Shown: piece by piece, positions 1 through 53,342 of the stretch
How positions within the stretch are numbered: position 1 is the stretch's first letter
Layout of the letters: each line of letters starts with the position of its first letter
Assembly (NCBI GenBank): GCA_016208465.1
Contig: JACQXZ010000038.1
Location: 1-53,342 of the forward strand
Length of the DNA stretch: 53,342 bases
Reading direction: 5' to 3'
Origin: Actinomycetota bacterium
GTDB lineage: Bacteria > Actinomycetota > Aquicultoria > JACQXZ01
Made by a program: the position numbers and the translations under genes
The notes under the pieces: model-generated
What the model was told of the DNA's origin: nothing
Seen by the model: the letters and a program-made list of their open reading frames with translations, nothing else
The model's database searches: none

Positions 1-84
1 TAAGTTGAAGTAACAATTGCATTATATTAAGGTATCAGATAAAATAAACACGGTTTAAAAAGTTTCTTGAAGGGAGATATATTA

Positions 85-573
85 ATGAGGAAATTTGTTA
101 TAAGATTATTTAGCGGGCTGATGATTTTAGTTATATTGTTTGCTCTTGCTGGCTGCAAGAAAAAAACCACAAAAACAGCGCCTGCTCCAACATCACAGCA
201 GCCGTCATCGACGCAACCAACAACTCCAACAACTGGGCCTAAAGTTTATGTTTCAGCAGGAAAGGCGTTAAATGATTATGTTTCAGATTATTATAAGTTA
301 TATCAGGAAAAGAAATGGAAGGAAGCTTATGAAATGCTTCCAGCATCGTACAAAGCCAGAGACTCTCTTGAAAGCTACACTAGTAGTCATGAGATAATGC
401 CAATTTCAGATTATAAAGTAGCGGTTCCTCAGGAAAGCGGCAACGCCGCCACTGTAACGGCTGAATTTACCATCAGCGTTTCAGGACAAAGCAGTGTTTG
501 GACCACAACGTGGAGTTTTGAAAAAGAAGGAGATAAGTGGGCAGTAGTTAATTATAAAGCTCTTCCAAAATAG
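85..573 (+). CDS. small lipoprotein with NTF2/DUF4878-like domain
   Basis: Predicted surface lipoprotein of 162 residues. The ATG at 85 follows GGGAGA by about seven bases and is preferred to a TTG at 67. The N-terminus is a lipoprotein signal: MRKF, a hydrophobic stretch, then LAGC with Cys24 as the lipidated residue. A Thr/Pro/Ser/Gln-rich linker (about residues 28-55) is followed by a compact alpha+beta region (about 60-162). That region has the feel of NTF2/SnoaL or DUF4878 stress-type domains: a paired helix YVSDYYKLYQEKKWKEAYEML, then beta strands ending in GDKWAVVNYKAL. No catalytic residues can be named. It stands alone, followed by a hairpin terminator. The lipoprotein call is firm; the domain family is an inference and the function unknown. 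Confidence 0.72.
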   Translation: MRKFVIRLFSGLMILVILFALAGCKKKTTKTAPAPTSQQPSSTQPTTPTTGPKVYVSAGKALNDYVSDYYKLYQEKKWKEAYEMLPASYKARDSLESYTSSHEIMPISDYKVAVPQESGNAATVTAEFTISVSGQSSVWTTTWSFEKEGDKWAVVNYKALPK

Positions 574-599
574 AAAATATTTTATATTTACAGGCAAGG

Positions 600-636
600 A
601 AGCCTTTTCTGGTATAATGCCACTAAAGGCTTTTTT
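600..636 (+). terminator. rho-independent terminator after the lipoprotein gene
   Basis: Arms AAGCCTTT (600-607) and AAAGGCTT (625-632) are followed by a run of T (to 636). It lies 27 bases after the lipoprotein stop codon. Confidence 0.75.
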
Positions 637-654
637 AATGTATAGGAAATTATA

Positions 655-720
655 AAATTCTTGGCAGGGCAGGAGACCTGCTCCTATCCGAGGGTAGAAT
701 CGGGTCTCCTGACCCGATTC
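655..720. repeat. intergenic palindromic repeat (GAATCGGGT / ACCCGATTC)
   Basis: Two nested dyads lie just ahead of the citrate-type operon: AGGAGACCTGCTCCT near 669-684, and GAATCGGGT-CTCCTG-ACCCGATTC at the right end. The GGTCTCCTGACC core is of the dispersed intergenic palindrome type seen elsewhere in the window. No coding potential is visible. Confidence 0.55.
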
Positions 721-766
721 CTTTGTTCTTGTACTATATTGTTGTTAAGAGAGGTGTTATTTAAAA

Positions 767-1939
767 GTGGATAAAAGTTTAACAGATTTCGATCTTGCTC
801 CGCAGGAACCAAAAATAAAAATTGATGATACAACTTTAAGGGACGGCGAGCAGACCGCTGGGGTTGTTTTTTCTAATGAAGAAAAAATTGAGATTGCGAA
901 ACTTTTAGATGAAGTTGGGGTTCATCAGATTGAAGTTGGTATTCCGGCGATGGGCGGCGATGAAAAAGAAACGATTAAAAAAATAGTTAATCTTGGATTA
1001 AATTCAAGTATTCTCGCGTGGAACAGGGCGGTTAAATCAGATATTGAACATTCATTAGACTGCGGAGTGAATGCGGTTGCAGTATCAATATCAGCTTCGG
1101 ATATTCACATAGAACATAAACTTAAAAAAAGCCGTCTTTGGGTTTTGGATAGCGTAAAAGAATCAGTTGATTTCGCGAAAAAACATAATTTATATGTTTC
1201 TGTGAACGCTGAAGATGCTTCAAGATCAAGCCTTGATTTTCTTTTGGAATTCGCAAAAACAGCCAAGGATTCGGGCGCGGATAGAATCAGGTTTTGTGAT
1301 ACCCTTGGAATTCTTGATCCGTTTGAAACCTATAAAGTAATTAAATTTTTAAAGAGAAACATAAACATTGAGATTGAAATGCATACTCATAATGATTTTG
1401 GAATGGCGACCGCTAATGCTTTAGCAGGAATTAAGGCTGGAGCGACTTTTGTTAATACAACAGTAAATGGATTAGGTGAACGGGCTGGAAACGCGGCATT
1501 GGAAGAAGTTGTGATGGCAATGAAATATATTGGCAAGATGGAACTTGGTTTTAAAACATCAATGTTTCGAAGTCTTTCTGAATATGTTGCCAAAGCTTCC
1601 GCCAGAACAATTCCTGTCTGGAAAGCAATTGTCGGCACAAATGTTTTTGCGCATGAATCAGGAATTCACGCGGACGGAGTAATTAAAAATCCGATTACTT
1701 ACGAAGTTTTTACCCCCGAAGAAGTTGGGCTTGAAAGACAGATAGTTATAGGAAAACATTCTGGCTCCAAGGCTCTGATCGCGAAATTTAAGGAATATGG
1801 AACTGAACTTAAAGAAGAAGAAGCCAGCGCGATTTTATCAGACGTGAGAGCGCTTTCTGTTCAGCTCAAAAGAGCTTTGTTTGATAAAGAACTGGTTAAG
1901 ATATATAAAAATTATATTAATAACAAAGGAAATAATTAG
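767..1939 (+). CDS. homocitrate synthase / Re-citrate synthase-like (NifV family)
   Basis: Cytosolic enzyme of the DRE-TIM metallolyase superfamily, condensing acetyl-CoA with a 2-oxo acid. The signature DDTTLRDGEQTAGVVFS occurs near residue 20, the metal-binding HTHNDFG near 207, and GLGERAGNAALEEV and HESGIHADG follow. The 390-residue length and the phrasing IEVGIPAMGGDEKE match NifV-type homocitrate synthases rather than the longer LeuA, which carries a C-terminal regulatory domain that is absent here. Re-citrate synthases of anaerobes belong to the same family, so the substrate may be oxaloacetate (citrate) or 2-oxoglutarate (homocitrate). Context favours citrate: the dehydrogenase at the end of the operon carries isocitrate-type residues. 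GTG start behind GAGAGGTG. Family certain, substrate inferred. Confidence 0.85.
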   Translation: MDKSLTDFDLAPQEPKIKIDDTTLRDGEQTAGVVFSNEEKIEIAKLLDEVGVHQIEVGIPAMGGDEKETIKKIVNLGLNSSILAWNRAVKSDIEHSLDCGVNAVAVSISASDIHIEHKLKKSRLWVLDSVKESVDFAKKHNLYVSVNAEDASRSSLDFLLEFAKTAKDSGADRIRFCDTLGILDPFETYKVIKFLKRNINIEIEMHTHNDFGMATANALAGIKAGATFVNTTVNGLGERAGNAALEEVVMAMKYIGKMELGFKTSMFRSLSEYVAKASARTIPVWKAIVGTNVFAHESGIHADGVIKNPITYEVFTPEEVGLERQIVIGKHSGSKALIAKFKEYGTELKEEEASAILSDVRALSVQLKRALFDKELVKIYKNYINNKGNN

Positions 1940-1940
1940 A

Positions 1941-3194
1941 TTGGGAAAAACAATAGCGGAAAAAATTTTAAGCAGTCATTCTGGCAAGGATGCCAGAATG
2001 GGAGACATTGTGATTGCCAGTGTTGATGTAGTTGCAGTTCAGGATGGAACTGGTCCGCTTGCTATTCAGCAATTACAAAAGCTGGGTATGGAAAAGGTTT
2101 TTAATCCTCAAAAATCAATTTTATTCATAGATCACGCGGCGCCAAGTCCGAGAGCCGAGCTTTCCAATGCGCATCAGATTCTTCGGGAATTTTCAAAAAA
2201 AACCGGCGCGGTTCTTTCTGAGATAAATGAAGGAGTTTGTCATCAAAGATTAATAGAAAGTTTTGTTAAACCGGGCGATATTTTAGTTGGGGCTGATTCT
2301 CATACCTGTACTTCAGGGGCGCTTGGAGCTTTTGCAACCGGAATGGGATCAACTGATATCGCGATAGCAATGGCAACCGGAAAAACATGGTTTCGGGTTC
2401 CCGAGACTTTTAAGATAGAAGTGAGGGGCGATTTTCCCAAAGGAGTTTATCCAAAAGATTTAATTTTACATATAATTGGATTAATAGGAGCCGATGGCGC
2501 GACTTATAAAGCTTTGGAGTTTTGCGGTCCAACAATTGAAAAAATGACAATGTCGGGAAGATTTACTCTTTCAAATATGGCGGTTGAGGCGGGAGCGAAA
2601 ACCGGACTGATTGCTTCTGACGATATTACCAGAGAATTTTTAAAAGAAGAAGAGAGAGAAGAAGATTTTTCTTTAATTAAAGCCGACGAAGACGCGGAAT
2701 ACGAACAAATTTATCAAATAGACGCAAGCGTTCTTGAGCCTGTAATTTCAGTTCCTCACGCAGTTGATAATACCCGGCTTGTAAAAGAGGTTGAAGGAAC
2801 AAAAGTTGATCAGGTTTTCATTGGAACCTGCACTAATGGAAGATTGGAAGATTTGCGGGTAGCGGCAGAAATTTTAAAGGGCAGGAAACGTCATCCCAAT
2901 GTCAGGCTGATTGTAACGCCGGCTTCAAAAGAAGTTTATCTTGAGGCATTAAAAGAAGGATTACTTGAGGTGTTTGTTGAAGCTGGAGCGTCTGTTACTG
3001 CTCCGGGATGCGGGGCTTGTGTTGGAATTCACGGTGGAATTTTAGGTGACGGGGAAATTTGCGTTGCTACTCAAAACAGAAACTTTGAAGGCAGAATGGG
3101 AAATCCAAAAGGATTTATTTATTTAGTTTCACCAGCCACAGCAGCCGCGACCGCGATTAAAGGTGAAATTGTTGATCCGAGGGAATTCTTGTAA
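1941..3194 (+). CDS. aconitase / homoaconitase-type hydro-lyase, large subunit
   Basis: Large subunit of a two-chain [4Fe-4S] hydro-lyase of the LeuC/HacA class (417 residues, the usual size for the archaeal-type split enzyme). Cluster ligands are visible as GTCTNGR (about residue 297) and GCGACVG (about 357). SHTCTSGALGAFATGMGSTD and the GNPKGFIYLVSPATAAATAI end are family hallmarks. A TTG at 1941, one base after the upstream stop and behind AAAGGAAA, is chosen over an upstream in-frame ATG that would overlap the synthase; homologues begin with KTIAEKIL. It acts with the small subunit at 3249 to isomerise citrate (or homocitrate). The first 60 bases contain a perfect palindrome (separate entry). 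Confidence 0.88.
   Translation: MGKTIAEKILSSHSGKDARMGDIVIASVDVVAVQDGTGPLAIQQLQKLGMEKVFNPQKSILFIDHAAPSPRAELSNAHQILREFSKKTGAVLSEINEGVCHQRLIESFVKPGDILVGADSHTCTSGALGAFATGMGSTDIAIAMATGKTWFRVPETFKIEVRGDFPKGVYPKDLILHIIGLIGADGATYKALEFCGPTIEKMTMSGRFTLSNMAVEAGAKTGLIASDDITREFLKEEEREEDFSLIKADEDAEYEQIYQIDASVLEPVISVPHAVDNTRLVKEVEGTKVDQVFIGTCTNGRLEDLRVAAEILKGRKRHPNVRLIVTPASKEVYLEALKEGLLEVFVEAGASVTAPGCGACVGIHGGILGDGEICVATQNRNFEGRMGNPKGFIYLVSPATAAATAIKGEIVDPREFL
1977..2000. repeat. perfect 10-bp palindrome inside the hydro-lyase gene
   Basis: Arms CATTCTGGCA (1977-1986) and TGCCAGAATG (1991-2000) flank the loop AGGA. The sequence resembles a common bacterial intergenic palindrome, but here it is translated in frame (HSGKDARMG) in a variable part of the protein. 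Confidence 0.7.
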
Positions 3195-3206
3195 AAAATT
3201 TTTTCA

Positions 3207-3247
3207 TTTTCCCCCTTTTCAAAAGGGGGACATAGGGGGATTTAGGG
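3207..3247. repeat. C5T4/A4G5 intergenic hairpin repeat
   Basis: CCCCCTTTT and AAAAGGGGG form a hairpin at 3211-3229, followed by the tail ACATAGGGGGATTTAGGG. The tail supplies the only plausible Shine-Dalgarno (GGGGGA, 3235-3240) for the small-subunit gene that starts at 3249. Related copies lie at 3754, 5243 and 52265. Confidence 0.75.
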
Positions 3248-3248
3248 A

Positions 3249-3746
3249 TTGCTAAAAGGAAAAGCTCATAAATTTGGAGATAATATTTCAACAGATCATA
3301 TTGCGCCGGGAAGATTGTTTCATCTAAGAACAAATTTGCCGGAATTGGCAAAGCATGTTTTGGAAGACGCTGATCCTGACTTTGTTAAAAAGATGAAGAC
3401 AGGTGACTTTGTTGTTGGAGGAAAAAATTTTGGTTTAGGTTCAAGCCGAGAACATGCTCCAACAATTATTAAGTTAGCCGGGGTGAATGCTGTTTTGGCA
3501 AAGTCATTTGCAAGAATATTTTTTCGCAACGCGATAAATGTTGGTTTGCCGGTTCTGGTTTGCGATACGGATAAGATTGATGCGGGCGACGAACTTGAAG
3601 TGGATTTATCAAGCGGCACAGTTAAAAATTTAACTAAAAATATTACGATTAATTTTAATCCCTTACCTGACGCGATGGTTAAAATTTTAAACGACGGCGG
3701 ACTGGTGGAACATTTTAAAAAGCATGGAGATTTTGATTTAGGCTAG
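3249..3746 (+). CDS. aconitase / homoaconitase-type hydro-lyase, small subunit
   Basis: Swivelling small subunit (165 residues) of the LeuD/HacB class, partner of the protein encoded just upstream. Family motifs are FGDNISTDHIAPGR at the start, VVGGKNFGLGSSREHAP (about 57-73) and a KSFARIFFRNAINVGLP segment. The substrate-recognition loop reads FHLRT. In methanogen enzymes the corresponding loop is YLRT in homoaconitase and YLVY in isopropylmalate isomerase. The Arg therefore argues for a tricarboxylic substrate (aconitate or homoaconitate) rather than isopropylmalate. TTG start eight bases after GGGGGA, which belongs to an intergenic repeat. Family certain; specificity is inferred from the loop. 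Confidence 0.86.
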   Translation: MLKGKAHKFGDNISTDHIAPGRLFHLRTNLPELAKHVLEDADPDFVKKMKTGDFVVGGKNFGLGSSREHAPTIIKLAGVNAVLAKSFARIFFRNAINVGLPVLVCDTDKIDAGDELEVDLSSGTVKNLTKNITINFNPLPDAMVKILNDGGLVEHFKKHGDFDLG

Positions 3747-3753
3747 TTTTAAT

Positions 3754-3786
3754 CTTCCCCTTAATAAGGGGAGGGACGGAGGGGTT
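3754..3786. repeat. CCCCTTAATAAGGGG hairpin repeat
   Basis: CTTCCCCTTAATAAGGGGAG followed by GGACGGAGGGGTT, the same element type as at 3207. It sits between the small-subunit gene and the dehydrogenase, whose own Shine-Dalgarno (GGAGG, about 3799) lies downstream of it. Confidence 0.7.
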
Positions 3787-3810
3787 ATATTTCACACTGG
3801 AGGATAATTA

Positions 3811-4818
3811 ATGCATAAAATTACTCTTATTCCGGGAGATGGAATCGGACCGGAAATTTCAGAAGCAATGCGCAGGGTTGTTGATTCGACCGGCATAAAG
3901 ATTAACTGGGAAGTTCAACATGCCGGGGCAGACGTGATGTCAGAATACGGAACACCTTTACCTGATCATGTTTTAGAATCTATCCGAAAAAATAAAATTG
4001 CGATTAAAGGACCGATTACCACGCCTGTTGGAAGCGGTTTTAGAAGCGTTAATGTCGCTTTAAGAAAAGAACTGGATTTATACGCTTGTCTTCGTCCATG
4101 TTTTTCTCTTAAAGGCGTGAAATCCCGTTATTCAGACATTGACTTGGTTATCGTAAGAGAAAACACAGAAGATTTATATGCCGGGAACGAGAGAATGATT
4201 GATGATGATACCGCTGAGAGTATAAAAAGAATTACCCGCAAGGCTTCTGAAAGAATTGCTAACTTTGCTTTTAAATACGCGATTGCTGAGAATCGAAAAA
4301 AAGTTACCGCGGTTCATAAGGCTAATATAATGAAGTGTTCTGATGGTTTATTTTTGGAATCAGCTAGAAATGTAGCTAAAAATTATCCGCAAATTGAATT
4401 TGAAGACAGAATTGTTGACAATATGTGTATGCAGTTAGTGCAGTATCCGGAAAAATACGATGTGATGGTTCTACCTAATCTTTATGGAGATATTGTTTCA
4501 GATTTATGCGCTGGTTTGATTGGTGGATTAGGAATAGCCCCGGGAGCTAACATTGGTGATGAGATTGCTTTGTTTGAGCCAACTCACGGGAGCGCTCCAA
4601 GATACGCGGGGCAAAATAAAGTAAATCCAACAGCCTTAATTTTATCAAGCGTTTTAATGTTAAAGCATATAGGAGAGAAAGAAGCGGCTGAAAAAGTTTT
4701 AAACGCGACAGCGGCAGTTGTTGAAGAAGGTATAAACGTAACTTACGATTTAGGCGGAAACGCAGGGACTTCTCAAATGGCGGACGCGATAATTGAAAAA
4801 ATTCAGAATTTGGGCTAA
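3811..4818 (+). CDS. icd: isocitrate dehydrogenase-like beta-decarboxylating dehydrogenase
   Basis: 335-residue member of the isocitrate/isopropylmalate dehydrogenase family, starting [15 protein letters not shown]. The substrate loop reads [19 protein letters not shown]. The S-x-N-x-x-x-R pattern equals Ser113, Asn115 and Arg119 of E. coli isocitrate dehydrogenase. It differs from isopropylmalate and homoisocitrate dehydrogenases, whose loops lack the Ser/Asn pair. The metal-binding segment [17 protein letters not shown] and the coenzyme loop [15 protein letters not shown] are present. Arg-Tyr at the coenzyme positions resembles NADP enzymes, but the C-terminal DLGGNAGTS is of NAD-enzyme type, so the cofactor is open. 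ATG start behind GGAGG. Last gene of the operon; predicted to yield 2-oxoglutarate. Confidence 0.83.
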
Positions 4819-4925
4819 AAAAAATTGATTTGCGAAGGGATGCCCGATATAATCAGACTTGGGTATGTACAAATTGAGAGATGTAGATTAACACCAAAAA
4901 TCGAAAATGAGTTGAGATAAAGGCA

Positions 4926-5126
4926 GTGGTCAAAAAACACACTATTCCAGTTACCCTCCATCTAACCAAAGAGCAAATCAAGGAGATTGGAAAACAATTA
5001 GGGATAGAATTAGAAGCAGAAGAGGATTGGATGGACGATCCTAAGATTTTAAAGATGGTGACTGATAGGGAAAAGAAAGTAGCAAAAGAGATAAAAGAAG
5101 GGAGAATTTCTCCAAAAGCAATTTAG
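4926..5126 (+). CDS. putative antitoxin (RelB/DUF-type, small)
   Basis: 66-residue acidic/basic protein with GTG start; begins MVKKHTIPVTLHLTKEQIKEIG and ends KEIKEGRISPKAI. The N-terminal beta strand (TIPVTLHL) followed by charged helices resembles small antitoxins that pair with RelE/ParE toxins. Support comes from what follows: a fragment of a RelE-like toxin begins 28 bases downstream. A weak ribosome-binding site (GATAAAGG) precedes it. No DNA-binding motif can be assigned with confidence. It may be an orphan antitoxin left after toxin loss. Confidence 0.5.
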   Translation: MVKKHTIPVTLHLTKEQIKEIGKQLGIELEAEEDWMDDPKILKMVTDREKKVAKEIKEGRISPKAI

Positions 5127-5154
5127 AAAGTTTCGTAAATATAGTCTATAATAT

Positions 5155-5358
5155 TTGGGAACTGAGTATCGAATAATTTACAAAGTTTCCGAATCGATCA
5201 AATTGATAACTATTATTATGATAGGTTCACGAGAAAATCAGTTCCTCCCCTTTAAAAAAGGGGAGTTAGAGGGGATTTGTCAGGAGGGATTACAGGAAAA
5301 GTCCTGGGACGGTCCTATAAAAGTCCTATATAAAAATCATACCATAGTCCTATTGTAA
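5155..5358 (+). pseudogene. truncated RelE/ParE-type toxin fragment
   Basis: The reading frame opens GTEYRIIYKVSESIKLITIIMIGSR, which is the C-terminal core of RelE-type mRNA interferases (typically R-G-x-x-Y-R-I-x-Y, then a strand ending I-G-x-R). About 55-60 N-terminal residues expected for a complete toxin are missing, and no start with a ribosome-binding site is present (only a TTG at 5155). After the conserved core the frame runs into a C4T/A-G4 intergenic repeat (5243-5277), giving a meaningless tail. Read as a toxin deleted from the left and overrun by a repeat on the right, next to a still intact antitoxin gene. Confidence 0.6.
5243..5277. repeat. CCCCTTT/AAAGGGG hairpin repeat
   Basis: TCCTCCCCTTTAAAAAAGGGG followed by AGTTAGAGGGGATT, the same family as at 3207 and 3754. 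It lies immediately after the conserved core of the toxin fragment. Beyond it (about 5280-5355) GTCCTAT-like words recur four times, with no coding meaning recognised. Confidence 0.7.
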
Positions 5359-5457
5359 AATTTTTAATTAATCTTTATAATAAAATCCGTGCAGGCGGGA
5401 AACCAGAAAAATAAATATTTGAAATAGAAACGTTGCAGTAAATTGTAGCAAGTTCAA

Positions 5458-6090
5458 TTGAGTGTGGTCTGTGTGGATGTTCAAGCGACACGGATAGAGA
5501 AATTACTAAAAACACTGCTTGTTTTTTTTCAAACTGCTAAGCTCAAGAAAAAATTCTGGCTAATTATTATTTTGTTTATTACAATAATTATCCTCAGTCT
5601 TGGTATAAAAACCCGACAAACTTTCCTCACTAAACAAAAAAAGAAAACCTTCTCAGAAGGAATGAAATATTTTCAGAAAGGCAAGTTCAATAAAGCTATC
5701 TCTGATCTGAAAAAGACAACAGAGCTTAATCCCAAAAACGCTAAAGCCCATCTAAATTTAGCCCAAAGCTATGAAGCAACCAACAAGCTGGATAAAGCAA
5801 TCAAATCCTATCAAACCTCTTTAAAAATTAACCCCAATCAACCTGAAGTTCTTTACAATCTGTCCATCATTTATAAATCTCAAGGAGAAATTAAAGAAGC
5901 CATCGCTGGACTTGAAAAAGCAATTAAGTTAAGAAAAGATTTTGTCGCTGCTCGCTTGATTTTAGCTGAGTTATATATTCAACAAAACCAAAAAGAAAAA
6001 GCAAAAGAGCAGTATCAGACGGTTGTTGAGATGAAACCGTTTGGAACTGATTTGGCTGAAATTGAGAAGAAGATGGAAAGCTTGAAGTAG
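5458..6090 (+). CDS. TPR-repeat membrane-anchored protein
   Basis: About 210 residues. A short N-terminus leads into one transmembrane helix (FWLIIILFITIIILSLGI, about residues 33-50), followed by at least three tetratricopeptide repeats. The repeats are visible as GMKYFQKGKFNKAISDLKKTTELNPKN and successive ALINP-like ends (SLKINPNQPEVLYNLSIIYKSQGEIKEAI; then LILAELYIQQNQKEKAKEQY). It is expected to be a single-pass membrane protein with the TPR scaffold for protein contacts on one face. Start uncertain: the TTG at 5458 has no clear ribosome-binding site, and in-frame GTGs follow at 5464 and 5473. No catalytic domain. Neighbours are mobile or accessory, so no pathway can be assigned. Confidence 0.68.
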   Translation: MSVVCVDVQATRIEKLLKTLLVFFQTAKLKKKFWLIIILFITIIILSLGIKTRQTFLTKQKKKTFSEGMKYFQKGKFNKAISDLKKTTELNPKNAKAHLNLAQSYEATNKLDKAIKSYQTSLKINPNQPEVLYNLSIIYKSQGEIKEAIAGLEKAIKLRKDFVAARLILAELYIQQNQKEKAKEQYQTVVEMKPFGTDLAEIEKKMESLK

Positions 6091-6178
6091 TTGCCCAATT
6101 TATTGGGCAAATGGCAGAAGAGGCTCCATGAATGGAGTAACTACTACACCTCTTCCTGTAGTCGCCTGATTTATCAGA
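6091..6178. repeat. string of short hairpins downstream of the TPR gene
   Basis: Four consecutive small dyads: TTGCCCAA/TTGGGCAA (6091-6110), CTCCAT/ATGGAG, CTACA/TGTAG flanking CCTCTTCC, and CTGAT/ATCAG. It fills the gap between the convergent TPR and TumE-like genes. Confidence 0.5.
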
Positions 6179-6198
6179 CAAGACTTAAACAGAAAATG

Positions 6199-6576
6199 TC
6201 ACAGTGTGATAAAGGAAGTTATTTCTTCCAAAATCTCCCTAAATTCGGGTGGCTGTGATGGGAGTAGTTTGTTGGAAAGATGTTTATGGTGAGGATAGGT
6301 GGCAAGTTTGCGAGCTTTGGGGTCGGAAGCATTGTCGTAACGGAAGACGAGGCGGTTTTTATGCATGTAATGGTAACTATAATTAATTTTCTGGATCTGA
6401 ATTTCGGCATCGATGAACTCTGTAAAATGAAGCTCGGAACCATCAAGAAGATAAAGGATTCCTTCAATAAAACCCATACAGGGAGGTCTTTCTTCAAAGG
6501 TAAGTTTACAGGAGGAGAGAAACCTTGCAGTTCTGACTTCTTTTTCAATCTGGTTAAAGTAAGTCCTCAGGCGCAT
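6199..6576 (-). CDS. TumE/DUF6516-like toxin of a toxin-antitoxin pair
   Basis: 125-residue protein resembling the TumE (DUF6516) family of small toxins. An N-terminal helix (MRLRTYFNQIEKEV) leads into a beta-rich core, SYHYMHKNRLVFRYDNASDPKARKLATYPHHKH. The FRYDNA...TYPHHKH stretch is the family signature; its Arg, Asp and paired His residues are candidates for the active site. The ATG overlaps the stop of the upstream gene by 10 bases, so the two are probably translationally coupled, as expected for a toxin-antitoxin operon. The mode of killing for the family is not something the sequence shows. A longer plus-strand frame over this region is the shadow of this pair. Confidence 0.68.
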   Translation of the reverse strand: MRLRTYFNQIEKEVRTARFLSSCKLTFEERPPCMGFIEGILYLLDGSELHFTEFIDAEIQIQKINYSYHYMHKNRLVFRYDNASDPKARKLATYPHHKHLSNKLLPSQPPEFREILEEITSFITL

Positions 6577-6887
6577 ATCTCTAAGTTTTCCAGTCTCTTA
6601 AGCCTTATTTCTAAACGCTTGAGAAAATTGAGTTCTCCCTCCAACTTCAACAGAGATTGTTCTTTATCTTCAGTGTATTTGACTTTACCTTCTTTAAAAT
6701 CTTTGAGACTGACACCCAAAGCAGCAGTGAGATTTTTAATGTTTGCTTTAGTTTTTCGAATACTGTCATTTATTAAACGCTTTTCTCGTTCCACTGCCTC
6801 ATGGATTAAGGGTAAAGTTTCTTTTGGTTCAGAGGTTTTGATAGTAATGTCAGATATTTTTTCCTGCTTCTTTCCGATAAAAGCCAT
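6567..6887 (-). CDS. coiled-coil partner (candidate antitoxin) of the TumE-like toxin
   Basis: 106-residue, charged, almost wholly helical protein. Residues about 25-105 form a coiled coil rich in Lys/Glu/Leu (EAVEREKRLINDSIRKTK, then LKLEGELNFLKRLEIRLKRL). ATG start eight bases after AGGAGT. It precedes and overlaps the TumE-like gene, the usual place for an antitoxin. I do not recognise the family and see no helix-turn-helix. The antitoxin role is inferred only from position, size and coupling. Confidence 0.55.
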   Translation of the reverse strand: MAFIGKKQEKISDITIKTSEPKETLPLIHEAVEREKRLINDSIRKTKANIKNLTAALGVSLKDFKEGKVKYTEDKEQSLLKLEGELNFLKRLEIRLKRLENLEICA

Positions 6888-6971
6888 CTATCCCACTCCT
6901 TCTGATAATTTCTATCATTATCATAGACTTTTATCTTGGAGTGGTCAATATAGAGTCTTGTACAATACAGA

Positions 6972-8248
6972 ATGAGCCTGAACGAAGGTTTGATTTCCAA
7001 CAGAATTGAGCCTGAAAGGAGAACAATGAGATAATCTGGGAATGATAATCCAGATGAATGATGTAAAAATAGAAACAATAAAAGACATAGAGGGATTTCT
7101 AAAGACTACAGAAAGGCTGGACTTTAGAAAAAATAATCAAGAGGAGGCATATAAATGGATAAATAAAATTTTAATAAAGTTTGAATATTTAGGAAAGTTA
7201 AAAAAATCAGAGAAAGGTGTTGTAAGAAAATATATAATCAGGATGACTGGATATTCCAAGGCTCAAGTGACAAGGCTTATTAAACAATATATAAGAACAG
7301 GATATATAAAGACACGTAAGCAGAAGAAACATAAATTTAACAAAATATATACTGATGAAGATATAAAACTATTAGCATATACAGATAAGCTACATAATTA
7401 TCCTAATGGTAATGCTTTAAAAAATATTGTGATAAGGATGTACAAAACTTTATACAAACGTATAAATGTTAACTATCAAAAAACAAAACCTGGCGTAGAA
7501 AGAAACATAGGAGAACGCAGAAAACCTATGCCTGAAGGCAAACCGGGCTATTTAAGAGTAGACACTGTGCGCCAAGGCGATAGAGATGGTGAAAAAGGAG
7601 TTTATCATATTAATGCAATAGATGAAGTTACTCAGTTTGAATTTATAGGATCCTGCCCTTATATTTCAGAAAGATATTTAAAACTCTTACTTGAAAAATT
7701 ATTAAAGCTATATCCATTTACAATTATAGAGTTTCATAGTGATAACGGTTCAGAATTTATTAATAAAATTGTATGCGATTTGCTTAATAAAATGCTCATT
7801 AATTTAACAAAATCAAGAGCCAGAAAAACTAATGATAATGCCTTAGTGGAAGGAAAGAATGGCAGCATTATAAGAAAATGGCTTGGTTGCGGATTTATCA
7901 GCAAAGAATACGCCGGTAACCTGAATTACTTCTATTCCTATTTTAATGAATATTTAAATTTCCATAGACCTTGCGGATTTTCTACAGAAATCAGAAACGA
8001 AAAGGGTAAAGTGAAAAAGCTATATAAAAAAGAGGATTATATGACTCCCTATGAAAAGTTTAGAAGTTTAGACAACTGCCAGCAATATTTAAAAAAAGGC
8101 ATTACTTTAATTATGCTTGATAAAATCGCTATGAGATATTCTGATAATCAATTAGCTGTTTTAATTCAGGAGCAGCTTGTTAATCTGACAAAGGAGGCGC
8201 TCCCTGATTATTTTCTTTCTCTAAAGCAGGTGTAATTTTCAGGCTCAT
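6972..8248 (+). mobile_element. insertion sequence with DD35E transposase
   Basis: About 1.28 kb. The outer inverted repeats are ATGAGCCTGAA (6972-6982) and its complement TTCAGGCTCAT (8238-8248), an 11-bp perfect match. A second copy, TTGAGCCTGAAA, lies inside the left end (7006-7017), giving a subterminal direct repeat. One transposase gene fills the element. No target-site duplication could be recognised. It abuts the TumE-like pair on the left and a small gene's terminator on the right. Confidence 0.7.
7042..8235 (+). CDS. DDE transposase, integrase-core (IS481/IS3-like)
   Basis: 397-residue single-ORF transposase. An N-terminal helix-turn-helix region (MTGYSKAQVTRLIKQYIRTGYI, about 68-89) precedes an integrase-core catalytic domain. 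The catalytic triad is readable: Asp in LRVDTVRQGD (about 174), Asp in FHSDNGSEF (about 234), and Glu in NALVEGKNG, 36 residues further on, giving a DD35E spacing. The C-terminus keeps NYFYSYFNEYLNFHRPCGF, the usual post-catalytic segment. The frame is intact, so the element may be active. Absence of a separate orfA or frameshift argues against a classic IS3 and for an IS481-like or unclassified group. Confidence 0.85.
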   Translation: MIIQMNDVKIETIKDIEGFLKTTERLDFRKNNQEEAYKWINKILIKFEYLGKLKKSEKGVVRKYIIRMTGYSKAQVTRLIKQYIRTGYIKTRKQKKHKFNKIYTDEDIKLLAYTDKLHNYPNGNALKNIVIRMYKTLYKRINVNYQKTKPGVERNIGERRKPMPEGKPGYLRVDTVRQGDRDGEKGVYHINAIDEVTQFEFIGSCPYISERYLKLLLEKLLKLYPFTIIEFHSDNGSEFINKIVCDLLNKMLINLTKSRARKTNDNALVEGKNGSIIRKWLGCGFISKEYAGNLNYFYSYFNEYLNFHRPCGFSTEIRNEKGKVKKLYKKEDYMTPYEKFRSLDNCQQYLKKGITLIMLDKIAMRYSDNQLAVLIQEQLVNLTKEALPDYFLSLKQV

Positions 8249-8274
8249 CTCTTGACTGGAAAACACTCACTGCC

Positions 8275-8315
8275 TGAAAAAATAAAGAAACACAGAAAAC
8301 TCTGTGTTTCTTTAT
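8275..8315 (-). terminator. terminator of the small basic-peptide gene
   Basis: A 15-bp perfect stem (8282-8296 with 8301-8315, loop AAAC) is followed on the minus strand by TTTTTTC (8281-8275). It lies 28 bases beyond the stop of the gene at 8344. Confidence 0.8.
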
Positions 8316-8343
8316 CCGTGTAATTAAATAATTAAAAGTGCGA

Positions 8344-8433
8344 TTATTTCTTCTTTTTCTTAGTTGCAGCTTTTTTAGTTGTAGTTTTCTTAGCAGTAGT
8401 TTTCTTAGCCGCAGCTTTTTTCTTTACAGCCAC
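8344..8433 (-). CDS. tiny Lys/Ala/Thr-rich basic peptide (histone H1-tail-like)
   Basis: 29-residue peptide, GTG start, seven bases after a full AGGAGGTG ribosome-binding site (8441-8448), with its own strong terminator. It consists almost only of Lys, Ala and Thr in a KKTTAKK / KKAATKK pattern and ends in five Lys. Composition resembles the C-terminal tails of histone H1-like bacterial DNA-binding proteins (Hc1, AlgP, HupS tails), without any globular domain. Expected to bind nucleic acid or polyphosphate by charge. Signals at both ends make a real gene likely despite the length; function is inferred from composition only. Confidence 0.6.
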   Translation of the reverse strand: MAVKKKAAAKKTTAKKTTTKKAATKKKKK

Positions 8434-8448
8434 CAAAAATCACCTCCT

Positions 8449-8665
8449 GCGCTTAGTTATCTCTAAAACCTAATAATAATTTTTTCTACTTCAGATAAAT
8501 GTTTCCTTCTAAAAATAGTTTTTCCTCTTTTTTTTTAAAAATTTTTTTTAAAAATTTTTAATGAGCATATGACTAATTTAAAAATTTAAATTTATTCTAT
8601 ATTTTTTATTTTTTCTAAATAATCTATAATTAAATATATTTACAGGTGATAGGTAATTAAACTTT
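8449..8665. other. extremely AT-rich divergent intergenic region
   Basis: About 220 bases between the divergent basic-peptide and GT4 genes with very few G or C. It contains phased A- and T-runs, including a self-complementary AAAAATTTT block near 8536-8560. Likely curved DNA carrying promoters in both directions; no clear consensus box was identified. A GGTGATAGGTAATTAA word near 8645 recalls the repeat words seen after prs. Confidence 0.4.
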
Positions 8666-8682
8666 ACAAGGAGACGATGAAA

Positions 8683-9858
8683 ATGAAAATTGCATGGATA
8701 AGCAGTTGGCCTCCACGTCACTGCGGAATTGCAACTTACTCGCTTGAACTGACAACAGCTTTAAAATCAATGGGGCACGAAGTTCATATAATCTGCCATA
8801 CTGATGGAGGATCAAAAGAAGAAAAAAATATTTATCCGATTATAAACACTCAAGATTGTCTCTGGAATGAAGTAGTTTACCAGACCGTTGATGACATCAA
8901 ACCAGATGTAGTTCATATTCAGCATGAATATGCATTATACGCCACAAATAACGATTACAGTACCAGTTTCCTTCGTCCTCTTTTCAGATGGAAAATTGAA
9001 AATAATTTCCCCACAATCATTACTTACCATAGTGTTTTTACAACTTTAAATCTTGGAGAAAAATATTTTATGAATTTAAGCCTTGATCTTGCAAGCGCAG
9101 GCATCGTTCACGAGGAATACCAAAAAATTTATCTTCCAATGAATATTGGAAGAGTGCCAAACAATGTATATGTTATTCCTCATGGAGCCAAATCATTATT
9201 TAAATACAAAGACACAAAAACTCATCTCCATTTAGAAAACAAAAAAGTTATTGGAATGATCGGCTGGTGGGAACCCAATAAAGGATTCGAGAAAATAGTT
9301 AAATTATGGCCTGACATAATAGAAAAAATTGGGCAAGAATGGATCTTGTTAGTTGCAGGTGACGCGCGGCCCGGTTCAACATCAGGCCAAATCTACAAAC
9401 CAGAATTATTAAAGGCAATTGAAGATTCTTCCGCAAAAGACAGAATCAAAACAATTATAGGAATGTTTTCGCCGGAAAAATACGATGAAGTTCTTTCGGT
9501 TTTCGATATGATGATTCTTCCTTATTCCCAAGCATCTCAAAGCGGGAATCTTGCTCATGCGTTTGCGCTTGGCGTCCCGGCTGTCGTAACAGATCTGGAA
9601 GGATTGGGTTCAGAAATTCGGGCAAGCAACGCAGGAATAGCAGTCTCTCTTAATGACAAAATTGAGTTAAAAAATGCAATTATAAATATGGCTAATAATG
9701 ATGAATTAAGAAAACATTATGCAAAAAATGCAGAAGAATATGTAACAGAAAAAATAGTCTGGTCAAATGTGGCACACAAACACACCCAGCTTTATCAAAA
9801 TAGAATTGAACAATTACAACATGAAACAACTATTGAAACAAATGGTCATCTTGCGTAA
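8683..9858 (+). CDS. GT4-type glycosyltransferase
   Basis: 391-residue GT-B fold glycosyltransferase, cytosolic. The N-terminal Rossmann domain opens MKIAWISSWPPRHCGIATYS, and VVHIQHEYALY (about 88) marks the acceptor side. The C-terminal domain has the nucleotide-sugar region GMIGWWEPNKGFEKIV and SQSGNLAHAFALGVPAVVTD, ending in SEI. The first Glu of the usual EX7E motif is not evident; the second glycosyltransferase of the cluster (12115-13365) shares this and the PPR-x-CGIAT opening, so the two are close paralogues. Start taken at the ATG at 8683, nine bases after AAGGAG; an ATG at 8677 is too close to it. Donor and acceptor unknown. Confidence 0.8.
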   Translation: MKIAWISSWPPRHCGIATYSLELTTALKSMGHEVHIICHTDGGSKEEKNIYPIINTQDCLWNEVVYQTVDDIKPDVVHIQHEYALYATNNDYSTSFLRPLFRWKIENNFPTIITYHSVFTTLNLGEKYFMNLSLDLASAGIVHEEYQKIYLPMNIGRVPNNVYVIPHGAKSLFKYKDTKTHLHLENKKVIGMIGWWEPNKGFEKIVKLWPDIIEKIGQEWILLVAGDARPGSTSGQIYKPELLKAIEDSSAKDRIKTIIGMFSPEKYDEVLSVFDMMILPYSQASQSGNLAHAFALGVPAVVTDLEGLGSEIRASNAGIAVSLNDKIELKNAIINMANNDELRKHYAKNAEEYVTEKIVWSNVAHKHTQLYQNRIEQLQHETTIETNGHLA

Positions 9859-9897
9859 GGGATAGAGATTTGAGATAGAGTCGGGAGAAATAATATT

Positions 9898-11013
9898 ATG
9901 TCATCAGATGTATTTTTTGCAGATGCAAGATCAAGATCAGGCAACAATTTATTTACGAAAATTAAGAATTTATTTGAGGCTGCAAATCTTAAAGATGTCT
10001 TCAAGAAAGATGATTTTGTTGCTTTAAAAGTTCACTTTGGCGAGCCGGGGAATCTGGGTTATGTAAAACCAAACCTGATCCGTCAAATAGTGGAAAAGAT
10101 AAAGGAATATAAAGCCCATCCTTTTCTTACAGACACAAATACACTCTATGTTGGACAAAGAAGCAACGCTATCAACCACATAAAAAGCGCGATTGAAAAC
10201 GGATTTGCTTACTCTGTCGTAAACGCGCCTATAATAATTGCGGACGGATTAACCGGCAAAGAATATTATGAGGTTGAAATTAATCAGAACTACTTTAAAA
10301 CAGTAAAAATTGGCGGAGCTATCCATCACTCTGATTCAATCATCGTTGTGTCTCATTTTAAAGGACACGAAGCAACTGGTTTTGGTGGAACGTTAAAAAA
10401 TCTTGGAATGGGATCCGGCTCGAGAAGTGGGAAACAAATGATGCATTCAGACATACTCCCAACAATAGAAATAGAAAAATGCAATGCCTGCGCTAAATGT
10501 ATCAGATGGTGTCCTGCAAATGCTATTCAAGTATTTAAGGATAATAATCAAAAATACGCAAAAATAGATGAAAAAAAATGCATTGGCTGCGGTGAATGCA
10601 CCGTCACCTGCAACTATAGAGCAATTGCGATTAACTGGAAAGAAGAAGCTGACGTTTTACAGAAAAAAATAGTTGAATACGCTTATGGTGTCTTGAAAAA
10701 TAAAGAAAATCAAGCTGGTTACTTTAACTTTTTACTGGATATTACGCCAGACTGCGACTGCACAAGCTGGAACGATATACCTTTTGTAAATGATATTGGC
10801 ATAATGGCATCAAAAGACCCTGTTGCGATTGATCAGGCAGGCGTAGATATAGTAAATCAAAAAATTGGACTCGAAGGCAGATTAACAGAAAATCTAAAAG
10901 CAGGAGAAGATAAATTTAGATCTATCCATAAAAACATTAATTGGGAAGTCCAACTGGAATACGCAGAAAAATTAAAGCTCGGATCGAGAAAATACAATTT
11001 GATTGAAGTTTAA
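9898..11013 (+). CDS. DUF362 protein with two [4Fe-4S] ferredoxin motifs
   Basis: 371 residues. A DUF362 domain (VFFADARSRSG to HFKGHEATGFGGTLKNLGMG, about 1-180, continuing after the insert with NDIGIMASKDPVAIDQA) is interrupted at about 195-240 by a bacterial-type ferredoxin insert. That insert carries two motifs, CNACAKCIRWCP and CIGCGECTVTC, each CxxCxxCxxxC. Such proteins are thought to bind two 4Fe-4S clusters and to serve in electron transfer; the enzymatic role of DUF362 is unknown. The gene follows the GT4 gene by 39 bases. Its stop codon overlaps the stop of the convergent gene on the other strand (shared TTAA at 11010-11013). Confidence 0.85.
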   Translation: MSSDVFFADARSRSGNNLFTKIKNLFEAANLKDVFKKDDFVALKVHFGEPGNLGYVKPNLIRQIVEKIKEYKAHPFLTDTNTLYVGQRSNAINHIKSAIENGFAYSVVNAPIIIADGLTGKEYYEVEINQNYFKTVKIGGAIHHSDSIIVVSHFKGHEATGFGGTLKNLGMGSGSRSGKQMMHSDILPTIEIEKCNACAKCIRWCPANAIQVFKDNNQKYAKIDEKKCIGCGECTVTCNYRAIAINWKEEADVLQKKIVEYAYGVLKNKENQAGYFNFLLDITPDCDCTSWNDIPFVNDIGIMASKDPVAIDQAGVDIVNQKIGLEGRLTENLKAGEDKFRSIHKNINWEVQLEYAEKLKLGSRKYNLIEV

Positions 11014-12122
11014 GCAGAAACAGTTTCTTCTTTAAATTTCCTTAATAAATTATCCCTTCCGGCTGTAACCTTGGAATCAAGGGCGCTTATTGAATTAACT
11101 GTTAAACCAGCCATAATATATGAGATTAAAGACTCAGCGCCTTGATTTAAATTAACACCCTCTTCATGCAAACCATCATAGCAACCGCCGGTTATTGAAT
11201 TATAAAGCGGCTGGTTTAAAATATTCTTGCCTAAAAACCAATCAAACGAAAGATTCATTAAATTCTTATAAATATTCTTTCCGGTAATCTGAAATGCTGT
11301 TGCGTAAACATCTACCATACAGGCGGCATCTACAGGCTGTTGATCAAACAAAGCAGGTTCTTTCCCTTTAACGCACCAGCCATTATTTCCTATTACATAT
11401 AACTTGCCATTTTTTATCATCAGCTTGCTTAAAAAATTCAATGAGTTTTCTGCAATATCCAAATAATTTTTTTCTCCTGTAATATCATATGCCAGATACA
11501 TAGCTTGAGGTATTCTTCCGTTTGAATAAGCAACGATATTTTCGAACCACTGCCATTCTTCATCCGCGCAGTTCTTATAGCAATCAGCCACCTTATCAGC
11601 GCATTTTTTAAGAATTGATTCATAAAGCTCTTGAGCAGGATGTTTTTGTAAATAATAATAAATACCCATAACAATAAAACTTAAAGCCCGCGGACTATCT
11701 ATTGTTGATAAATTATCATCGTTAAGCGCGCGTTTAAATATTTCCTCGCCAACAAAACTAACGCTTTTATCGGTAAAATTAACTAATGAAAAATATCCTG
11801 CCGCCCAAACAGCTCTTCCAAAAGAATCTCTTGAGCTCTCTTCACTTAAAAACAAACGATTGTAACTCATAAAGTCGCTAAATTTACCGTCCTCGCGTTG
11901 CGCGTAATAAAGAAATCCTGAATAAATTTTAATTAAATCAATTACAGAAATATCCTCGTATTGCTCGTAATATGCTGCCATAACAATCAATGCGCGAGCA
12001 TTATCATCAATACAGTAACCTGTCTTTCGATTTGGCACTGAGTAAACACTATGCTGAATTATTCCGTTATCGTCTGTTAAAGTTTTTAAATGCGTCAAAG
12101 AAATCGGGTTTAGATCAAACAA
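11010..12122 (-). CDS. alpha/alpha-barrel glycosidase-like protein of the glycan cluster
   Basis: 370 residues, predicted six-hairpin (alpha/alpha)6 fold. Repeated helical pairs carry aromatic-rich turns such as GYCIDDNARALIVMAAYYEQ, SFGRAVWAAGYFSLV, ADEEWQWFENIVAYSNGRIPQAMYLA and DQQPVDAACMVDVYATAF. Paired acidic residues (DDNAR, DEEWQWFE) sit where such enzymes keep catalytic acids, but I cannot assign a CAZy family. No signal peptide, so it is cytosolic. It overlaps the end of the GT4 gene by eight bases and so is probably translated with it. Likely acts on the same glycan; epimerase- or unsaturated-hydrolase-like activity are alternatives. Confidence 0.6.
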   Translation of the reverse strand: MFDLNPISLTHLKTLTDDNGIIQHSVYSVPNRKTGYCIDDNARALIVMAAYYEQYEDISVIDLIKIYSGFLYYAQREDGKFSDFMSYNRLFLSEESSRDSFGRAVWAAGYFSLVNFTDKSVSFVGEEIFKRALNDDNLSTIDSPRALSFIVMGIYYYLQKHPAQELYESILKKCADKVADCYKNCADEEWQWFENIVAYSNGRIPQAMYLAYDITGEKNYLDIAENSLNFLSKLMIKNGKLYVIGNNGWCVKGKEPALFDQQPVDAACMVDVYATAFQITGKNIYKNLMNLSFDWFLGKNILNQPLYNSITGGCYDGLHEEGVNLNQGAESLISYIMAGLTVNSISALDSKVTAGRDNLLRKFKEETVSA

Positions 12123-13365
12123 TAGAAATGCCTCCTTTTGACAACTCTTCCTCCGAAATAATCTTTGAGGTAGTAAAAACAGAATCTTTGACTTTTTCTT
12201 TCTCCAAAACTCTCGAAAATAATCTTAAGTAATCTCTTGAAATGTTAGGCCATGTCATCTGGCGTCCATATTTATAAGCCGCGAACTCAAGCTTTTCTTT
12301 GTAAACCGGATCGCCTAAAATTTTGTTAATTGAATCTGACAACCCGACTGAATCTCTAAAATCAACTAGCACACCGCGATCACCTGCTAATAATTCCTGC
12401 GCGTAAAGATAGGGAGTTGAAATTATTGCTTTACCGCATCCAACTGCATAAGCCAATGTTCCGCTTACAATCTGATCTTTGCTTAAATTAGGAGTTACAT
12501 ATAAATCTGTTGCCATCAGATAATTAACCAGATCTTTAAATTCAAGATACTTATTTACAAATATAACATTATTTCTAATGCCTAAATCATCAACTTTTTT
12601 CTCTAGAAATTCCCGATAAGCCTCGCCTTCATTTTTGCGAACAACAGGATGAGTTTGGCCAAGAACTAAATAAACAACATCAGGCTGTTTCCTGATTACT
12701 GAAGGCAATGCATCCAAAACATATTCTATTCCTTTTCCTCTGTTTATCAAGCCAAAAGTTGATAATACTTTCCTGCCGGCAAGACCATATTCTTTTTTAA
12801 ATAAATCCGTGCTAAGTCTCTCTACATCAGGAACACCGTGATAAATCAAATTAAGCTTGGCAGGATCAATTTTATATACATTTTCTAATATTTCAATAGA
12901 CTTCTCAGTTAAACCAACCACTGCATGAGCATACTTGCAAATAAGCTGGGTTATTTCTTTCAATCGATATGTCGGTTCAGGAATTGTGGTATGAAGCGTA
13001 AGAACAGACGGTTTTTCAAGATGAACAAGAAAACTTAAAAGATACTCTCCTTCAGATCCTCCGTAAATACCGTATTCGTGCTGAATATTTACAGCTTCTG
13101 CATCTGAGGAATTAACAAAAATCGCAGCTTCAATGTAGGACTTGCAATCATTTTGATCAATAGTAAATTTAACCTCATCGGAATACTTATAACCATCTTC
13201 GTTATTTATTGCAACAATATATGAATCTTTACTGTTGTTACGCAAATTAATTGCTGTACACAAATCATAAGTAAAAGTCGCAATTCCGCATTGCCGGGGA
13301 GGGTATGTTCCAACTGAAGCAATTGGTATTTTAAATCGACCCAAACTAAGATCAATTGTTTTCAT
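12115..13365 (-). CDS. GT4-type glycosyltransferase (second of the cluster)
   Basis: 416-residue GT-B glycosyltransferase. The opening ASVGTYPPRQCGIATFTYDL and the VNIQHEYGIYGGSEGEYLL segment match the plus-strand GT4 at 8683. The donor-binding half shows STFGLINRGKGIEYVLDALP and the QIVSGTLAYAVGCGKAIIST block, ending with QELL. As in its paralogue, the first Glu of EX7E is not obvious. Cytosolic. Middle gene of a minus-strand operon: NDP-sugar pyrophosphorylase, then this gene, then the alpha/alpha protein, with an eight-base overlap at its 3' end. Start ATG about eight bases after AGGGGGA. Donor is probably the sugar nucleotide made by the adjacent enzyme. Confidence 0.82.
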   Translation of the reverse strand: MKTIDLSLGRFKIPIASVGTYPPRQCGIATFTYDLCTAINLRNNSKDSYIVAINNEDGYKYSDEVKFTIDQNDCKSYIEAAIFVNSSDAEAVNIQHEYGIYGGSEGEYLLSFLVHLEKPSVLTLHTTIPEPTYRLKEITQLICKYAHAVVGLTEKSIEILENVYKIDPAKLNLIYHGVPDVERLSTDLFKKEYGLAGRKVLSTFGLINRGKGIEYVLDALPSVIRKQPDVVYLVLGQTHPVVRKNEGEAYREFLEKKVDDLGIRNNVIFVNKYLEFKDLVNYLMATDLYVTPNLSKDQIVSGTLAYAVGCGKAIISTPYLYAQELLAGDRGVLVDFRDSVGLSDSINKILGDPVYKEKLEFAAYKYGRQMTWPNISRDYLRLFSRVLEKEKVKDSVFTTSKIISEEELSKGGISIV

Positions 13366-13388
13366 TCTACATTCCCCCTTCTAGTCTT

Positions 13389-14501
13389 TTAAAACCTTAT
13401 CTTGTCTTTTTCTATCCGAGTAGACGGCCATATTTTGATTCCTCTGCTCAGATGATTCCCCTCCTCGATTGCACAATTACCTCCAATTACAGCTCCTTCA
13501 CCAATATAAACTTTCTTGCCTACAAAAACTCCTTTACCTAGAATGCTGTTTTCAATAATCGCATTTTCCTCAATTTTACAATCGTCCAGAATAACGCAAC
13601 CTTCCAGATGAGATCCTTTTTTAATACTGCAATTATTACCTATCGCAGTTAATCCTGCTATTTTCACATTAGATTCAATTCTACAGTTACTTCCTATCAA
13701 TGATGGACTGGCTAATTTTACGGTTGAATCTACTTCTGTGTTTTTTCCAATCCATACACCGGGTTTAATTTCTTTTCCCTCAAATCTAAAATCTATTTTT
13801 CCTTCAAGTATATCGTGGTGAGCCAAAATATATTTTGCTGGTGTGCCTATATCCAACCAATAGGAATCTGAGATAAAACCAAACATCGGCTCTTTCTGCT
13901 CAAGAAGCGCTGGAAATAATCCCCTTTCAAAGGAATAATTCTTTCCTTTGGGAATATAATTCAAAACATCTGGTTCTAATACATAAGTTCCGGCATTAAT
14001 TAAATTACTTGTAACCTGATCCCAACTGGGCTTTTCAAGAAATGAGGAGATAGTGTTATCTTTGCTTAGTTCAACGAGGCCATAAATTGTAGGATCTTCT
14101 ACTGCTGTTAGTGCGATAGTTGCTTTTGATTTTTTGCTAAGATGATATTCGATTATCTCGTCTAGGTTTAAATCAGTTAAAATGTCCCCATTAAAAACCA
14201 AAAATGTTTCCTTTAGATATTCCTCAACGTTCTTAACTGCACCGGCTGTTCCCAATGGCTGTTCTTCTGTGATATAAGTAATACTAATTCCTATATCTGA
14301 ACCATCGCCAAAATAATTTTCAATATGTTCAGGCAAATAACAAGTGCTAAATATTATATCCTTTATTGAATATTTCTTTAATTGATTAATTATATATTCA
14401 ATAAAAGGCTTATTAGCAATAGGCATCATTGGCTTCGGAACATCACAGGAAAGTGGACGAAGCCGAGTCCCTTCTCCTCCAACAAGGATAACCGCCTTCA
14501 A
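13389..14501 (-). CDS. NDP-sugar pyrophosphorylase (mannose-1-phosphate guanylyltransferase type)
   Basis: 370 residues. The N-terminal nucleotidyltransferase domain opens MKAVILVGGEGTRLRPLSCDVPKPMMPI, the GGxGTRLRPLT..KPM signature of sugar-1-phosphate nucleotidyltransferases. FNGDILTDL is the metal-binding region, and NAGTYVLEPDVLNYIP and WLDIGTPAKYILAHHDIL are typical of GDP-mannose pyrophosphorylases. From about residue 245 a left-handed beta helix of hexapeptide repeats follows (SLIGSNCRIESNVKIAGLTA and on to the end). Makes an NDP-sugar (GDP-mannose or NDP-glucose) for the adjacent glycosyltransferases. Nucleotide specificity is inferred, not proven by residues. Confidence 0.82.
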   Translation of the reverse strand: MKAVILVGGEGTRLRPLSCDVPKPMMPIANKPFIEYIINQLKKYSIKDIIFSTCYLPEHIENYFGDGSDIGISITYITEEQPLGTAGAVKNVEEYLKETFLVFNGDILTDLNLDEIIEYHLSKKSKATIALTAVEDPTIYGLVELSKDNTISSFLEKPSWDQVTSNLINAGTYVLEPDVLNYIPKGKNYSFERGLFPALLEQKEPMFGFISDSYWLDIGTPAKYILAHHDILEGKIDFRFEGKEIKPGVWIGKNTEVDSTVKLASPSLIGSNCRIESNVKIAGLTAIGNNCSIKKGSHLEGCVILDDCKIEENAIIENSILGKGVFVGKKVYIGEGAVIGGNCAIEEGNHLSRGIKIWPSTRIEKDKIRF

Positions 14502-14592
14502 TAAAACCTCCTATTTCCTTGGTTCTTTCATATCCAAGTCAAAATATTTGATAATTAGAAAATAAATACAAACTCCTTTGTTGTAGAAATCA

Positions 14593-14655
14593 AAATAGGG
14601 TTCAAGGGGTCTAGGATTCGAGTGAAAACACTTGAACCCTTGAATCCTTTTAACT
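14593..14655. repeat. intergenic dyad repeat (GGGTTCAAG / CTTGAACCC)
   Basis: GGGTTCAAG and CTTGAACCC flank GGATTCGAGTG and are followed by TTGAATCCTTTTA. The same words recur at 49650-49706. It lies in the 282-base gap between the GH94 and pyrophosphorylase genes, where nothing else is seen except AT-rich sequence. Confidence 0.6.
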
Positions 14656-14783
14656 CATCTTTAAAGATATACCCGAAAATAAAATTGAATGGAACAATAA
14701 ATTCAGTGAAAACTTCAAGTGCAGTTTTGATGCAAAATTTTTTAATTCGCATCTTTGATGATATATACTTGGTGTAGAATTTA

Positions 14784-17252
14784 TTATAACATAGATTTCA
14801 AGCTTTGAATAATATTTTTTTCTCTGCCGCTGACAGGTTGAGCTTCACCCATTGTTACTTCAACAATATGACGTTTCGAGTCAGACATAGCTGGCAGTAA
14901 ATTCGATTTCATCTTCTCGCCATCCATCTTTATTTCTTTTATACCTTTGCAGACACCATCAGGATTCTTCACCTCGATTTCATACAAAGCATTTCTAAAA
15001 TATCTTTTTACTTTAAATTCCGTCCAGTGAGACGGAATACAAGGATCAACTAAAAGACCTTCGAAATGAGGACGCACTCCTAATACCCAGTCAAGACAAG
15101 CACGCCACATCCATGCCGCTGTGCCAGTGGTCCATGTAAAAGAACCCTGGCCAAAATCAACTGAATCCGGACCGTAAATAAATTCTGCGTAGACATAAGG
15201 TTCAACCCGATAAACATCCGGCTCTTTGCCTCTTTCGATAAAAGATGTCTTCTTAAAATATTCATAAGCCCTGTCGCCTCTTCCCAAAATACACTCGGCA
15301 ATTACTGTCCAGCAGACTGTATGATTAAAAACAGTGCCGTTTTCTTTTGTTCCCGGAGCAAATCTGCTTATTATTCCAATATCAGGATCTGGCTCTTTGT
15401 AAGCAGGAGAATAAAGCAAAGGACCATATTTTGTATCAAGATGGTGCTTAACTGAATCCATACAGATACAAGCTCTTTCTCCAGTCGCGACTCCACTTAA
15501 AACAGCCCAAGATTGAGCATTTAAATAAATTTTACCTTCATCATTTTTAGAACTTCCTATTACTTCACCTTTATCATTGGTTGCCCGAATATACCATTCT
15601 CCATCCCAGCATAAGAAATTTAATTTTTCCTTTAATTTTTTATAATCCGCAAGATACCTTTTGCTTAATTTGTGATCACGCTGATATTCAGCAATTTCGG
15701 CCATCTCCAAAAGCATCCAGCACAAAAATTCTGTTGTCATTACGCTTTCGCCGCGGCCTTCTCTTCCAATCTGATCTAGTCCATCATTCCAGTCCGCAGC
15801 GCCCATAAGAGAAATCCCCAAACCGCCTAAATCCGGACTTCTCATCAACAATGCCCGATCAATTGCCTTTAAAAGATGATCATAAACAGTTTCCTGTCCA
15901 TAATCATAAAACTCTACCAGTTCATTCAAAAAAGACCAGTCTCCCGACTCTTTAATGTAATTTACCACCGACATAATTAACCAGAGAGGATCATCGGAAT
16001 GTCCTGTTTTTGTTCCCAGGTTTGTTCTTGGATCCCAGTTGTGGATACAACTTCCATCCTGAAACTGATGTTTAAGAATCAAAGCCGTTCTATCTTTTGA
16101 TCTTTGCAGGTCAAATGGTAAAACGCCCAGAATGTCCTGAGCTGTATCTCTAAATCCAAGTATTGATCCACCGCCAATGTAAGCAGAATCCATTCTGGAC
16201 CAATAAGCGGTAATCCAGGTCTGATATTTGTTCCAGATATTCACAGAAAGATCAAATTCTTTGTCTGGAGTCTCTACTTTTACATGCTCCACATAATCAT
16301 CCCAATATTGCTGAAGACGCTCAAATTCATTTTTTGCTTTTTCTGGCGTATTATATTTAGAAATCAAAACTCTCGCTTCTTCCTTCTGGTAAACTGTTCC
16401 TAAAATAACTACAAACTCTTTTTCTTCGTTTGGCGCTAGTTCAAAGGTATATTGCAGTGCTCCTATGGAATCCTCTCCACTGCCCATGCTGTTAAAACAC
16501 TTTCCTTCTTCAACCGCCAAAGGATTGTGCCAAGCATTGTGGAGACCTAAAAATTTCTCCTTTAAACAATCAAACCCATCTGGTTTAAAGCTGGAACCAA
16601 AAAAAGCGTATTTATCCCAAGCTGAATTTGTATTAAGTGAATAAAGACTATCCTTTGCCCGACGTCTTGCTACCGGGATATTCCAATAACGCTTTGTCGC
16701 ATAAATCACTTCATCTTCGATACTCATTTCATTAAAAAGATTGGCAAAATTCCTCTCCATCATATCAAAAGCATAATTGCCCAAACAGAATTCAACATAG
16801 GGGAAAGCGCTTAGTTTACGAAGTTTGTCTGTGATATTCTTTACTCTAACCATCCATATCTCACAACTATCGTGCAAGGGGACATAATAAGTTACCTCTC
16901 CCTCGATGTCATAATTTACAGACTTGACTTTTGTATAACCTAATCCATGTCTTGTTTCCCAAGATTGAGGCTCTTTTGAAACAAGGTTGCCATTGAGACT
17001 CCAATATTTACCTGTTTTCATATCTCTCATATAAAGCTGGCGACCCGGCCTCCCCTGAAGCAACGTTTCTACAGGATATTCTCTGGTGACACGATCGTAA
17101 CCAGAGCTTTCATAAAAAGAATAACCGCTTCCTGTATGTGATGTGATTGAGCAATATCTCTCGTTTGAAAGATAATTTATCCATGGTCTTGGCAGATCAA
17201 GTCTTGTTATAATATACTCTCTGCCATTTTCTGAAAAGTGACCGTATTTCAT
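14784..17252 (-). CDS. GH94-type glycoside phosphorylase (cellobiose phosphorylase-like)
   Basis: 822-residue cytosolic enzyme of glycoside hydrolase family 94, which cleave beta-glucosides with inorganic phosphate to give alpha-glucose 1-phosphate (reversible). The N-terminal beta-sandwich domain opens YGHFSENGREYIITRLDLPRPWINYL and includes GSGYSFYESSGYDRVTR. The (alpha/alpha)6 catalytic domain carries SILGFRDTAQDILGVLPFD and GAADWNDGLDQIG; the first Asp of ADWNDGLD is the expected general acid. HSDDPLWL and TGTAAWMWRACLDWVLGVRP, which precede the jelly-roll end, are also family hallmarks. Length matches cellobiose and related phosphorylases. Exact acceptor unknown (glucose, oligosaccharide or beta-1,2-glucan). 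It probably links a stored or surface glycan to G1P for the neighbouring phosphohexomutase. Confidence 0.87.
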   Translation of the reverse strand: MKYGHFSENGREYIITRLDLPRPWINYLSNERYCSITSHTGSGYSFYESSGYDRVTREYPVETLLQGRPGRQLYMRDMKTGKYWSLNGNLVSKEPQSWETRHGLGYTKVKSVNYDIEGEVTYYVPLHDSCEIWMVRVKNITDKLRKLSAFPYVEFCLGNYAFDMMERNFANLFNEMSIEDEVIYATKRYWNIPVARRRAKDSLYSLNTNSAWDKYAFFGSSFKPDGFDCLKEKFLGLHNAWHNPLAVEEGKCFNSMGSGEDSIGALQYTFELAPNEEKEFVVILGTVYQKEEARVLISKYNTPEKAKNEFERLQQYWDDYVEHVKVETPDKEFDLSVNIWNKYQTWITAYWSRMDSAYIGGGSILGFRDTAQDILGVLPFDLQRSKDRTALILKHQFQDGSCIHNWDPRTNLGTKTGHSDDPLWLIMSVVNYIKESGDWSFLNELVEFYDYGQETVYDHLLKAIDRALLMRSPDLGGLGISLMGAADWNDGLDQIGREGRGESVMTTEFLCWMLLEMAEIAEYQRDHKLSKRYLADYKKLKEKLNFLCWDGEWYIRATNDKGEVIGSSKNDEGKIYLNAQSWAVLSGVATGERACICMDSVKHHLDTKYGPLLYSPAYKEPDPDIGIISRFAPGTKENGTVFNHTVCWTVIAECILGRGDRAYEYFKKTSFIERGKEPDVYRVEPYVYAEFIYGPDSVDFGQGSFTWTTGTAAWMWRACLDWVLGVRPHFEGLLVDPCIPSHWTEFKVKRYFRNALYEIEVKNPDGVCKGIKEIKMDGEKMKSNLLPAMSDSKRHIVEVTMGEAQPVSGREKNIIQSLKSML

Positions 17253-17305
17253 TAGTTACCTCCAAATTTATTAAATTAACTCATACTAATAATTACCCAA
17301 CAAAT

Positions 17306-17404
17306 AAGTCACAGATCACAAGTCACAAGTGAAGAAAGATGTAAAAGAAAAAATACAAAAGATTAGCTGTTTTAACTTGTGACTTTTGACTTACAACTTG
17401 TGAC
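17306..17404. repeat. GTCACAAG-family imperfect palindrome at the end of the mutase gene
   Basis: Left arm AAGTCACAGATCACAAGTCACAAG and right arm CTTGTGACTTTTGACTTACAACTTGTGACT enclose about 40 bases. The right arm runs into the mutase gene and encodes its last residues and stop (…SHKL). A second copy of the family is at 52937. Confidence 0.7.
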
Positions 17405-18842
17405 TAATCTGAGCCTCTCCTATATCCAAAAGCTCACTCACTCTTTCTCTTGAAAAAGATTCAGCATAAACTCTTAACATTGGCTCAGTGCCAGAAGCTC
17501 TGAACAATATCCAGCTTTTATCGTTTAAAAAAAACTTTACCCCATCTAAAGTTTCTGTCCTGACTAAATCGCTAAAAAATACTTCACCGGGTTTTATTGA
17601 CTGAATTTTATCAAGAACCCGCTGTTTCTCATCATTATCGCTAAAATGAAAATCCCTCCTGTCATAATAAAAATGTCCTATTCTGTCCATTAAATCATCT
17701 ATTCTTCTTACAACCATCATCTGCAAAAGTAAAAGTCCGCATAAAATTCCATCTCTCTCCGGAATATGATTTTTAATTCCTATGCCGCCGCTTTCTTCGC
17801 CGCCAATTAAAATATCTTCTGTCAACATTAATCTGCAAATATATTTAAAACCAATTGGTGTTTCATACAATCTTAATTTATATTCATCCGCGAGAAGATT
17901 AATCATTTGAGTCGTAGAAAATGTCTTTACCACCCCGCCCTTCAAATGAAAATCTTTAACCAGATAATCAAGCAGTAATGAAAATATCTGGTGGGAATTT
18001 ATAAATTCACCAGTCTCATCAACCAATCCAATCCTGTCGGCGTCTCCGTCTAAAGCAATTCCAAGATTCGCATTTTCTATTTTAACTGTGTCTATTAACG
18101 CCTGAATGTGCTTGCCTATAGGCTCAGGATTTAAACCACCAAAATATGGATTTGCCTCATTGTGAATTTCAATTACATTTAATCCTGTTTCATTAAGAAT
18201 CCTGCTTAACCATCCTCTGCCAGCGCCATACATAGGATCCGCGACTACTTTTAAATTTGCGCTTCCAATCAAATCAAAATCAATGAATGATTTAATCTGA
18301 TTAAAATAAGAAATGAATGGATCAAATTCTTCTATTTTTGCAACCGGATTAACCTTCACTTCTTTATTTTCATCTAAAATCCTGTTGAGACATTTTTCTA
18401 TCAACGCTGTGCACTCGGGAAGCGCTGAGCCGCCGTATTCAGGTTTAAATTTTATTCCATTATATTCCGGAGGATTATGACTGGCTGTTATCATTACGGC
18501 CCCTGCTGTTTTTTTATCCTTTACAGCAAATGAAACTACTGGTGTCGGAGTTGCGCTTTTAACCAGAAATACCGGAATATCATTGGCAGAAATAACTTCT
18601 GCCGCTTTTCTCGCAAATTTGTCTGATAAAAACCTCGTATCATAACCAATTACTAATCCATTTTTAAAATCACGATATTCTATGCCTCTTTTATAAATAT
18701 CTATTTCTTTTCTTTCATCCGATTTTATAAAATCAGCAACTGCCTGCGCTACTAAAGAAACATTTTTAAAAGTAAACTCGTCGCTAATAACCGCACGCCA
18801 TCCATCGGTGCCAAATTCAAATTTTTGTTTAGTTCGTTCCAA
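17391..18842 (-). CDS. phosphoglucomutase / phosphomannomutase
   Basis: 483-residue alpha-D-phosphohexomutase, interconverting hexose 1- and 6-phosphates in the cytosol. The four domain signatures are present: catalytic phosphoserine loop AVMITASHNPPEYNGIK (about 133-149), metal loop LDGDADRIG (about 264), sugar-recognition loop GGEESGGIG (about 358), and phosphate-binding loop FRASGTEPMLRVYAES near the C-terminus. It opens KFEFGTDGWRAVISDEFT. TTG start about eight bases after GAGGAG. The GEESGG type loop suggests glucose (and possibly mannose) phosphates. It can feed the adjacent NDP-sugar pyrophosphorylase. Its final residues (SHKL) come from an intergenic repeat arm. Confidence 0.88.
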   Translation of the reverse strand: MERTKQKFEFGTDGWRAVISDEFTFKNVSLVAQAVADFIKSDERKEIDIYKRGIEYRDFKNGLVIGYDTRFLSDKFARKAAEVISANDIPVFLVKSATPTPVVSFAVKDKKTAGAVMITASHNPPEYNGIKFKPEYGGSALPECTALIEKCLNRILDENKEVKVNPVAKIEEFDPFISYFNQIKSFIDFDLIGSANLKVVADPMYGAGRGWLSRILNETGLNVIEIHNEANPYFGGLNPEPIGKHIQALIDTVKIENANLGIALDGDADRIGLVDETGEFINSHQIFSLLLDYLVKDFHLKGGVVKTFSTTQMINLLADEYKLRLYETPIGFKYICRLMLTEDILIGGEESGGIGIKNHIPERDGILCGLLLLQMMVVRRIDDLMDRIGHFYYDRRDFHFSDNDEKQRVLDKIQSIKPGEVFFSDLVRTETLDGVKFFLNDKSWILFRASGTEPMLRVYAESFSRERVSELLDIGEAQISHKL

Positions 18843-18861
18843 TCAAAAAACTCCTCTCTTT

Positions 18862-19126
18862 TTAAACCCAGTTTTGCATTAGATTTCGATGAAAAGCGCA
18901 GGAATTTTGCTTTTAGGCAAGGAAGACGAGACTTTTTGGCGCAGGCACATCTAGAAACTTGAAACTAGACCCAGTTCTCTGTTGTATTCTTGTGATATTT
19001 AAGAGTCCAGCATGTTTTATTTGTTAAACTAGTTTCTTGTTTCTGATTTCTAGTCTCTAGTTTTGACACAGCATAAAAGCAAAATAACAAGCTTATCGCG
19101 AAAGATAGTGCAAAATCTGGGTTAAA
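18862..19126. repeat. MITE-like element with about 50-bp terminal inverted repeats
   Basis: The ends are long imperfect inverted repeats. The left end reads AAACCCAGTTTTGCATTAGA and on to about 18918. The right end, read on the opposite strand, starts AACCCAGATTTTGCACTATC and continues to about 19074. Both proceed through a TTTCG-GAT/AAAAGC block to TTTTGCTTTTA. The total is about 265 bases with no ORF. The interior carries another dyad: CTAGAAACTTGAAACTAGAC (about 18951) against a CTAGTTTC/CTAGTCTCTAG series (about 19025-19064). The right end touches the pilB stop codon. Confidence 0.65.
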
Positions 19127-20792
19127 CAACCACCCTTAACACTTCTTCTAATGAGGTAATTCCCTTTTTAACCTTTTCAACACCATCTTCCCAAAGAGTT
19201 TTCATTCCACCTCTTATAGCTGCTTCTTTCATTTCATCAGAAGAACTTTTCGTGATACAAAGTTTTTCAATATCCATATTCATCAGCATAACTTCGTAAA
19301 TTCCCACTCTTCCTTTAAAACCAGTGTTATGACATCTCTTACAGCCCTTAGACTGCCATAATTTTATTTTTTCTCCCTCGTTAAACGGAACCCTGCTCGC
19401 TTTAAGCAATTCAACAGAGGGTTCATATTCCTCCTTGCATTCATTGCAAAGTTTTCTCACCAATCTCTGCGCCATCACACAACTAACAGAAGAGGAAATA
19501 AGAAATGGTTCTATTCCCATTTCTGTCAGCCTTGTTAAAGCGCCTGCCGCATCATTAGTATGCAAAGAAGATAAAACCAGATGACCTGTCAAAGCGGATT
19601 CAATAGCAATCCTTGCAGTTTCCAGATCGCGAATTTCGCCAATCATAATTATATCCGGATCACATCTGACTATCGACCTTAACCCTCTTCCAAAAGTAAG
19701 ACCTGTGGCAGTATTAACCTGTGCCTGAAGAACACCCGGCAATTGATATTCTATTGGGTCCTCTATGGTAATTATTTTCTTGGCAGACGAATTCAAAATA
19801 TTAAGTGTTGCGTAAAGAGTGGTTGATTTACCAGAACCGGTTGGACCGGTAACTATCAATGTCCCATATGGTTTGGTATAGAAAGATTTGAATCGCTCGA
19901 GTGAATCGGGCAATAAGCCCAAGTCTTTCAACTCCAACAAAGCTTTACTTTTATCCAAAATTCGCAAATTAACACTTTCTCCAAAAGCAGTGGGAAGTGT
20001 TGCCACTCTGAAATCTACATCTTTTTCTTCAACCTTCAAACTGCACCGACCATCCTGAGGGATCCTATGCTCAGCTATATTAATATCACTCATTATTTTA
20101 AACCTTGATATAACATTGGACTGTAAGTTTTTTGGTATCGACATAATATCATACAAAACTCCGTCTATTCTGTATCTGATTTTCACATCATCGGCTTGAG
20201 GCTCAATATGAATATCGCTTGCCTCTTTTGAAATTGCCTGAACGATTATCGAATCTACAATTTTTACAACGGGTGAATCTTCTTTCTGAATTCTTTTTTC
20301 TTCTTTCTCTTCTACTTCCTTTATTTGTGCCGCTACTGTAGCTACAACATCTTCCACTGATCCTTTCAAGTATTGATTGATTGCATTATTAATTGCAGTT
20401 TCTGTGCTTACCACCGGCTTTATATCATACCCTGTAATTACCCTTAAGTCATCAACTGCGTGAACATCCAAAGGATTAGACATCGCTAAAACCAAATAAC
20501 CGTCTTTGTAATCTATTGGAATAACCATGTGACGTTTTGCTACAGTTTCAGGTATTGAAGCTACGGCATGAACGTTTATATTGTACTCATTTAAATCTAC
20601 GACAGGCAGATTCTTCTGTCGGGCAAGAGCATGAGCTATTTGATCTTCGCTTACTCTACTATTCTCAATTAAAATTCTGCCTATTGGTTTTCCTGACTTT
20701 TTCTGAGCCAATAAAGCATTTTCCAGTTCTTTTTGGGTTATCAAGCCCGCATTAACCAAAATGTCACCGATTCTTTCACGCGTCCAACCCAT
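19122..20792 (-). CDS. type IV pilus / type II secretion assembly ATPase (PilB/GspE family)
   Basis: 556-residue cytosolic hexameric motor that drives pilus extension or pseudopilus assembly. The N-terminal MshEN-type domains (GDILVNAGLITQKELENALLAQKKSGKPIG and LARQKNLPVVDLNEYNI) are the kind that can bind c-di-GMP. The C-terminal ATPase has Walker A GPTGSGKSTT (about 317), the Asp box TIEDPIE, Walker B IIMIGEIRD, the His box LSSLHTNDA, and a tetra-Cys zinc site (CNECKEE and CKRCHNTG). ATG at 20792 sits six bases after AAGGAAG; a longer frame upstream runs into a repeat and is not used. No other pilus gene is in the window, so pilus versus secretion is undecided. Confidence 0.88.
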   Translation of the reverse strand: MGWTRERIGDILVNAGLITQKELENALLAQKKSGKPIGRILIENSRVSEDQIAHALARQKNLPVVDLNEYNINVHAVASIPETVAKRHMVIPIDYKDGYLVLAMSNPLDVHAVDDLRVITGYDIKPVVSTETAINNAINQYLKGSVEDVVATVAAQIKEVEEKEEKRIQKEDSPVVKIVDSIIVQAISKEASDIHIEPQADDVKIRYRIDGVLYDIMSIPKNLQSNVISRFKIMSDINIAEHRIPQDGRCSLKVEEKDVDFRVATLPTAFGESVNLRILDKSKALLELKDLGLLPDSLERFKSFYTKPYGTLIVTGPTGSGKSTTLYATLNILNSSAKKIITIEDPIEYQLPGVLQAQVNTATGLTFGRGLRSIVRCDPDIIMIGEIRDLETARIAIESALTGHLVLSSLHTNDAAGALTRLTEMGIEPFLISSSVSCVMAQRLVRKLCNECKEEYEPSVELLKASRVPFNEGEKIKLWQSKGCKRCHNTGFKGRVGIYEVMLMNMDIEKLCITKSSSDEMKEAAIRGGMKTLWEDGVEKVKKGITSLEEVLRVVV

Positions 20793-20817
20793 TTTTACTT
20801 CCTTAGTTAAAATTTTC

Positions 20818-20900
20818 AGGATACAAGATATATGATACAAGATGCAGGAAATTAAAATAGCTTTTATCATGAATCCTGTATCTTGAATCTTGTATCATGC
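20818..20900. repeat. GATACAAG-family dyad upstream of pilB
   Basis: ATACAAGATATATGATACAAGAT on the left matches, in reverse complement, ATCTTGAATCTTGTATCAT on the right, with CAGGA/TCCTG between. It lies directly upstream of the pilB ribosome-binding site, so it could form a hairpin in the 5' leader. Confidence 0.65.
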
Positions 20901-20943
20901 TCCTATTAAATTCGGCGCTCAGAATATTTTTCCTGCCAAAAAA

Positions 20944-20990
20944 CAAAAAGATACAAGAACTAAATAACAGTTCTCGTATCTTTTTTATTT
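20944..20990 (-). terminator. terminator after the ArsR-micropeptide unit
   Basis: AAAAAGATAC and AGAACT pair with AGTTCT and GTATCTTTTTT around a short loop (stem about 20945-20986). There is a T-run on both strands, so it can work in both directions. It closes the minus-strand arsR unit. Confidence 0.8.
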
Positions 20991-21028
20991 TTATATCTGA
21001 ACATTTTTAGAACCTTTTTACGTCATGC

Positions 21029-21091
21029 TCAGGACAAAAATATACAGCCCTCGTCACAATGTCTTGCTTCCAGAAAATTTCTGTATTTCAT
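21029..21091 (-). CDS. Cys-containing micropeptide downstream of arsR
   Basis: 20-codon ORF: ATG six bases after GGAGGTG (21098-21104), encoding MKYRNFLEARHCDEGCIFLS, then TGA. The His-Cys-x3-Cys pattern suggests metal or thiol chemistry. It lies 28 bases after the arsR stop and before a strong terminator, so it should share the arsR promoter. If one T of the TTTTT run at about 21036-21040 were skipped, the frame would continue with CPEHDVKRF, adding a third Cys and a His. Whether that is a sequencing error, frameshifting or chance is unknown. The strong ribosome-binding site is the main evidence for a gene. Confidence 0.42.
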   Translation of the reverse strand: MKYRNFLEARHCDEGCIFLS

Positions 21092-21119
21092 TCTCTTCAC
21101 CTCCGTTTAACTAAATTAT

Positions 21120-21413
21120 TTATAATTCCGACTCATCCGGATAAGATATCAACTTTTCAAAAAATTCCTTACAACACTCTCTAACAGTCATACAATCGCA
21201 ACAATAACAAATTTCTTTTCCTTTACGATCAAATCTTACCAGTCCAGCTTCCTTTAAAACATTTAGATGATGAGATATTGTGGGTTGAGTCATTGAAAAA
21301 TACTCAACTATTTCTTTAACTGAAAGCTCACCTTTATTTTTAAGTAATTTTAAGATATTTCTTCGCGTTTTGTCGGAAAGCGCCCTAAAAAACAAACTAT
21401 CTCTGTCGCACAT
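21120..21413 (-). CDS. ArsR-family metal/thiol-responsive repressor
   Basis: 97-residue winged-helix repressor, opening MCDRDSLFFRALSDKTRRNIL. The recognition region reads GELSVKEIVEYFSMTQPTISHHLNVLKEAGLV, the classic ArsR helix-turn-helix and wing. The C-terminal helix is unusually Cys-rich (ICYCCDCMTVRECC), giving several possible soft-metal or thiol ligands; none is in the standard alpha3 ELCVCDL position. ATG at 21413 is chosen because an upstream in-frame start at 21482 would place the promoter and operator inside the coding region. A perfect palindrome and a consensus promoter precede it, so autoregulation is very likely. A Cys-bearing micropeptide follows in the same unit, and an ABC exporter lies just upstream. 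Confidence 0.82.
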   Translation of the reverse strand: MCDRDSLFFRALSDKTRRNILKLLKNKGELSVKEIVEYFSMTQPTISHHLNVLKEAGLVRFDRKGKEICYCCDCMTVRECCKEFFEKLISYPDESEL

Positions 21414-21430
21414 TTTTACACCCAATAAAC

Positions 21431-21450
21431 ATATAGATAACCATCTATAT
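21431..21450 (-). promoter_or_regulatory. ArsR operator palindrome
   Basis: ATATAGAT (21431-21438), spacer AACC, ATCTATAT (21443-21450): a perfect 8-4-8 inverted repeat starting four bases downstream of the -10 box and ending 18 bases before the arsR start. Size and position are those of an ArsR-family operator. Confidence 0.75.
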
Positions 21451-21453
21451 ATT

Positions 21454-21482
21454 AGATTAAATCTTTTCTTTATGCCTGTCAA
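21454..21482 (-). promoter_or_regulatory. arsR promoter (-35/-10)
   Basis: On the minus strand TTGACA (21482-21477), a 17-base spacer, then TAATCT (21459-21454). The -35 is consensus and the -10 near-consensus, immediately upstream of the operator palindrome. Confidence 0.7.
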
Positions 21483-21512
21483 GATTTTTTTGGATAAGAA
21501 AAAAGTAGGTAA

Positions 21513-22322
21513 CTATACTCCCACGTCTCGCCGCATAAACCAAACTGCGCCAAGGATTGTCGCTGTAATCGAGACTCCCAAAAACACCCAAATCGCTAAA
21601 CCATCTATTGTGTTTTTGTTCATAGCGGCAGAAAAATCATAATAATAGAAAAACGACAAGTATCTCAAATTTTTCAAGCTCTCTTTGAAGGTAGAAATTG
21701 TATTTATCACATACATTAAGATAATGGTTCCGCCCACTACAAGATTTGATTTTCCTTTTTCTGAAAATACAGATGAAGCAAGCATCGAGAAACTAAAAAT
21801 TGCCAGACCAAACAAGAACCCTAAGATTGCCATCTTGATAAAATTTTCTATCTTGTAATCAACATTATGTATCGCGGAAAAAGGCGCAATAGCAAAAACC
21901 GAGACTACAACAAAGACAAATAAATTTGCAAGACCTGCAAGATACTTGCTTAAAAAAACTTTCAACCGTGATATTGGTTGAGCAAGAATAGTTTCAATCG
22001 TACCTTTCTCAATCTCACCAGCAATCTGAGCGCCGCCAAAAGCTATCATCATAATTATTGCCATTATTGGCCAGATTAAACTAAAGTGCTCAGTTGCAAT
22101 AAATGACTCTATTCTGGCTAAATTAAAACTTGCTTTATCCATTCCCAGCGCTTGAAAAAGCTGTTCCGGATACAAATTAAGAAGCTTTTCAAATTCTTTT
22201 TGCTTGCCAGCAAACAAGGGAAACAGCGCGACATACATCTCAAGAAAAGCTGCCGCGCCTAAAGAATAGGAGATAAGTGAAATCTTTCTGTCTTTAATTG
22301 TTCTCCAAATTATACTAAACAT
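21513..22322 (-). CDS. ABC-2 type exporter permease
   Basis: 269-residue integral membrane protein with about six hydrophobic segments (for example SLISYSLGAAAFLEMYVALF, LIWPIMAIIMMIAFGGAQIAG, LFVFVVVSVFAIAPFSA, ILGFLFGLAIFSFSMLASSVF). The motif GEIEKGTIETILAQPISRLKVFLSKY is the cytoplasmic coupling region of ABC-2 permeases. It overlaps the ATPase gene by eight bases, so the pair is translationally coupled and forms one exporter. The cargo cannot be read from sequence. An ArsR repressor gene follows but has its own promoter. Confidence 0.83.
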   Translation of the reverse strand: MFSIIWRTIKDRKISLISYSLGAAAFLEMYVALFPLFAGKQKEFEKLLNLYPEQLFQALGMDKASFNLARIESFIATEHFSLIWPIMAIIMMIAFGGAQIAGEIEKGTIETILAQPISRLKVFLSKYLAGLANLFVFVVVSVFAIAPFSAIHNVDYKIENFIKMAILGFLFGLAIFSFSMLASSVFSEKGKSNLVVGGTIILMYVINTISTFKESLKNLRYLSFFYYYDFSAAMNKNTIDGLAIWVFLGVSITATILGAVWFMRRDVGV

Positions 22323-23226
22323 TGTTTTTCCCTTTATAGAATTCTAAAAATACATCTTCTAATGTCGCATGAGAAATTTCTAAATCATGCAGTTTGTAGC
22401 TTGCCAGTTTTTTAACGATCGGATTAATATCTCCCCGAACTGTCAAAATCAACCCGTCTGAAATCTCTTCAATTTTTTCAACTCCATCAAATTCAAAATC
22501 TGCCTTCTTGAATTTAACATCAAATCTTACTGTAACTTTACGTAAACGTTTTTCGCCAAGCTCACCAACTTTTTCAATTCCTACTATCTTCCCTTCCTTG
22601 ATAATCCCAACCCGATTGCAGATTCTTTCTACCTCTGGCAAGTTATGAGACGAAACAAAAACAGTATGACCTTTCTTTTGCAATTCATCAAAAATTTCGT
22701 AAATTTCGTTTTGAAGAAGCGGATCAAGACCAAGTGTCGGCTCATCCATAATAATTAGTTCTGGTTCGTGCATTAATGTCAAAATTAATCCCAGCTTCTG
22801 TTTATTTCCCGAAGAATAAGTTTTAAATTTTTTACCTGGATCAAAATTAAATCTTTCTTTTAAGTCTTCTACGAATTTAGACTTACCTCTTAAACTTTCA
22901 ACAAAATCAATATGTTCTTGTCCGGTCCACTTGTCATAGAGCCGAACATTACCGGGCAAATATCCTATTTTTTTCTTTAAAAATACTGAATCTTTATGAG
23001 CATCTTTGCCCAATACTTTAATACTGCCGCTGGTTGGATGAATAAAATCCATTATACAGCGAATTGTTGTTGTTTTCCCCGCTCCGTTTGGACCTAAAAA
23101 TCCGTATACTTCTCCTTTTTTAACCTCTAAAGAAATTCCATCAACCGCTTTGACAAAATCTCTGCCTTTAATGCCAAAATAAGAAAAATATTTTTTTAAA
23201 TTTACAACTTCAATAATATTTGTCAT
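22315..23226 (-). CDS. ABC transporter ATPase
   Basis: 303-residue ATPase of the ABC-2 (drug/lipid/antibiotic exporter) class. Walker A GPNGAGKTTT (about 47), the signature TYSSGNKQKLGLILTLMHEP (LSGGQ variant SSGNK), Walker B ELIIMDEPTLGLDP, and switch His in VSSHNLPEVERIC. A C-terminal extension of about 80 residues (TVRFDVKFKKADFEF and on) is usual in this class. Start at the ATG at 23226; the open frame continues upstream only because it reads through the tRNA-Leu gene. Partner of the overlapping permease. Confidence 0.86.
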   Translation of the reverse strand: MTNIIEVVNLKKYFSYFGIKGRDFVKAVDGISLEVKKGEVYGFLGPNGAGKTTTIRCIMDFIHPTSGSIKVLGKDAHKDSVFLKKKIGYLPGNVRLYDKWTGQEHIDFVESLRGKSKFVEDLKERFNFDPGKKFKTYSSGNKQKLGLILTLMHEPELIIMDEPTLGLDPLLQNEIYEIFDELQKKGHTVFVSSHNLPEVERICNRVGIIKEGKIVGIEKVGELGEKRLRKVTVRFDVKFKKADFEFDGVEKIEEISDGLILTVRGDINPIVKKLASYKLHDLEISHATLEDVFLEFYKGKNNV

Positions 23227-23322
23227 AGTTTTTTCTTCTATTCTTGTATGCCTGTTTCCTTTTTCTATTAACAGAAGAAGAGATTTATTTAAATACGAAG
23301 TTTGATGTTTCGGTAGAGTTTG

Positions 23323-23410
23323 TGGTGCCCGAGGCCGGAATCGAACCGGCACGTCCACTAGGGACAACGGATTTTAAGTCAGTTGCGTCTACCTATTCCG
23401 CCACTCGGGC
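23323..23410 (-). tRNA. tRNA-Leu (anticodon TAA)
   Basis: On the minus strand: acceptor GCCCGAG pairs with CTCGGGC, A discriminator, encoded CCA (23325-23323). The anticodon loop is CTTAAAA with anticodon TAA, there is a long type II variable arm, and the T arm has GGTTCGAATCC. About 88 nt, the normal size for tRNA-Leu. Confidence 0.95.
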
Positions 23411-23465
23411 AATGTGGGACATAGACAATATACCAAAGTGATTTCAGGGAGGTCAAGAAAAAGCA

Positions 23466-24386
23466 TTAAAATAATGATAACGCCAATCCATTTAAAATAT
23501 CATTTTCGCTTACAACAAATTCATTAAATGCCAATAACTTTAATATTTCCAAAATGATTAGTGTTCCGGCTATTACAACATCCGCCCGACCGGGCTCAAG
23601 TCCCACTATCATCTTTCTTCTCTCAAGAGGAAGATTAATAAATTGCTCAAAGATAGCTTCTGTTTCTATAAGATTCAACACCGTGTTATGAATTTTTTTA
23701 TAATCATAAATTTCCATATGCTGCTTAATGGCAGCCAAAGTGGTAGCTGTTCCGGCAAGCGCAATTGCCTTTCTTGGTTTTTCACTTAAAATTTTTGGAA
23801 TCGCCCTTTGGGTGGCTGATCTAATAAGTTTTTTTAATGATCTTAACTCATTGGGAGTTGGCGGATCGTTATGAATTAATTCTTCTGTTAAACGAACACA
23901 GCCTATATTAAAACTAAAAATCCTCGAAGGTTTTAACGGTTTTCCTACGATTAACTCAGTGCTCCCGCCTCCGACATCAATCACCAGAAGACTAAATCTG
24001 TCATTGATATAATCCCATTCATAAGTTGCTCCGCTAAAAGAAAATTTTGCTTCTTCTTCACCGCTAATTATCTCTACATCCATATCAAATTTTTGTTTAG
24101 CTTCCGTTATAAAAATCTGACTGTTTTCCGCTTCCCTCATCGCGCTGGTCGCAACTACTCGTACTCTTTCTGCCTTTTCATCTTTTATTATTTCATTATA
24201 AGAAGATAATGCAGATAACGTTCTTTCAATCGCCCCGCCAGACAAAACCCTATTCTCGTTCAGACCTTCCCCTAACCGGGTAATTATCGATTCTTTACAT
24301 AAAATTGCAACATTTGTTTTGGAAATAATATTGGCAATCAAAAGACGTGTTGAATTTGTTCCTATATCAATTGCTGCAACTTTCAC
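23466..24386 (-). CDS. ppx: Ppx/GppA family exopolyphosphatase
   Basis: 306-residue cytosolic phosphatase of the actin/Hsp70-like ASKHA fold, hydrolysing polyphosphate and/or pppGpp. Phosphate-1 loop AAIDIGTNSTRLLIA at the N-terminus, catalytic region ATSAMREAENS and EIISGEEEAKFSFSGA, phosphate-2 loop LLVIDVGGGSTELIVG (about 140-155), and adenosine-type loop LAGTATTLAAI. The short length (no C-terminal HD domain) is that of Actinomycetota/Gram-positive Ppx proteins. GTG start. It follows the ftsB-like gene by 24 bases, matching the actinobacterial order eno-ftsB-ppx. Confidence 0.88.
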   Translation of the reverse strand: MKVAAIDIGTNSTRLLIANIISKTNVAILCKESIITRLGEGLNENRVLSGGAIERTLSALSSYNEIIKDEKAERVRVVATSAMREAENSQIFITEAKQKFDMDVEIISGEEEAKFSFSGATYEWDYINDRFSLLVIDVGGGSTELIVGKPLKPSRIFSFNIGCVRLTEELIHNDPPTPNELRSLKKLIRSATQRAIPKILSEKPRKAIALAGTATTLAAIKQHMEIYDYKKIHNTVLNLIETEAIFEQFINLPLERRKMIVGLEPGRADVVIAGTLIILEILKLLAFNEFVVSENDILNGLALSLF

Positions 24387-24410
24387 CCCGCAACCTCTTT
24401 CTCTATAAAA

Positions 24411-24872
24411 TTACCCATGCTCTTTTACTTTCTCCAAAAAGAGAGGATTGAAATAAATGCCAATTCGGGTATATTTTAATATATCACACCAACGGCTTTT
24501 GTCCTTTACAGCATCTTTTTTATCCTCAATTCCCACAAGTGAATAAACACTTTCTCCGGGTTTAGCCAGAAACAGATTTTTTCTCGCCCATTCCTCATAA
24601 TAACTATCATCAACCTGAAGCCGAATTAGTTCTTCCTCAAGTAACTTATTTTTCTCTTTGACTGATGATATTTTTTGTTCGAGAGATAATGTTTCCTGTT
24701 TTTTTCTGAATCTTTCACTCAAAGGATTAATTGACCAGATAAAAACCGCCACTATTATAATAATAAATAAAATCGAGAACGGATTAGGTCCTTTGCGAAA
24801 TCTTTTTCTGCTTTTAGTTCTTAATTTGCTTTTTCTTCTTTTTTTACGATAGTTGGAATAATTCTTTGCCAC
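24411..24872 (-). CDS. FtsB/DivIC-type septum formation initiator
   Basis: 153-residue bitopic membrane protein of the cell-division complex. A very basic cytoplasmic tail (NYRKKRRKSKLRTKSRKRFRK) precedes one transmembrane helix (FSILFIIIIVAVFIWSI, about 32-48). A coiled coil follows (KQETLSLEQKISSVKEKNKLLEEELIRLQ), then YYEEWARKNLFLAKPGESVYSL, the FtsB/DivIC hallmark segment that contacts FtsL and FtsQ. Position between the glycolytic genes and ppx matches the actinobacterial division-gene context. Confidence 0.85.
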   Translation of the reverse strand: MAKNYSNYRKKRRKSKLRTKSRKRFRKGPNPFSILFIIIIVAVFIWSINPLSERFRKKQETLSLEQKISSVKEKNKLLEEELIRLQVDDSYYEEWARKNLFLAKPGESVYSLVGIEDKKDAVKDKSRWCDILKYTRIGIYFNPLFLEKVKEHG

Positions 24873-24909
24873 TTTGATCCCCTTAAGTCAGGCTCGCTTC
24901 GTTCGCTAA

Positions 24910-24980
24910 CTTAAATTGTAAATTGCAAATTGAAAAATGCAAATTAAGAATTATCTGTTTTGCATTTTAAGATTTGCAAA
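24910..24980. repeat. AATTGCAAATTG / TTTGCATTTT AT-rich dyad
   Basis: AATTGTAAATTGCAAATTGAAAAATGC on the left with TTTTGCATTTTAAGATTTGCAAA on the right: imperfect inverted arms of the same family as 34296-34428 and 37078-37388. It follows a TCGCTTCGTTCGC word at 24895. Confidence 0.55.
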
Positions 24981-25004
24981 AATGAAAATAGGATTAAATG
25001 TATG

Positions 25005-25178
25005 TTATTCTAATACACTATTTAAGTCTTCCTGCCCATCCTGTTCTTTTCTTTCGTAAGACTTGCAAATCCCCCTTCTTTCAGGTATCCACATATCAGA
25101 GAGACAAAATTTCCCATTGGGAGAAAGATATTTGCATCCAGCACACATATTTGCAGGGTTAAGTCTTATTATAACCAT
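25005..25178 (-). CDS. small four-cysteine protein, putative zinc- or iron-binding
   Basis: 57 residues, ATG behind AGAGGTGATAGG. Cys12 and Cys15 (MCAGCKYL) with Cys25 (KFC) and Cys38 (GICKSY) form a CxxC-x9-C-x12-C pattern that could hold one zinc ion or an Fe-S centre. The acidic C-terminus (QDGQEDLNSVLE) is likely disordered. No family recognised. Standalone between pyk and the ftsB-like gene, with repeats on both sides. The good ribosome-binding site and conserved-looking Cys spacing make it a probable gene. Confidence 0.6.
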   Translation of the reverse strand: MVIIRLNPANMCAGCKYLSPNGKFCLSDMWIPERRGICKSYERKEQDGQEDLNSVLE

Positions 25179-25206
25179 CCTATCACCTCTTAAGTAATTT
25201 AATTAT

Positions 25207-25270
25207 TGTCATATCGACCGAAGGGAGATATCTTTATAGCTTAGATTTCTCGCTTCGCTCGAAATGACAG
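25207..25270. repeat. TCGCTTCGCTCGAAATGACA repeat
   Basis: TGTCATATCGACCGAAGGGAG on the left and TTTCTCGCTTCGCTCGAAATGACA on the right form a TGTCAT…ATGACA dyad. This is a widespread type of bacterial intergenic repeat. It fills the gap between pyk and the four-Cys gene. Confidence 0.65.
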
Positions 25271-25346
25271 TGGGATTTTATTTATCTTTACTAACCATAA
25301 CTATCTAAAACCACATAGAAAAAATGGAAATTCCTATACTATTGAA

Positions 25347-26750
25347 TTAAGTAATCTGGTAAACCTTGATTAAATTAGTTGTCCCGGGAACATTGACCAA
25401 AGCGCCAGCCGTTATAACAATTTTTTCACCCTTTTTTACATTTCCCTCTTTGATGCAAATATCAACTGCCTGATTAAATACATCATCAATACTTCTGCTT
25501 GGATTAATTAAAAATGACCTTATCCCCCGTGAAACTGAAAGCTGACGCATTGTCTCAACCTCAGAAGATAAAGCAAAAACAGGAACAGCCGGTCTGTATT
25601 TTGAAACATTCCGCGCCGTATAACCTGTTTGAGTTGGAACAACTATTAGCTTCGCTTTTAAATCATTTGCTAATTTACACGCTCCAAAACTAATTGCATC
25701 AGTAACCGACTCATGAATCCATCGGTTCTTCTGTTCAAGAATAATCTCATAATTCAACGCCAACTCCGTTTTTCCTGCAACAGCATCCATCATTACTATA
25801 CAATCTACAGGATATTTACCAACCGCTGTTTCTCCTGAAAGCATCAAGGCATCTGTACCGTCGAAAATTGCGTTTGCCACATCATTCACTTCAGCGCGTG
25901 TCGGACGCGGAGAGTTTGTCATCGACTCAAGCATCTGAGTTGCGGTTATGACAGGCTTTCCTGCTTTATTTGCTTTATCAATAATCTGTTTCTGAACAAC
26001 CGGCACTTCTTCAAGCGGTATCTCAACTCCTAAGTCCCCTCTTGCAATCATAACGCCGTCTGAAGCGGAAATTATTTCATCTATATTTTCAACTGCTTCT
26101 CTTCTTTCTATTTTCCCGATAACCATTGTTTTTTTATCTCCAATAAAATCCTTAAGGTTCATAATATCAGCGGCATCTTTTACATATGACATTGCTATCA
26201 AATCAATTTCCTGATTTAGCATAAAATCCAAATCTTTTTTGTCTTCTTCTGTTAAAGCCGGAAGATCAAGAGAGATTTCGGGAATATTTACGCCTTTTCC
26301 TGAACGCAAATTCCCTTCATTTAAGGCTTCACAAACTACACTCTCCTTTTTTATCTCCTTTACTTTAAACTGAAAAAAACCATCATCAATAAAAATGGTA
26401 TTCTGAGGCATTAGCTGGCTTAATATTCCGGGGTAATTAATTAATATAGAATTCCCCCGAACAGGCGGTTCGGTGATAAATGTAAAAATATCTCCCTTTT
26501 TTACAAAAATCTCGTTTACTGCCAGCTTTATCCGTATTTTGAGACCTTTAAGATCTATCATTATGCCGACTGGTTTGCCTGTTTCTTCTGAAGCTTTTCT
26601 TACTTTTTTAATGACTTCTGCCTGTTTTTCAGGAGAAGAATGGGAAAGATTAAGCCGAACTACATCAAGTCCGGCTTTAATCATATTCACAATTACATCA
26701 TAATTATTGCTGGCTGGACCAATCGTGCCAACAATTTTTGTAAGACGCAT
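25347..26750 (-). CDS. pyk: pyruvate kinase
   Basis: 467 residues; converts PEP and ADP to pyruvate and ATP, last step of glycolysis. Opens TKIVGTIGPASNNYDVIVNMIKAGLDVVRLNLSHS, has the active-site signature MVIGKIERREAVENIDEI (catalytic Lys) and VMIARGDLGVEIPLEEVP, then the A-domain ITATQMLESMTNSPRPTRAEVNDVANAIFDGTDALMLSGETAVGKYP. The C-terminal regulatory domain is present (GYTARNVSKYRPAVPVFAL). No extra PEP-utiliser domain. Follows eno by 19 bases, so enolase and pyruvate kinase are co-transcribed. Confidence 0.95.
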   Translation of the reverse strand: MRLTKIVGTIGPASNNYDVIVNMIKAGLDVVRLNLSHSSPEKQAEVIKKVRKASEETGKPVGIMIDLKGLKIRIKLAVNEIFVKKGDIFTFITEPPVRGNSILINYPGILSQLMPQNTIFIDDGFFQFKVKEIKKESVVCEALNEGNLRSGKGVNIPEISLDLPALTEEDKKDLDFMLNQEIDLIAMSYVKDAADIMNLKDFIGDKKTMVIGKIERREAVENIDEIISASDGVMIARGDLGVEIPLEEVPVVQKQIIDKANKAGKPVITATQMLESMTNSPRPTRAEVNDVANAIFDGTDALMLSGETAVGKYPVDCIVMMDAVAGKTELALNYEIILEQKNRWIHESVTDAISFGACKLANDLKAKLIVVPTQTGYTARNVSKYRPAVPVFALSSEVETMRQLSVSRGIRSFLINPSRSIDDVFNQAVDICIKEGNVKKGEKIVITAGALVNVPGTTNLIKVYQIT

Positions 26751-26769
26751 TAGTATTCCTTTTTATTAA

Positions 26770-28086
<1,317 letters not shown>

Positions 28087-28118
28087 TTACTTTAATTTCC
28101 TGGCTTCCTGTCTTCCTT

Positions 28119-28203
28119 CGTTGGGGACAAGCCCCAACGCTACATATATTACTTCCCGTACTTCTTTACGTCTCACATCTAACGTTTCACGTTTCACGTT
28201 TCA
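28119..28203. repeat. GTTGGGGACAAGCCCCAAC palindrome plus ACGTTTC tandem
   Basis: CGTTGGGGACAAGCCCCAACG (28119-28139) is followed by CTACA, as in the 42562 copy. Next comes a tandem ACGTTTC series (about 28181-28203) whose complement contains the mazG stop codon. Confidence 0.7.
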
Positions 28204-28955
28204 TTTTTCGCCTGAATCCAGAGTTTTTCCTTTTCATCCAAAGATAACTCCTCCAATGTCTTTCCGCTTTCTTCGGCTTTTTTCTCCATATATTCAAAAC
28301 GTTTAATGAATTTTCTGGTTGTTCTTCTAAGTGAGATTTCGGGGTCTATTTTTAAATGCCGTGAAAGATTCACCAAAGAAAAAAATATGTCTCCTATTTC
28401 TTCTTCAAGAATTCCGTTTCCGTTTAGCGAATCTTTTAATTCTTCTATTTCTTCTTCAATCTTGGAAATAACCTCTGCTTTTTCGGTCCAGTCAAAACCT
28501 ACCTTTGAAGCCTTGCTCTGAACCAGATAAGCAAATAAAGAAGACGGGAGATGCAAAGGTATATCCTCGAATAAAGATTTTTCTCCTTTTTCTTCTTTTT
28601 TAATTTTTTCCCAGTTCATAACCACTTCTTCAGACGAAGAAGCGACAAAATCACCAAAAATATGAGGATGTCTTCTTTTAAGTTTTAAAATTAATCCTTT
28701 TAAAACATCTTCAATTGTAAATTTATTATTTTCGCTGGCAATCTGGGAATGAAAAACTATCTGCAGGAGTAAATCGCCTAATTCTTCTTTTAAATGATCA
28801 AAGTTGTCTTCTTCAATCGCATCAACTACTTCGTATGCCTCTTCTATTGTATAATTTCTAAGTGTTTGATGTGTTTGCTCTTTGTCCCACGGACACCCGT
28901 CTTTGCCTCTCAGTTCGGACATAATTTTAACCAGTTCTTCGAAGAAACAATCCAA
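28194..28955 (-). CDS. mazG: nucleoside triphosphate pyrophosphohydrolase MazG
   Basis: 253 residues with two MazG domains. The first has RGKDGCPWDKEQTHQTLRNYTIEEAYEVVDAI and HLKEELGDLLLQIVFH, the EExxE…ExxD metal-binding pattern; the second has EIEEELKD-like helices and LEEEIGDIFFSLVNLSRHL. Hydrolyses NTPs (house-cleaning of damaged nucleotides; in some bacteria also lowers (p)ppGpp). TTG start a few bases after GAGGTGAC. The stop codon falls inside a tandem ACGTTTC intergenic repeat, so the last residues (NET) are repeat-derived. Between prsA and eno. Confidence 0.92.
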   Translation of the reverse strand: MDCFFEELVKIMSELRGKDGCPWDKEQTHQTLRNYTIEEAYEVVDAIEEDNFDHLKEELGDLLLQIVFHSQIASENNKFTIEDVLKGLILKLKRRHPHIFGDFVASSSEEVVMNWEKIKKEEKGEKSLFEDIPLHLPSSLFAYLVQSKASKVGFDWTEKAEVISKIEEEIEELKDSLNGNGILEEEIGDIFFSLVNLSRHLKIDPEISLRRTTRKFIKRFEYMEKKAEESGKTLEELSLDEKEKLWIQAKNET

Positions 28956-28971
28956 TTTGTCACCTCATAGC

Positions 28972-28998
28972 ACAAAAGCCCTTTTTAAGGGCTTTTGT
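28972..28998 (-). terminator. hairpin between prsA and mazG
   Basis: ACAAAAGCCCTT and AAGGGCTTTTGT form a perfect stem (28972-28983, 28987-28998). The T-tract is part of the 3' arm on the minus strand. Probably an attenuating or processing hairpin just after prsA and overlapping the mazG leader. Confidence 0.55.
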
Positions 28999-29006
28999 AT
29001 CTAAGA

Positions 29007-29927
29007 CTATTTTATTTCAATCTTGCTTTTTTTCTTAACTTCTTCGATCCAGCCTTGAAATTTCTCTCTCTTCTTTTGACTCTCAATTGTCTGTTTAACC
29101 TGCGCTTTGACTGCATCAAAAGGCTTTTGCTGGGCTGGTTTTTTATCATCCACTCTTATTATATGAAAACCATATTGAGTTTTAACGGGATCACTCAACT
29201 TACCTGTCTCAAGACTAAAAGCCGCGTTTTCAAACTCTGGCACCATTTGACCTTTGAGAATCCATCCCAAATCTCCACCTTGGTCTTTATTGGACTTATC
29301 AGTAGAATACTGCTTAGCCATTTCCTCAAAACCTGAACCAGCATTTAGTTTAGATAAAATATCCTTTGCTTCCTTTTCGGTTTTTACCAGAATATGCCGT
29401 GCCTTTACTTGTTCAGAGTCTTTAAATAACTCCAGATTTTTATCATAATAATCTTTTATTTCACTTTCTGATACTTTGACTCCGGCAGTTATTTCATCAG
29501 AAACTTTCTGAATGAGCATTTGTTTTTTCATCATTTCCTCTAATGACTTTTCGGTTAAGCCTTCTTTTTTAAGTGTTTCATTAAATTGTTCTTCTGAAGG
29601 AAACGATTTCTTAATCTCAGCCAGCTTTAAAGCATATTCTTCAGCGGTAACTTTAATTTTTCTTTTCTCGGCTTCCTCAAGAACAAGTTGTTCAGAAATC
29701 AGATTATCAATTATCTTCTTCCTAAACTCCGCTTCTTTCTTTTTCCCTTCCGCCCCCTTAAAAACATCTCCATGCTGTCCTTTTATTGATTCAAGCTGTT
29801 TGTTAACATCCTCCGCATAAATATTTCTTCCATTGACCACTGCCGCAATTTTTTTACCGCACCCAGCCAGTCCGCTGACAAGAATAAAAACAAACAACAA
29901 ACCAACAACTATCCTAAATTTTTTCAT
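29007..29927 (-). CDS. prsA: PrsA/SurA-type parvulin foldase lipoprotein
   Basis: 306-residue extracytoplasmic peptidyl-prolyl isomerase. Lipoprotein signal MKKFRIVVGLLFVFILVSGLAGC with the lipid Cys at position 23. An N-terminal SurA-like helical chaperone region follows (AAVVNGRNIYAEDVNKQLE). The parvulin domain (about 172-270) is marked by VKARHILVKTEKEAKDIL, QYSTDKSNKDQGGDLGWILKGQMVPEFENAAFSLETG and YGFHIIRVDDKKP. Helps secreted proteins fold outside the membrane. Same operon direction as mfd upstream and mazG downstream. Confidence 0.9.
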   Translation of the reverse strand: MKKFRIVVGLLFVFILVSGLAGCGKKIAAVVNGRNIYAEDVNKQLESIKGQHGDVFKGAEGKKKEAEFRKKIIDNLISEQLVLEEAEKRKIKVTAEEYALKLAEIKKSFPSEEQFNETLKKEGLTEKSLEEMMKKQMLIQKVSDEITAGVKVSESEIKDYYDKNLELFKDSEQVKARHILVKTEKEAKDILSKLNAGSGFEEMAKQYSTDKSNKDQGGDLGWILKGQMVPEFENAAFSLETGKLSDPVKTQYGFHIIRVDDKKPAQQKPFDAVKAQVKQTIESQKKREKFQGWIEEVKKKSKIEIK

Positions 29928-30014
29928 AACCTTCTCCCTTTTAAATTTAATCTCTTCTTGGGTTCAATTCCCCACGGCTTGCCGCGTAAGAATTGTTTTA
30001 TGTTCCTTGTTGTT

Positions 30015-30102
30015 GGAATTCAGTAGTCAGAATTCAGAAAAATACCAGCTACTATGTTTCTATTTGTATTTCTTCTGGCTTCTGAATTCTGTATTCTGAA
30101 TA
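30015..30102. repeat. TTCAGAATTCAG-family dyad between mfd and prsA
   Basis: AATTCAGTAGTCAGAATTCAG on the left and TCTGAATTCTGTATTCTGAAT on the right are imperfect inverted arms around about 45 bases. CCTCGC-AGCAAGCG-GCGAGG (about 30112-30131) follows, and CCCCACGGCTTGCCGCG (about 29970) precedes. The whole 220-base gap is filled by such dyads. Confidence 0.65.
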
Positions 30103-30147
30103 CCCGATACCTCGCAGCAAGCGGCGAGGTAGTTCATTTAACTATTT

Positions 30148-33100
30148 TCAAACAAAGTTTATTATATCATTAATCAATTCTTCAAGGAAAGATAAAATTT
30201 TGCCCTCTTTAACATCCTCAATCACCACTGTATTTAAACGAATTTCGTATCTTAAATTTCTATATTTATTATGTAAAAACTCCTCTGTCTTTTTGTTTAT
30301 CCTGACATTTTTAAGAAAAATCTTTCCTTTTTCCCATCTTATTTCAGAAACAGAACCTTTTTTGGCTAAAATTTTCAAATGACAAATTTTTTCAAGATCT
30401 TTCACTGGAAGCGGGGTATTTCCGTATCTGTCAGTTAATTCATCCATAGCATCTTTTAAGTCTTCAAAATTATTCACAGCGGCTATTTTTTGATAAGCTT
30501 CTATTCTTAACGCCTCATCGGACACATAAGATTTTGGTATATACGCCTCCACAGGCAAATCAATTCTAACCTCTAAAGGTTTCTTAATCAATCTTCCCCT
30601 CAACTCATCAACCGCCTCTTTTAAAAGCTGACAATAAAGCTCAAACCCAACTTCGCTCATATAGCCGTGCTGCTCCGGGCCAAGAAGATTTCCTGCTCCC
30701 CGGATTTCAAGGTCACGCATCGCAATCCTGATTCCCGATCCTAATTCGGTAAATTCACTAATTGTTTTTAATCTTTCATAAGCGGCAGTATTTAAAGACA
30801 TTTTGTTTTTAAAAAAGAAATAGGCATACGCCCGATGGTGAGCTCTCCCCACTCTTCCTCTTAACTGATAAAGAGTGCTAAGACCCATTCTGTCAGATTC
30901 ATCAACAATTAATGTATTGACCGATGGGATATCAAGACCTGATTCAATAATAGTAGTGCAAACCAAAACATCGTATTTTCTGGATACAAAAGAATCCATC
31001 GCTCTTTCCAGTTCATGTTCAGACATTTGACCGTGAGCTATTCCAATCCGCGCGCTGGGAACAATATTTCTTAACTGAAAAGCAATACGACTGATAGTAT
31101 TTACCCGATTATGAACATAAAAAATCTGACCTTTTCTTGCAAGTTCCCGCTGAATAGCATGTTTAACCATTTCGCGGTCAAATTCACCCACATAAGTAAC
31201 AACAGGATACCTGTCTTCGGGAGGAGTATTGATTACACTTAAATCTCTAATCGAAGCAAGCGACATCTGAAGAGCTTTTAACCTGACGTCTTTTTGTAAT
31301 AATCTATGAGTTCCGATTATAATATCTGTTTTACCTTCGGTTAAATCTTTTAAAATTTCTTTTTGTTCTGATTTTGATTTAAATCTGCTTAAAACGTCAA
31401 CCCTAATAGGAAAAGAAGCCAACCGTTCGGAAAAAGTATTGTAATGCTGTTCCGCTAAAACTGTTGTAGGAACCAAAACCGCAGCTTGCCTGCCTTCAAT
31501 CACTGCTTTAAAAACCGCTCTTAAAGCAACTTCTGTTTTTCCATAACCGACATCCCCGCAGATTAATCTATCCATAGGCCGATTTTTTTCCATATCTGTT
31601 TTTGTATCGATAATTGCCTGAGCCTGATCCGCGGTTTCTTCAAAAGGAAAAGATTCTTCCAGCTCCTTTTGCCAAACACTGTCAGGACCAAAAGAATAGC
31701 CGTTAACACTTTCTCTTTGAGCATAAAGCTCCAAAAGGTCAAAAGCTAATTTTCTAACTGACTCCCTTGCTTTCTTTTTTGCCTGATTCCATTTATTCGT
31801 GCCAAGACGACTGATTTTTGGAAGTGAATTATCTGCGCCAATGTATCTTTGAACCTTGTGCATTTCGGTAAACGGCACATACACTTTATCATTCCTAGCG
31901 TATTCAATTAACATATATTCTCTTGAAATATTATCAACTTCTTTTGTTAACAGCCCGCCGAATCTGCCAATTCCGTAATTTAAATGAACGACATAATCCC
32001 CTCTCCTTAAATCATAAAAATCAGAAAGAGAAATCGCTTCTGATGTCTGCTTGTCTTGACGATATTTCTTTCGTTTCTTAAAAATATCGCTCTCAGCAAA
32101 AACAGCTAACTTTAAAGAAGAAAATATAAATCCTTTGCTTGGGCTGCCAATAAAAATATTAATACCGGGGGAAAGAATATGTTTTGAATTGCCTGAAACA
32201 AATCCCCACTCGTTCAAAAGCTCAATAAAACGATCCGCCTGCCCTTTGCTCCCCAAAACCAAAACAACAGTAAAACCATCTTTTTCCAAATCTGCTATTG
32301 TCTCTTTTAGCCTGCCAAGATCTCCCTGAAAAGAATCAACCGGAACAGCCTCCAGCCTTCCTATCAAGTCAGCTCTGTCTGGTGTTTGTATTGAAACGAA
32401 ATCAATCCGTTTCTGCTCAATTAAATTCACTGCTTCATCAACAGAAAACATAAACGAATTTAATGACAAATCTGCATCTTTAGTTTCCTGTAAATACTCA
32501 TCGTTCTTACTGTAAATATCTCTCCCTTCGTCGTAAAGATATCGGGGTTCATCGAAAAACACCATTCCGTCTAAAGGAAAATATTCAAAGAAACTACTTA
32601 AGTCTTCAAACAAAAAAGGAATATACCGCTCTATGCCGTTAAAGGTTATCCCCTCTGAAATTCTGACAATATCTTCTCTTAACCATTGAGAAGTATTCTT
32701 GTTTAAATCTACTAAACTTAAAGCCCGTTCAATTGAAGATTTGGATAAAATAATTTCATGAGACGGAAAAACTTCAAACTGCTCAATGTTTCTTATGGAA
32801 CGCTGAGAAAGTATTTCAAATTCCCGAATTGACTCAATTTTGTCCCCAAAAAATTCTATTCTTAAGGGAAAGTCGCCTGTAGAAGGAAAAATATCTATTA
32901 ATCCGCCTCTTACGCAAAATTCTCCTTTTTCTTCAACAACAGAAGTTCTTTTATATCCTGCCTTTACCAGCTTTGTGGTTAAATCTTCCAAATCTGTTTC
33001 AATGTCTGTTTTTAAGTTAACCGGCGAATAAATATTCTGCTGGGATGGGATAATTTTTTGCATTAAGGCGGCGAATGAAGCAACAACAACTATTTTTTCT

Positions 33101-33438
33101 CTTTTTTTAAGCTTATCTAAAACCTGCATTCGTTTTCCAACTATTTCTTTGGCGGGGGAAACTCTTTCATAAACAAAATTCTCCCAATCAGGAAAATAAA
33201 AAACCTTGTCGTCTGATAAATAACTCTTCAGCTCAAAAGCCATCTCTTCCGCTTTCTCAGAAGAAGTTACAATCAAAACAGGAACATTTAGAGAATCAAA
33301 AAAAAGCGTAAAAAGAAAGGGGCGTAAAAAAGATGGCGCAATTACTTTTGAGTGCAAACCTGATTTTTGAATTTTATTCCTTAATTCTTTTATTTCTTCT
33401 TTGGAATTTGCTAATGATAAAATTTTTTCCAAACTCAT
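30148..33438 (-). CDS. mfd: transcription-repair coupling factor Mfd lacking helicase motifs II and III
   Basis: 1096 residues; the family is about 1150-1180. UvrB-like N-terminus, RNA-polymerase-interacting domain (LRRGDYVVHLNYGIGRFGGL) and a RecG-like translocase. Walker A ICGDVGYGKTEVALRA, VLVPTTVLAEQHY and IGTHRLLQKDV are intact, as are VLVCTTIIESGLDIP and QLRGRVGR. Between KDVRLK and ALQMSLASIRDLS, however, about 43 residues are absent. They should contain the Walker B DEEQRFGV (motif II) and LTATPIPRTL (motif III). The frame is not broken (junction about 31268-31285). Without motif II, ATP hydrolysis and translocation should be lost. ATG at 33438 is six bases after AAGGA. Confidence 0.9.
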   Translation of the reverse strand: MSLEKILSLANSKEEIKELRNKIQKSGLHSKVIAPSFLRPFLFTLFFDSLNVPVLIVTSSEKAEEMAFELKSYLSDDKVFYFPDWENFVYERVSPAKEIVGKRMQVLDKLKKREKIVVVASFAALMQKIIPSQQNIYSPVNLKTDIETDLEDLTTKLVKAGYKRTSVVEEKGEFCVRGGLIDIFPSTGDFPLRIEFFGDKIESIREFEILSQRSIRNIEQFEVFPSHEIILSKSSIERALSLVDLNKNTSQWLREDIVRISEGITFNGIERYIPFLFEDLSSFFEYFPLDGMVFFDEPRYLYDEGRDIYSKNDEYLQETKDADLSLNSFMFSVDEAVNLIEQKRIDFVSIQTPDRADLIGRLEAVPVDSFQGDLGRLKETIADLEKDGFTVVLVLGSKGQADRFIELLNEWGFVSGNSKHILSPGINIFIGSPSKGFIFSSLKLAVFAESDIFKKRKKYRQDKQTSEAISLSDFYDLRRGDYVVHLNYGIGRFGGLLTKEVDNISREYMLIEYARNDKVYVPFTEMHKVQRYIGADNSLPKISRLGTNKWNQAKKKARESVRKLAFDLLELYAQRESVNGYSFGPDSVWQKELEESFPFEETADQAQAIIDTKTDMEKNRPMDRLICGDVGYGKTEVALRAVFKAVIEGRQAAVLVPTTVLAEQHYNTFSERLASFPIRVDVLSRFKSKSEQKEILKDLTEGKTDIIIGTHRLLQKDVRLKALQMSLASIRDLSVINTPPEDRYPVVTYVGEFDREMVKHAIQRELARKGQIFYVHNRVNTISRIAFQLRNIVPSARIGIAHGQMSEHELERAMDSFVSRKYDVLVCTTIIESGLDIPSVNTLIVDESDRMGLSTLYQLRGRVGRAHHRAYAYFFFKNKMSLNTAAYERLKTISEFTELGSGIRIAMRDLEIRGAGNLLGPEQHGYMSEVGFELYCQLLKEAVDELRGRLIKKPLEVRIDLPVEAYIPKSYVSDEALRIEAYQKIAAVNNFEDLKDAMDELTDRYGNTPLPVKDLEKICHLKILAKKGSVSEIRWEKGKIFLKNVRINKKTEEFLHNKYRNLRYEIRLNTVVIEDVKEGKILSFLEELINDIINFV

Positions 33439-33459
33439 ACCCAATCCTTGCTTTTAGCA

Positions 33460-33510
33460 TACCCACGAAAGCGGGTATCCAGTTATGTCAGCCGAGACGG
33501 CTGTCCTACT
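33460..33510. repeat. TACCCACGAAAGCGGGTA and CAGCCGAGACGGCTG dyads
   Basis: Two adjacent hairpins: TACCC-ACGAAAGC-GGGTA (33460-33477) and AGCCG-AGA-CGGCT with GTCCTAC (33488-33508). The second recurs at 36265-36285. The rest of the gap to 33634 shows no gene or terminator. Confidence 0.6.
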
Positions 33511-33634
33511 CGCATTCTCCAAAGACAAATAAGCCTCGATATATTTATATCCAGACTTCACTAGTGGTCCGATGAAATTTTAAACACAAAACCTATTGGA
33601 AAAATACAATGTTAAGCCACATTCAATACTATTA

Positions 33635-34228
33635 TCATTCTGATTTCTGACTTCTGACTTCTGACTTCTGCTCTCTGTTATGCTCATTCATTGCTTCAGC
33701 CAAACCATCTTCAATATATTTAATCACCGCATCTGCCGCGCTTGAAAGAATAAATGGAATTTCTTTCTGCTGTGTTTTGGTAAACGGCTTTAAAACAAAA
33801 ACTGCCGGATCTTGTTTTCCCGAATTCCCTATTCCAATTTTTAATCTCTTAAATTCTTTAGAGCCAAGATATTCAATAATAGAATTCAAACCATTATGAC
33901 CTCCGCTGCCTCCGGATTTTTTAAATCTTAGAACACCAAACGGCAAATCTAAATCATCGTGTACCACCAGAAGATCATCAATAGCAACTTTATAATATCT
34001 CATAATAGCCGCAACACTCTGACCGCTTAAATTCATAAATGTTTGAGGTTGAGCAAAAATAACATCCCTGCCAAAAACTTTACCTTTTCCAAAAATACTT
34101 TTATGCGCAACTCTAGACAATGGAAGATTACAAATTTCTGAAAGCTTTTCGATCACCATAAAACCCAGATTGTGCCTTGTACCAATATATTTTTTTCCCG
34201 GATTACCAAGTCCAACGATTAAAAGCAT
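33635..34228 (-). CDS. pth: peptidyl-tRNA hydrolase
   Basis: 197 residues; releases peptides from peptidyl-tRNA dropped by stalled ribosomes. Opens LLIVGLGNPGKKYIGTRHNLGFMVIEKL, with the catalytic His in TRHNLGF, then FGKGKVFGRDVIFAQPQTFMNLSGQSV, VVHDDLDLPFG and GGSGGHNGLNSIIEYLGSKEFKRLKIGIG. The core ends near residue 183. The last dozen residues (EQKSEVRSQKSE) are translated from a TCAGAAG tandem repeat and are not part of the fold. Between mfd and an ABC exporter pair; the glmU-rplY-pth-mfd order is conserved in Gram-positives. Confidence 0.92.
   Translation of the reverse strand: MLLIVGLGNPGKKYIGTRHNLGFMVIEKLSEICNLPLSRVAHKSIFGKGKVFGRDVIFAQPQTFMNLSGQSVAAIMRYYKVAIDDLLVVHDDLDLPFGVLRFKKSGGSGGHNGLNSIIEYLGSKEFKRLKIGIGNSGKQDPAVFVLKPFTKTQQKEIPFILSSAADAVIKYIEDGLAEAMNEHNREQKSEVRSQKSE
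33638..33677. repeat. TCAGAAGTCAGAA tandem at the pth 3' end
   Basis: The strand shown reads TTCTGATTTCTGACTTCTGACTTCTGACTTCTG, a seven-base (CTGACTT) tandem. It encodes the odd SEVRSQKSE tail of Pth and includes its stop. Same word family as at 30015. Confidence 0.7.
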
Positions 34229-34295
34229 GTAAGTCCTTCTTTCATATCCTAAGTTGAAATAATTCAGAGATTAGAAATATAAAATATCGCCTGCT

Positions 34296-34428
34296 TTAAA
34301 AATCAAAAATTAAAGATAAAAAATTAAAAATACATATCAAAATGAAAAAATTTTTATGCAGAATTTATTTTTAAATTTTAAATTGTCATTTTGATTTTTA
34401 ACTTTTTATTTTTAATTTAGTTTTGGCC
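34296..34428. repeat. AAAATCAAA / TTTGATTTT AT-rich dyad family
   Basis: Left arm AAAATCAAAAATTAAAGATA…TATCAAAATG, right arm CATTTTGATTTTTAACTTTTTATTTTTAATTT, an imperfect inverted repeat of about 130 bases in the 248-base gap after the exporter genes. Nearly the same text occurs at 37078-37388. Confidence 0.65.
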
Positions 34429-34476
34429 AATCAAATCTCTTACAAAAGAATCTGAAAGTCTGTACCGTCTAAAGCC

Positions 34477-35247
34477 TTAATTATAGACTCTCCGCTCAAA
34501 ACCTTTAATTGCCATAATAGTAAAAACGATCGAGCTTACAATTAAACCAATTAAAGAATACTCGAGTCTTATATGGGAAATCTGAGGAGTGAGAATAGCC
34601 CGAAATCCCTCGTTGACATACAAAAGAGGATTAACAAGAGTTACCCACTTTAGCCATGGAATTGCTTTTAAACTATCCCATGAATAATAAGCCGCGCCGA
34701 GAAAAATCATTGGAATAACTATAAAAGAAAACATTAAAGAAAATTTTATCGGTTCAAAAGTTGTTCCTAAAACCATCCCAAAAAGCGCAGATATTATCCC
34801 TGTCAGAAACAGAATCAACAGCAGAAAAAAATAACTTTGAACCTGAATATTTAAATTCTGGCGGGTAAAAAGATAGATTATCGGAAAAACAATCCCTCCA
34901 GCCAGCCAAGCCTGAATCATCCCCATAACAATTTTCTCGAGAAGAACTGCCCTTACGCTGATAGGAGCGAATAACCGATCTTCGATCTCCCGCGTAGCGC
35001 CAAAATCCCACGCTAAGGGAATCGCGGTGCTAAAAACACCAGCGGTGAGCATTGACATTCCCAGAATTCCCGGAGCAATTAAGTTTATATAGCCTTGCGG
35101 AATTTCTCCAATCTTCGGCAAAACCAAACCAAAAACAAGAACAAATAGTGTTGGCTGGACTGCAACACGAATAACAAACTCATCAAATTCTTTAAGCAAT
35201 ACTTTAAAATCTCTCTGCATTATGGCAAAAAAAGTTTGAGTATTCAT
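34477..35247 (-). CDS. ABC-2 type exporter permease (DrrB-like)
   Basis: 256-residue membrane protein with about six transmembrane helices (VQPTLFVLVFGLVLPKIG, APGILGMSMLTAGVFSTAIPL, MIQAWLAGGIVFPIIYLF, YFFLLLILFLTGIISALFGMVLG, FSFIVIPMIFLGAAYYSW and a C-terminal one). FGATREIEDRLFAPISVRAVLLEKI is the family's cytoplasmic coupling segment, and WVTLVNPLLYVNEGFRAIL is a DrrB/NodJ-type motif. Its start codon overlaps the ATPase stop by one base (TAATG), so the two are coupled. Cargo unknown; drug, lipid or polysaccharide are typical. Confidence 0.85.
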   Translation of the reverse strand: MNTQTFFAIMQRDFKVLLKEFDEFVIRVAVQPTLFVLVFGLVLPKIGEIPQGYINLIAPGILGMSMLTAGVFSTAIPLAWDFGATREIEDRLFAPISVRAVLLEKIVMGMIQAWLAGGIVFPIIYLFTRQNLNIQVQSYFFLLLILFLTGIISALFGMVLGTTFEPIKFSLMFSFIVIPMIFLGAAYYSWDSLKAIPWLKWVTLVNPLLYVNEGFRAILTPQISHIRLEYSLIGLIVSSIVFTIMAIKGFERRVYN

Positions 35248-36206
35248 TAATCTCCACTATGTAAACCTTTTCCGGTAAGATAAATAAACAAATCTTCAAG
35301 CGTGGGCGAATAATGCTGAATGGCCAGAACAGGAAGTTTAAATTTAAACACCAGACCAAAAACCTCCTGAACAATATTGTCCTTACCATCAGTAAATAAT
35401 TTAATTACATCTATCCCTGTCTCAATTTTTTTTATCCCCTTAATACCTTCAAGAGAAGAAAGAAATTCATCATTTATATTCTCCAGCCGCAACTCGATTA
35501 TATTTCCATCAGGAAGCATACTTTTCAACTGGTCGGGTGAATCCAAAACCAATATTTTACCTTTATCCATAATAGCGACATGATCACATAACCTATCAGC
35601 TTCCTCCATATAATGAGTCGTTAAAAATACAGTCACACCTTTATTGTTTAATTCTTTAATCTTCCGCCAGATTAAAAGTCGAGCCTCGGGATCAAGCCCA
35701 ATCGTTGCTTCATCAAGAAAAATAATTTCGGGATCGTGCATTAAAGCTCTTGCGATCATCAACCGCCGTTTCATTCCATCAGAAAAATTTAATACCTGAT
35801 CGTTTCTTCTTCCGTATAAATCCATTTCCTCAAGCAAGTAATCAGCTCTTTGTTCGCGTTCTTCTTTCGACACGCCAAAATATTTGGCATGAAAAATCAG
35901 GTTATCTCTTACAGAAAGACCACGGTCCAAGTTGTAATTCTGAGGAACGATAGCAATTCTTTTTTTTATTTCCAAAGGATTTTTTGCAACTTCGATACCA
36001 CCTAGAAAGGCTTTTCCGCCAGAAGGAATTGTTTTAGTCGTTAACACGCCAATGGTTGTTGTTTTGCCGGCTCCATTAGGACCTAAAAGACCAAAGATTT
36101 CTCCTCTCTTTACCTTAAACGAAACATCATCCAGCGCGACAACGGAATCATTTCTGTGGTTATATATTTTTCTTAAATTAACAACTTCTAAAATATTTTC
36201 ATTCAT
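35247..36206 (-). CDS. ABC transporter ATPase (DrrA-like)
   Basis: 319 residues. Walker A GPNGAGKTTTIGVL (about 42), Q-loop VPQNYNLDRGLSV, signature LNFSDGMKRRLMIARALMHDP (LSGGM variant FSDGM), Walker B EIIFLDEATIGLDPEAR, switch His LTTHYMEEADRLCD. Walker B ends in DEA rather than the usual DEP, and the signature has Asp in place of the second Gly. Both are seen in the exporter class but weaken the consensus. The C-terminal 80-residue domain is as in DrrA. Coupled to the permease by a one-base overlap. The ATPase-permease pair is inserted between rplY and pth, which are normally adjacent. Confidence 0.87.
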   Translation of the reverse strand: MNENILEVVNLRKIYNHRNDSVVALDDVSFKVKRGEIFGLLGPNGAGKTTTIGVLTTKTIPSGGKAFLGGIEVAKNPLEIKKRIAIVPQNYNLDRGLSVRDNLIFHAKYFGVSKEEREQRADYLLEEMDLYGRRNDQVLNFSDGMKRRLMIARALMHDPEIIFLDEATIGLDPEARLLIWRKIKELNNKGVTVFLTTHYMEEADRLCDHVAIMDKGKILVLDSPDQLKSMLPDGNIIELRLENINDEFLSSLEGIKGIKKIETGIDVIKLFTDGKDNIVQEVFGLVFKFKLPVLAIQHYSPTLEDLFIYLTGKGLHSGD

Positions 36207-36229
36207 TCAATCAAATCTCTTTAATTTAA

Positions 36230-36288
36230 GTAGGACAGGCGTCCCACCTATCTTCTATTCTTGGACAGCCGAGACGGCTATCCTACCG
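36230..36288. repeat. TAGGACAGGCGTCCCACCTA / CAGCCGAGACGGCT dyads
   Basis: TAGGACAGGCGTCCCACCTA followed by GGACAGCCGAGACGGCTATCC; the second unit matches the copy at 33488. Lies between the exporter ATPase gene and the rplY terminator. Confidence 0.6.
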
Positions 36289-36296
36289 GGACTATG

Positions 36297-36324
36297 AAAA
36301 AAGGGGATTGTGCAAATCCCCTTT
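36297..36324 (-). terminator. terminator after rplY
   Basis: On the minus strand AAAGGGGATTT-GCACA-ATCCCCTTTTTT: stem of nine or more base pairs with a six-T tail, 37 bases after the rplY stop. Confidence 0.82.
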
Positions 36325-36360
36325 AGATCGATTAAGATGGTTAATATAGAAAGATTTGAA

Positions 36361-37023
36361 TTATGAGCTTTCAGAGGCTTTCTCTGCTTCTTTCTCCTTC
36401 TCGCCAATTACTTCTGGTTCCACTTCTTCCGCCGGCGCTTCTGCTTCCTTGAATTCTACCAGATGAATTACTGAAACCACTATTTCTTCTTCGTGCGTTA
36501 AAAACTTAATGCCCTCTACTTTAGATATATCCGCAACACGAATTACATCTCCCATTTTCAAATTACTTATATCAACATCAATATGCTTCGGCATATCCCT
36601 AACCAAACATTCAACTTCAATTTCTCTTATTCCGTGCTGAATCAGTCCGCCCTCTTTTACGCCCGGCGCTTCGCCAACTGTAACCAATGGAACAGCAGTC
36701 TCAATCTTCTTATCCAGATCAGTTTTAAATAAATCAACGTGAGTATAAGATCCTCTAACAGGACTTCTCTGAATTTCTTTTATCACTGCTTTCTCGTTTA
36801 CCTTTTTCTTGCTTCCCATGTCAATTTCAAGATCGAGAACAGTATGAATTCCTGTTTCCGTACCCATAACAGCCTTTAAATCCTTGGTGTTTAAAGCAAT
36901 AGGTATATTTTCAACACCTTCACCATAAAAAATAGCAGGAACTTTGTTAATCGCTCGCAGTTTCTTTACAGCGCTTTTCCCTATTCCTTCACGATATTCT
37001 GCTTTTAAATGCACTATTTCCAT
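36361..37023 (-). CDS. rplY: 50S ribosomal protein L25, general stress (CTC) form
   Basis: 220 residues, long two-domain L25/TL5/CTC type binding 5S rRNA. N-terminal L25 domain IVHLKAEYREGIGKSAVKKLRAINKVPAIFYGEG and IKEIQRSPVRGSYTHVDLFKTD; C-terminal beta domain AVPLVTVGEAPGVKEGGLIQHGIREIEVECLVRDMPKHIDVDISNL. Acidic Glu/Ala-rich tail (AEAPAEEVEPEVIGEKEKEAEKASES). Located between prs and the pth region as in Bacillota and Actinomycetota. Followed by its own terminator. Confidence 0.93.
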   Translation of the reverse strand: MEIVHLKAEYREGIGKSAVKKLRAINKVPAIFYGEGVENIPIALNTKDLKAVMGTETGIHTVLDLEIDMGSKKKVNEKAVIKEIQRSPVRGSYTHVDLFKTDLDKKIETAVPLVTVGEAPGVKEGGLIQHGIREIEVECLVRDMPKHIDVDISNLKMGDVIRVADISKVEGIKFLTHEEEIVVSVIHLVEFKEAEAPAEEVEPEVIGEKEKEAEKASESS

Positions 37024-37077
37024 TTAATTAAATCCTCCTGTAAATTGTGTGGTTTTTCGTATTTATAAATTGAAATA

Positions 37078-37388
37078 ATCAGAAACTAGAAATATAAATA
37101 TATTTTTTGTTACAAGAATCAAAAATCAAAGATAAAAAATCAAAAATACATATTAAAATGAAAAAATTATTTTCTGCCTTTCAAGGTAAATATACCAAAA
37201 GCTAATGTGTTAGCTAATACAATTAATAAACCCAGATACTAATGCCCAAGTACCAACGAATATCAAAGTTCAAAATCTAAATGTCAAAAGTTTTAGCTAT
37301 TTGAGTTTTATTTAAACTTTATTTCTTGGCTCATTTTTAAATTTTGATTTGTCATTTTGCATTTTGATTTTTTATTTTTGATTTAGTT
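37078..37388. repeat. long AT-rich repeat block between prs and rplY
   Basis: About 310 bases of imperfect inverted words: AAAAATCAAAGATAAAAAATC and TACATATTAAAATG on the left; CAAAATCTAAATGTCAAAAG in the middle; TTGATTTGTCATTTTGCATT and TTTTTTATTTTTGATTTAG on the right. The flanking words repeat those at 34296. A CCATCACCTATCACGTCTCAC word (about 37436-37455) contains the prs stop. No gene is visible in this 428-base gap. Confidence 0.55.
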
Positions 37389-37451
37389 CTAAACAAATCT
37401 ACCTTTTTGCTAAAGAGTTAATTATGTTAATTACCCATCACCTATCACGTC

Positions 37452-39866
37452 TCACGGCTGATTATCTCCGCCAAATTTCTCACTCACTGATTCATCTTCG
37501 TAAACACTTCTTATTGCATCCGTCAACAATGGAGCGATCGATAAAACAGTGAATTTATCAATAAGTTTCTCTTTGGGAATTGGTATTGTATTAGTTAAAA
37601 CAATTTCCCTTAAGGGAGACGCTTTAAATCTTTCAACTGCTGACCCTGAAAGAATAGGATGAGTCGCGCAGGCATAAATATCTTTTGCTCCTTTTGAAAG
37701 CAATACCTCGGCTCCCTCAAGAATAGTTCCTCCGGTGTCAATCATATCATCAATTATTATAGCATTTTTACCCTCAACTTCACCAATAATATCTCTTGTG
37801 GTCTCAGAAATATTGTGCGCCGGCCTTAATTTATGTAATATTGCAAGAGAACCGCCTACCATATCCGCAAATTTTTTGGCTGTTTTAACTCGCCCGACAT
37901 CGGGAGAAACAACCACTATATCTTTAAGATCTTTTTTAGCAAAATAAGACGCTAGTGTTGGAATCGCGGTTATATGATCCACCGGAATATCAAAAAATCC
38001 CTGAATCTGACCAGCATGCAAATCCATTGTAAGAATGCGATCAGCGCCAGCGGTTGAAAATAAATCTGCGATTAACTTAGCGGTAATCGGTTCTCTTGAA
38101 AGCGTTTTTTTGTCTTGTCTTGCGTAACCGTAATGAGGAACAACTGCCGAAATTCTCTTGGCAGAAGCCCGTTTCAAAGCATCGATCATTATTAATAATT
38201 CCATTAAATTAGAGTTAACCGGCGGACAAATCGATTGAACAACAAAAACATCCGCTCCTCGGACACTTTCTAAAAATCTTACATAAATTTCACCATTTTT
38301 GAATGTGGATATTTCTACTTTGCCAAGCTCTAAACCAAAAATTCCCGCTATCTCACTGCTCAATTGCAAATTAGATGTGCCAGAAAAAAGCATCATTCTC
38401 TTCTTTGTCACATTAATCATAGATGTTTCCCTTTCGACCTCTGATGTGTTTAAATCAATACTTATATTAGCACATTTAAAAATAAAAATATAATCCTTTC
38501 TTTTTTTTGTTAATCTCTCCCTGTAGCCAGATATATTTTTCTGTTCACACCTTTCAAGCCCAAGACTTCCTGCCGGAACATTCTTGGCTATTGCAGAACC
38601 TGCGCCGGTAATTGCCTTTTTTCCAATTTTAACTGGCGCGATGAGCATCGTATCGCTTCCAATAAAAGCGCCATCTTCTATAATTGTTTTATGCTTGTTT
38701 GCTCCATCATAATTGCACGTAATCGTTCCTGCCCCAACATTTACCTCTTTCCCGATAACGGCATCTCCAATATAACTTAAATGAGGAACTTTGCTTTTTT
38801 CTTTTATCCGGGTATTTTTAATTTCAACAAAAGTTCCTGCTTTTGCTTCCTTTTCCATAATAGTTCCCGGTCTTAAAGAACAAAATGGGCCAATAACATT
38901 ATCTCCTTTAATATTACACTCTTTTACCACCGCATATTGTATTTTTACATTATTGCCAATTTTTGTATCTATCAGATGGGCAAGCGGACCCACGGAACAG
39001 CCTTTTCCAATAGTTGTCTTGCCTTCAAGAAAACAAAACGGATAAATAACTGTATCGCGTCCTATTTTTACATTTTTATCAATAAAGGTTGACTGAGGGT
39101 CAATTATGCTTACTCCTTCTTTCATCCAATAATCATTTATCTCTTTTTTCATTAAGCCATTTGCCTCCGCAAGCTGTATTCTTGAATTAATTCCCAAAAC
39201 TTCATCTGAATTATTTGTTAAAAAAGCTGAAATAACCTGATTTTCATTCTTCAGAATTTCTACTACGTCTGTTAAATAATACTCCTTTTGTCTGTTGTTA
39301 GCCTTTATTTTCTTAAGCGAATTAAATAATTTATCTTTTTTAAAACAGTATATTCCTGTATTAACTTCGCATATTTGTTTTTCGTTTTCTGTGGCATCTT
39401 TCTCTTCGATTATTTTTTCCACTAAACCATTTTTGTTTCGAACAATTCTTCCATAACCATAAGGATTATCAAAATAAGTAGTAAGGAGAGTAATGGATGA
39501 TTTATTTTTATTGTGAAGATTAATAAGATTTTTCAAGGTTATAAATGTAATAAGAGGTGTATCGCCGTTTAAAATAAGTAAATCACCTTTTAAATCAGTT
39601 AGCACATTTTCAGTAACTTTAACCGCATGACCCGTGCCAAGTTGTCTCTCCTGAACAACAAAATCAACCTTAGAACCAACTACATCTTTAACCTGATCTG
39701 CTTTATGACCTACTACCATTATAATTTTTTCAGGATTAATCTTTCTAGCGGTATCTACAACATATTTTATCATTGGCTGACCGCAGAGAGGATGTAAAAC
39801 CTTCGACAGGCTGGATTTCATTCTTGTTCCTTCACCTGCGGCTAAGATAACAATCCCAACGCCCAT
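37452..39866 (-). CDS. GlmU-Prs fused reading frame (UDP-GlcNAc pyrophosphorylase / ribose-phosphate pyrophosphokinase)
   Basis: One uninterrupted frame of 804 residues holds two complete enzymes. Residues about 1-455 are GlmU: VILAAGEGTRMKSSLSKVLHPLCG, then a left-handed beta helix with RPGTIMEKEAKAGTFVEIK, SYIGDAVIGKEVNVGAGTI and GAGSAIAKNVPAGSLG (GlcN-1-P acetylation and uridylylation, for peptidoglycan). The last 322 are Prs: MMLFSGTSNLQLSSEIA, VVPHYGYARQDKK, MDLHAGQIQGFF and IIIDDMIDTGGT (PRPP synthesis). About 30 linker residues (KDYIFIFKCANISIDLN…) look like translated intergenic DNA. An AAAGGGA site precedes an internal ATG at 38420, so Prs may also be made alone. In relatives the two are adjacent genes. 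Confidence 0.85.
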   Translation of the reverse strand: MGVGIVILAAGEGTRMKSSLSKVLHPLCGQPMIKYVVDTARKINPEKIIMVVGHKADQVKDVVGSKVDFVVQERQLGTGHAVKVTENVLTDLKGDLLILNGDTPLITFITLKNLINLHNKNKSSITLLTTYFDNPYGYGRIVRNKNGLVEKIIEEKDATENEKQICEVNTGIYCFKKDKLFNSLKKIKANNRQKEYYLTDVVEILKNENQVISAFLTNNSDEVLGINSRIQLAEANGLMKKEINDYWMKEGVSIIDPQSTFIDKNVKIGRDTVIYPFCFLEGKTTIGKGCSVGPLAHLIDTKIGNNVKIQYAVVKECNIKGDNVIGPFCSLRPGTIMEKEAKAGTFVEIKNTRIKEKSKVPHLSYIGDAVIGKEVNVGAGTITCNYDGANKHKTIIEDGAFIGSDTMLIAPVKIGKKAITGAGSAIAKNVPAGSLGLERCEQKNISGYRERLTKKRKDYIFIFKCANISIDLNTSEVERETSMINVTKKRMMLFSGTSNLQLSSEIAGIFGLELGKVEISTFKNGEIYVRFLESVRGADVFVVQSICPPVNSNLMELLIMIDALKRASAKRISAVVPHYGYARQDKKTLSREPITAKLIADLFSTAGADRILTMDLHAGQIQGFFDIPVDHITAIPTLASYFAKKDLKDIVVVSPDVGRVKTAKKFADMVGGSLAILHKLRPAHNISETTRDIIGEVEGKNAIIIDDMIDTGGTILEGAEVLLSKGAKDIYACATHPILSGSAVERFKASPLREIVLTNTIPIPKEKLIDKFTVLSIAPLLTDAIRSVYEDESVSEKFGGDNQP
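38406..38430 (-). promoter_or_regulatory. internal ribosome-binding site and ATG for prs
   Basis: On the minus strand GAAAGGGAAACATCT precedes ATG at 38420, which begins MINVTKKRMMLFSGTSN, the natural start of Prs (322 residues; B. subtilis Prs is 317). This supports independent translation of prs inside the fused frame. Confidence 0.6.
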
Positions 39867-39915
39867 CCTTTTCCTCACAATCAAGTTTTGTTAACGGATA
39901 CGCCTCCGCTCCAAG

Positions 39916-39990
39916 TGGCTGGGGCGGTAGGATTCGAACCTACGCATACTGGATCCAAATTCCAGTGCCTTACCGCTTGGCGACGCCCCA
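39916..39990 (-). tRNA. tRNA-Gln (anticodon TTG)
   Basis: On the minus strand: acceptor TGGGGCG pairs with CGCCCCA, G discriminator, encoded CCA (39918-39916). The anticodon loop is ATTTGGA with anticodon TTG, and the T arm has GGTTCGAATCC. 75 nt. Its place just upstream of glmU is as in Actinomycetota such as Streptomyces. Confidence 0.95.
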
Positions 39991-40045
39991 ATGGTTAATC
40001 CAGTTATTAACCGTAGAAGTATAATAAATTATGCTATTAGGGGTG

Positions 40046-40306
40046 TCAAGCTCTCACCAGCAGCCTGCTGAACTCTTCGAGCACAGCCTCCTGAACCATT
40101 TCTCTCGTTTGCATATTAATTGGATGTGCAATGTCCCGATATTCACCATTGGGTAATTTGCGGCTTGGCATAGCAACAAACAAGCCTTTTTCTCCCTCCA
40201 CCACTCTTAAATCGTGAACAACAAAATTATCATCAATAGTTATACTGGCAATTGCTTTAACTTTGTTCATTTCTACTGGTTTTACGTTTACTTTTGTGAT
40301 TTTCAT
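40046..40306 (-). CDS. spoVG: SpoVG family RNA-binding regulator
   Basis: 86 residues, the size of Bacillus SpoVG. Opens [38 protein letters not shown], then [39 protein letters not shown], the conserved core. A small nucleic-acid-binding protein acting on sporulation, virulence or cell-wall genes in Bacillota. Here it lies beside the tRNA-Gln-glmU cluster and the RidA-fusion gene, matching the Bacillus yabJ-spoVG-glmU order. Presence does not by itself show sporulation. Confidence 0.95.
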
Positions 40307-40354
40307 TTGACATCCTTCCTTTGTGTTAATTAGTTCATACCAATAAATTCAGGT

Positions 40355-41497
40355 TTAGTGGTTTGATAATGCAACAACTGAGATTTCAATATCGACGTCT
40401 AGTGGAAGACGCGATACCTGAACTGTCTCCCTCGCCGGGGGACTAATTTTAAACACCTCCTTAAAAACAGAATTTAACTCGCCGAAATCATCAAGATTTC
40501 GCATAAAAACACTAATTTTAACAATATTAGAAAGCGAACTATCACTTGCGATAAGTATTTTTTCTATATTGTTAAAAATCAGTTCGGCTTGGTTCTTTAT
40601 ACTGCCTTTGAATATTTCTCCGCTTTCCGGAATAATTGGAATTTGACCGGAAACAAAAACCATCCCTTTTGCCCTAATGGCTTGAGAGTATGGTCCAACA
40701 GGCAAAGGCGCTTCTTCAGTAATAATGGTTACTCTTTTCTCCGAAGATAAACCTTTTAGCACATCCATGACCAGCTTAAGATCTGAAGGCTTATCAACAT
40801 CAATACCAATCTCTGGAAATGAACTTATAACAACAGCGGCTTTCGCTCCAAGAAGTTCTGAACATTTTTGTTCTAACTCACCTAAAGTTAAAAGATGAAA
40901 GATAAATTTCAAAACAAATGTAAAGCTTAAAATCCTAAAAAGCTTAAGAGGACTTTTTCTCAAACTAAAAACTGTCTTCATAAGCTCAGCATTTTCTTCT
41001 ACTACTCTCGGAGCAACTAGTCCCAAATTTCCACCCGTGAATATTCCTTCTTTTAAACTAATATAAGTCCTTTCCGCCTTAGGTAAAACAGAATGAATCG
41101 TATTTTTTGATACAATGGGATAATAAATCTCTGCATCTTTTTTCTCGCATGAAATTAAAAAATCATCAATGGCACGGCTGGTTAAAAGAGGAATATCAGA
41201 AGTAATAACTAAAACAGGATTGCTTGAATTTAAATATTCAAAACCTTGCTGGACATTTTCAATCACAGATGAACCGCCAATCAAAACTTTGTCGACTTTT
41301 CCCGATAAAAAAAAGTCTTTTGCCTGCGCAGGAATAACTACTACAATTCTGCCGATTCTGGTGGAACCCTTAAGGGCATCTACTACATATTCCACCATGG
41401 ATTTTCCGTTTATCTTTATGAGTGCTTTGGTAAGTGCCTTTTCGGATTCAAATCCTTTTAAGGTACCCCCTGCCAGAATCAAAGCATCCGTTTGCAC
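40355..41497 (-). CDS. nucleotidyltransferase-RidA fusion protein
   Basis: 380 residues, two domains. Residues 1 to about 250: a MobA/GlmU-like nucleotidyltransferase with LILAGGTLKGF, a basic KALIKINGKSMVEYVVDAL segment, VLVITSDIPLLT (metal Asp) and FTGGNLGLVAP. It lacks a recognisable acceptor-specific motif, so the substrate is unknown. Residues about 255-380: a complete RidA/YjgF domain (EAPLPVGPYSQAIRAKGMVFVSGQIP, SLSNIVKISVFMRNLDDF, PARETVQVSRLPLDVDIEISVVAL), including the Arg used for imine deamination. In Bacillus the RidA protein YabJ is a separate gene beside spoVG; here it is the C-terminus of the preceding enzyme. The frame is continuous and no internal ribosome-binding site was recognised. 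Confidence 0.82.
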   Translation of the reverse strand: MQTDALILAGGTLKGFESEKALTKALIKINGKSMVEYVVDALKGSTRIGRIVVVIPAQAKDFFLSGKVDKVLIGGSSVIENVQQGFEYLNSSNPVLVITSDIPLLTSRAIDDFLISCEKKDAEIYYPIVSKNTIHSVLPKAERTYISLKEGIFTGGNLGLVAPRVVEENAELMKTVFSLRKSPLKLFRILSFTFVLKFIFHLLTLGELEQKCSELLGAKAAVVISSFPEIGIDVDKPSDLKLVMDVLKGLSSEKRVTIITEEAPLPVGPYSQAIRAKGMVFVSGQIPIIPESGEIFKGSIKNQAELIFNNIEKILIASDSSLSNIVKISVFMRNLDDFGELNSVFKEVFKISPPARETVQVSRLPLDVDIEISVVALSNH

Positions 41498-41594
41498 TTT
41501 ATCTCCCTAAGTAAAATCTAGCGGCGCTTAATCTCAATCATCTTTTCTTTTCGTTCCTCAAACTAGTTTTTCCTTTTTTATTTCTAATATTTAT

Positions 41595-42461
41595 TTAGAG
41601 GGTGGAGGAGGTGATAGGAGTATACCTTTCGCAGATATTTACAAACGGAAAAATGTTTTTAAATTTAATAGCAATATTTTTTGCTTTTTCTTCTGATTGA
41701 GTAATTGCAAACATAGTTGGCCCGGTCCCTGACATTAATGCGCCTTCGGCTCCGTTATTTTTAGCTGTCTTTTTGAATTCTTTGAGTTCGGGAAATTTTC
41801 TAAATACGATATTTTCCATCGAGTTAGCCATATTTTCGCAAATTCCATTGAAATCACTTCTATCAAAAGCAGTCATGATTCCACCAATACTAAGAGAAGC
41901 AAAATTTTCTTCCTCGTCAAATTTTTGATAGATTTCTTTTGTTGAAATTTCAAAGCCGGGGTTTACGATAACAATATAGCAGGAAGGAATTGGATTTATT
42001 TTTGTTAACTTTTCTCCTTTACCCTCAACAAAACAGGTCCCGCCTAAAATACAAAATGGAACATCAGAACCCAGCTCAATACCTAATTTTAACAGCTCGC
42101 TGAGCGGCAAATTCAAATCCCATAAAATATTTAACCCAATCAGCGCCCCTGCGGCATCCGCGCTTCCCCCACCAAGACCAGCCCCAATTGGAATGTTCTT
42201 TTTTAAGTTCACAGAAACACCCTTTTTTACATTGTATCTATTCCTCAACAAATTAGCCGCTTTGAAAATTAAGTTGTTTTCGACTTCCACAAAGTTTTCG
42301 GGTTCACTTTTAACTTCAATTTCTTTATCTTTTAATTCAAATAAAAGCTCATCATGCAAACTTATAGTCTGCATAACACTTTCTATGTTATGATAACCAT
42401 CCTCACGCTTCCCGGTTACATCTAAATGTAGATTTATTTTGGCATAAGCCTTTATTAGCAT
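41595..42461 (-). CDS. ispE: 4-diphosphocytidyl-2-C-methyl-D-erythritol kinase
   Basis: 288 residues, GHMP kinase of the MEP isoprenoid pathway. Opens IKAYAKINLHLDVTGKREDGYHNIESVMQTISLHD, ATP loop KNIPIGAGLGGGSADAAGALIGLN (about 88-110), and C-terminal GALMSGTGPTMFAI. Phosphorylates CDP-ME. Lies between veg/ksgA and spoVG as in Bacillus and (with ksgA) in Actinomycetota. Confidence 0.95.
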   Translation of the reverse strand: MLIKAYAKINLHLDVTGKREDGYHNIESVMQTISLHDELLFELKDKEIEVKSEPENFVEVENNLIFKAANLLRNRYNVKKGVSVNLKKNIPIGAGLGGGSADAAGALIGLNILWDLNLPLSELLKLGIELGSDVPFCILGGTCFVEGKGEKLTKINPIPSCYIVIVNPGFEISTKEIYQKFDEEENFASLSIGGIMTAFDRSDFNGICENMANSMENIVFRKFPELKEFKKTAKNNGAEGALMSGTGPTMFAITQSEEKAKNIAIKFKNIFPFVNICERYTPITSSTL

Positions 42462-42561
42462 TTTACTGACCTCAGAAATTCACAACTGTTAATTTTTCCA
42501 CCTTAAATTTAGAATTCAAGGATTCCATGGGTCAAGGAAAATCAACCTTCGGCGGAGATTA

Positions 42562-42622
42562 GCGTCGGGGACAAGCCCCGACGCTACATTTATTGTGTAG
42601 CGTCACCCCTTGTGGGTGACGC
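42562..42622. repeat. GCGTCGGGGACAAGCCCCGACGC palindrome pair
   Basis: A hairpin with GCGTCGGGG/CCCCGACGC arms around ACAAG (42562-42584) is followed by CTACA and a second hairpin, AGCGTCACCC-CTTGT-GGGTGACGCT (42598-42622). The first shares its GGGGACAAGCCCC core with the copy at 28119. Confidence 0.72.
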
Positions 42623-42666
42623 TTTTATTGAATAACTTATATAATTTCCTATGCAATCAAATAAAA

Positions 42667-42698
42667 ACATAGAGACATCGAAAACAATGTCTCTATGT
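42667..42698 (-). terminator. terminator after veg
   Basis: Perfect 12-bp stem ACATAGAGACAT / ATGTCTCTATGT around an eight-base loop. On the minus strand it is followed by TTTTTAT; 45 bases after the veg stop. Confidence 0.82.
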
Positions 42699-42742
42699 AC
42701 TCAAAATTAAAATTTCACACATTAAAGATTTAAATAAAAAAA

Positions 42743-43036
42743 TTACTTAGTAAAAAGCCATGGAAAAATGTTCTTTTTGCTTCGAATATGCGTTAATTCG
42801 ACCGATCTTGTCAAAACATCCACATAACTATATGATATGCGGCGGTATCTGTTTTTTTCCTCTTCAACCTTTATAATAAAAAGATTAGGGTGAACTTCCT
42901 CCAAAACGCCTTCCTTTTCAATTATTTTGCAGCGTCCCATATTGGCTTTCAATCTCATTTTTCCGCCCACGTGTCCTTCTAGATCATTTTTTATTTTATT
43001 CATAACCTCTGTCTGAGATATATCTGTAGTTGCCAT
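42743..43036 (-). CDS. veg: Veg-family protein (DUF1021)
   Basis: 97 residues. Matches the Veg family: an N-terminal helix (DISQTEVMNKIKNDLEGHVGGKMRLKANMGRCKI) leads into a small SH3-like barrel (EGVLEEVHPNLFIIKVEEEK, RISYSYVDVLTRSVEL). In Bacillus veg lies between yabE/ksgA and ispE, exactly as here, and is linked to biofilm and spore-related control. Biochemical role unknown. Own terminator downstream. Confidence 0.9.
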   Translation of the reverse strand: MATTDISQTEVMNKIKNDLEGHVGGKMRLKANMGRCKIIEKEGVLEEVHPNLFIIKVEEEKNRYRRISYSYVDVLTRSVELTHIRSKKNIFPWLFTK

Positions 43037-43084
43037 ATTTTCCCTTCTCCCTTATTTCCATAATATGCCAAAAATGGCTTTACG

Positions 43085-43948
43085 TCAAGGTTTGAGCGTT
43101 TTGGCAAGAGAATCAGAAAGTCTTCCGAATTCAGATAAATCAAGGGTTTCGGCTCTTCTTGCCGAATCAATTTGAGCCTTTGAAAAAGCCTCAAGAACCG
43201 TTTCTTTCCCCTCAGCAGAAACCTTAAATCCATCAAAAATGACATTCTTTAAGGTTTTACGCCTTTGGCTAAAAACAATATTTATCAATTTAAAGAAAAA
43301 ATCCTGATTTTCAACCAAAATTTTCGGCTTTTCGCACCGATTAACTCTCAATACAATCGAATCTACGTTCGGTTGAGGCAAAAATACCTTTCTTGAAACA
43401 TTAAAAAGAAATTTAACCTCAGAAAAATATTGAATTTTCAAACTTAAAATACCATAATCCTTTGTACAGGGAACTGCCGCCATCCTGTCGCCTACTTCTT
43501 TCTGTACCATAATAATAAATTCCTTTATTTGGGGAACATTTTCTAAAATTTTTAAAACAAGAGGGGCGGCTATGTTGTATGGAAGATTCGAAACTACCTT
43601 GTTGGGTTGATTTTCACCGTTTAATTGGCTAAAGTCATATTTTAAGGCATCCGCATAAATTAAATCTATATTTTTAAAATCAACAAAAACATCTTTTAAT
43701 ACCCTAAGAAGATTCCTGTCATACTCAATTGCAATAACTTTCTTAGCTTGTTCGGCTAAAGATTCTGTTAAAGCGCCTATGCCGGGGCCTACCTCTAAAA
43801 TTACATCATCTTTGCTTAGTTCTGCCGCGTTGACAATTTTCTTTAGGGTATTCTGATCGATTAAAAAATTCTGACCAAGTGATTTTGAGAGTTTAATGTT
43901 GTATTTTTTTAAAATTTCTTTGGTAACGGCTGGATGAACGATTGGCAT
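43085..43948 (-). CDS. ksgA: 16S rRNA dimethyladenosine transferase KsgA
   Basis: 287 residues; dimethylates the two adjacent adenines near the 3' end of 16S rRNA during 30S maturation. Opens KYNIKLSKSLGQNFLIDQNTLKKIV, SAM motif ILEVGPGIGALTESLAE, acidic loop IAIEYDRNL, catalytic NLPYNIAAPLV (NLPY), followed by the FNVSRKVFLPQPNVDSIVLRV segment and C-terminal helical domain. Between veg and the DUF348/G5 gene, the conserved Gram-positive order. Confidence 0.95.
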   Translation of the reverse strand: MPIVHPAVTKEILKKYNIKLSKSLGQNFLIDQNTLKKIVNAAELSKDDVILEVGPGIGALTESLAEQAKKVIAIEYDRNLLRVLKDVFVDFKNIDLIYADALKYDFSQLNGENQPNKVVSNLPYNIAAPLVLKILENVPQIKEFIIMVQKEVGDRMAAVPCTKDYGILSLKIQYFSEVKFLFNVSRKVFLPQPNVDSIVLRVNRCEKPKILVENQDFFFKLINIVFSQRRKTLKNVIFDGFKVSAEGKETVLEAFSKAQIDSARRAETLDLSEFGRLSDSLAKTLKP

Positions 43949-43964
43949 TTCAAAGAGGATCCAA

Positions 43965-44975
43965 TTACCATTCGATTTTAACTAAAGCTAAACCCTGAGA
44001 AGTGGATGCAATTTGCCTAAAAGCGTCAGTGGCAAGGTCTATTATCCTACCCTTGCCCCACGGACCGCGATCATTTATTCTTACCACAACCTGCTTGCCA
44101 TTTGATAAATTTGTCACAGTGACCACTGTTCCAAAAGGTAAAGTTCGATGGGCCGCTGCCATTCCTATCCCTTTCCCATTCAAAGTGTAATAACTCGCTA
44201 TACCTTCCTGACTCTTCCCTTGGGATGGCTGGTTCGGTTCTTCATTTCGGCCCTCGCCTCTTGAAGCAAGAATAATTCTTCTGCTTCCTATCTTAACTAC
44301 TTTGTTTGTAGGTGATGTTACTGCTTCGCTTAAAAACTCTCTTTTTATTTCCCTGCCGCCCTCATAAGTAACCTTATAAGATTTTTCAACAAATCCTTCT
44401 TTTCCTTCAATATCAACCTTAATCTGACCGCGAGGAAGCGCATCATCTCTTTTTCTTAATGTTTTAAAAGCAATCGGTGTTTTAACTGATTCAATTTTCT
44501 CAAGTATCCTGACCGCTTGAATTTCCATGCCTCGGGATATTTCTGAATCAACCGGGGGATTTACTTTGTCTTGAGGGGTCATTGCAATTCCTTTTTTCTC
44601 AAGCAAATCCTTTACGGTTCTGGCAGTTGTTACAATAGATGATTTTTCTCCGTCTATTTCCAAAGACAAAGGAACAGCTCGTCTTATCTCAATCTTCATA
44701 TTATTAACAAGTAGAGTATTTTCCGAAGGCTTTACCAAATCAGCAGGAGCAATAAAAACACCTTCTTTTCTTAACAGTTCTGCCACATTCCTGCTGTTTG
44801 TTTTTATAACCACTCTTTTATCGTCTATTCTTAAAACAATTTTCTTTAACTGACTATAATTTCTGAACCAAATCATTCCATAAAAAAGCATGCTAAAACT
44901 TAAAACAATGGCTGCAACAATTAAAGCTTTTATATGAATGCTTTTGTTTTTATAAACCCTTACCTGAACTCCCAT
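43965..44975 (-). CDS. DUF348-G5-RlpA-type cell-wall protein (RpfB/YabE relative)
   Basis: 336 residues, membrane-anchored and exported. N-terminal transmembrane segment (ALIVAAIVLSFSMLFYGMIWF). Two DUF348 ubiquitin-like repeats follow (VLRIDDKRVVIKTNSRNVAELLRKEGV; LSLEIDGEKSSIVTTARTVKDLLEKKGI), then a G5 domain (VDIEGKEGFVEKSYKVTYEGGREIKREFL). The C-terminal double-psi beta barrel is of RlpA type: GIASYYT, AAAHRTLPFGTVVTVTNLSNGK, VVRINDRGPWGKGRIIDLA. RpfB of Actinomycetota ends in a lysozyme-like domain and YabE of Bacillus in a 3D domain, so this one carries a different third module. Start at the ATG at 44975; a TTG at 45002 is less likely. Expected role: peptidoglycan remodelling. Confidence 0.88.
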   Translation of the reverse strand: MGVQVRVYKNKSIHIKALIVAAIVLSFSMLFYGMIWFRNYSQLKKIVLRIDDKRVVIKTNSRNVAELLRKEGVFIAPADLVKPSENTLLVNNMKIEIRRAVPLSLEIDGEKSSIVTTARTVKDLLEKKGIAMTPQDKVNPPVDSEISRGMEIQAVRILEKIESVKTPIAFKTLRKRDDALPRGQIKVDIEGKEGFVEKSYKVTYEGGREIKREFLSEAVTSPTNKVVKIGSRRIILASRGEGRNEEPNQPSQGKSQEGIASYYTLNGKGIGMAAAHRTLPFGTVVTVTNLSNGKQVVVRINDRGPWGKGRIIDLATDAFRQIASTSQGLALVKIEW

Positions 44976-45076
44976 AATCACGACCTTAAATGGGAACTGC
45001 AAGACCCAATTTAAAAATAAAGACTGGCGTTTATTTTATATTAAATAAAAATAAAAAACAACACTTCTGTCTTCTG

Positions 45077-45838
45077 TCATACACCAAAGAACAATTTAGC
45101 ATTATTAGTTGTTATTTCTGCTATTTCTAACAACTCCAACTTTTTTATCTCAGCTATTTTTTCCGCTATTAAAGGAATCATTGATGGTTCGTTTGGTTTT
45201 CCCCTGAAAGGATGCGGTGTAAGAAATGGACAATCGGTTTCAAGCATTAATCTTTCCAGCGGGGTGGCGGCTGCAATATCCTTTAGCTTATCCGCGTTCT
45301 GAAAAGTTACTGGTCCGGCAATTGAGATAAAGTAACCTCTTTCAATACAGTCTTTTAGCATATTAGAATCTCCTGAGAAACAATGAAAAACTACTTTTTC
45401 TGCTGTTTCTTCTTTTAAGATTCTTAAACAATCGCTATGAGCATCGCGATCATGAACAATTATTGGCAGTTCTAACTCTTTAGCCATTTCTATCTGTTTT
45501 CTAAAGGCTGTTTGCTGGGTTTCTCTTGAAGAAAGGTTCCTGTAATAATCAAGTCCTATTTCTCCAATTGCTACAACTTTTTTATTATTCTTTGCCAACC
45601 CCTTAATTTCCTTTAAAACATAAGCATCGACTGAGCCTGCCTCATGGGGATGAATGCCTAAAGCGGAATACACGTTCTGGTAACGAAAAGAATTGTCTAA
45701 TGTTCGACGGCATGAATCTAAATCTATTCCAATGTCAATAATAATATTAACATCTTTTTCTTTAGCTCTTTCTACAATCTGCTCTATTGGGCTGTTTTTT
45801 GAACACAAATCAAGATGAGCGTGAGTATCAATAAACAA
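45077..45838 (-). CDS. tatD: TatD family metal-dependent deoxyribonuclease
   Basis: 253 residues, TIM-barrel hydrolase. Metal ligands appear in order: FIDTHAHLDL (HxH), IGEIGLDYYRNLS (Glu), PIIVHDRDAH (His), VVFHCFSG (His) and ETDCPFLTPHPFRGKPNEPSMI (Asp). Acts on DNA ends; proposed roles in DNA degradation and quality control. Between metG and the DUF348/G5 protein, matching Bacillus metG-yabD-yabE and the Mycobacterium metG-tatD-rpfB order. Confidence 0.93.
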   Translation of the reverse strand: MFIDTHAHLDLCSKNSPIEQIVERAKEKDVNIIIDIGIDLDSCRRTLDNSFRYQNVYSALGIHPHEAGSVDAYVLKEIKGLAKNNKKVVAIGEIGLDYYRNLSSRETQQTAFRKQIEMAKELELPIIVHDRDAHSDCLRILKEETAEKVVFHCFSGDSNMLKDCIERGYFISIAGPVTFQNADKLKDIAAATPLERLMLETDCPFLTPHPFRGKPNEPSMIPLIAEKIAEIKKLELLEIAEITTNNAKLFFGV

Positions 45839-45849
45839 GTCTTGTTCTC

Positions 45850-47376
45850 CTAACTTTCTACTTCAATCCGCGGAAACAGCGCTTCTCCACCAACAATCTC
45901 TGTGTCTGGTTTTAAGCCGCCCCATTTACAGCTATCAGGAAATTTTTGATCTTTTATTTTATCTGTGATTCCAAGCTGATTCCATATCTTCTCTGCCGTT
46001 TTAGGCATAAAGGGATATATTAAAACAGCAATAATCCTGATACATTCCGCTAAATTATACATAACAAGATCTAATTTTTCTTTGTCACCTGCTTTAGCCA
46101 GATTCCATGGAGCAGAATCATCAATATACTTGTTTGCCGCCTTGACATAGTCGCTCCAGATAGTCTCAAGAGCTGTCTTTAGTGAAAGGTCGTTTATAAG
46201 AGAACCAATTTCCAAAAACACCTTCGATTGTTTCTCGTTAATCGGTTCTAACTTATTACACAAAGGAATTCTGCCATTGCAGTATTTTTTAATCATTGGA
46301 ATAGTTCGGTGAAGAAGATTTCCCAAATCATTTGCCAAATCAGAATTTACCCTTTTAATAAGAGCTTCATGACTAAATTCTCCATCTGCGCCCACAGGTA
46401 TTTCTTTTAAAAAGAAATACCTTATCGCGTCAACCCCAAACTGATCTGCCAGCTCGTTTGGATTAATCACCAATCCTTTGGATTTTGAAATTTTTTCTTT
46501 ACCCAAAGTCCAAAAACCAGTCGTCCATATATGTTCTGGCAAATCAATCCCTAAAGCATAAAGCATGCTTGGCCAGATAACTGCGTGAAATTTAATTATA
46601 TCTTTTCCGAGAAGATGAATATCGGCGGGCCATCTGTAATCAAATTTCTCATCCTGCATAAAACCCGCGCCTGTCAGATAATTTATCAGAGCATCAAACC
46701 AGACATAAACAATATGGTCTGTGTCAAAAGGAACAGGTATACCCCATTTAAAAGTAGTTCTGGAAACACAAACGTCCATAACACCGCTATTTATAAAACT
46801 TATCACTTCATTGCGGCGGCTTTCTGGTTTGATGAAATCCGGATTATCTTCAATATGTTTTAACAGCTTCTCCTGATATTTTGATGTTTTAAAATAATAA
46901 CTTTCTTCCTTAATCCACTCAACTTGCCTGCCGCACTCAGGACACTTCCCGTCTGCAAGCTGTGATTCAAGATAAAAAGTTTCTTCGTGAACACAATACC
47001 AGCCCTCATAATTGCCTTTATAAATATCTCCCTGATCATATAGTTGTTTAAAAATTGATTGAACTACCTTTACATGACGAGGCTGAGTAGTCCTGATAAA
47101 ATCATCATAAGAAATATCAAATCTTTGCCATAGCTCTTTAAACGGAACAACCATTTTGTCAACATGATCCTGAGGCGAAAGATTTCGGCTCGCCGCTGCT
47201 TTTTCAACTTTCTGACCATGCTCATCGGTTCCAGTTAAAAAGAAAACTTCTTCTTTACACAAACGTTTAAATCTCGCAATAACATCGGCGATAACAGTAC
47301 AATAAGCATGACCAATATGAGGAACATCGTTTACATAATAAATTGGTGTAGTTACATAAAATGTTTTCTTCTTCAC
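45850..47376 (-). CDS. metG: methionyl-tRNA synthetase
   Basis: 508 residues, class I synthetase. TPIYYVNDVPHIGHAYCTVIADVIARF holds the HIGH motif; FFLTGTDEHGQKVEKAA follows. A short knuckle with CPEC (KCPECGRQVEW) is of the one-zinc type. The KMSKS loop reads KEKISKSKGLVI, and an anticodon-binding helical domain follows. No C-terminal EMAP/tRNA-binding domain, unlike Bacillus MetG. Followed 11 bases later by tatD. Confidence 0.95.
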   Translation of the reverse strand: MKKKTFYVTTPIYYVNDVPHIGHAYCTVIADVIARFKRLCKEEVFFLTGTDEHGQKVEKAAASRNLSPQDHVDKMVVPFKELWQRFDISYDDFIRTTQPRHVKVVQSIFKQLYDQGDIYKGNYEGWYCVHEETFYLESQLADGKCPECGRQVEWIKEESYYFKTSKYQEKLLKHIEDNPDFIKPESRRNEVISFINSGVMDVCVSRTTFKWGIPVPFDTDHIVYVWFDALINYLTGAGFMQDEKFDYRWPADIHLLGKDIIKFHAVIWPSMLYALGIDLPEHIWTTGFWTLGKEKISKSKGLVINPNELADQFGVDAIRYFFLKEIPVGADGEFSHEALIKRVNSDLANDLGNLLHRTIPMIKKYCNGRIPLCNKLEPINEKQSKVFLEIGSLINDLSLKTALETIWSDYVKAANKYIDDSAPWNLAKAGDKEKLDLVMYNLAECIRIIAVLIYPFMPKTAEKIWNQLGITDKIKDQKFPDSCKWGGLKPDTEIVGGEALFPRIEVES

Positions 47377-47486
47377 AACTTTTCCTTTCCATACATAATC
47401 TCAGAACACTAGAATTTATTTTACATTATAAATTATAAATTGTCTCTATTTGGCTGCCATTGAAAAATTGTGGCAACTGGAAATCC

Positions 47487-47515
47487 TTGACAGAGATTTT
47501 TTATCGCCATATAAT
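47487..47515 (+). promoter_or_regulatory. consensus sigma-70-type promoter for abrB
   Basis: TTGACA (47487-47492), exactly 17 bases, TATAAT (47510-47515): both hexamers perfect. About 95 bases of leader follow before the abrB start. Confidence 0.85.
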
Positions 47516-47529
47516 AAGCCTTATCAAAA

Positions 47530-47544
47530 CAGATAAAATATCTG
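47530..47544 (+). promoter_or_regulatory. hairpin/dyad in the abrB leader
   Basis: CAGATA-AAA-TATCTG, a perfect six-base inverted repeat about 15 bases past the -10 box. Could be an operator for AbrB itself or an RNA hairpin; position suits autorepression. Confidence 0.45.
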
Positions 47545-47615
47545 GAGTTATCTTGTCTCATCTTTGAATTACAAAATCACATACTTAATCTGATTCGAAC
47601 AAGGGAGGATGAAAT

Positions 47616-47870
47616 ATGAAGTCTACCGGCATTGTAAGAAAAATTGACGAATTAGGAAGGATTGTAATTCCAATGGAGCTTAGAAAAACTCTCAACATTG
47701 ACATCAAGGATCCTCTCGAAATTTTTGTGGATGAAGACAAAGTAGTTCTAATGAAGTATGAACCCTCATGTATCTTCTGCAATAGTAATAAAAATATGCA
47801 TACATTTAGCAATAAAAATATTTGTCAGGAATGCTACGAAAAAATGATTGAAGATATCAAAGATCTTTAA
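47616..47870 (+). CDS. AbrB/SpoVT-type transcription regulator with zinc ribbon
   Basis: 84 residues. Residues 1-50 are the swapped-hairpin DNA-binding domain MKSTGIVRKIDELGRIVIPMELRKTLNIDIKDPLEIFVDEDKVVLMKY, typical of AbrB/Abh. Residues 50-84 carry CIFCNSNKN and NICQECYEKM, two CxxC pairs forming a small zinc ribbon in place of the usual oligomerisation tail. ATG behind GGGAGG. The only plus-strand gene in this region, driven by a perfect promoter, and convergent with rsmI: their stop codons share the sequence TTAA. Probably a transition-state-type dimeric or tetrameric regulator; targets unknown. Confidence 0.88.
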   Translation: MKSTGIVRKIDELGRIVIPMELRKTLNIDIKDPLEIFVDEDKVVLMKYEPSCIFCNSNKNMHTFSNKNICQECYEKMIEDIKDL

Positions 47871-48589
47871 TCTCTTAAAATACTTGACTTTTTCTTTTTC
47901 CCACAGCCATTTATAACAAGAACAAATTCTCCTTTGGGTTTGCCTTTACCTAATTTCAAGTTAATTTCTTTAGCTGTTCCTCTAAGAACTTCTTCAAATT
48001 TCTTGGTCAATTCTCTCGTTAAAACAATTTTTCTCTCGCCAAAAATCTCATCCAGCTCATTTAGCAAATTTATAATTCGATGAGGCGATTCATAAGCAAT
48101 GATAGTCTTCTCTTCATCCTTCAGACTGATTAAAACTTTTCTTAGTTGACCCTTTTTGCGAGGCAAAAATCCATAAAATAAAAATTTATCCGTTGGTAGT
48201 CCCGAAGCAATCAAAGCAGTAATCGCGGCGCAGGGACCGGGTAAAACTTCCACCTCAATACCCTCATCAATACATCTTTTAATTAACCGATAACCGGGAT
48301 CTGCTAAACCGGGAGTTCCTGCATCTGAAACTAAAGCAATCGTAAATCCATCGTTTAGTTTTTTTATCAAATCTTCTTCTCTTATTAATTCATTGTGCTC
48401 ATAATAACTTATAATTGGTTTTTTGATTTTATATCTACTTAGAAGCTTAACCGTGCGGCGAGTATCTTCAGCGGCAATTAAATCAACTTGTCTTAATGTC
48501 TTTATTACTCTTATTGTTATATCTTCCAGATTCCCTATCGGAGTAGCGCAAACATAAAGTTTTCCCGGATTGTTCTTAAAGGATTTCAT
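47867..48589 (-). CDS. rsmI: 16S rRNA 2'-O-ribose methyltransferase RsmI
   Basis: 240 residues; methylates C1402 ribose of 16S rRNA. Tetrapyrrole-methylase fold: LYVCATPIGNLEDITIRVIKTL, AAEDTRRTVKLLSRYKI, ALVSDAGTPGLADPGYRLIK, VEVLPGPCAAITALIASGLPTDKFLFYGFLP and ESPHRIINLLNEL. Lys-rich C-terminus. Distal to abrB; stop overlaps the convergent abrB stop. rsmI near metG is seen in both Bacillota and Actinomycetota. Confidence 0.94.
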   Translation of the reverse strand: MKSFKNNPGKLYVCATPIGNLEDITIRVIKTLRQVDLIAAEDTRRTVKLLSRYKIKKPIISYYEHNELIREEDLIKKLNDGFTIALVSDAGTPGLADPGYRLIKRCIDEGIEVEVLPGPCAAITALIASGLPTDKFLFYGFLPRKKGQLRKVLISLKDEEKTIIAYESPHRIINLLNELDEIFGERKIVLTRELTKKFEEVLRGTAKEINLKLGKGKPKGEFVLVINGCGKKKKSSILRD

Positions 48590-48603
48590 AAATAGAAACT
48601 TTC

Positions 48604-49371
48604 TTAAAATTTTATTCTCTTAATTTTCTCAACTGACCGTTCAACCAAATTCCACATAGTATCAATAAAAATTTCATCTATTCCCATTTCAGCAATAATC
48701 TCTGGCTTTCCATAATGCTTATCAATCATTAAATAAAGAAATCTATCCATATTATCGTAACTAAAATTATCCATCTCTTCAATTGAGACGTCTTTCAGGA
48801 AGTCCACACAAGAATCTCTGTTAATAATTTCCTCCGGCACATCCAATAATTTTGCTATCTGTTTTATCTGGGTCCTATAAAATTCAATAAATAAATTTAT
48901 TATTCTCTCATTAAAGCAGAAAGGTGCTATCTTGCCAAAAATAAACTTTGCTTTATTATCTGTTTTAACTAATAAGCCGCTCTCTTTTAAGGCAGTATCG
49001 TAAGAATAAGAAAATCGTTCAAAAGCGATTTTGTGATTCAGTCTGACTTTGTTAACATCTGAAGAAGAAGTTAAATACAAATTTATTGCTGGAGAAATAT
49101 CAATCATTTTAAAATCCAAACCCAATAGTTTTGCAATTATTTCGGAATCAGCCAATCCTTCTTTCTTGTCATCTTCATAAGGCATAATTAAAGCTATCGT
49201 GTTTTGAGAACCAGCGACTTTTACGGCCAAATATGTTCCGACAATGGAATCAATGCTTCCATCCAAACCAACAATTAAATTTTTAAAACCGGATTTACCT
49301 AACTCTCCAGCCATAAATTCAGTTAAATTTTTAATTGCAAGCTGAGCGTTGACTGTTGGATCATTCTCCAT
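48604..49371 (-). CDS. degenerate NAD synthetase-like protein (NadE paralogue)
   Basis: 255 residues, with the length and layout of ammonia-dependent NadE (adenine-nucleotide alpha-hydrolase fold). The ATP pyrophosphatase loop SGGxDS is altered to LDGSIDS in LIVGLDGSIDSIVGTYLAVKV, and the GTGNKSE segment reads KTDNKAK. The Thr/Gly-Asp region after it is FCFNER. The later NadE-like stretch FIEFYRTQIKQIAKLLDVPEEIIN is well kept. Probably no longer an NAD synthetase: either a non-catalytic relative or one with a changed substrate. It sits between a ferredoxin and rsmI. A complete nadE is not in the window. Confidence 0.72.
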   Translation of the reverse strand: MENDPTVNAQLAIKNLTEFMAGELGKSGFKNLIVGLDGSIDSIVGTYLAVKVAGSQNTIALIMPYEDDKKEGLADSEIIAKLLGLDFKMIDISPAINLYLTSSSDVNKVRLNHKIAFERFSYSYDTALKESGLLVKTDNKAKFIFGKIAPFCFNERIINLFIEFYRTQIKQIAKLLDVPEEIINRDSCVDFLKDVSIEEMDNFSYDNMDRFLYLMIDKHYGKPEIIAEMGIDEIFIDTMWNLVERSVEKIKRIKF

Positions 49372-49454
49372 TTATTATTTTCCCTCCAAGAAATAAATGC
49401 AAAGACAGATAGATTTTTTAACCTATAACCTATCTGTCTGTTCTTAAATATCTC

Positions 49455-49625
49455 TTAATCCTCAATAATTGCTTCCGCCGGACATGTCTCAGCGCACGCT
49501 CCACATTCAGTGCACTCATCACAATTAATAGTATATCTATCATCGCCTTCAACTATTGCCCCTGAAGGACAATCGTCTAAACACACGCCGCAATTTAAAC
49601 ATTCCTCTGTGATTTTAAACGCCAT
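49455..49625 (-). CDS. 2[4Fe-4S] ferredoxin
   Basis: 56 residues, ATG behind GGAGGTG. Two cluster motifs: CLNCGVCLDDCP (CxxCxxCxxxCP) and CDECTECGACAETCP. Opens MAFKITEEC, ends AEAIIED. Classic clostridial-type low-potential electron carrier, fitting an anaerobic lifestyle. Acidic overall. Between the ROK kinase and the NadE-like gene. Confidence 0.93.
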   Translation of the reverse strand: MAFKITEECLNCGVCLDDCPSGAIVEGDDRYTINCDECTECGACAETCPAEAIIED

Positions 49626-49649
49626 ATTTTCACCTCCAAACTATTATTA

Positions 49650-49706
49650 ATCAGAGATCAAGGGTTCGGGAACTAGGAAGAATATTCCACTCGAATCCTT
49701 TTATCA
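49650..49706. repeat. CAAGGGTTC / CTCGAATCCTTTTA repeat at the end of glk
   Basis: AGAGATCAAGGGTTCGGGAACTAGGAAGAATATTCCACTCGAATCCTTTTATC carries the same words as 14593-14655. Its left half is the ferredoxin leader side, and its right end reaches the glucokinase stop codon. Confidence 0.6.
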
Positions 49707-50672
49707 GGAACTCAATTCTCTAAGCGCTAAAGCGGCTGCGCCTAATACACCTGCTCTATTGCCTAATTCTGCCAATTCGATTTTAACATCCAATGAATTA
49801 GGAACAAGCGCCACTTGACTAACAACTTCTTTTGCCGGATTTAAGATAAGACTACCAGACTGAGAAACACCTCCAGTTAACGTAATCTTTTCAGGATTAA
49901 ATATATTTACAATGTTCGTGAGACCTATCCCGATAAATCTCCCGATTTTATCTAAAATATCGCAGGCAATCTGATCATTGTCACTGGCAGCCCTTGAAAC
50001 AACTTCACCGTTCACATTCTCTATATTGCCCTTTGCAAAATCAAGTATTAATGTCTTCTTGCCTCCCGCAATTGCTTCCTTCGCCATCCTGACTATTGCC
50101 TGACCAGACGCTAATGTTTCAAAGCACCCATAATTTCCACATCCACACTTAGGGCCATTTATATCAATAACCATATGACCAACTTCTGCCGAACTTCCGC
50201 TTACTCCTCGATAGATTTTATCATTAATAAATATTCCGCCACCTATTCCCGTTCCTATAGTCACACAGATAAAATTACTTACACCCCGGCCGCTGCCCAG
50301 GTATTTTTCTCCAAAAGCAGCTACATTTGCATCGTTGTCCAAAAAAACAGGAACTCCAAAATGATCTTCCATTAGTTTTTTAAAAGCTACATTTTTAAGA
50401 GGTAAATTCGGGGAAAAGACAACTTCTCCTTCTTTAAAATTTATCATTCCAGCTACACCAATTCCAATTGCCACTATATCAACAATATCCAAATCATTAC
50501 CCGATAAAAGCTCAGCTATAAGCTCTTTAGCCTCATCAACAATTGCTCTGCCGCTGATCAATAAAGTTTGCTTTCTAAGCTCTGAGATTATACTTAAGGT
50601 CTCATCAACTAATATTGCTGAAATTTTTGTTCCACCAACATCCAGTCCTATTAGATATTGATCGTTGTTCAT
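49704..50672 (-). CDS. ROK-family glucokinase
   Basis: 322 residues. ATP loop LIGLDVGGTKISAILVD at the start, DNDANVAAFGE (catalytic Asp region), IGTGIGGGIFINDKIYRG, then the zinc-binding ROK signature GHMVIDINGPKCGCGNYGCFETLASG (His and three Cys). The C-terminal TGGVSQSG matches family members. Phosphorylates glucose to G6P (or a related hexose or N-acetylhexosamine), feeding glycolysis and, through the phosphohexomutase, the glycan cluster. Not a ROK repressor, as no N-terminal helix-turn-helix is present. Confidence 0.9.
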   Translation of the reverse strand: MNNDQYLIGLDVGGTKISAILVDETLSIISELRKQTLLISGRAIVDEAKELIAELLSGNDLDIVDIVAIGIGVAGMINFKEGEVVFSPNLPLKNVAFKKLMEDHFGVPVFLDNDANVAAFGEKYLGSGRGVSNFICVTIGTGIGGGIFINDKIYRGVSGSSAEVGHMVIDINGPKCGCGNYGCFETLASGQAIVRMAKEAIAGGKKTLILDFAKGNIENVNGEVVSRAASDNDQIACDILDKIGRFIGIGLTNIVNIFNPEKITLTGGVSQSGSLILNPAKEVVSQVALVPNSLDVKIELAELGNRAGVLGAAALALRELSS

Positions 50673-50764
50673 ATCTTTTCCTTGCGTGGACTATTAATAA
50701 ATCAGGTTTACACTTAAAATATTATTAATTCTTCTCCAAAATAGTAAGTACAATATTATTTGTC

Positions 50765-50799
50765 AATAAAAAAAGGGATAATTTATCCCTTTTTTTTAC
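50765..50799 (-). terminator. bidirectional terminator after the DUF5666-like gene
   Basis: AAAAAAAGGGATAA / TTATCCCTTTTTTTT, stem flanked by A- and T-runs on either side, 20 bases past the DUF5666-like stop; it can also serve the other strand. Confidence 0.82.
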
Positions 50800-50817
50800 T
50801 CGGATATTGTAATGATT

Positions 50818-51285
50818 CTATTTTTTTCTTCCTTTACCCTTATTTTTAGGCTCTTTGTCTTTTGTTCCAGTGTCTTCTGGTTTTTTATCTTCAGCGCTAA
50901 TTTTTTCAGAAGGTTTTATGTTAACCGTGGAAGCAACATAGGATTTTGGAGAGGTCTGATTTTCCTGAACAATTATCCCTTTTACGTGAACCCTCAATCC
51001 ATTGGCAAGATCAGCCTTTGTTGCTGGTTGACCTTTTTTAACAAACTTAGTCTGTTCATTAAACTTTAAAACTATCTCTTTGCCCTTGAACTCCTTAACT
51101 GGCTTGGAAGAACTTTTAACCTTTACAGAAAAATTTTCCGCAGAAACTGCTGCAATAGAACCTTCCAGTTCAAATTTTTTCTTGCCAAGCGCCTTGCCCT
51201 TGGCGGCTATCGCAACATCTGTAACTGTAACAATTGTAAGCGCTGCAATCATTAACAATACTAAAATTCTTCTCATTTTACTCAC
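50818..51285 (-). CDS. exported DUF5666-like beta-barrel protein
   Basis: 155 residues. Sec signal peptide MSKMRRILVLLMIAALTIVTVTDVAIA with likely cleavage after AIA. The mature part has an OB-like pattern of beta strands: FELEGSIAAVSAENFSVKVKSS, VLKFNEQTKFVKKGQPATKADLANGLRVHVKGII, YVASTVNIKP. This resembles the DUF5666/OB-type periplasmic or surface proteins. The C-terminal 30 residues are Lys/Glu/Asp/Gly-rich and disordered. Function unknown. Confidence 0.68.
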   Translation of the reverse strand: MSKMRRILVLLMIAALTIVTVTDVAIAAKGKALGKKKFELEGSIAAVSAENFSVKVKSSSKPVKEFKGKEIVLKFNEQTKFVKKGQPATKADLANGLRVHVKGIIVQENQTSPKSYVASTVNIKPSEKISAEDKKPEDTGTKDKEPKNKGKGRKK

Positions 51286-51356
51286 TCCTTTCTGGCAAGC
51301 TTATATAAAAAACTTTACGGTTTAATAGTAATATCGGTAAAATTTACCAGAATCTG

Positions 51357-52247
51357 TTATATCATCGCCCTTAACTTAGTAATTCTTTCCTCAACCGGTG
51401 GATGCGTATTGAACAAACCATTAAACAATCCCTTGCGTTCCTTTAAAGGATTTTCAATATATAAATGAGCCGTAGCCTTATTTGCTCTTCTTAAAAGATG
51501 AGAATCTGAGCTGATTTTCTCAAGAGCTGAAGCCAATCCTTCGGGGTAACGCGTCAGTAAAGCGCCGTTTGCATCAGCCAGAAATTCTCTCTTTCGTGAA
51601 ATTGCCAGTTGAATCAAGGTAGCCGCTAGTGGTGAAATCAAAGCAAGTACAAAACCAACAATAAACAATATAATCTGAAGCTGGCCGCCGCCTTCTTCTC
51701 TATCTCTACCCCTTCCTCCAAACCAGGTAAACCTGATGAAGAAATCTGACATAAGAGCAACGAGTCCAACTAAAACAACCACGATTGTCATTAAGCGAAT
51801 ATCATAATTTCCAATATGAGAAAGTTCGTGAGATATAACACCTTCCAATTCGGTCCGATTTAACCGTTCAAGCAGTCCGGTTGTTACCGCAACTACCGAA
51901 TGTTCAGGATCGCGTCCAGTTGCAAAAGCATTTGGAGCTGCATCCTGAATTAAATAAATTTTTGGAACAGGCAAACCAGCGGTAATACAAAGATTTTCAA
52001 CGATATGATAAAGTTCCGGGTTGTCATTGTGAGCCACTTCTTTTGCCCCGCTTATCGCAAGCGCCACTCTATCACTATACCAATAACTTCCAAGACTCAT
52101 CAAAATACTAATAATGACAGCGAGAGGCACAATAAGCGGATTATTCAAAGCACGGCTAAAAATCCATCCCAATATAATTATAAAAATTAAGAAAGAACCT
52201 ATCAAAAACACGGTTTTTCTTTTATTCAGATCTATCTGATTATACAT
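51357..52247 (-). CDS. htpX: HtpX-type M48 membrane metalloprotease
   Basis: About 296 residues, integral membrane zinc protease for membrane-protein quality control. Two N-terminal transmembrane helices (TVFLIGSFLIFIIILGWIF; LIVPLAVIISILMSLGSYW), the active site LEGVISHELSHIGNYDIR (HExxH), two more hydrophobic segments, and the third ligand region KREFLADANGALLTRYPEGLASALEKI. Ends NGLFNTHPPVEERITKLRAM, a family hallmark. Start at the ATG near 52247, behind GGAGAA. A GTG farther upstream would translate an intergenic C/G-run repeat and is not used. Downstream of lemA, a frequent pairing. Confidence 0.93.
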   Translation of the reverse strand: MYNQIDLNKRKTVFLIGSFLIFIIILGWIFSRALNNPLIVPLAVIISILMSLGSYWYSDRVALAISGAKEVAHNDNPELYHIVENLCITAGLPVPKIYLIQDAAPNAFATGRDPEHSVVAVTTGLLERLNRTELEGVISHELSHIGNYDIRLMTIVVVLVGLVALMSDFFIRFTWFGGRGRDREEGGGQLQIILFIVGFVLALISPLAATLIQLAISRKREFLADANGALLTRYPEGLASALEKISSDSHLLRRANKATAHLYIENPLKERKGLFNGLFNTHPPVEERITKLRAMI

Positions 52248-52264
52248 ATTTCTCCAAAAATATT

Positions 52265-52335
52265 TTTCAAATCCCCCTTTACCCCCCTTTAATTCCCCCC
52301 TTGGCAAGGGGGACACAGGGGGGTTAAAAGGGGTT
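52265..52335. repeat. CCCCTTT/AAAGGGG-family repeat between lemA and htpX
   Basis: TCCCCCTTTACCCCCCTTTAATTCCCCCCTTGGCAAGGGGGACACAGGGGGGTT, several C/T runs and G/A runs that can pair in more than one way. Same family as 3207, 3754 and 5243. Confidence 0.7.
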
Positions 52336-52350
52336 GGGAGATTATATTAG

Positions 52351-52914
52351 TTAAAACTTCACTTTCACAGGTTCTCTTTCGACGGCTTCTTCAATTTCAA
52401 AAAGTTCCTTGCGCCCAAATTTAAACATCTGGGCAATAATGCTGTTAGGAAATACTTCTATTCTGATATTGAAATCACGAACGTTTCCGTTATAAAAACG
52501 ACGTGCCGCTTCTATTTTGTTTTCTGTGTCAGTTAATTCTTCCTGAAGCGCCAGAAAATTCTCATTTGATTTTAGCTCTGGATAATTTTCGGCTACCGCA
52601 AACAATGTTTTAAGAGTGCCCGATAAAAAATTCTCTGTTCCCGCCTTTTCAGGCAGAGTTCCCGCTCCCATCGCGGCTGTGCGCGCCTGAGTAACTTTCT
52701 CAAAAACTTCTTTTTCGTGAGCCGCATAACCCTTAACGGTTTCAACAAGATTGGGAATTAAATCATGTCGTCTTTTTAGCTGAACATCAATGTCGCTCCA
52801 CGCTTCTTCAACCCTGTTTTTCTGAGTAACCAGTCCATTGTAAATTCCAATTACCCACAAAATCAGGAGACCGGCAAACGCTAACAAAATTAATAAAAAC
52901 CATAAACCTGTCAC
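52351..52914 (-). CDS. lemA: LemA family protein
   Basis: 187 residues. One N-terminal transmembrane helix (WFLLILLAFAGLLILWVIG), then a long helical bundle with the family core NGLVTQKNRVEEAWSDIDVQLKRRHDLIPNLVETVKGYAAHEKEVFEKVTQART, and LKSNENFLALQEELTDTENKIEAARRFYNGNVRDFNIRIEVFPNSIIA. Together with HtpX it is thought to act in envelope stress. lemA upstream of htpX, separated by a repeat. Confidence 0.94.
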   Translation of the reverse strand: MTGLWFLLILLAFAGLLILWVIGIYNGLVTQKNRVEEAWSDIDVQLKRRHDLIPNLVETVKGYAAHEKEVFEKVTQARTAAMGAGTLPEKAGTENFLSGTLKTLFAVAENYPELKSNENFLALQEELTDTENKIEAARRFYNGNVRDFNIRIEVFPNSIIAQMFKFGRKELFEIEEAVEREPVKVKF

Positions 52915-52936
52915 AAATTTACCTCCTTTTAAAAAA

Positions 52937-53014
52937 AGTCACAAGTTGCAAGCCACAGGTCACATGTTAAAAAAATTCTTCGCTTGTGACTTGTATCCTT
53001 GTGACTTTGTGACC
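52937..53014. repeat. GTCACAAG-family imperfect palindrome upstream of lemA
   Basis: AAGTCACAAGTTGCAAGCCACAGGTCACATG on the left with CTTGTGACTTGTATCCTTGTGACTTTGTGACC on the right around a T/A-rich loop. Same family as 17306. Directly upstream of the lemA ribosome-binding site. Confidence 0.7.
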
Positions 53015-53090
53015 TATCTTATATATTCTGCCACAAATTATATGAATCTGAATTGTAAGATATACGTCTATTATCTGGATTATTCTAATA

Positions 53091-53342
53091 TTAAACTTTC
53101 CTGCTAACACTTATCACCGCATTACATATATCTGCTCTGCTGACTGTCCCTAAAAGTTTGCCATCTAAGACAACAGGAATTCTTTTGATTTTCTTCATAA
53201 GCAAAAGTGAAGCAATCTTCATCACGGGGGTTTCCTCGTCTACAGTAACTACATCCTTTATCATTAATTTCTCAACCGACTTATTCTCAATTAAGGCCGC
53301 TCTCTCCTCAATTAATTCAAAATTGGTAAGGAGCGCAGGCTC
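53091..53342 (-). CDS. CBS-domain protein, C-terminal part (cut by window edge)
   Basis: Last 83 codons of a minus-strand gene that starts beyond the right edge. Reads …SVEKLMIKDVVTVDEETPVMKIASLLLMKKIKRIPVVLDGKLLGTVSRADI…, a complete CBS motif (second of a Bateman pair, presumably). Such pairs bind adenosyl nucleotides and regulate attached enzymes or transporters. What precedes it is not in the window, so the whole-protein function is unknown. Ends SVSRKV, TAA at 53091. Confidence 0.75.
   Translation of the reverse strand, partial: EPALLTNFELIEERAALIENKSVEKLMIKDVVTVDEETPVMKIASLLLMKKIKRIPVVLDGKLLGTVSRADICNAVISVSRKV

Follow-up and report, generated by a model that had tools for sequence, protein, structure and literature searches.

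A conserved micropeptide gene behind arsR, its RNA pseudoknot and a probable association with copper

In the DNA analyzed here, a window of 53,342 nucleotides from an Actinomycetota genome of the class Aquicultoria, an arsR gene is followed by a reading frame of only 20 codons. The first-pass annotation took the pair for an autoregulated metal- or thiol-response unit whose effector is a micropeptide instead of an efflux pump. This raises the question whether so short a frame is a gene at all and, if it is, what it might do in an operon of this kind.

The arsR–micropeptide unit

The unit lies entirely on the minus strand and reads, in order, promoter, operator, arsR, Shine-Dalgarno sequence, 20-codon frame and terminator (Table 1). 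Its upstream neighbor is an ABC-2 transporter pair, and its downstream neighbor is an ORF for a GspE/PilB-like ATPase, named by eye. The promoter had been described as consensus, which is correct for the -35 hexamer; the -10 element, however, is weak, being either TAATCT (21459-21454, 17 nt spacing) or TTTAAT (15 nt), and is absent from the list of a mechanical promoter scan. Most relatives carry TTGACA in the same location together with a better -10 than the window. The putative operator is indeed a perfect 8-4-8 inverted repeat, ATATAGAT-GGTT-ATCTATAT (21450-21431), and the full GGAGGTG site of the short ORF and the strong terminator behind it were likewise seen in the sequence as described. 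Autoregulation of arsR is likely: palindromes near the arsR -10/+1 region of several relatives fit the proposal of an autoregulated unit, but their sequences differ and some relatives have no palindrome of note.

Table 1. Features of the arsR–micropeptide unit in the window (positions are those of the window).
Feature	Position	Strand	Basis
-35 hexamer TTGACA, arsR promoter	21477..21482	-	sequence; perfect match; most relatives similarly arranged
putative ArsR operator ATATAGATGGTTATCTATAT	21431..21450	-	sequence and palindrome scan
arsR, 97 aa; winged-helix repressor of the ArsR/SmtB type, C-terminus rich in Cys (ICYCCDC, ECC)	21120..21413	-	Pfam and NCBIfam
Shine-Dalgarno GGAGGTG of the micropeptide	21098..21104	-	sequence; relatives printed also have a strong Shine-Dalgarno
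micropeptide ORF MKYRNFLEARHCDEGCIFLS	21029..21091	-	profile matches; family dN/dS 0.08
27-nt H-type pseudoknot GTCCTGAGCATGACGTAAAAAGGTTCT; S1 GTC/GAC, S2 core GAGC/GTTC	21009..21035	-	covariation, fixed spacing
intrinsic terminator ending the unit	20945..20985	-	18-bp stem; shuffles expect 0.2 terminators

The repressor (start ATG 21413, stop TAA 21120) matches Pfam HTH_5 at 1.6e-18 and reaches 87.5 bits against NCBIfam HTH_metalloreg NF033788 (cut-off 55), which places it among the ArsR/SmtB winged-helix proteins; with 87.8 bits it stays below the cut-off of 100 for the SdpR family (NF033789). The solved chains closest to it are SrnR, HlyU, CzrA and SmtB, and judged by its sequence its fold is an ordinary ArsR/SmtB one. 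The C-terminal Cys cluster is present as reported (ICYCCDC, ECC). The idea that its unusual placement marks a new sensing site could not be upheld, since what the ArsR relatives have in common at the C-terminus is CC-x8-CC, and the window protein retains the first CC alone; the additional ICYCCDC is private to it among the relatives compared and is lineage-specific. The window's genome carries two more ArsR genes in tandem (G000:C3:16412-17100; L002, L004).

Conservation and breadth of the micropeptide family

The micropeptide of the window carries the motif HCDEGC (C-x3-C; codons 21061-21044) and scored E 3.4e-10 and 1.4e-7 against two family profiles, of both of which it is itself a member. 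HCDEGC is kept behind a homologous arsR in another family of the class, an exact-pattern search with this string alone being too narrow. Within the class, the closest ArsR homologue, that of G034 (54% identity), is encoded by a gene overlapped by the frame MLRKRFMLRGIAHCDEGC, which ends at a stop and has its own GGGGGTG and terminator. With a two-sequence ArsR profile, ArsR was matched in 17 of 36 class genomes, and at all these loci a short ORF with AHCxxGC, AHCCxGK or close variants lies behind arsR; in the class relatives checked, the ORF behind the Cys-rich arsR measures 16-27 aa and contains HCxxGC or HCCxGK. A 14-peptide profile searched without ArsR gave 24 matches in 19 of the 36 genomes. 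Since this search recovered the arsR loci and others besides, the pair is no artefact of searching only behind arsR. One of the genomes matched, G025, has its match at coordinates identical to those in the genome of Candidatus Aquicultor secundus (L061), from which the window probably belongs to the class of Aquicultor within the Actinomycetota. The first-pass annotation had proposed a search for the pair in related genomes, with loss of the short ORF or of its Cys residues beside homologous arsR genes as the outcome that would speak against it; this was contradicted, both being kept, and the pair is conserved with its thiols.

The family proved to be far wider than ArsR, a point absent from the first-pass annotation, and includes, in several phyla, genes that stand alone or adjoin copA. 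A family profile built from 25 peptides over 16 positions (matches at E <= 1e-4) found members in 55 of 396 genomes of the window's own phylum, Actinomycetota, in 47 of 398 Bacillota-type genomes (the phylum of Moorella) and in 6 of 168 Nitrospirota-type genomes (the phylum of a Thermodesulfovibrionales genome); no match occurred in 171 Chloroflexi-type genomes, a set that doubles as false-positive control. The phylum labels of these sets were inferred from named loci. Three of the six Nitrospirota-type matches were inspected as sequence, and one of the three has the RNA structure described below. In Moorella thermoacetica DSM 21394 the micropeptide reads MTRKRWMLRAVAHCKEGC, followed by a stop, whereas the window peptide sits in a diverged branch with that of L125 (MRYRNIHEVRRCEEGC).

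In 73 distinct 48-nt stretches, differences at codon positions 1, 2 and 3 number 12019, 12165 and 25490, and dN/dS is 0.078 among the closer pairs of the family. Both results argue that the micropeptide is translated, and we consider it almost certain, from comparative evidence, that it is a conserved gene. Its core of 16-18 codons, with the consensus M-K-R-F-M-V-P-R-V-A-H-C-x-E-G-C, is under strong purifying selection. The motif is HC..GC in 57 of the 74 members, HC..GH in 10, HCC.GK in 6 and RC..GC in one, so that the third soft ligand shifts position and is never lost, as would be expected of a metal site. Stops range from codon 17 to beyond 25 (17, 19, 21, 23 or later), and 38 of the 74 loci have a terminator-like hairpin no more than about 230 nt downstream. 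No account of the micropeptide strings was found in the literature covered, which excluded subscription journals and preprints; a protein search of plasmid and phage record collections gave no match, a 20-aa query making such a search uninformative. The family is conserved and apparently undescribed. The stand-alone copies L144, L161 and L163 have a promoter-proximal sequence in common, ACATATAGTTAATA, perhaps the operator of another regulator.

An RNA pseudoknot behind the micropeptide and in phages

A pseudoknot that the first-pass annotation did not mention begins 8 nt after codon 16 and contains the micropeptide stop (ATG 21091, TGA 21031-21029). A loose scan of the window returned this single copy. 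The pattern is GTCC-N6-N-GAC-NNNAAA-C-N6, with the structure (((.[[[[[[.))).......]]]]]]. In 21 ungapped sequences, 88.4% of cells pair against 84.0 +- 0.9 in shuffles (0/500), double changes occur at 6 pairs (reached by 2/500 shuffles) and covariation is 0.278 against 0.177 (0/500), all of these being shuffle statistics that ignore the relatedness of the sequences. Despite this, the same pseudoknot is supported by a slide control, in which moving the register by 1-3 nt lowers pairing to 22-46%, and by replacements of the whole of stem S2: AAACA/TGTTT in L126, GGTA/TACC in L127 and CGGGCA/TGCCCG in Moorella. Stem S1 is little varied (GCC/GGC in L136, GACC/GGTC in L172). There is little doubt, on these comparisons, that a conserved RNA structure stands behind the micropeptide.

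Its position is also constrained: of 48 cases detected by machine, 45 have the knot at an offset of exactly 8 nt from codon 16. An RNA-only pattern search of 249 Bacillota-type genomes, with a pattern built on the micropeptide-type stem sequence, gave 19 matches and none in the reversed control; a micropeptide precedes all 19 (18 by profile, L207 by eye). When codon 16 occupies the P site, the RNA structure starts at +12, which is about the mRNA entry of the ribosome. In one actinobacterial group the position of the pseudoknot is taken, at roughly equal distance from codon 16, by a plain GC hairpin (L167, L169, L171, L173, L174, L178, L180, L185, L187, L191 and L193), and in one family of the class tandem knots 27 nt apart stand behind the micropeptide (L067, L069, L073-L075 and L078). 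A permissive Rfam 15 search of seven micropeptide loci gave nothing at gathering score, Infernal models being unable to represent a knot, and nothing relevant to the RNA element was found in the part of the literature covered, outside subscription journals and preprints.

The knot pattern alone is present in at least 120 IMG/VR stretches, where less than one chance occurrence would be expected as estimated from the information content of the pattern and a guessed collection size. Among the matches listed, the viral knots mostly lack a micropeptide and lie 3' of a gene, the modal distance from stop to knot is 6 nt (26 of about 70), and no long readthrough frame follows the phage stops, the extensions being 0-65 codons and mostly <20. 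In named phages (L347, L350, L353; viral contigs with the pattern include L226-L305) the knot match lies in intergenic gaps, and in D6E, SA13 and Javan407 before scaffold/capsid genes; these matches, at 90-92% over 24-27 nt, are known from sequence similarity rather than from a base-by-base knot. A close match before scaffold/capsid genes was noted in Firmicute-type phages. Since ordinary phage genes also precede the pseudoknot, it is not specific to the peptide, and possibly it is a general phage RNA element without an Rfam entry. Rfam 15 returned only tRNAs at eight phage loci, again with models that cannot represent the knot. Micropeptide and knot occur together on three viral contigs, L222 (1330-1450), L223 (about 4130-4200) and L224; on L222 they lie between a holin-like ORF and an ORF resembling a terminase small subunit, as judged by eye.

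Recoding-site H-type pseudoknots and the T-even gene 32 operator have a short stem 1, a stem 2 of about 6 bp, a 1-nt bridge and an A-rich third loop, and stand 5-9 nt from the key codon. The micropeptide knot resembles them in stems, bridge, loop and codon distance; unlike them, it has no slippery site, conserved stop or conserved extension. Its conserved sequence, GTCC...GAC...AAAC, is unmatched in Rfam. The BjrC68 sRNA model (RF02353) spans knot and terminator of one locus at a sub-threshold 25.5 against 39 bits. It consists, unlike the knot, of two hairpins, the likeness is mostly to the terminator, and the model gave no match at six further loci searched; identity with BjrC68 was rejected as a terminator-like match at a single locus.

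Copper context and competing readings

Of the 74 micropeptide loci, 20 have a CopA-like ATPase within 1.5 kb, which may lie to either side of the micropeptide and in either orientation; among 56 ArsR loci taken as controls, with up to 3 kb of flank, none has one. These copA-neighbor loci are of common descent, so that the counts are not independent events, though the arrangements differ. For ten ATPases tested, NCBIfam CopA/Cu-ATPase models were best or among the best, and several have CopZ-type domains. CsoR-like boxes (TACCCC..GGGGTA) stand 5' of the micropeptide at 6 loci, compared with 0.45 expected from mononucleotide shuffles; in Moorella and relatives such a box lies between micropeptide and copA. 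Neither copA nor arsR is found close to about half of the 74 loci, and the neighbors there belong to diverse Pfam families with no common theme, so copper may be one context among several. Taken as gene-neighborhood evidence, these observations make an association of the family with copper probable, and the copper-ATPase neighborhood elsewhere fits the original proposal of a metal response in which the operon itself has no pump.

The nearest familiar arrangement is SmtB-SmtA, an ArsR/SmtB repressor with a metallothionein, SmtA being a Cys-rich domain of ~56 aa. Both systems place a repressor of this family, with features of a metal sensor type, beside a very small Cys/His-bearing protein in an operon without a pump. 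The window-type peptide differs in having 16-27 aa with two thiols, in its position downstream of arsR in the same operon, in its attached RNA pseudoknot and in a copper rather than zinc neighborhood; with 2 Cys and 1 His it does not belong to the SmtA-type metallothioneins with their multi-Cys zinc-finger-like fold. Copper-sensing nascent peptides are known in CruR/DUF2946 (PMC9426467) and CutF (PMC9973294). CruR (145 residues) and CutF are exported, head their operons and combine CXXC or CXXXC with a proline-rich C-terminal arrest motif (PMC9426467, PMC9973294), and in CutF a stem-loop downstream of the ORF matters (PMC9973294). The micropeptide, too, carries its Cys motif in a small ORF that has copper genes in the vicinity and RNA downstream. 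It differs in its 16 aa, in often standing alone and in its H-type pseudoknot, and it falls outside these leader peptides, having HCxxxC without a signal sequence or Pro-rich C-terminus and often being followed by a terminator.

Our preferred reading, held tentatively at somewhat short of an even chance, is that of a metal-responsive micropeptide gene autorepressed by ArsR, whose peptide binds Cu(I) and whose RNA structure paces the ribosome. ArsR would keep its own promoter shut until its C-terminal thiols capture a thiophilic metal, most likely Cu(I), whereupon the operon would be transcribed and the micropeptide made. The peptide would coordinate the metal by His11-Cys12 together with one further ligand, at position 13 or 16, and might either buffer or carry Cu(I) inside the cell as a very small ligand or act via a partner protein; metal binding itself appears rather more plausible than not. 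A ribosome whose P site holds codon 16 would meet the RNA structure at its leading edge and may therefore be slowed just as the metal motif is completed, limiting or timing peptide output; an effect on the ribosome seems to us evenly balanced. Several observations count against the preferred reading. Conservation extends over all 16 residues of the core, which exceeds the needs of a simple metal ligand, and of the two CC shared by its relatives the window ArsR no longer has the second. The knot also lies behind ordinary phage genes, many loci are near neither copA nor arsR, and with stops anywhere from codon 17 to beyond 25 some ribosomes have to unfold the knot in order to terminate. A bolder extension, which we regard as rather doubtful, would make micropeptide and ribosome-entry knot an unrecognized element class, a metal (copper) sensor/effector on the translating ribosome, with the knot as a signal for terminating ribosomes in bacteria and many phages.

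That full-length conservation is what a nascent-chain sensor would explain: the 16-residue core would be read in the exit tunnel as an arrest or leader peptide while the pseudoknot blocks the way at codon 16, the ribosome being stalled or released by metal or Cys supply, and the output would be mRNA fate or expression of a neighbor, with no free peptide. The RNA structure keeps its distance from codon 16 and not from the stop, and a hairpin takes its place in one group; both points speak for such a sensor, as do copper-sensing precedents (PMC9426467, PMC9973294) in which a Cys motif is combined with an RNA structure or a Rho site further downstream. We nevertheless consider it unlikely, since about half of the loci (38/74) show the terminator-like hairpin close downstream, many have no nearby co-directional target gene, a terminator divides the micropeptide from the next gene in the window and in Moorella, and the peptide has no RAPP-type arrest motif. 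The viral matches, mostly without peptide, with their modal 6-nt spacing among the matches listed and their intergenic sites in named phages, including those before scaffold/capsid genes in D6E, SA13 and Javan407, would instead suit an autonomous 3' RNA element of phages and bacteria (mRNA stabilizer, processing or protein-binding site) with an independent peptide, the knot lying merely as near as a terminating ribosome permits. This is improbable given that the spacing behind the micropeptide is tied to codon 16, with the stop before, in or behind the knot, and that all 19 RNA-only matches in the 249 Bacillota-type genomes, found with the micropeptide-type stem in the pattern, follow a micropeptide.

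Viral readthrough signals have a similar spacing of stop and knot, and other frames behind the micropeptide are often open for 15 codons, as a readthrough or frameshift signal that extends the peptide or causes a slip would require; in the frameshift version one T fewer in the window gives ...CPEHDVKRF. Such a signal is very improbable. Neither identity nor position of the stop is conserved and the phage extensions, among the matches listed, are short (0-65 codons, mostly <20), on which grounds readthrough was rejected; products of other frames are not conserved (frame +1 of L132 soon hits a stop), which disposes of a frameshift, or a sequencing error, leading to CPEHDVKRF. The 27-aa form made by removing one T has no Pfam match. 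Selenocysteine at the TGA after Cys16 was also rejected, position 17 not being conserved. That an ordinary ArsR is followed here by a fortuitous open frame is scarcely credible: the ORF is very short and no annotation or family was found for it, but its conservation in several phyla, its dN/dS of 0.08 and its linked covarying RNA led us to reject this reading.

Should the preferred reading be true, a deeply conserved gene would have been missed by standard annotation because it has fewer than about 20 codons, and the micropeptide may rank among the smallest conserved metal-linked proteins known. Copper biology would gain a new part, adjoining CopA in unrelated bacteria, and the knot would be a new small RNA element, nucleotide-exact in its spacing to the peptide and common to phages of many hosts, whose effect on the ribosome is directly testable. 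With the gene in Moorella thermoacetica and the knot in named phages, experiments are feasible now. A small membrane protein of L130 (...PLMHLFMGHGH), with a similar one in L128, adjoins CopA and the micropeptide and may also be copper-linked.

Follow-up and report, generated by a model that had tools for sequence, protein, structure and literature searches.

A transcription-repair coupling factor gene lacking helicase motifs II and III in an Actinomycetota draft genome

The dependence of the Mfd motor on its Walker B element is known from two single changes, D778A in MtbMfd (PMC3084762) and E730Q in Escherichia coli Mfd (PMC5910403), each of which abolishes ATP hydrolysis. Loss of the whole segment that bears this element should do at least as much. 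Decay of nucleotide-excision-repair (NER) genes is documented in reducing genomes, for example in the symbionts of vesicomyid clams, whose earliest losses were uvrB and uvrC and which retain mfd (PMC5310779). The gene considered here encodes an Mfd from which the segment with Walker B is missing, in a genome whose only uvrC carries a premature stop codon.

The gene was found in a draft genome of an Actinomycetota bacterium (1.75 Mb, 105 contigs, 89.5% complete). I will use "the window" for the whole stretch of DNA that was analysed, 53,342 nucleotides in length. The mfd gene lies on the minus strand at positions 30148-33444 of the window. Its frame runs for 1098 codons without a stop; the listed start is TTG, with an ATG two codons further in. 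Against the Mfd family profile TIGR00580 (cut-off 800) the protein reaches 974 bits, which identifies it as an Mfd, and the match comes in two stretches, covering profile positions 1-557 and 595-906. Solved Mfd structures likewise align in two blocks, with the break at query residues 723-728. The main features of the gene, in window coordinates and all on the minus strand, are these:

30148-33444, minus strand: mfd with an internal deletion of 40 codons, 1098 aa (TIGR00580, 974 bits)
32758-33021, minus strand: UvrB-like UvrA-interaction domain (UvrB_inter, PF17757), intact (Pfam)
31840-32010, minus strand: RNA polymerase interaction domain (CarD/RID, PF02559), intact (Pfam)
31285-31632, minus strand: N-terminal part of the first RecA-like domain; the PF00270 match breaks off at position 109 of the 167 in the profile, the point at which motif II is expected to start (Pfam)
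31534-31557, minus strand: motif I (Walker A), GDVGYGKT, residues 630-637, intact (alignment with relatives)
31273-31275, minus strand: deletion junction, codon GCT, Ala724 (comparison with class relatives)
30841-31155, minus strand: second RecA-like domain (PF00271), intact (Pfam)
30844-30867, minus strand: motif VI, QLRGRVGR, residues 860-867, intact (alignment with relatives)
30310-30558, minus strand: C-terminal TRCF domain D7 (PF03461), intact (Pfam)

The preliminary description of this DNA had placed an in-frame excision of motifs II and III at 31255-31300 and had considered all other motifs intact. Both observations hold. The junction lies at 31273-31275, the reading frame stays open through it, and the alignments to profile and structures divide there. 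The protein retains motifs I (GDVGYGKTE), Ia (PTT), Ic (IGTHRLL), V (TTIIESGLDIP) and VI (QLRGRVGR), and its matches to PF17757, PF02559, PF03461 and Helicase_C all lie above the Pfam cut-offs. It does not possess a complete SF2 motor, which would include Walker B (DEEQ) and motif III (TAT).

The extent of the loss was determined by comparison with relatives from the same class, the nearest level of kinship that the comparison covered. At residue 724 the protein reads GTHRLLQKDVRLK-A-LQMSLASIRDLSVI, and the matching stretch in 19 class relatives is GTHRLLQ.DV...(D/N)LGLVIIDEEQRFGV...TLSATPIPRTLQMS. The intervening segment has a constant length in all 19 relatives that could be read fully, and relative to them the gene is shorter by exactly 40 codons (120 bp), a figure that replaces the earlier estimate of about 43 residues or 129 bases. 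The missing segment is the one that carries motifs II (Walker B, IDEEQRF) and III (TATPIPR). It contains 18 columns that are invariant across the 19 relatives, which excludes chance or an error of alignment as the source of the gap. At the junction itself, where this gene has the alanine codon GCT, the relatives have on the left a codon for Asp or Asn, and after it 40 more residues, the last of them Thr. A hypothetical fusion of the two outer codons, with G coming from GAY and CT from ACT, would explain the alanine codon.

In the phylum sample no other genome was found to share the junction. A query spanning it was matched whole in just one of 150 genomes of the phylum, the genome from which it came (0 of the 149 others). 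Within the class, matches to the C-terminal side of the query begin at or just past the junction, with the exception of one genome (G009), whose match bridges the junction with a gap (query positions 26-119 spread over 264 bases). A comparison with related genomes, as the preliminary description had proposed, thus finds the segment in every class relative read and the junction in none of the other genomes of the phylum sample. The draft genome itself encodes one Mfd and one intact RecG; a search of its 105 contigs found neither a second mfd nor a stray copy of the 40-codon segment, and a scan of genome contigs for relatives yielded no useful one.

The age of the lesion can be approached through the positions that remain. 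There are 201 columns invariant in the 19 relatives, 183 of which are retained in this Mfd. The protein differs at 10 (nine substitutions and the junction codon), as compared to 5 to 17 differences at invariant columns in intact relatives of comparable divergence. The retained positions therefore show no excess of change, as expected if the lesion is very recent and equally if it is an artefact: either the deletion is young or it is absent from the organism.

The second of these possibilities, that the organism has a normal mfd and that 120 bases were lost through assembly, gap closing or chimeric reads, is the main rival reading, which I judge less likely than a real deletion. It is in keeping with the draft state of the genome, in 105 contigs, and both the purifying selection on the remainder of mfd and the full preservation of the frame would be expected of an intact gene. 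The stop codon in uvrC and the loss of two stop codons in neighbouring fused frames (all described below) could also hint at errors in the consensus. Against it stand several observations. Assembly collapse is usually caused by a repeat, and a de Bruijn assembly can join two stretches falsely only where they share a k-mer. No direct repeat of at least 12 nt was found within 600 bases on either side of the junction, so simple collapse at a repeat is not expected; the check covers the present flanks, the deleted sequence itself being absent from the assembly. In the relatives the two breakpoints have only a few bases in common. A random artefact would preserve the reading frame only one third of the time. 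Finally, comparison of 30 other open reading frames of the window with NCBIfam revealed none with a break suggestive of internal deletion, some of these frames having no informative family match. Should the deletion prove to be an artefact, it would serve as a useful caution: where a draft genome lacks catalytic motifs cleanly and in frame, any claim about function should wait for the support of reads.

The state of the genome at large was assessed by a screen for nonsense interruptions based on codon usage, covering 14 stretches that total 218 kb (the window included) and 123 coding frames, each 150 codons or longer. Apart from uvrC, no convincing coding frame interrupted by a nonsense codon was found in the 218 kb. 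Judged in this way, the genome shows neither general decay nor an abundance of errors, which also speaks against a consensus artefact in mfd. General decay of genes can be set aside within the same 218 kb and with respect to nonsense changes, as the same-frame stops other than that in uvrC look like gene boundaries. An altered genetic code can also be dismissed, since TAA, TGA and TAG all terminate open reading frames in the window.

Two frames of the window unite genes that are ordinarily separate in the class. The first (37452-39884) joins GlmU and ribose-phosphate pyrophosphokinase in one frame of 810 aa. Those class relatives that give one continuous match have at least one stop codon inside it, and in the others each of the two genes gives a match of its own. 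As prs still has an ATG and a possible ribosome site, the frame may have arisen by loss of the glmU stop codon. The second (40355-41497) joins a nucleotidyltransferase resembling MobA/IspD to a RidA protein in one frame of 380 aa, an arrangement not found in a single stop-free frame in any class relative. The order of genes between 25347 and 42461 (ispE, RidA, glmU-prs, rplY (L25), an ABC pair, pth, mfd, peptidylprolyl isomerase, mazG, eno and pyk) presumably resembles the region from ispE to mfd in Bacillus subtilis.

The only uvrC of the genome lies at C19:14382-16211 (locus L038). It contains an in-frame TAA at C19:15207, corresponding to residue 276 of 633, a position occupied by E, K or D in six relatives. 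If the sequence is taken as it stands, the C-terminal half of UvrC would be lost; the stop could, however, itself be a sequence error. Beyond the TAA, uvrC contains two in-frame palindromic mini-elements with a run of C and a run of G, at about 15225-15262 and 15398-15460. In the parts of the genome that were read, palindromic elements with arms of C5-6/G5-6, constituting one family, are scattered about: they occur in the window at 3211-3240 and 52273-52330 and in locus L038 at 10881-10945, 11360-11430 and 16373-16539, and a tandem array of such elements lies at the end of contig C19.

The frames of UvrA (968 aa) and UvrB (671 aa) are open, which counts against the notion of a decaying pathway. 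Elsewhere in the class, no Mfd above the family cut-off was found in two genomes of one genus (G008 and G023), the former also giving no match to UvrC, and a third genome (G019) gave no match to UvrC, though it has Mfd. Within the limits of draft genomes, then, genes of the NER pathway appear to have been lost repeatedly in the class.

The preliminary description had offered three readings of the locus: a dead translocase, a recent in-frame deletion or a collapse of the assembly. The first two, taken together as a translocase inactivated by a recent deletion, account best for the evidence, considering that the rest of the gene shows no sign of relaxed constraint, that the junction is unique in the phylum sample and that uvrC is damaged; collapse at a simple repeat is disfavored by the lack of repeats at the junction. 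I regard it as probable (roughly 0.6) that mfd suffered a real and recent loss-of-function deletion in a decaying NER pathway, rather than giving rise to a new kind of regulator. What the data show directly is the lack of the 40 codons in mfd and elsewhere in the draft genome, the normal number of changes in the remainder of the gene, and the stop in uvrC as assembled. The presence of both lesions in the DNA of the organism, the inactivity of the shortened Mfd and a connection between the two losses are inferred.

According to the reading of recent loss, a single in-frame deletion would have removed motifs II and III from the only mfd. If the shortened protein folds, its modules for binding RNA polymerase and UvrA could remain, and yet it would be unable to hydrolyze ATP, to drive RNA polymerase onward or to pass lesions on to UvrA2B. 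By analogy with the Walker B mutants, ATP-dependent translocation and displacement of RNA polymerase are predicted to be lost, and transcription-coupled repair would be off. The loss would fit a wider and recent decay of NER in the lineage, as suggested by the stop in uvrC, and the deletion may have been tolerated because a truncated UvrC would void the role of Mfd in repair in any case. Removal of the segment would probably unfold the first RecA domain. AlphaFold models of the motor region gave a mean pLDDT of 60 for this Mfd and 65 for an intact relative, with a pTM of 0.42 for each, both poor and the control little better; in the model of the shortened protein, scores were lower in the first RecA domain, which at this quality is suggestive at most.

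The preliminary description had also remarked that an ATPase-dead Mfd still able to bind stalled RNA polymerase would be a strange regulator. Such a protein would keep its hold on the stalled polymerase, and perhaps on UvrA, and function without moving. The open frame and the intact RID, UvrB-like, Helicase_C and TRCF domains would permit this, and E. coli Mfd(E730Q) does bind DNA in vivo (PMC5910403). However, no positive evidence for such a role emerged. Motifs I, Ia, V and VI are conserved as in active Mfds, which argues against a long-established motor-dead protein, as this would not need them; the expected damage to the fold of the first RecA domain and the lack of a second genome with the junction in the phylum sample speak against it as well. 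I consider the idea quite improbable. A more specific form of it, a shade less probable still, is a naturally motor-dead Mfd of new origin: it would continue to bind UvrA and stalled RNA polymerase, and would be maintained as a regulator or static roadblock marker after the bacterium had lost UvrC-dependent incision. Least credible of all is a short Mfd that remains active, with another residue standing in for Walker B. The normal constraint on the rest of the gene is the sole point in its favor, while the catalytic DE pair and the TAT of motif III are gone with no recognizable replacement in the 1098 aa, and even single changes in Walker B abolish hydrolysis (PMC3084762).

If the deletion is real, the genome may offer a snapshot of transcription-coupled repair in the course of being lost, with mfd and uvrC freshly lesioned and uvrA and uvrB still open. 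It would then bear on the sequence of steps by which NER decays in bacteria other than host-restricted symbionts, and mutations would be predicted to show an altered strand bias.

Compared with other members of the Mfd/TRCF family (TIGR00580), such as those of E. coli and Mycobacterium smegmatis, the protein is alike in its order of domains, its UvrB-like module, RID, the outer motifs of both RecA domains and the TRCF domain, and differs in lacking the 40 residues that bear motifs II and III. The vesicomyid clam symbionts (PMC5310779) resemble this bacterium in the piecemeal loss of NER genes, uvrC among the first. In the symbionts, however, uvrB and uvrC decayed and mfd is intact with all seven helicase motifs, whereas here uvrB is intact and it is mfd that bears an internal deletion. 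The laboratory mutants MtbMfd D778A and E. coli Mfd E730Q are disabled in the same catalytic element, but by single changes in a folded protein, in contrast to the loss here of 40 residues from its core.
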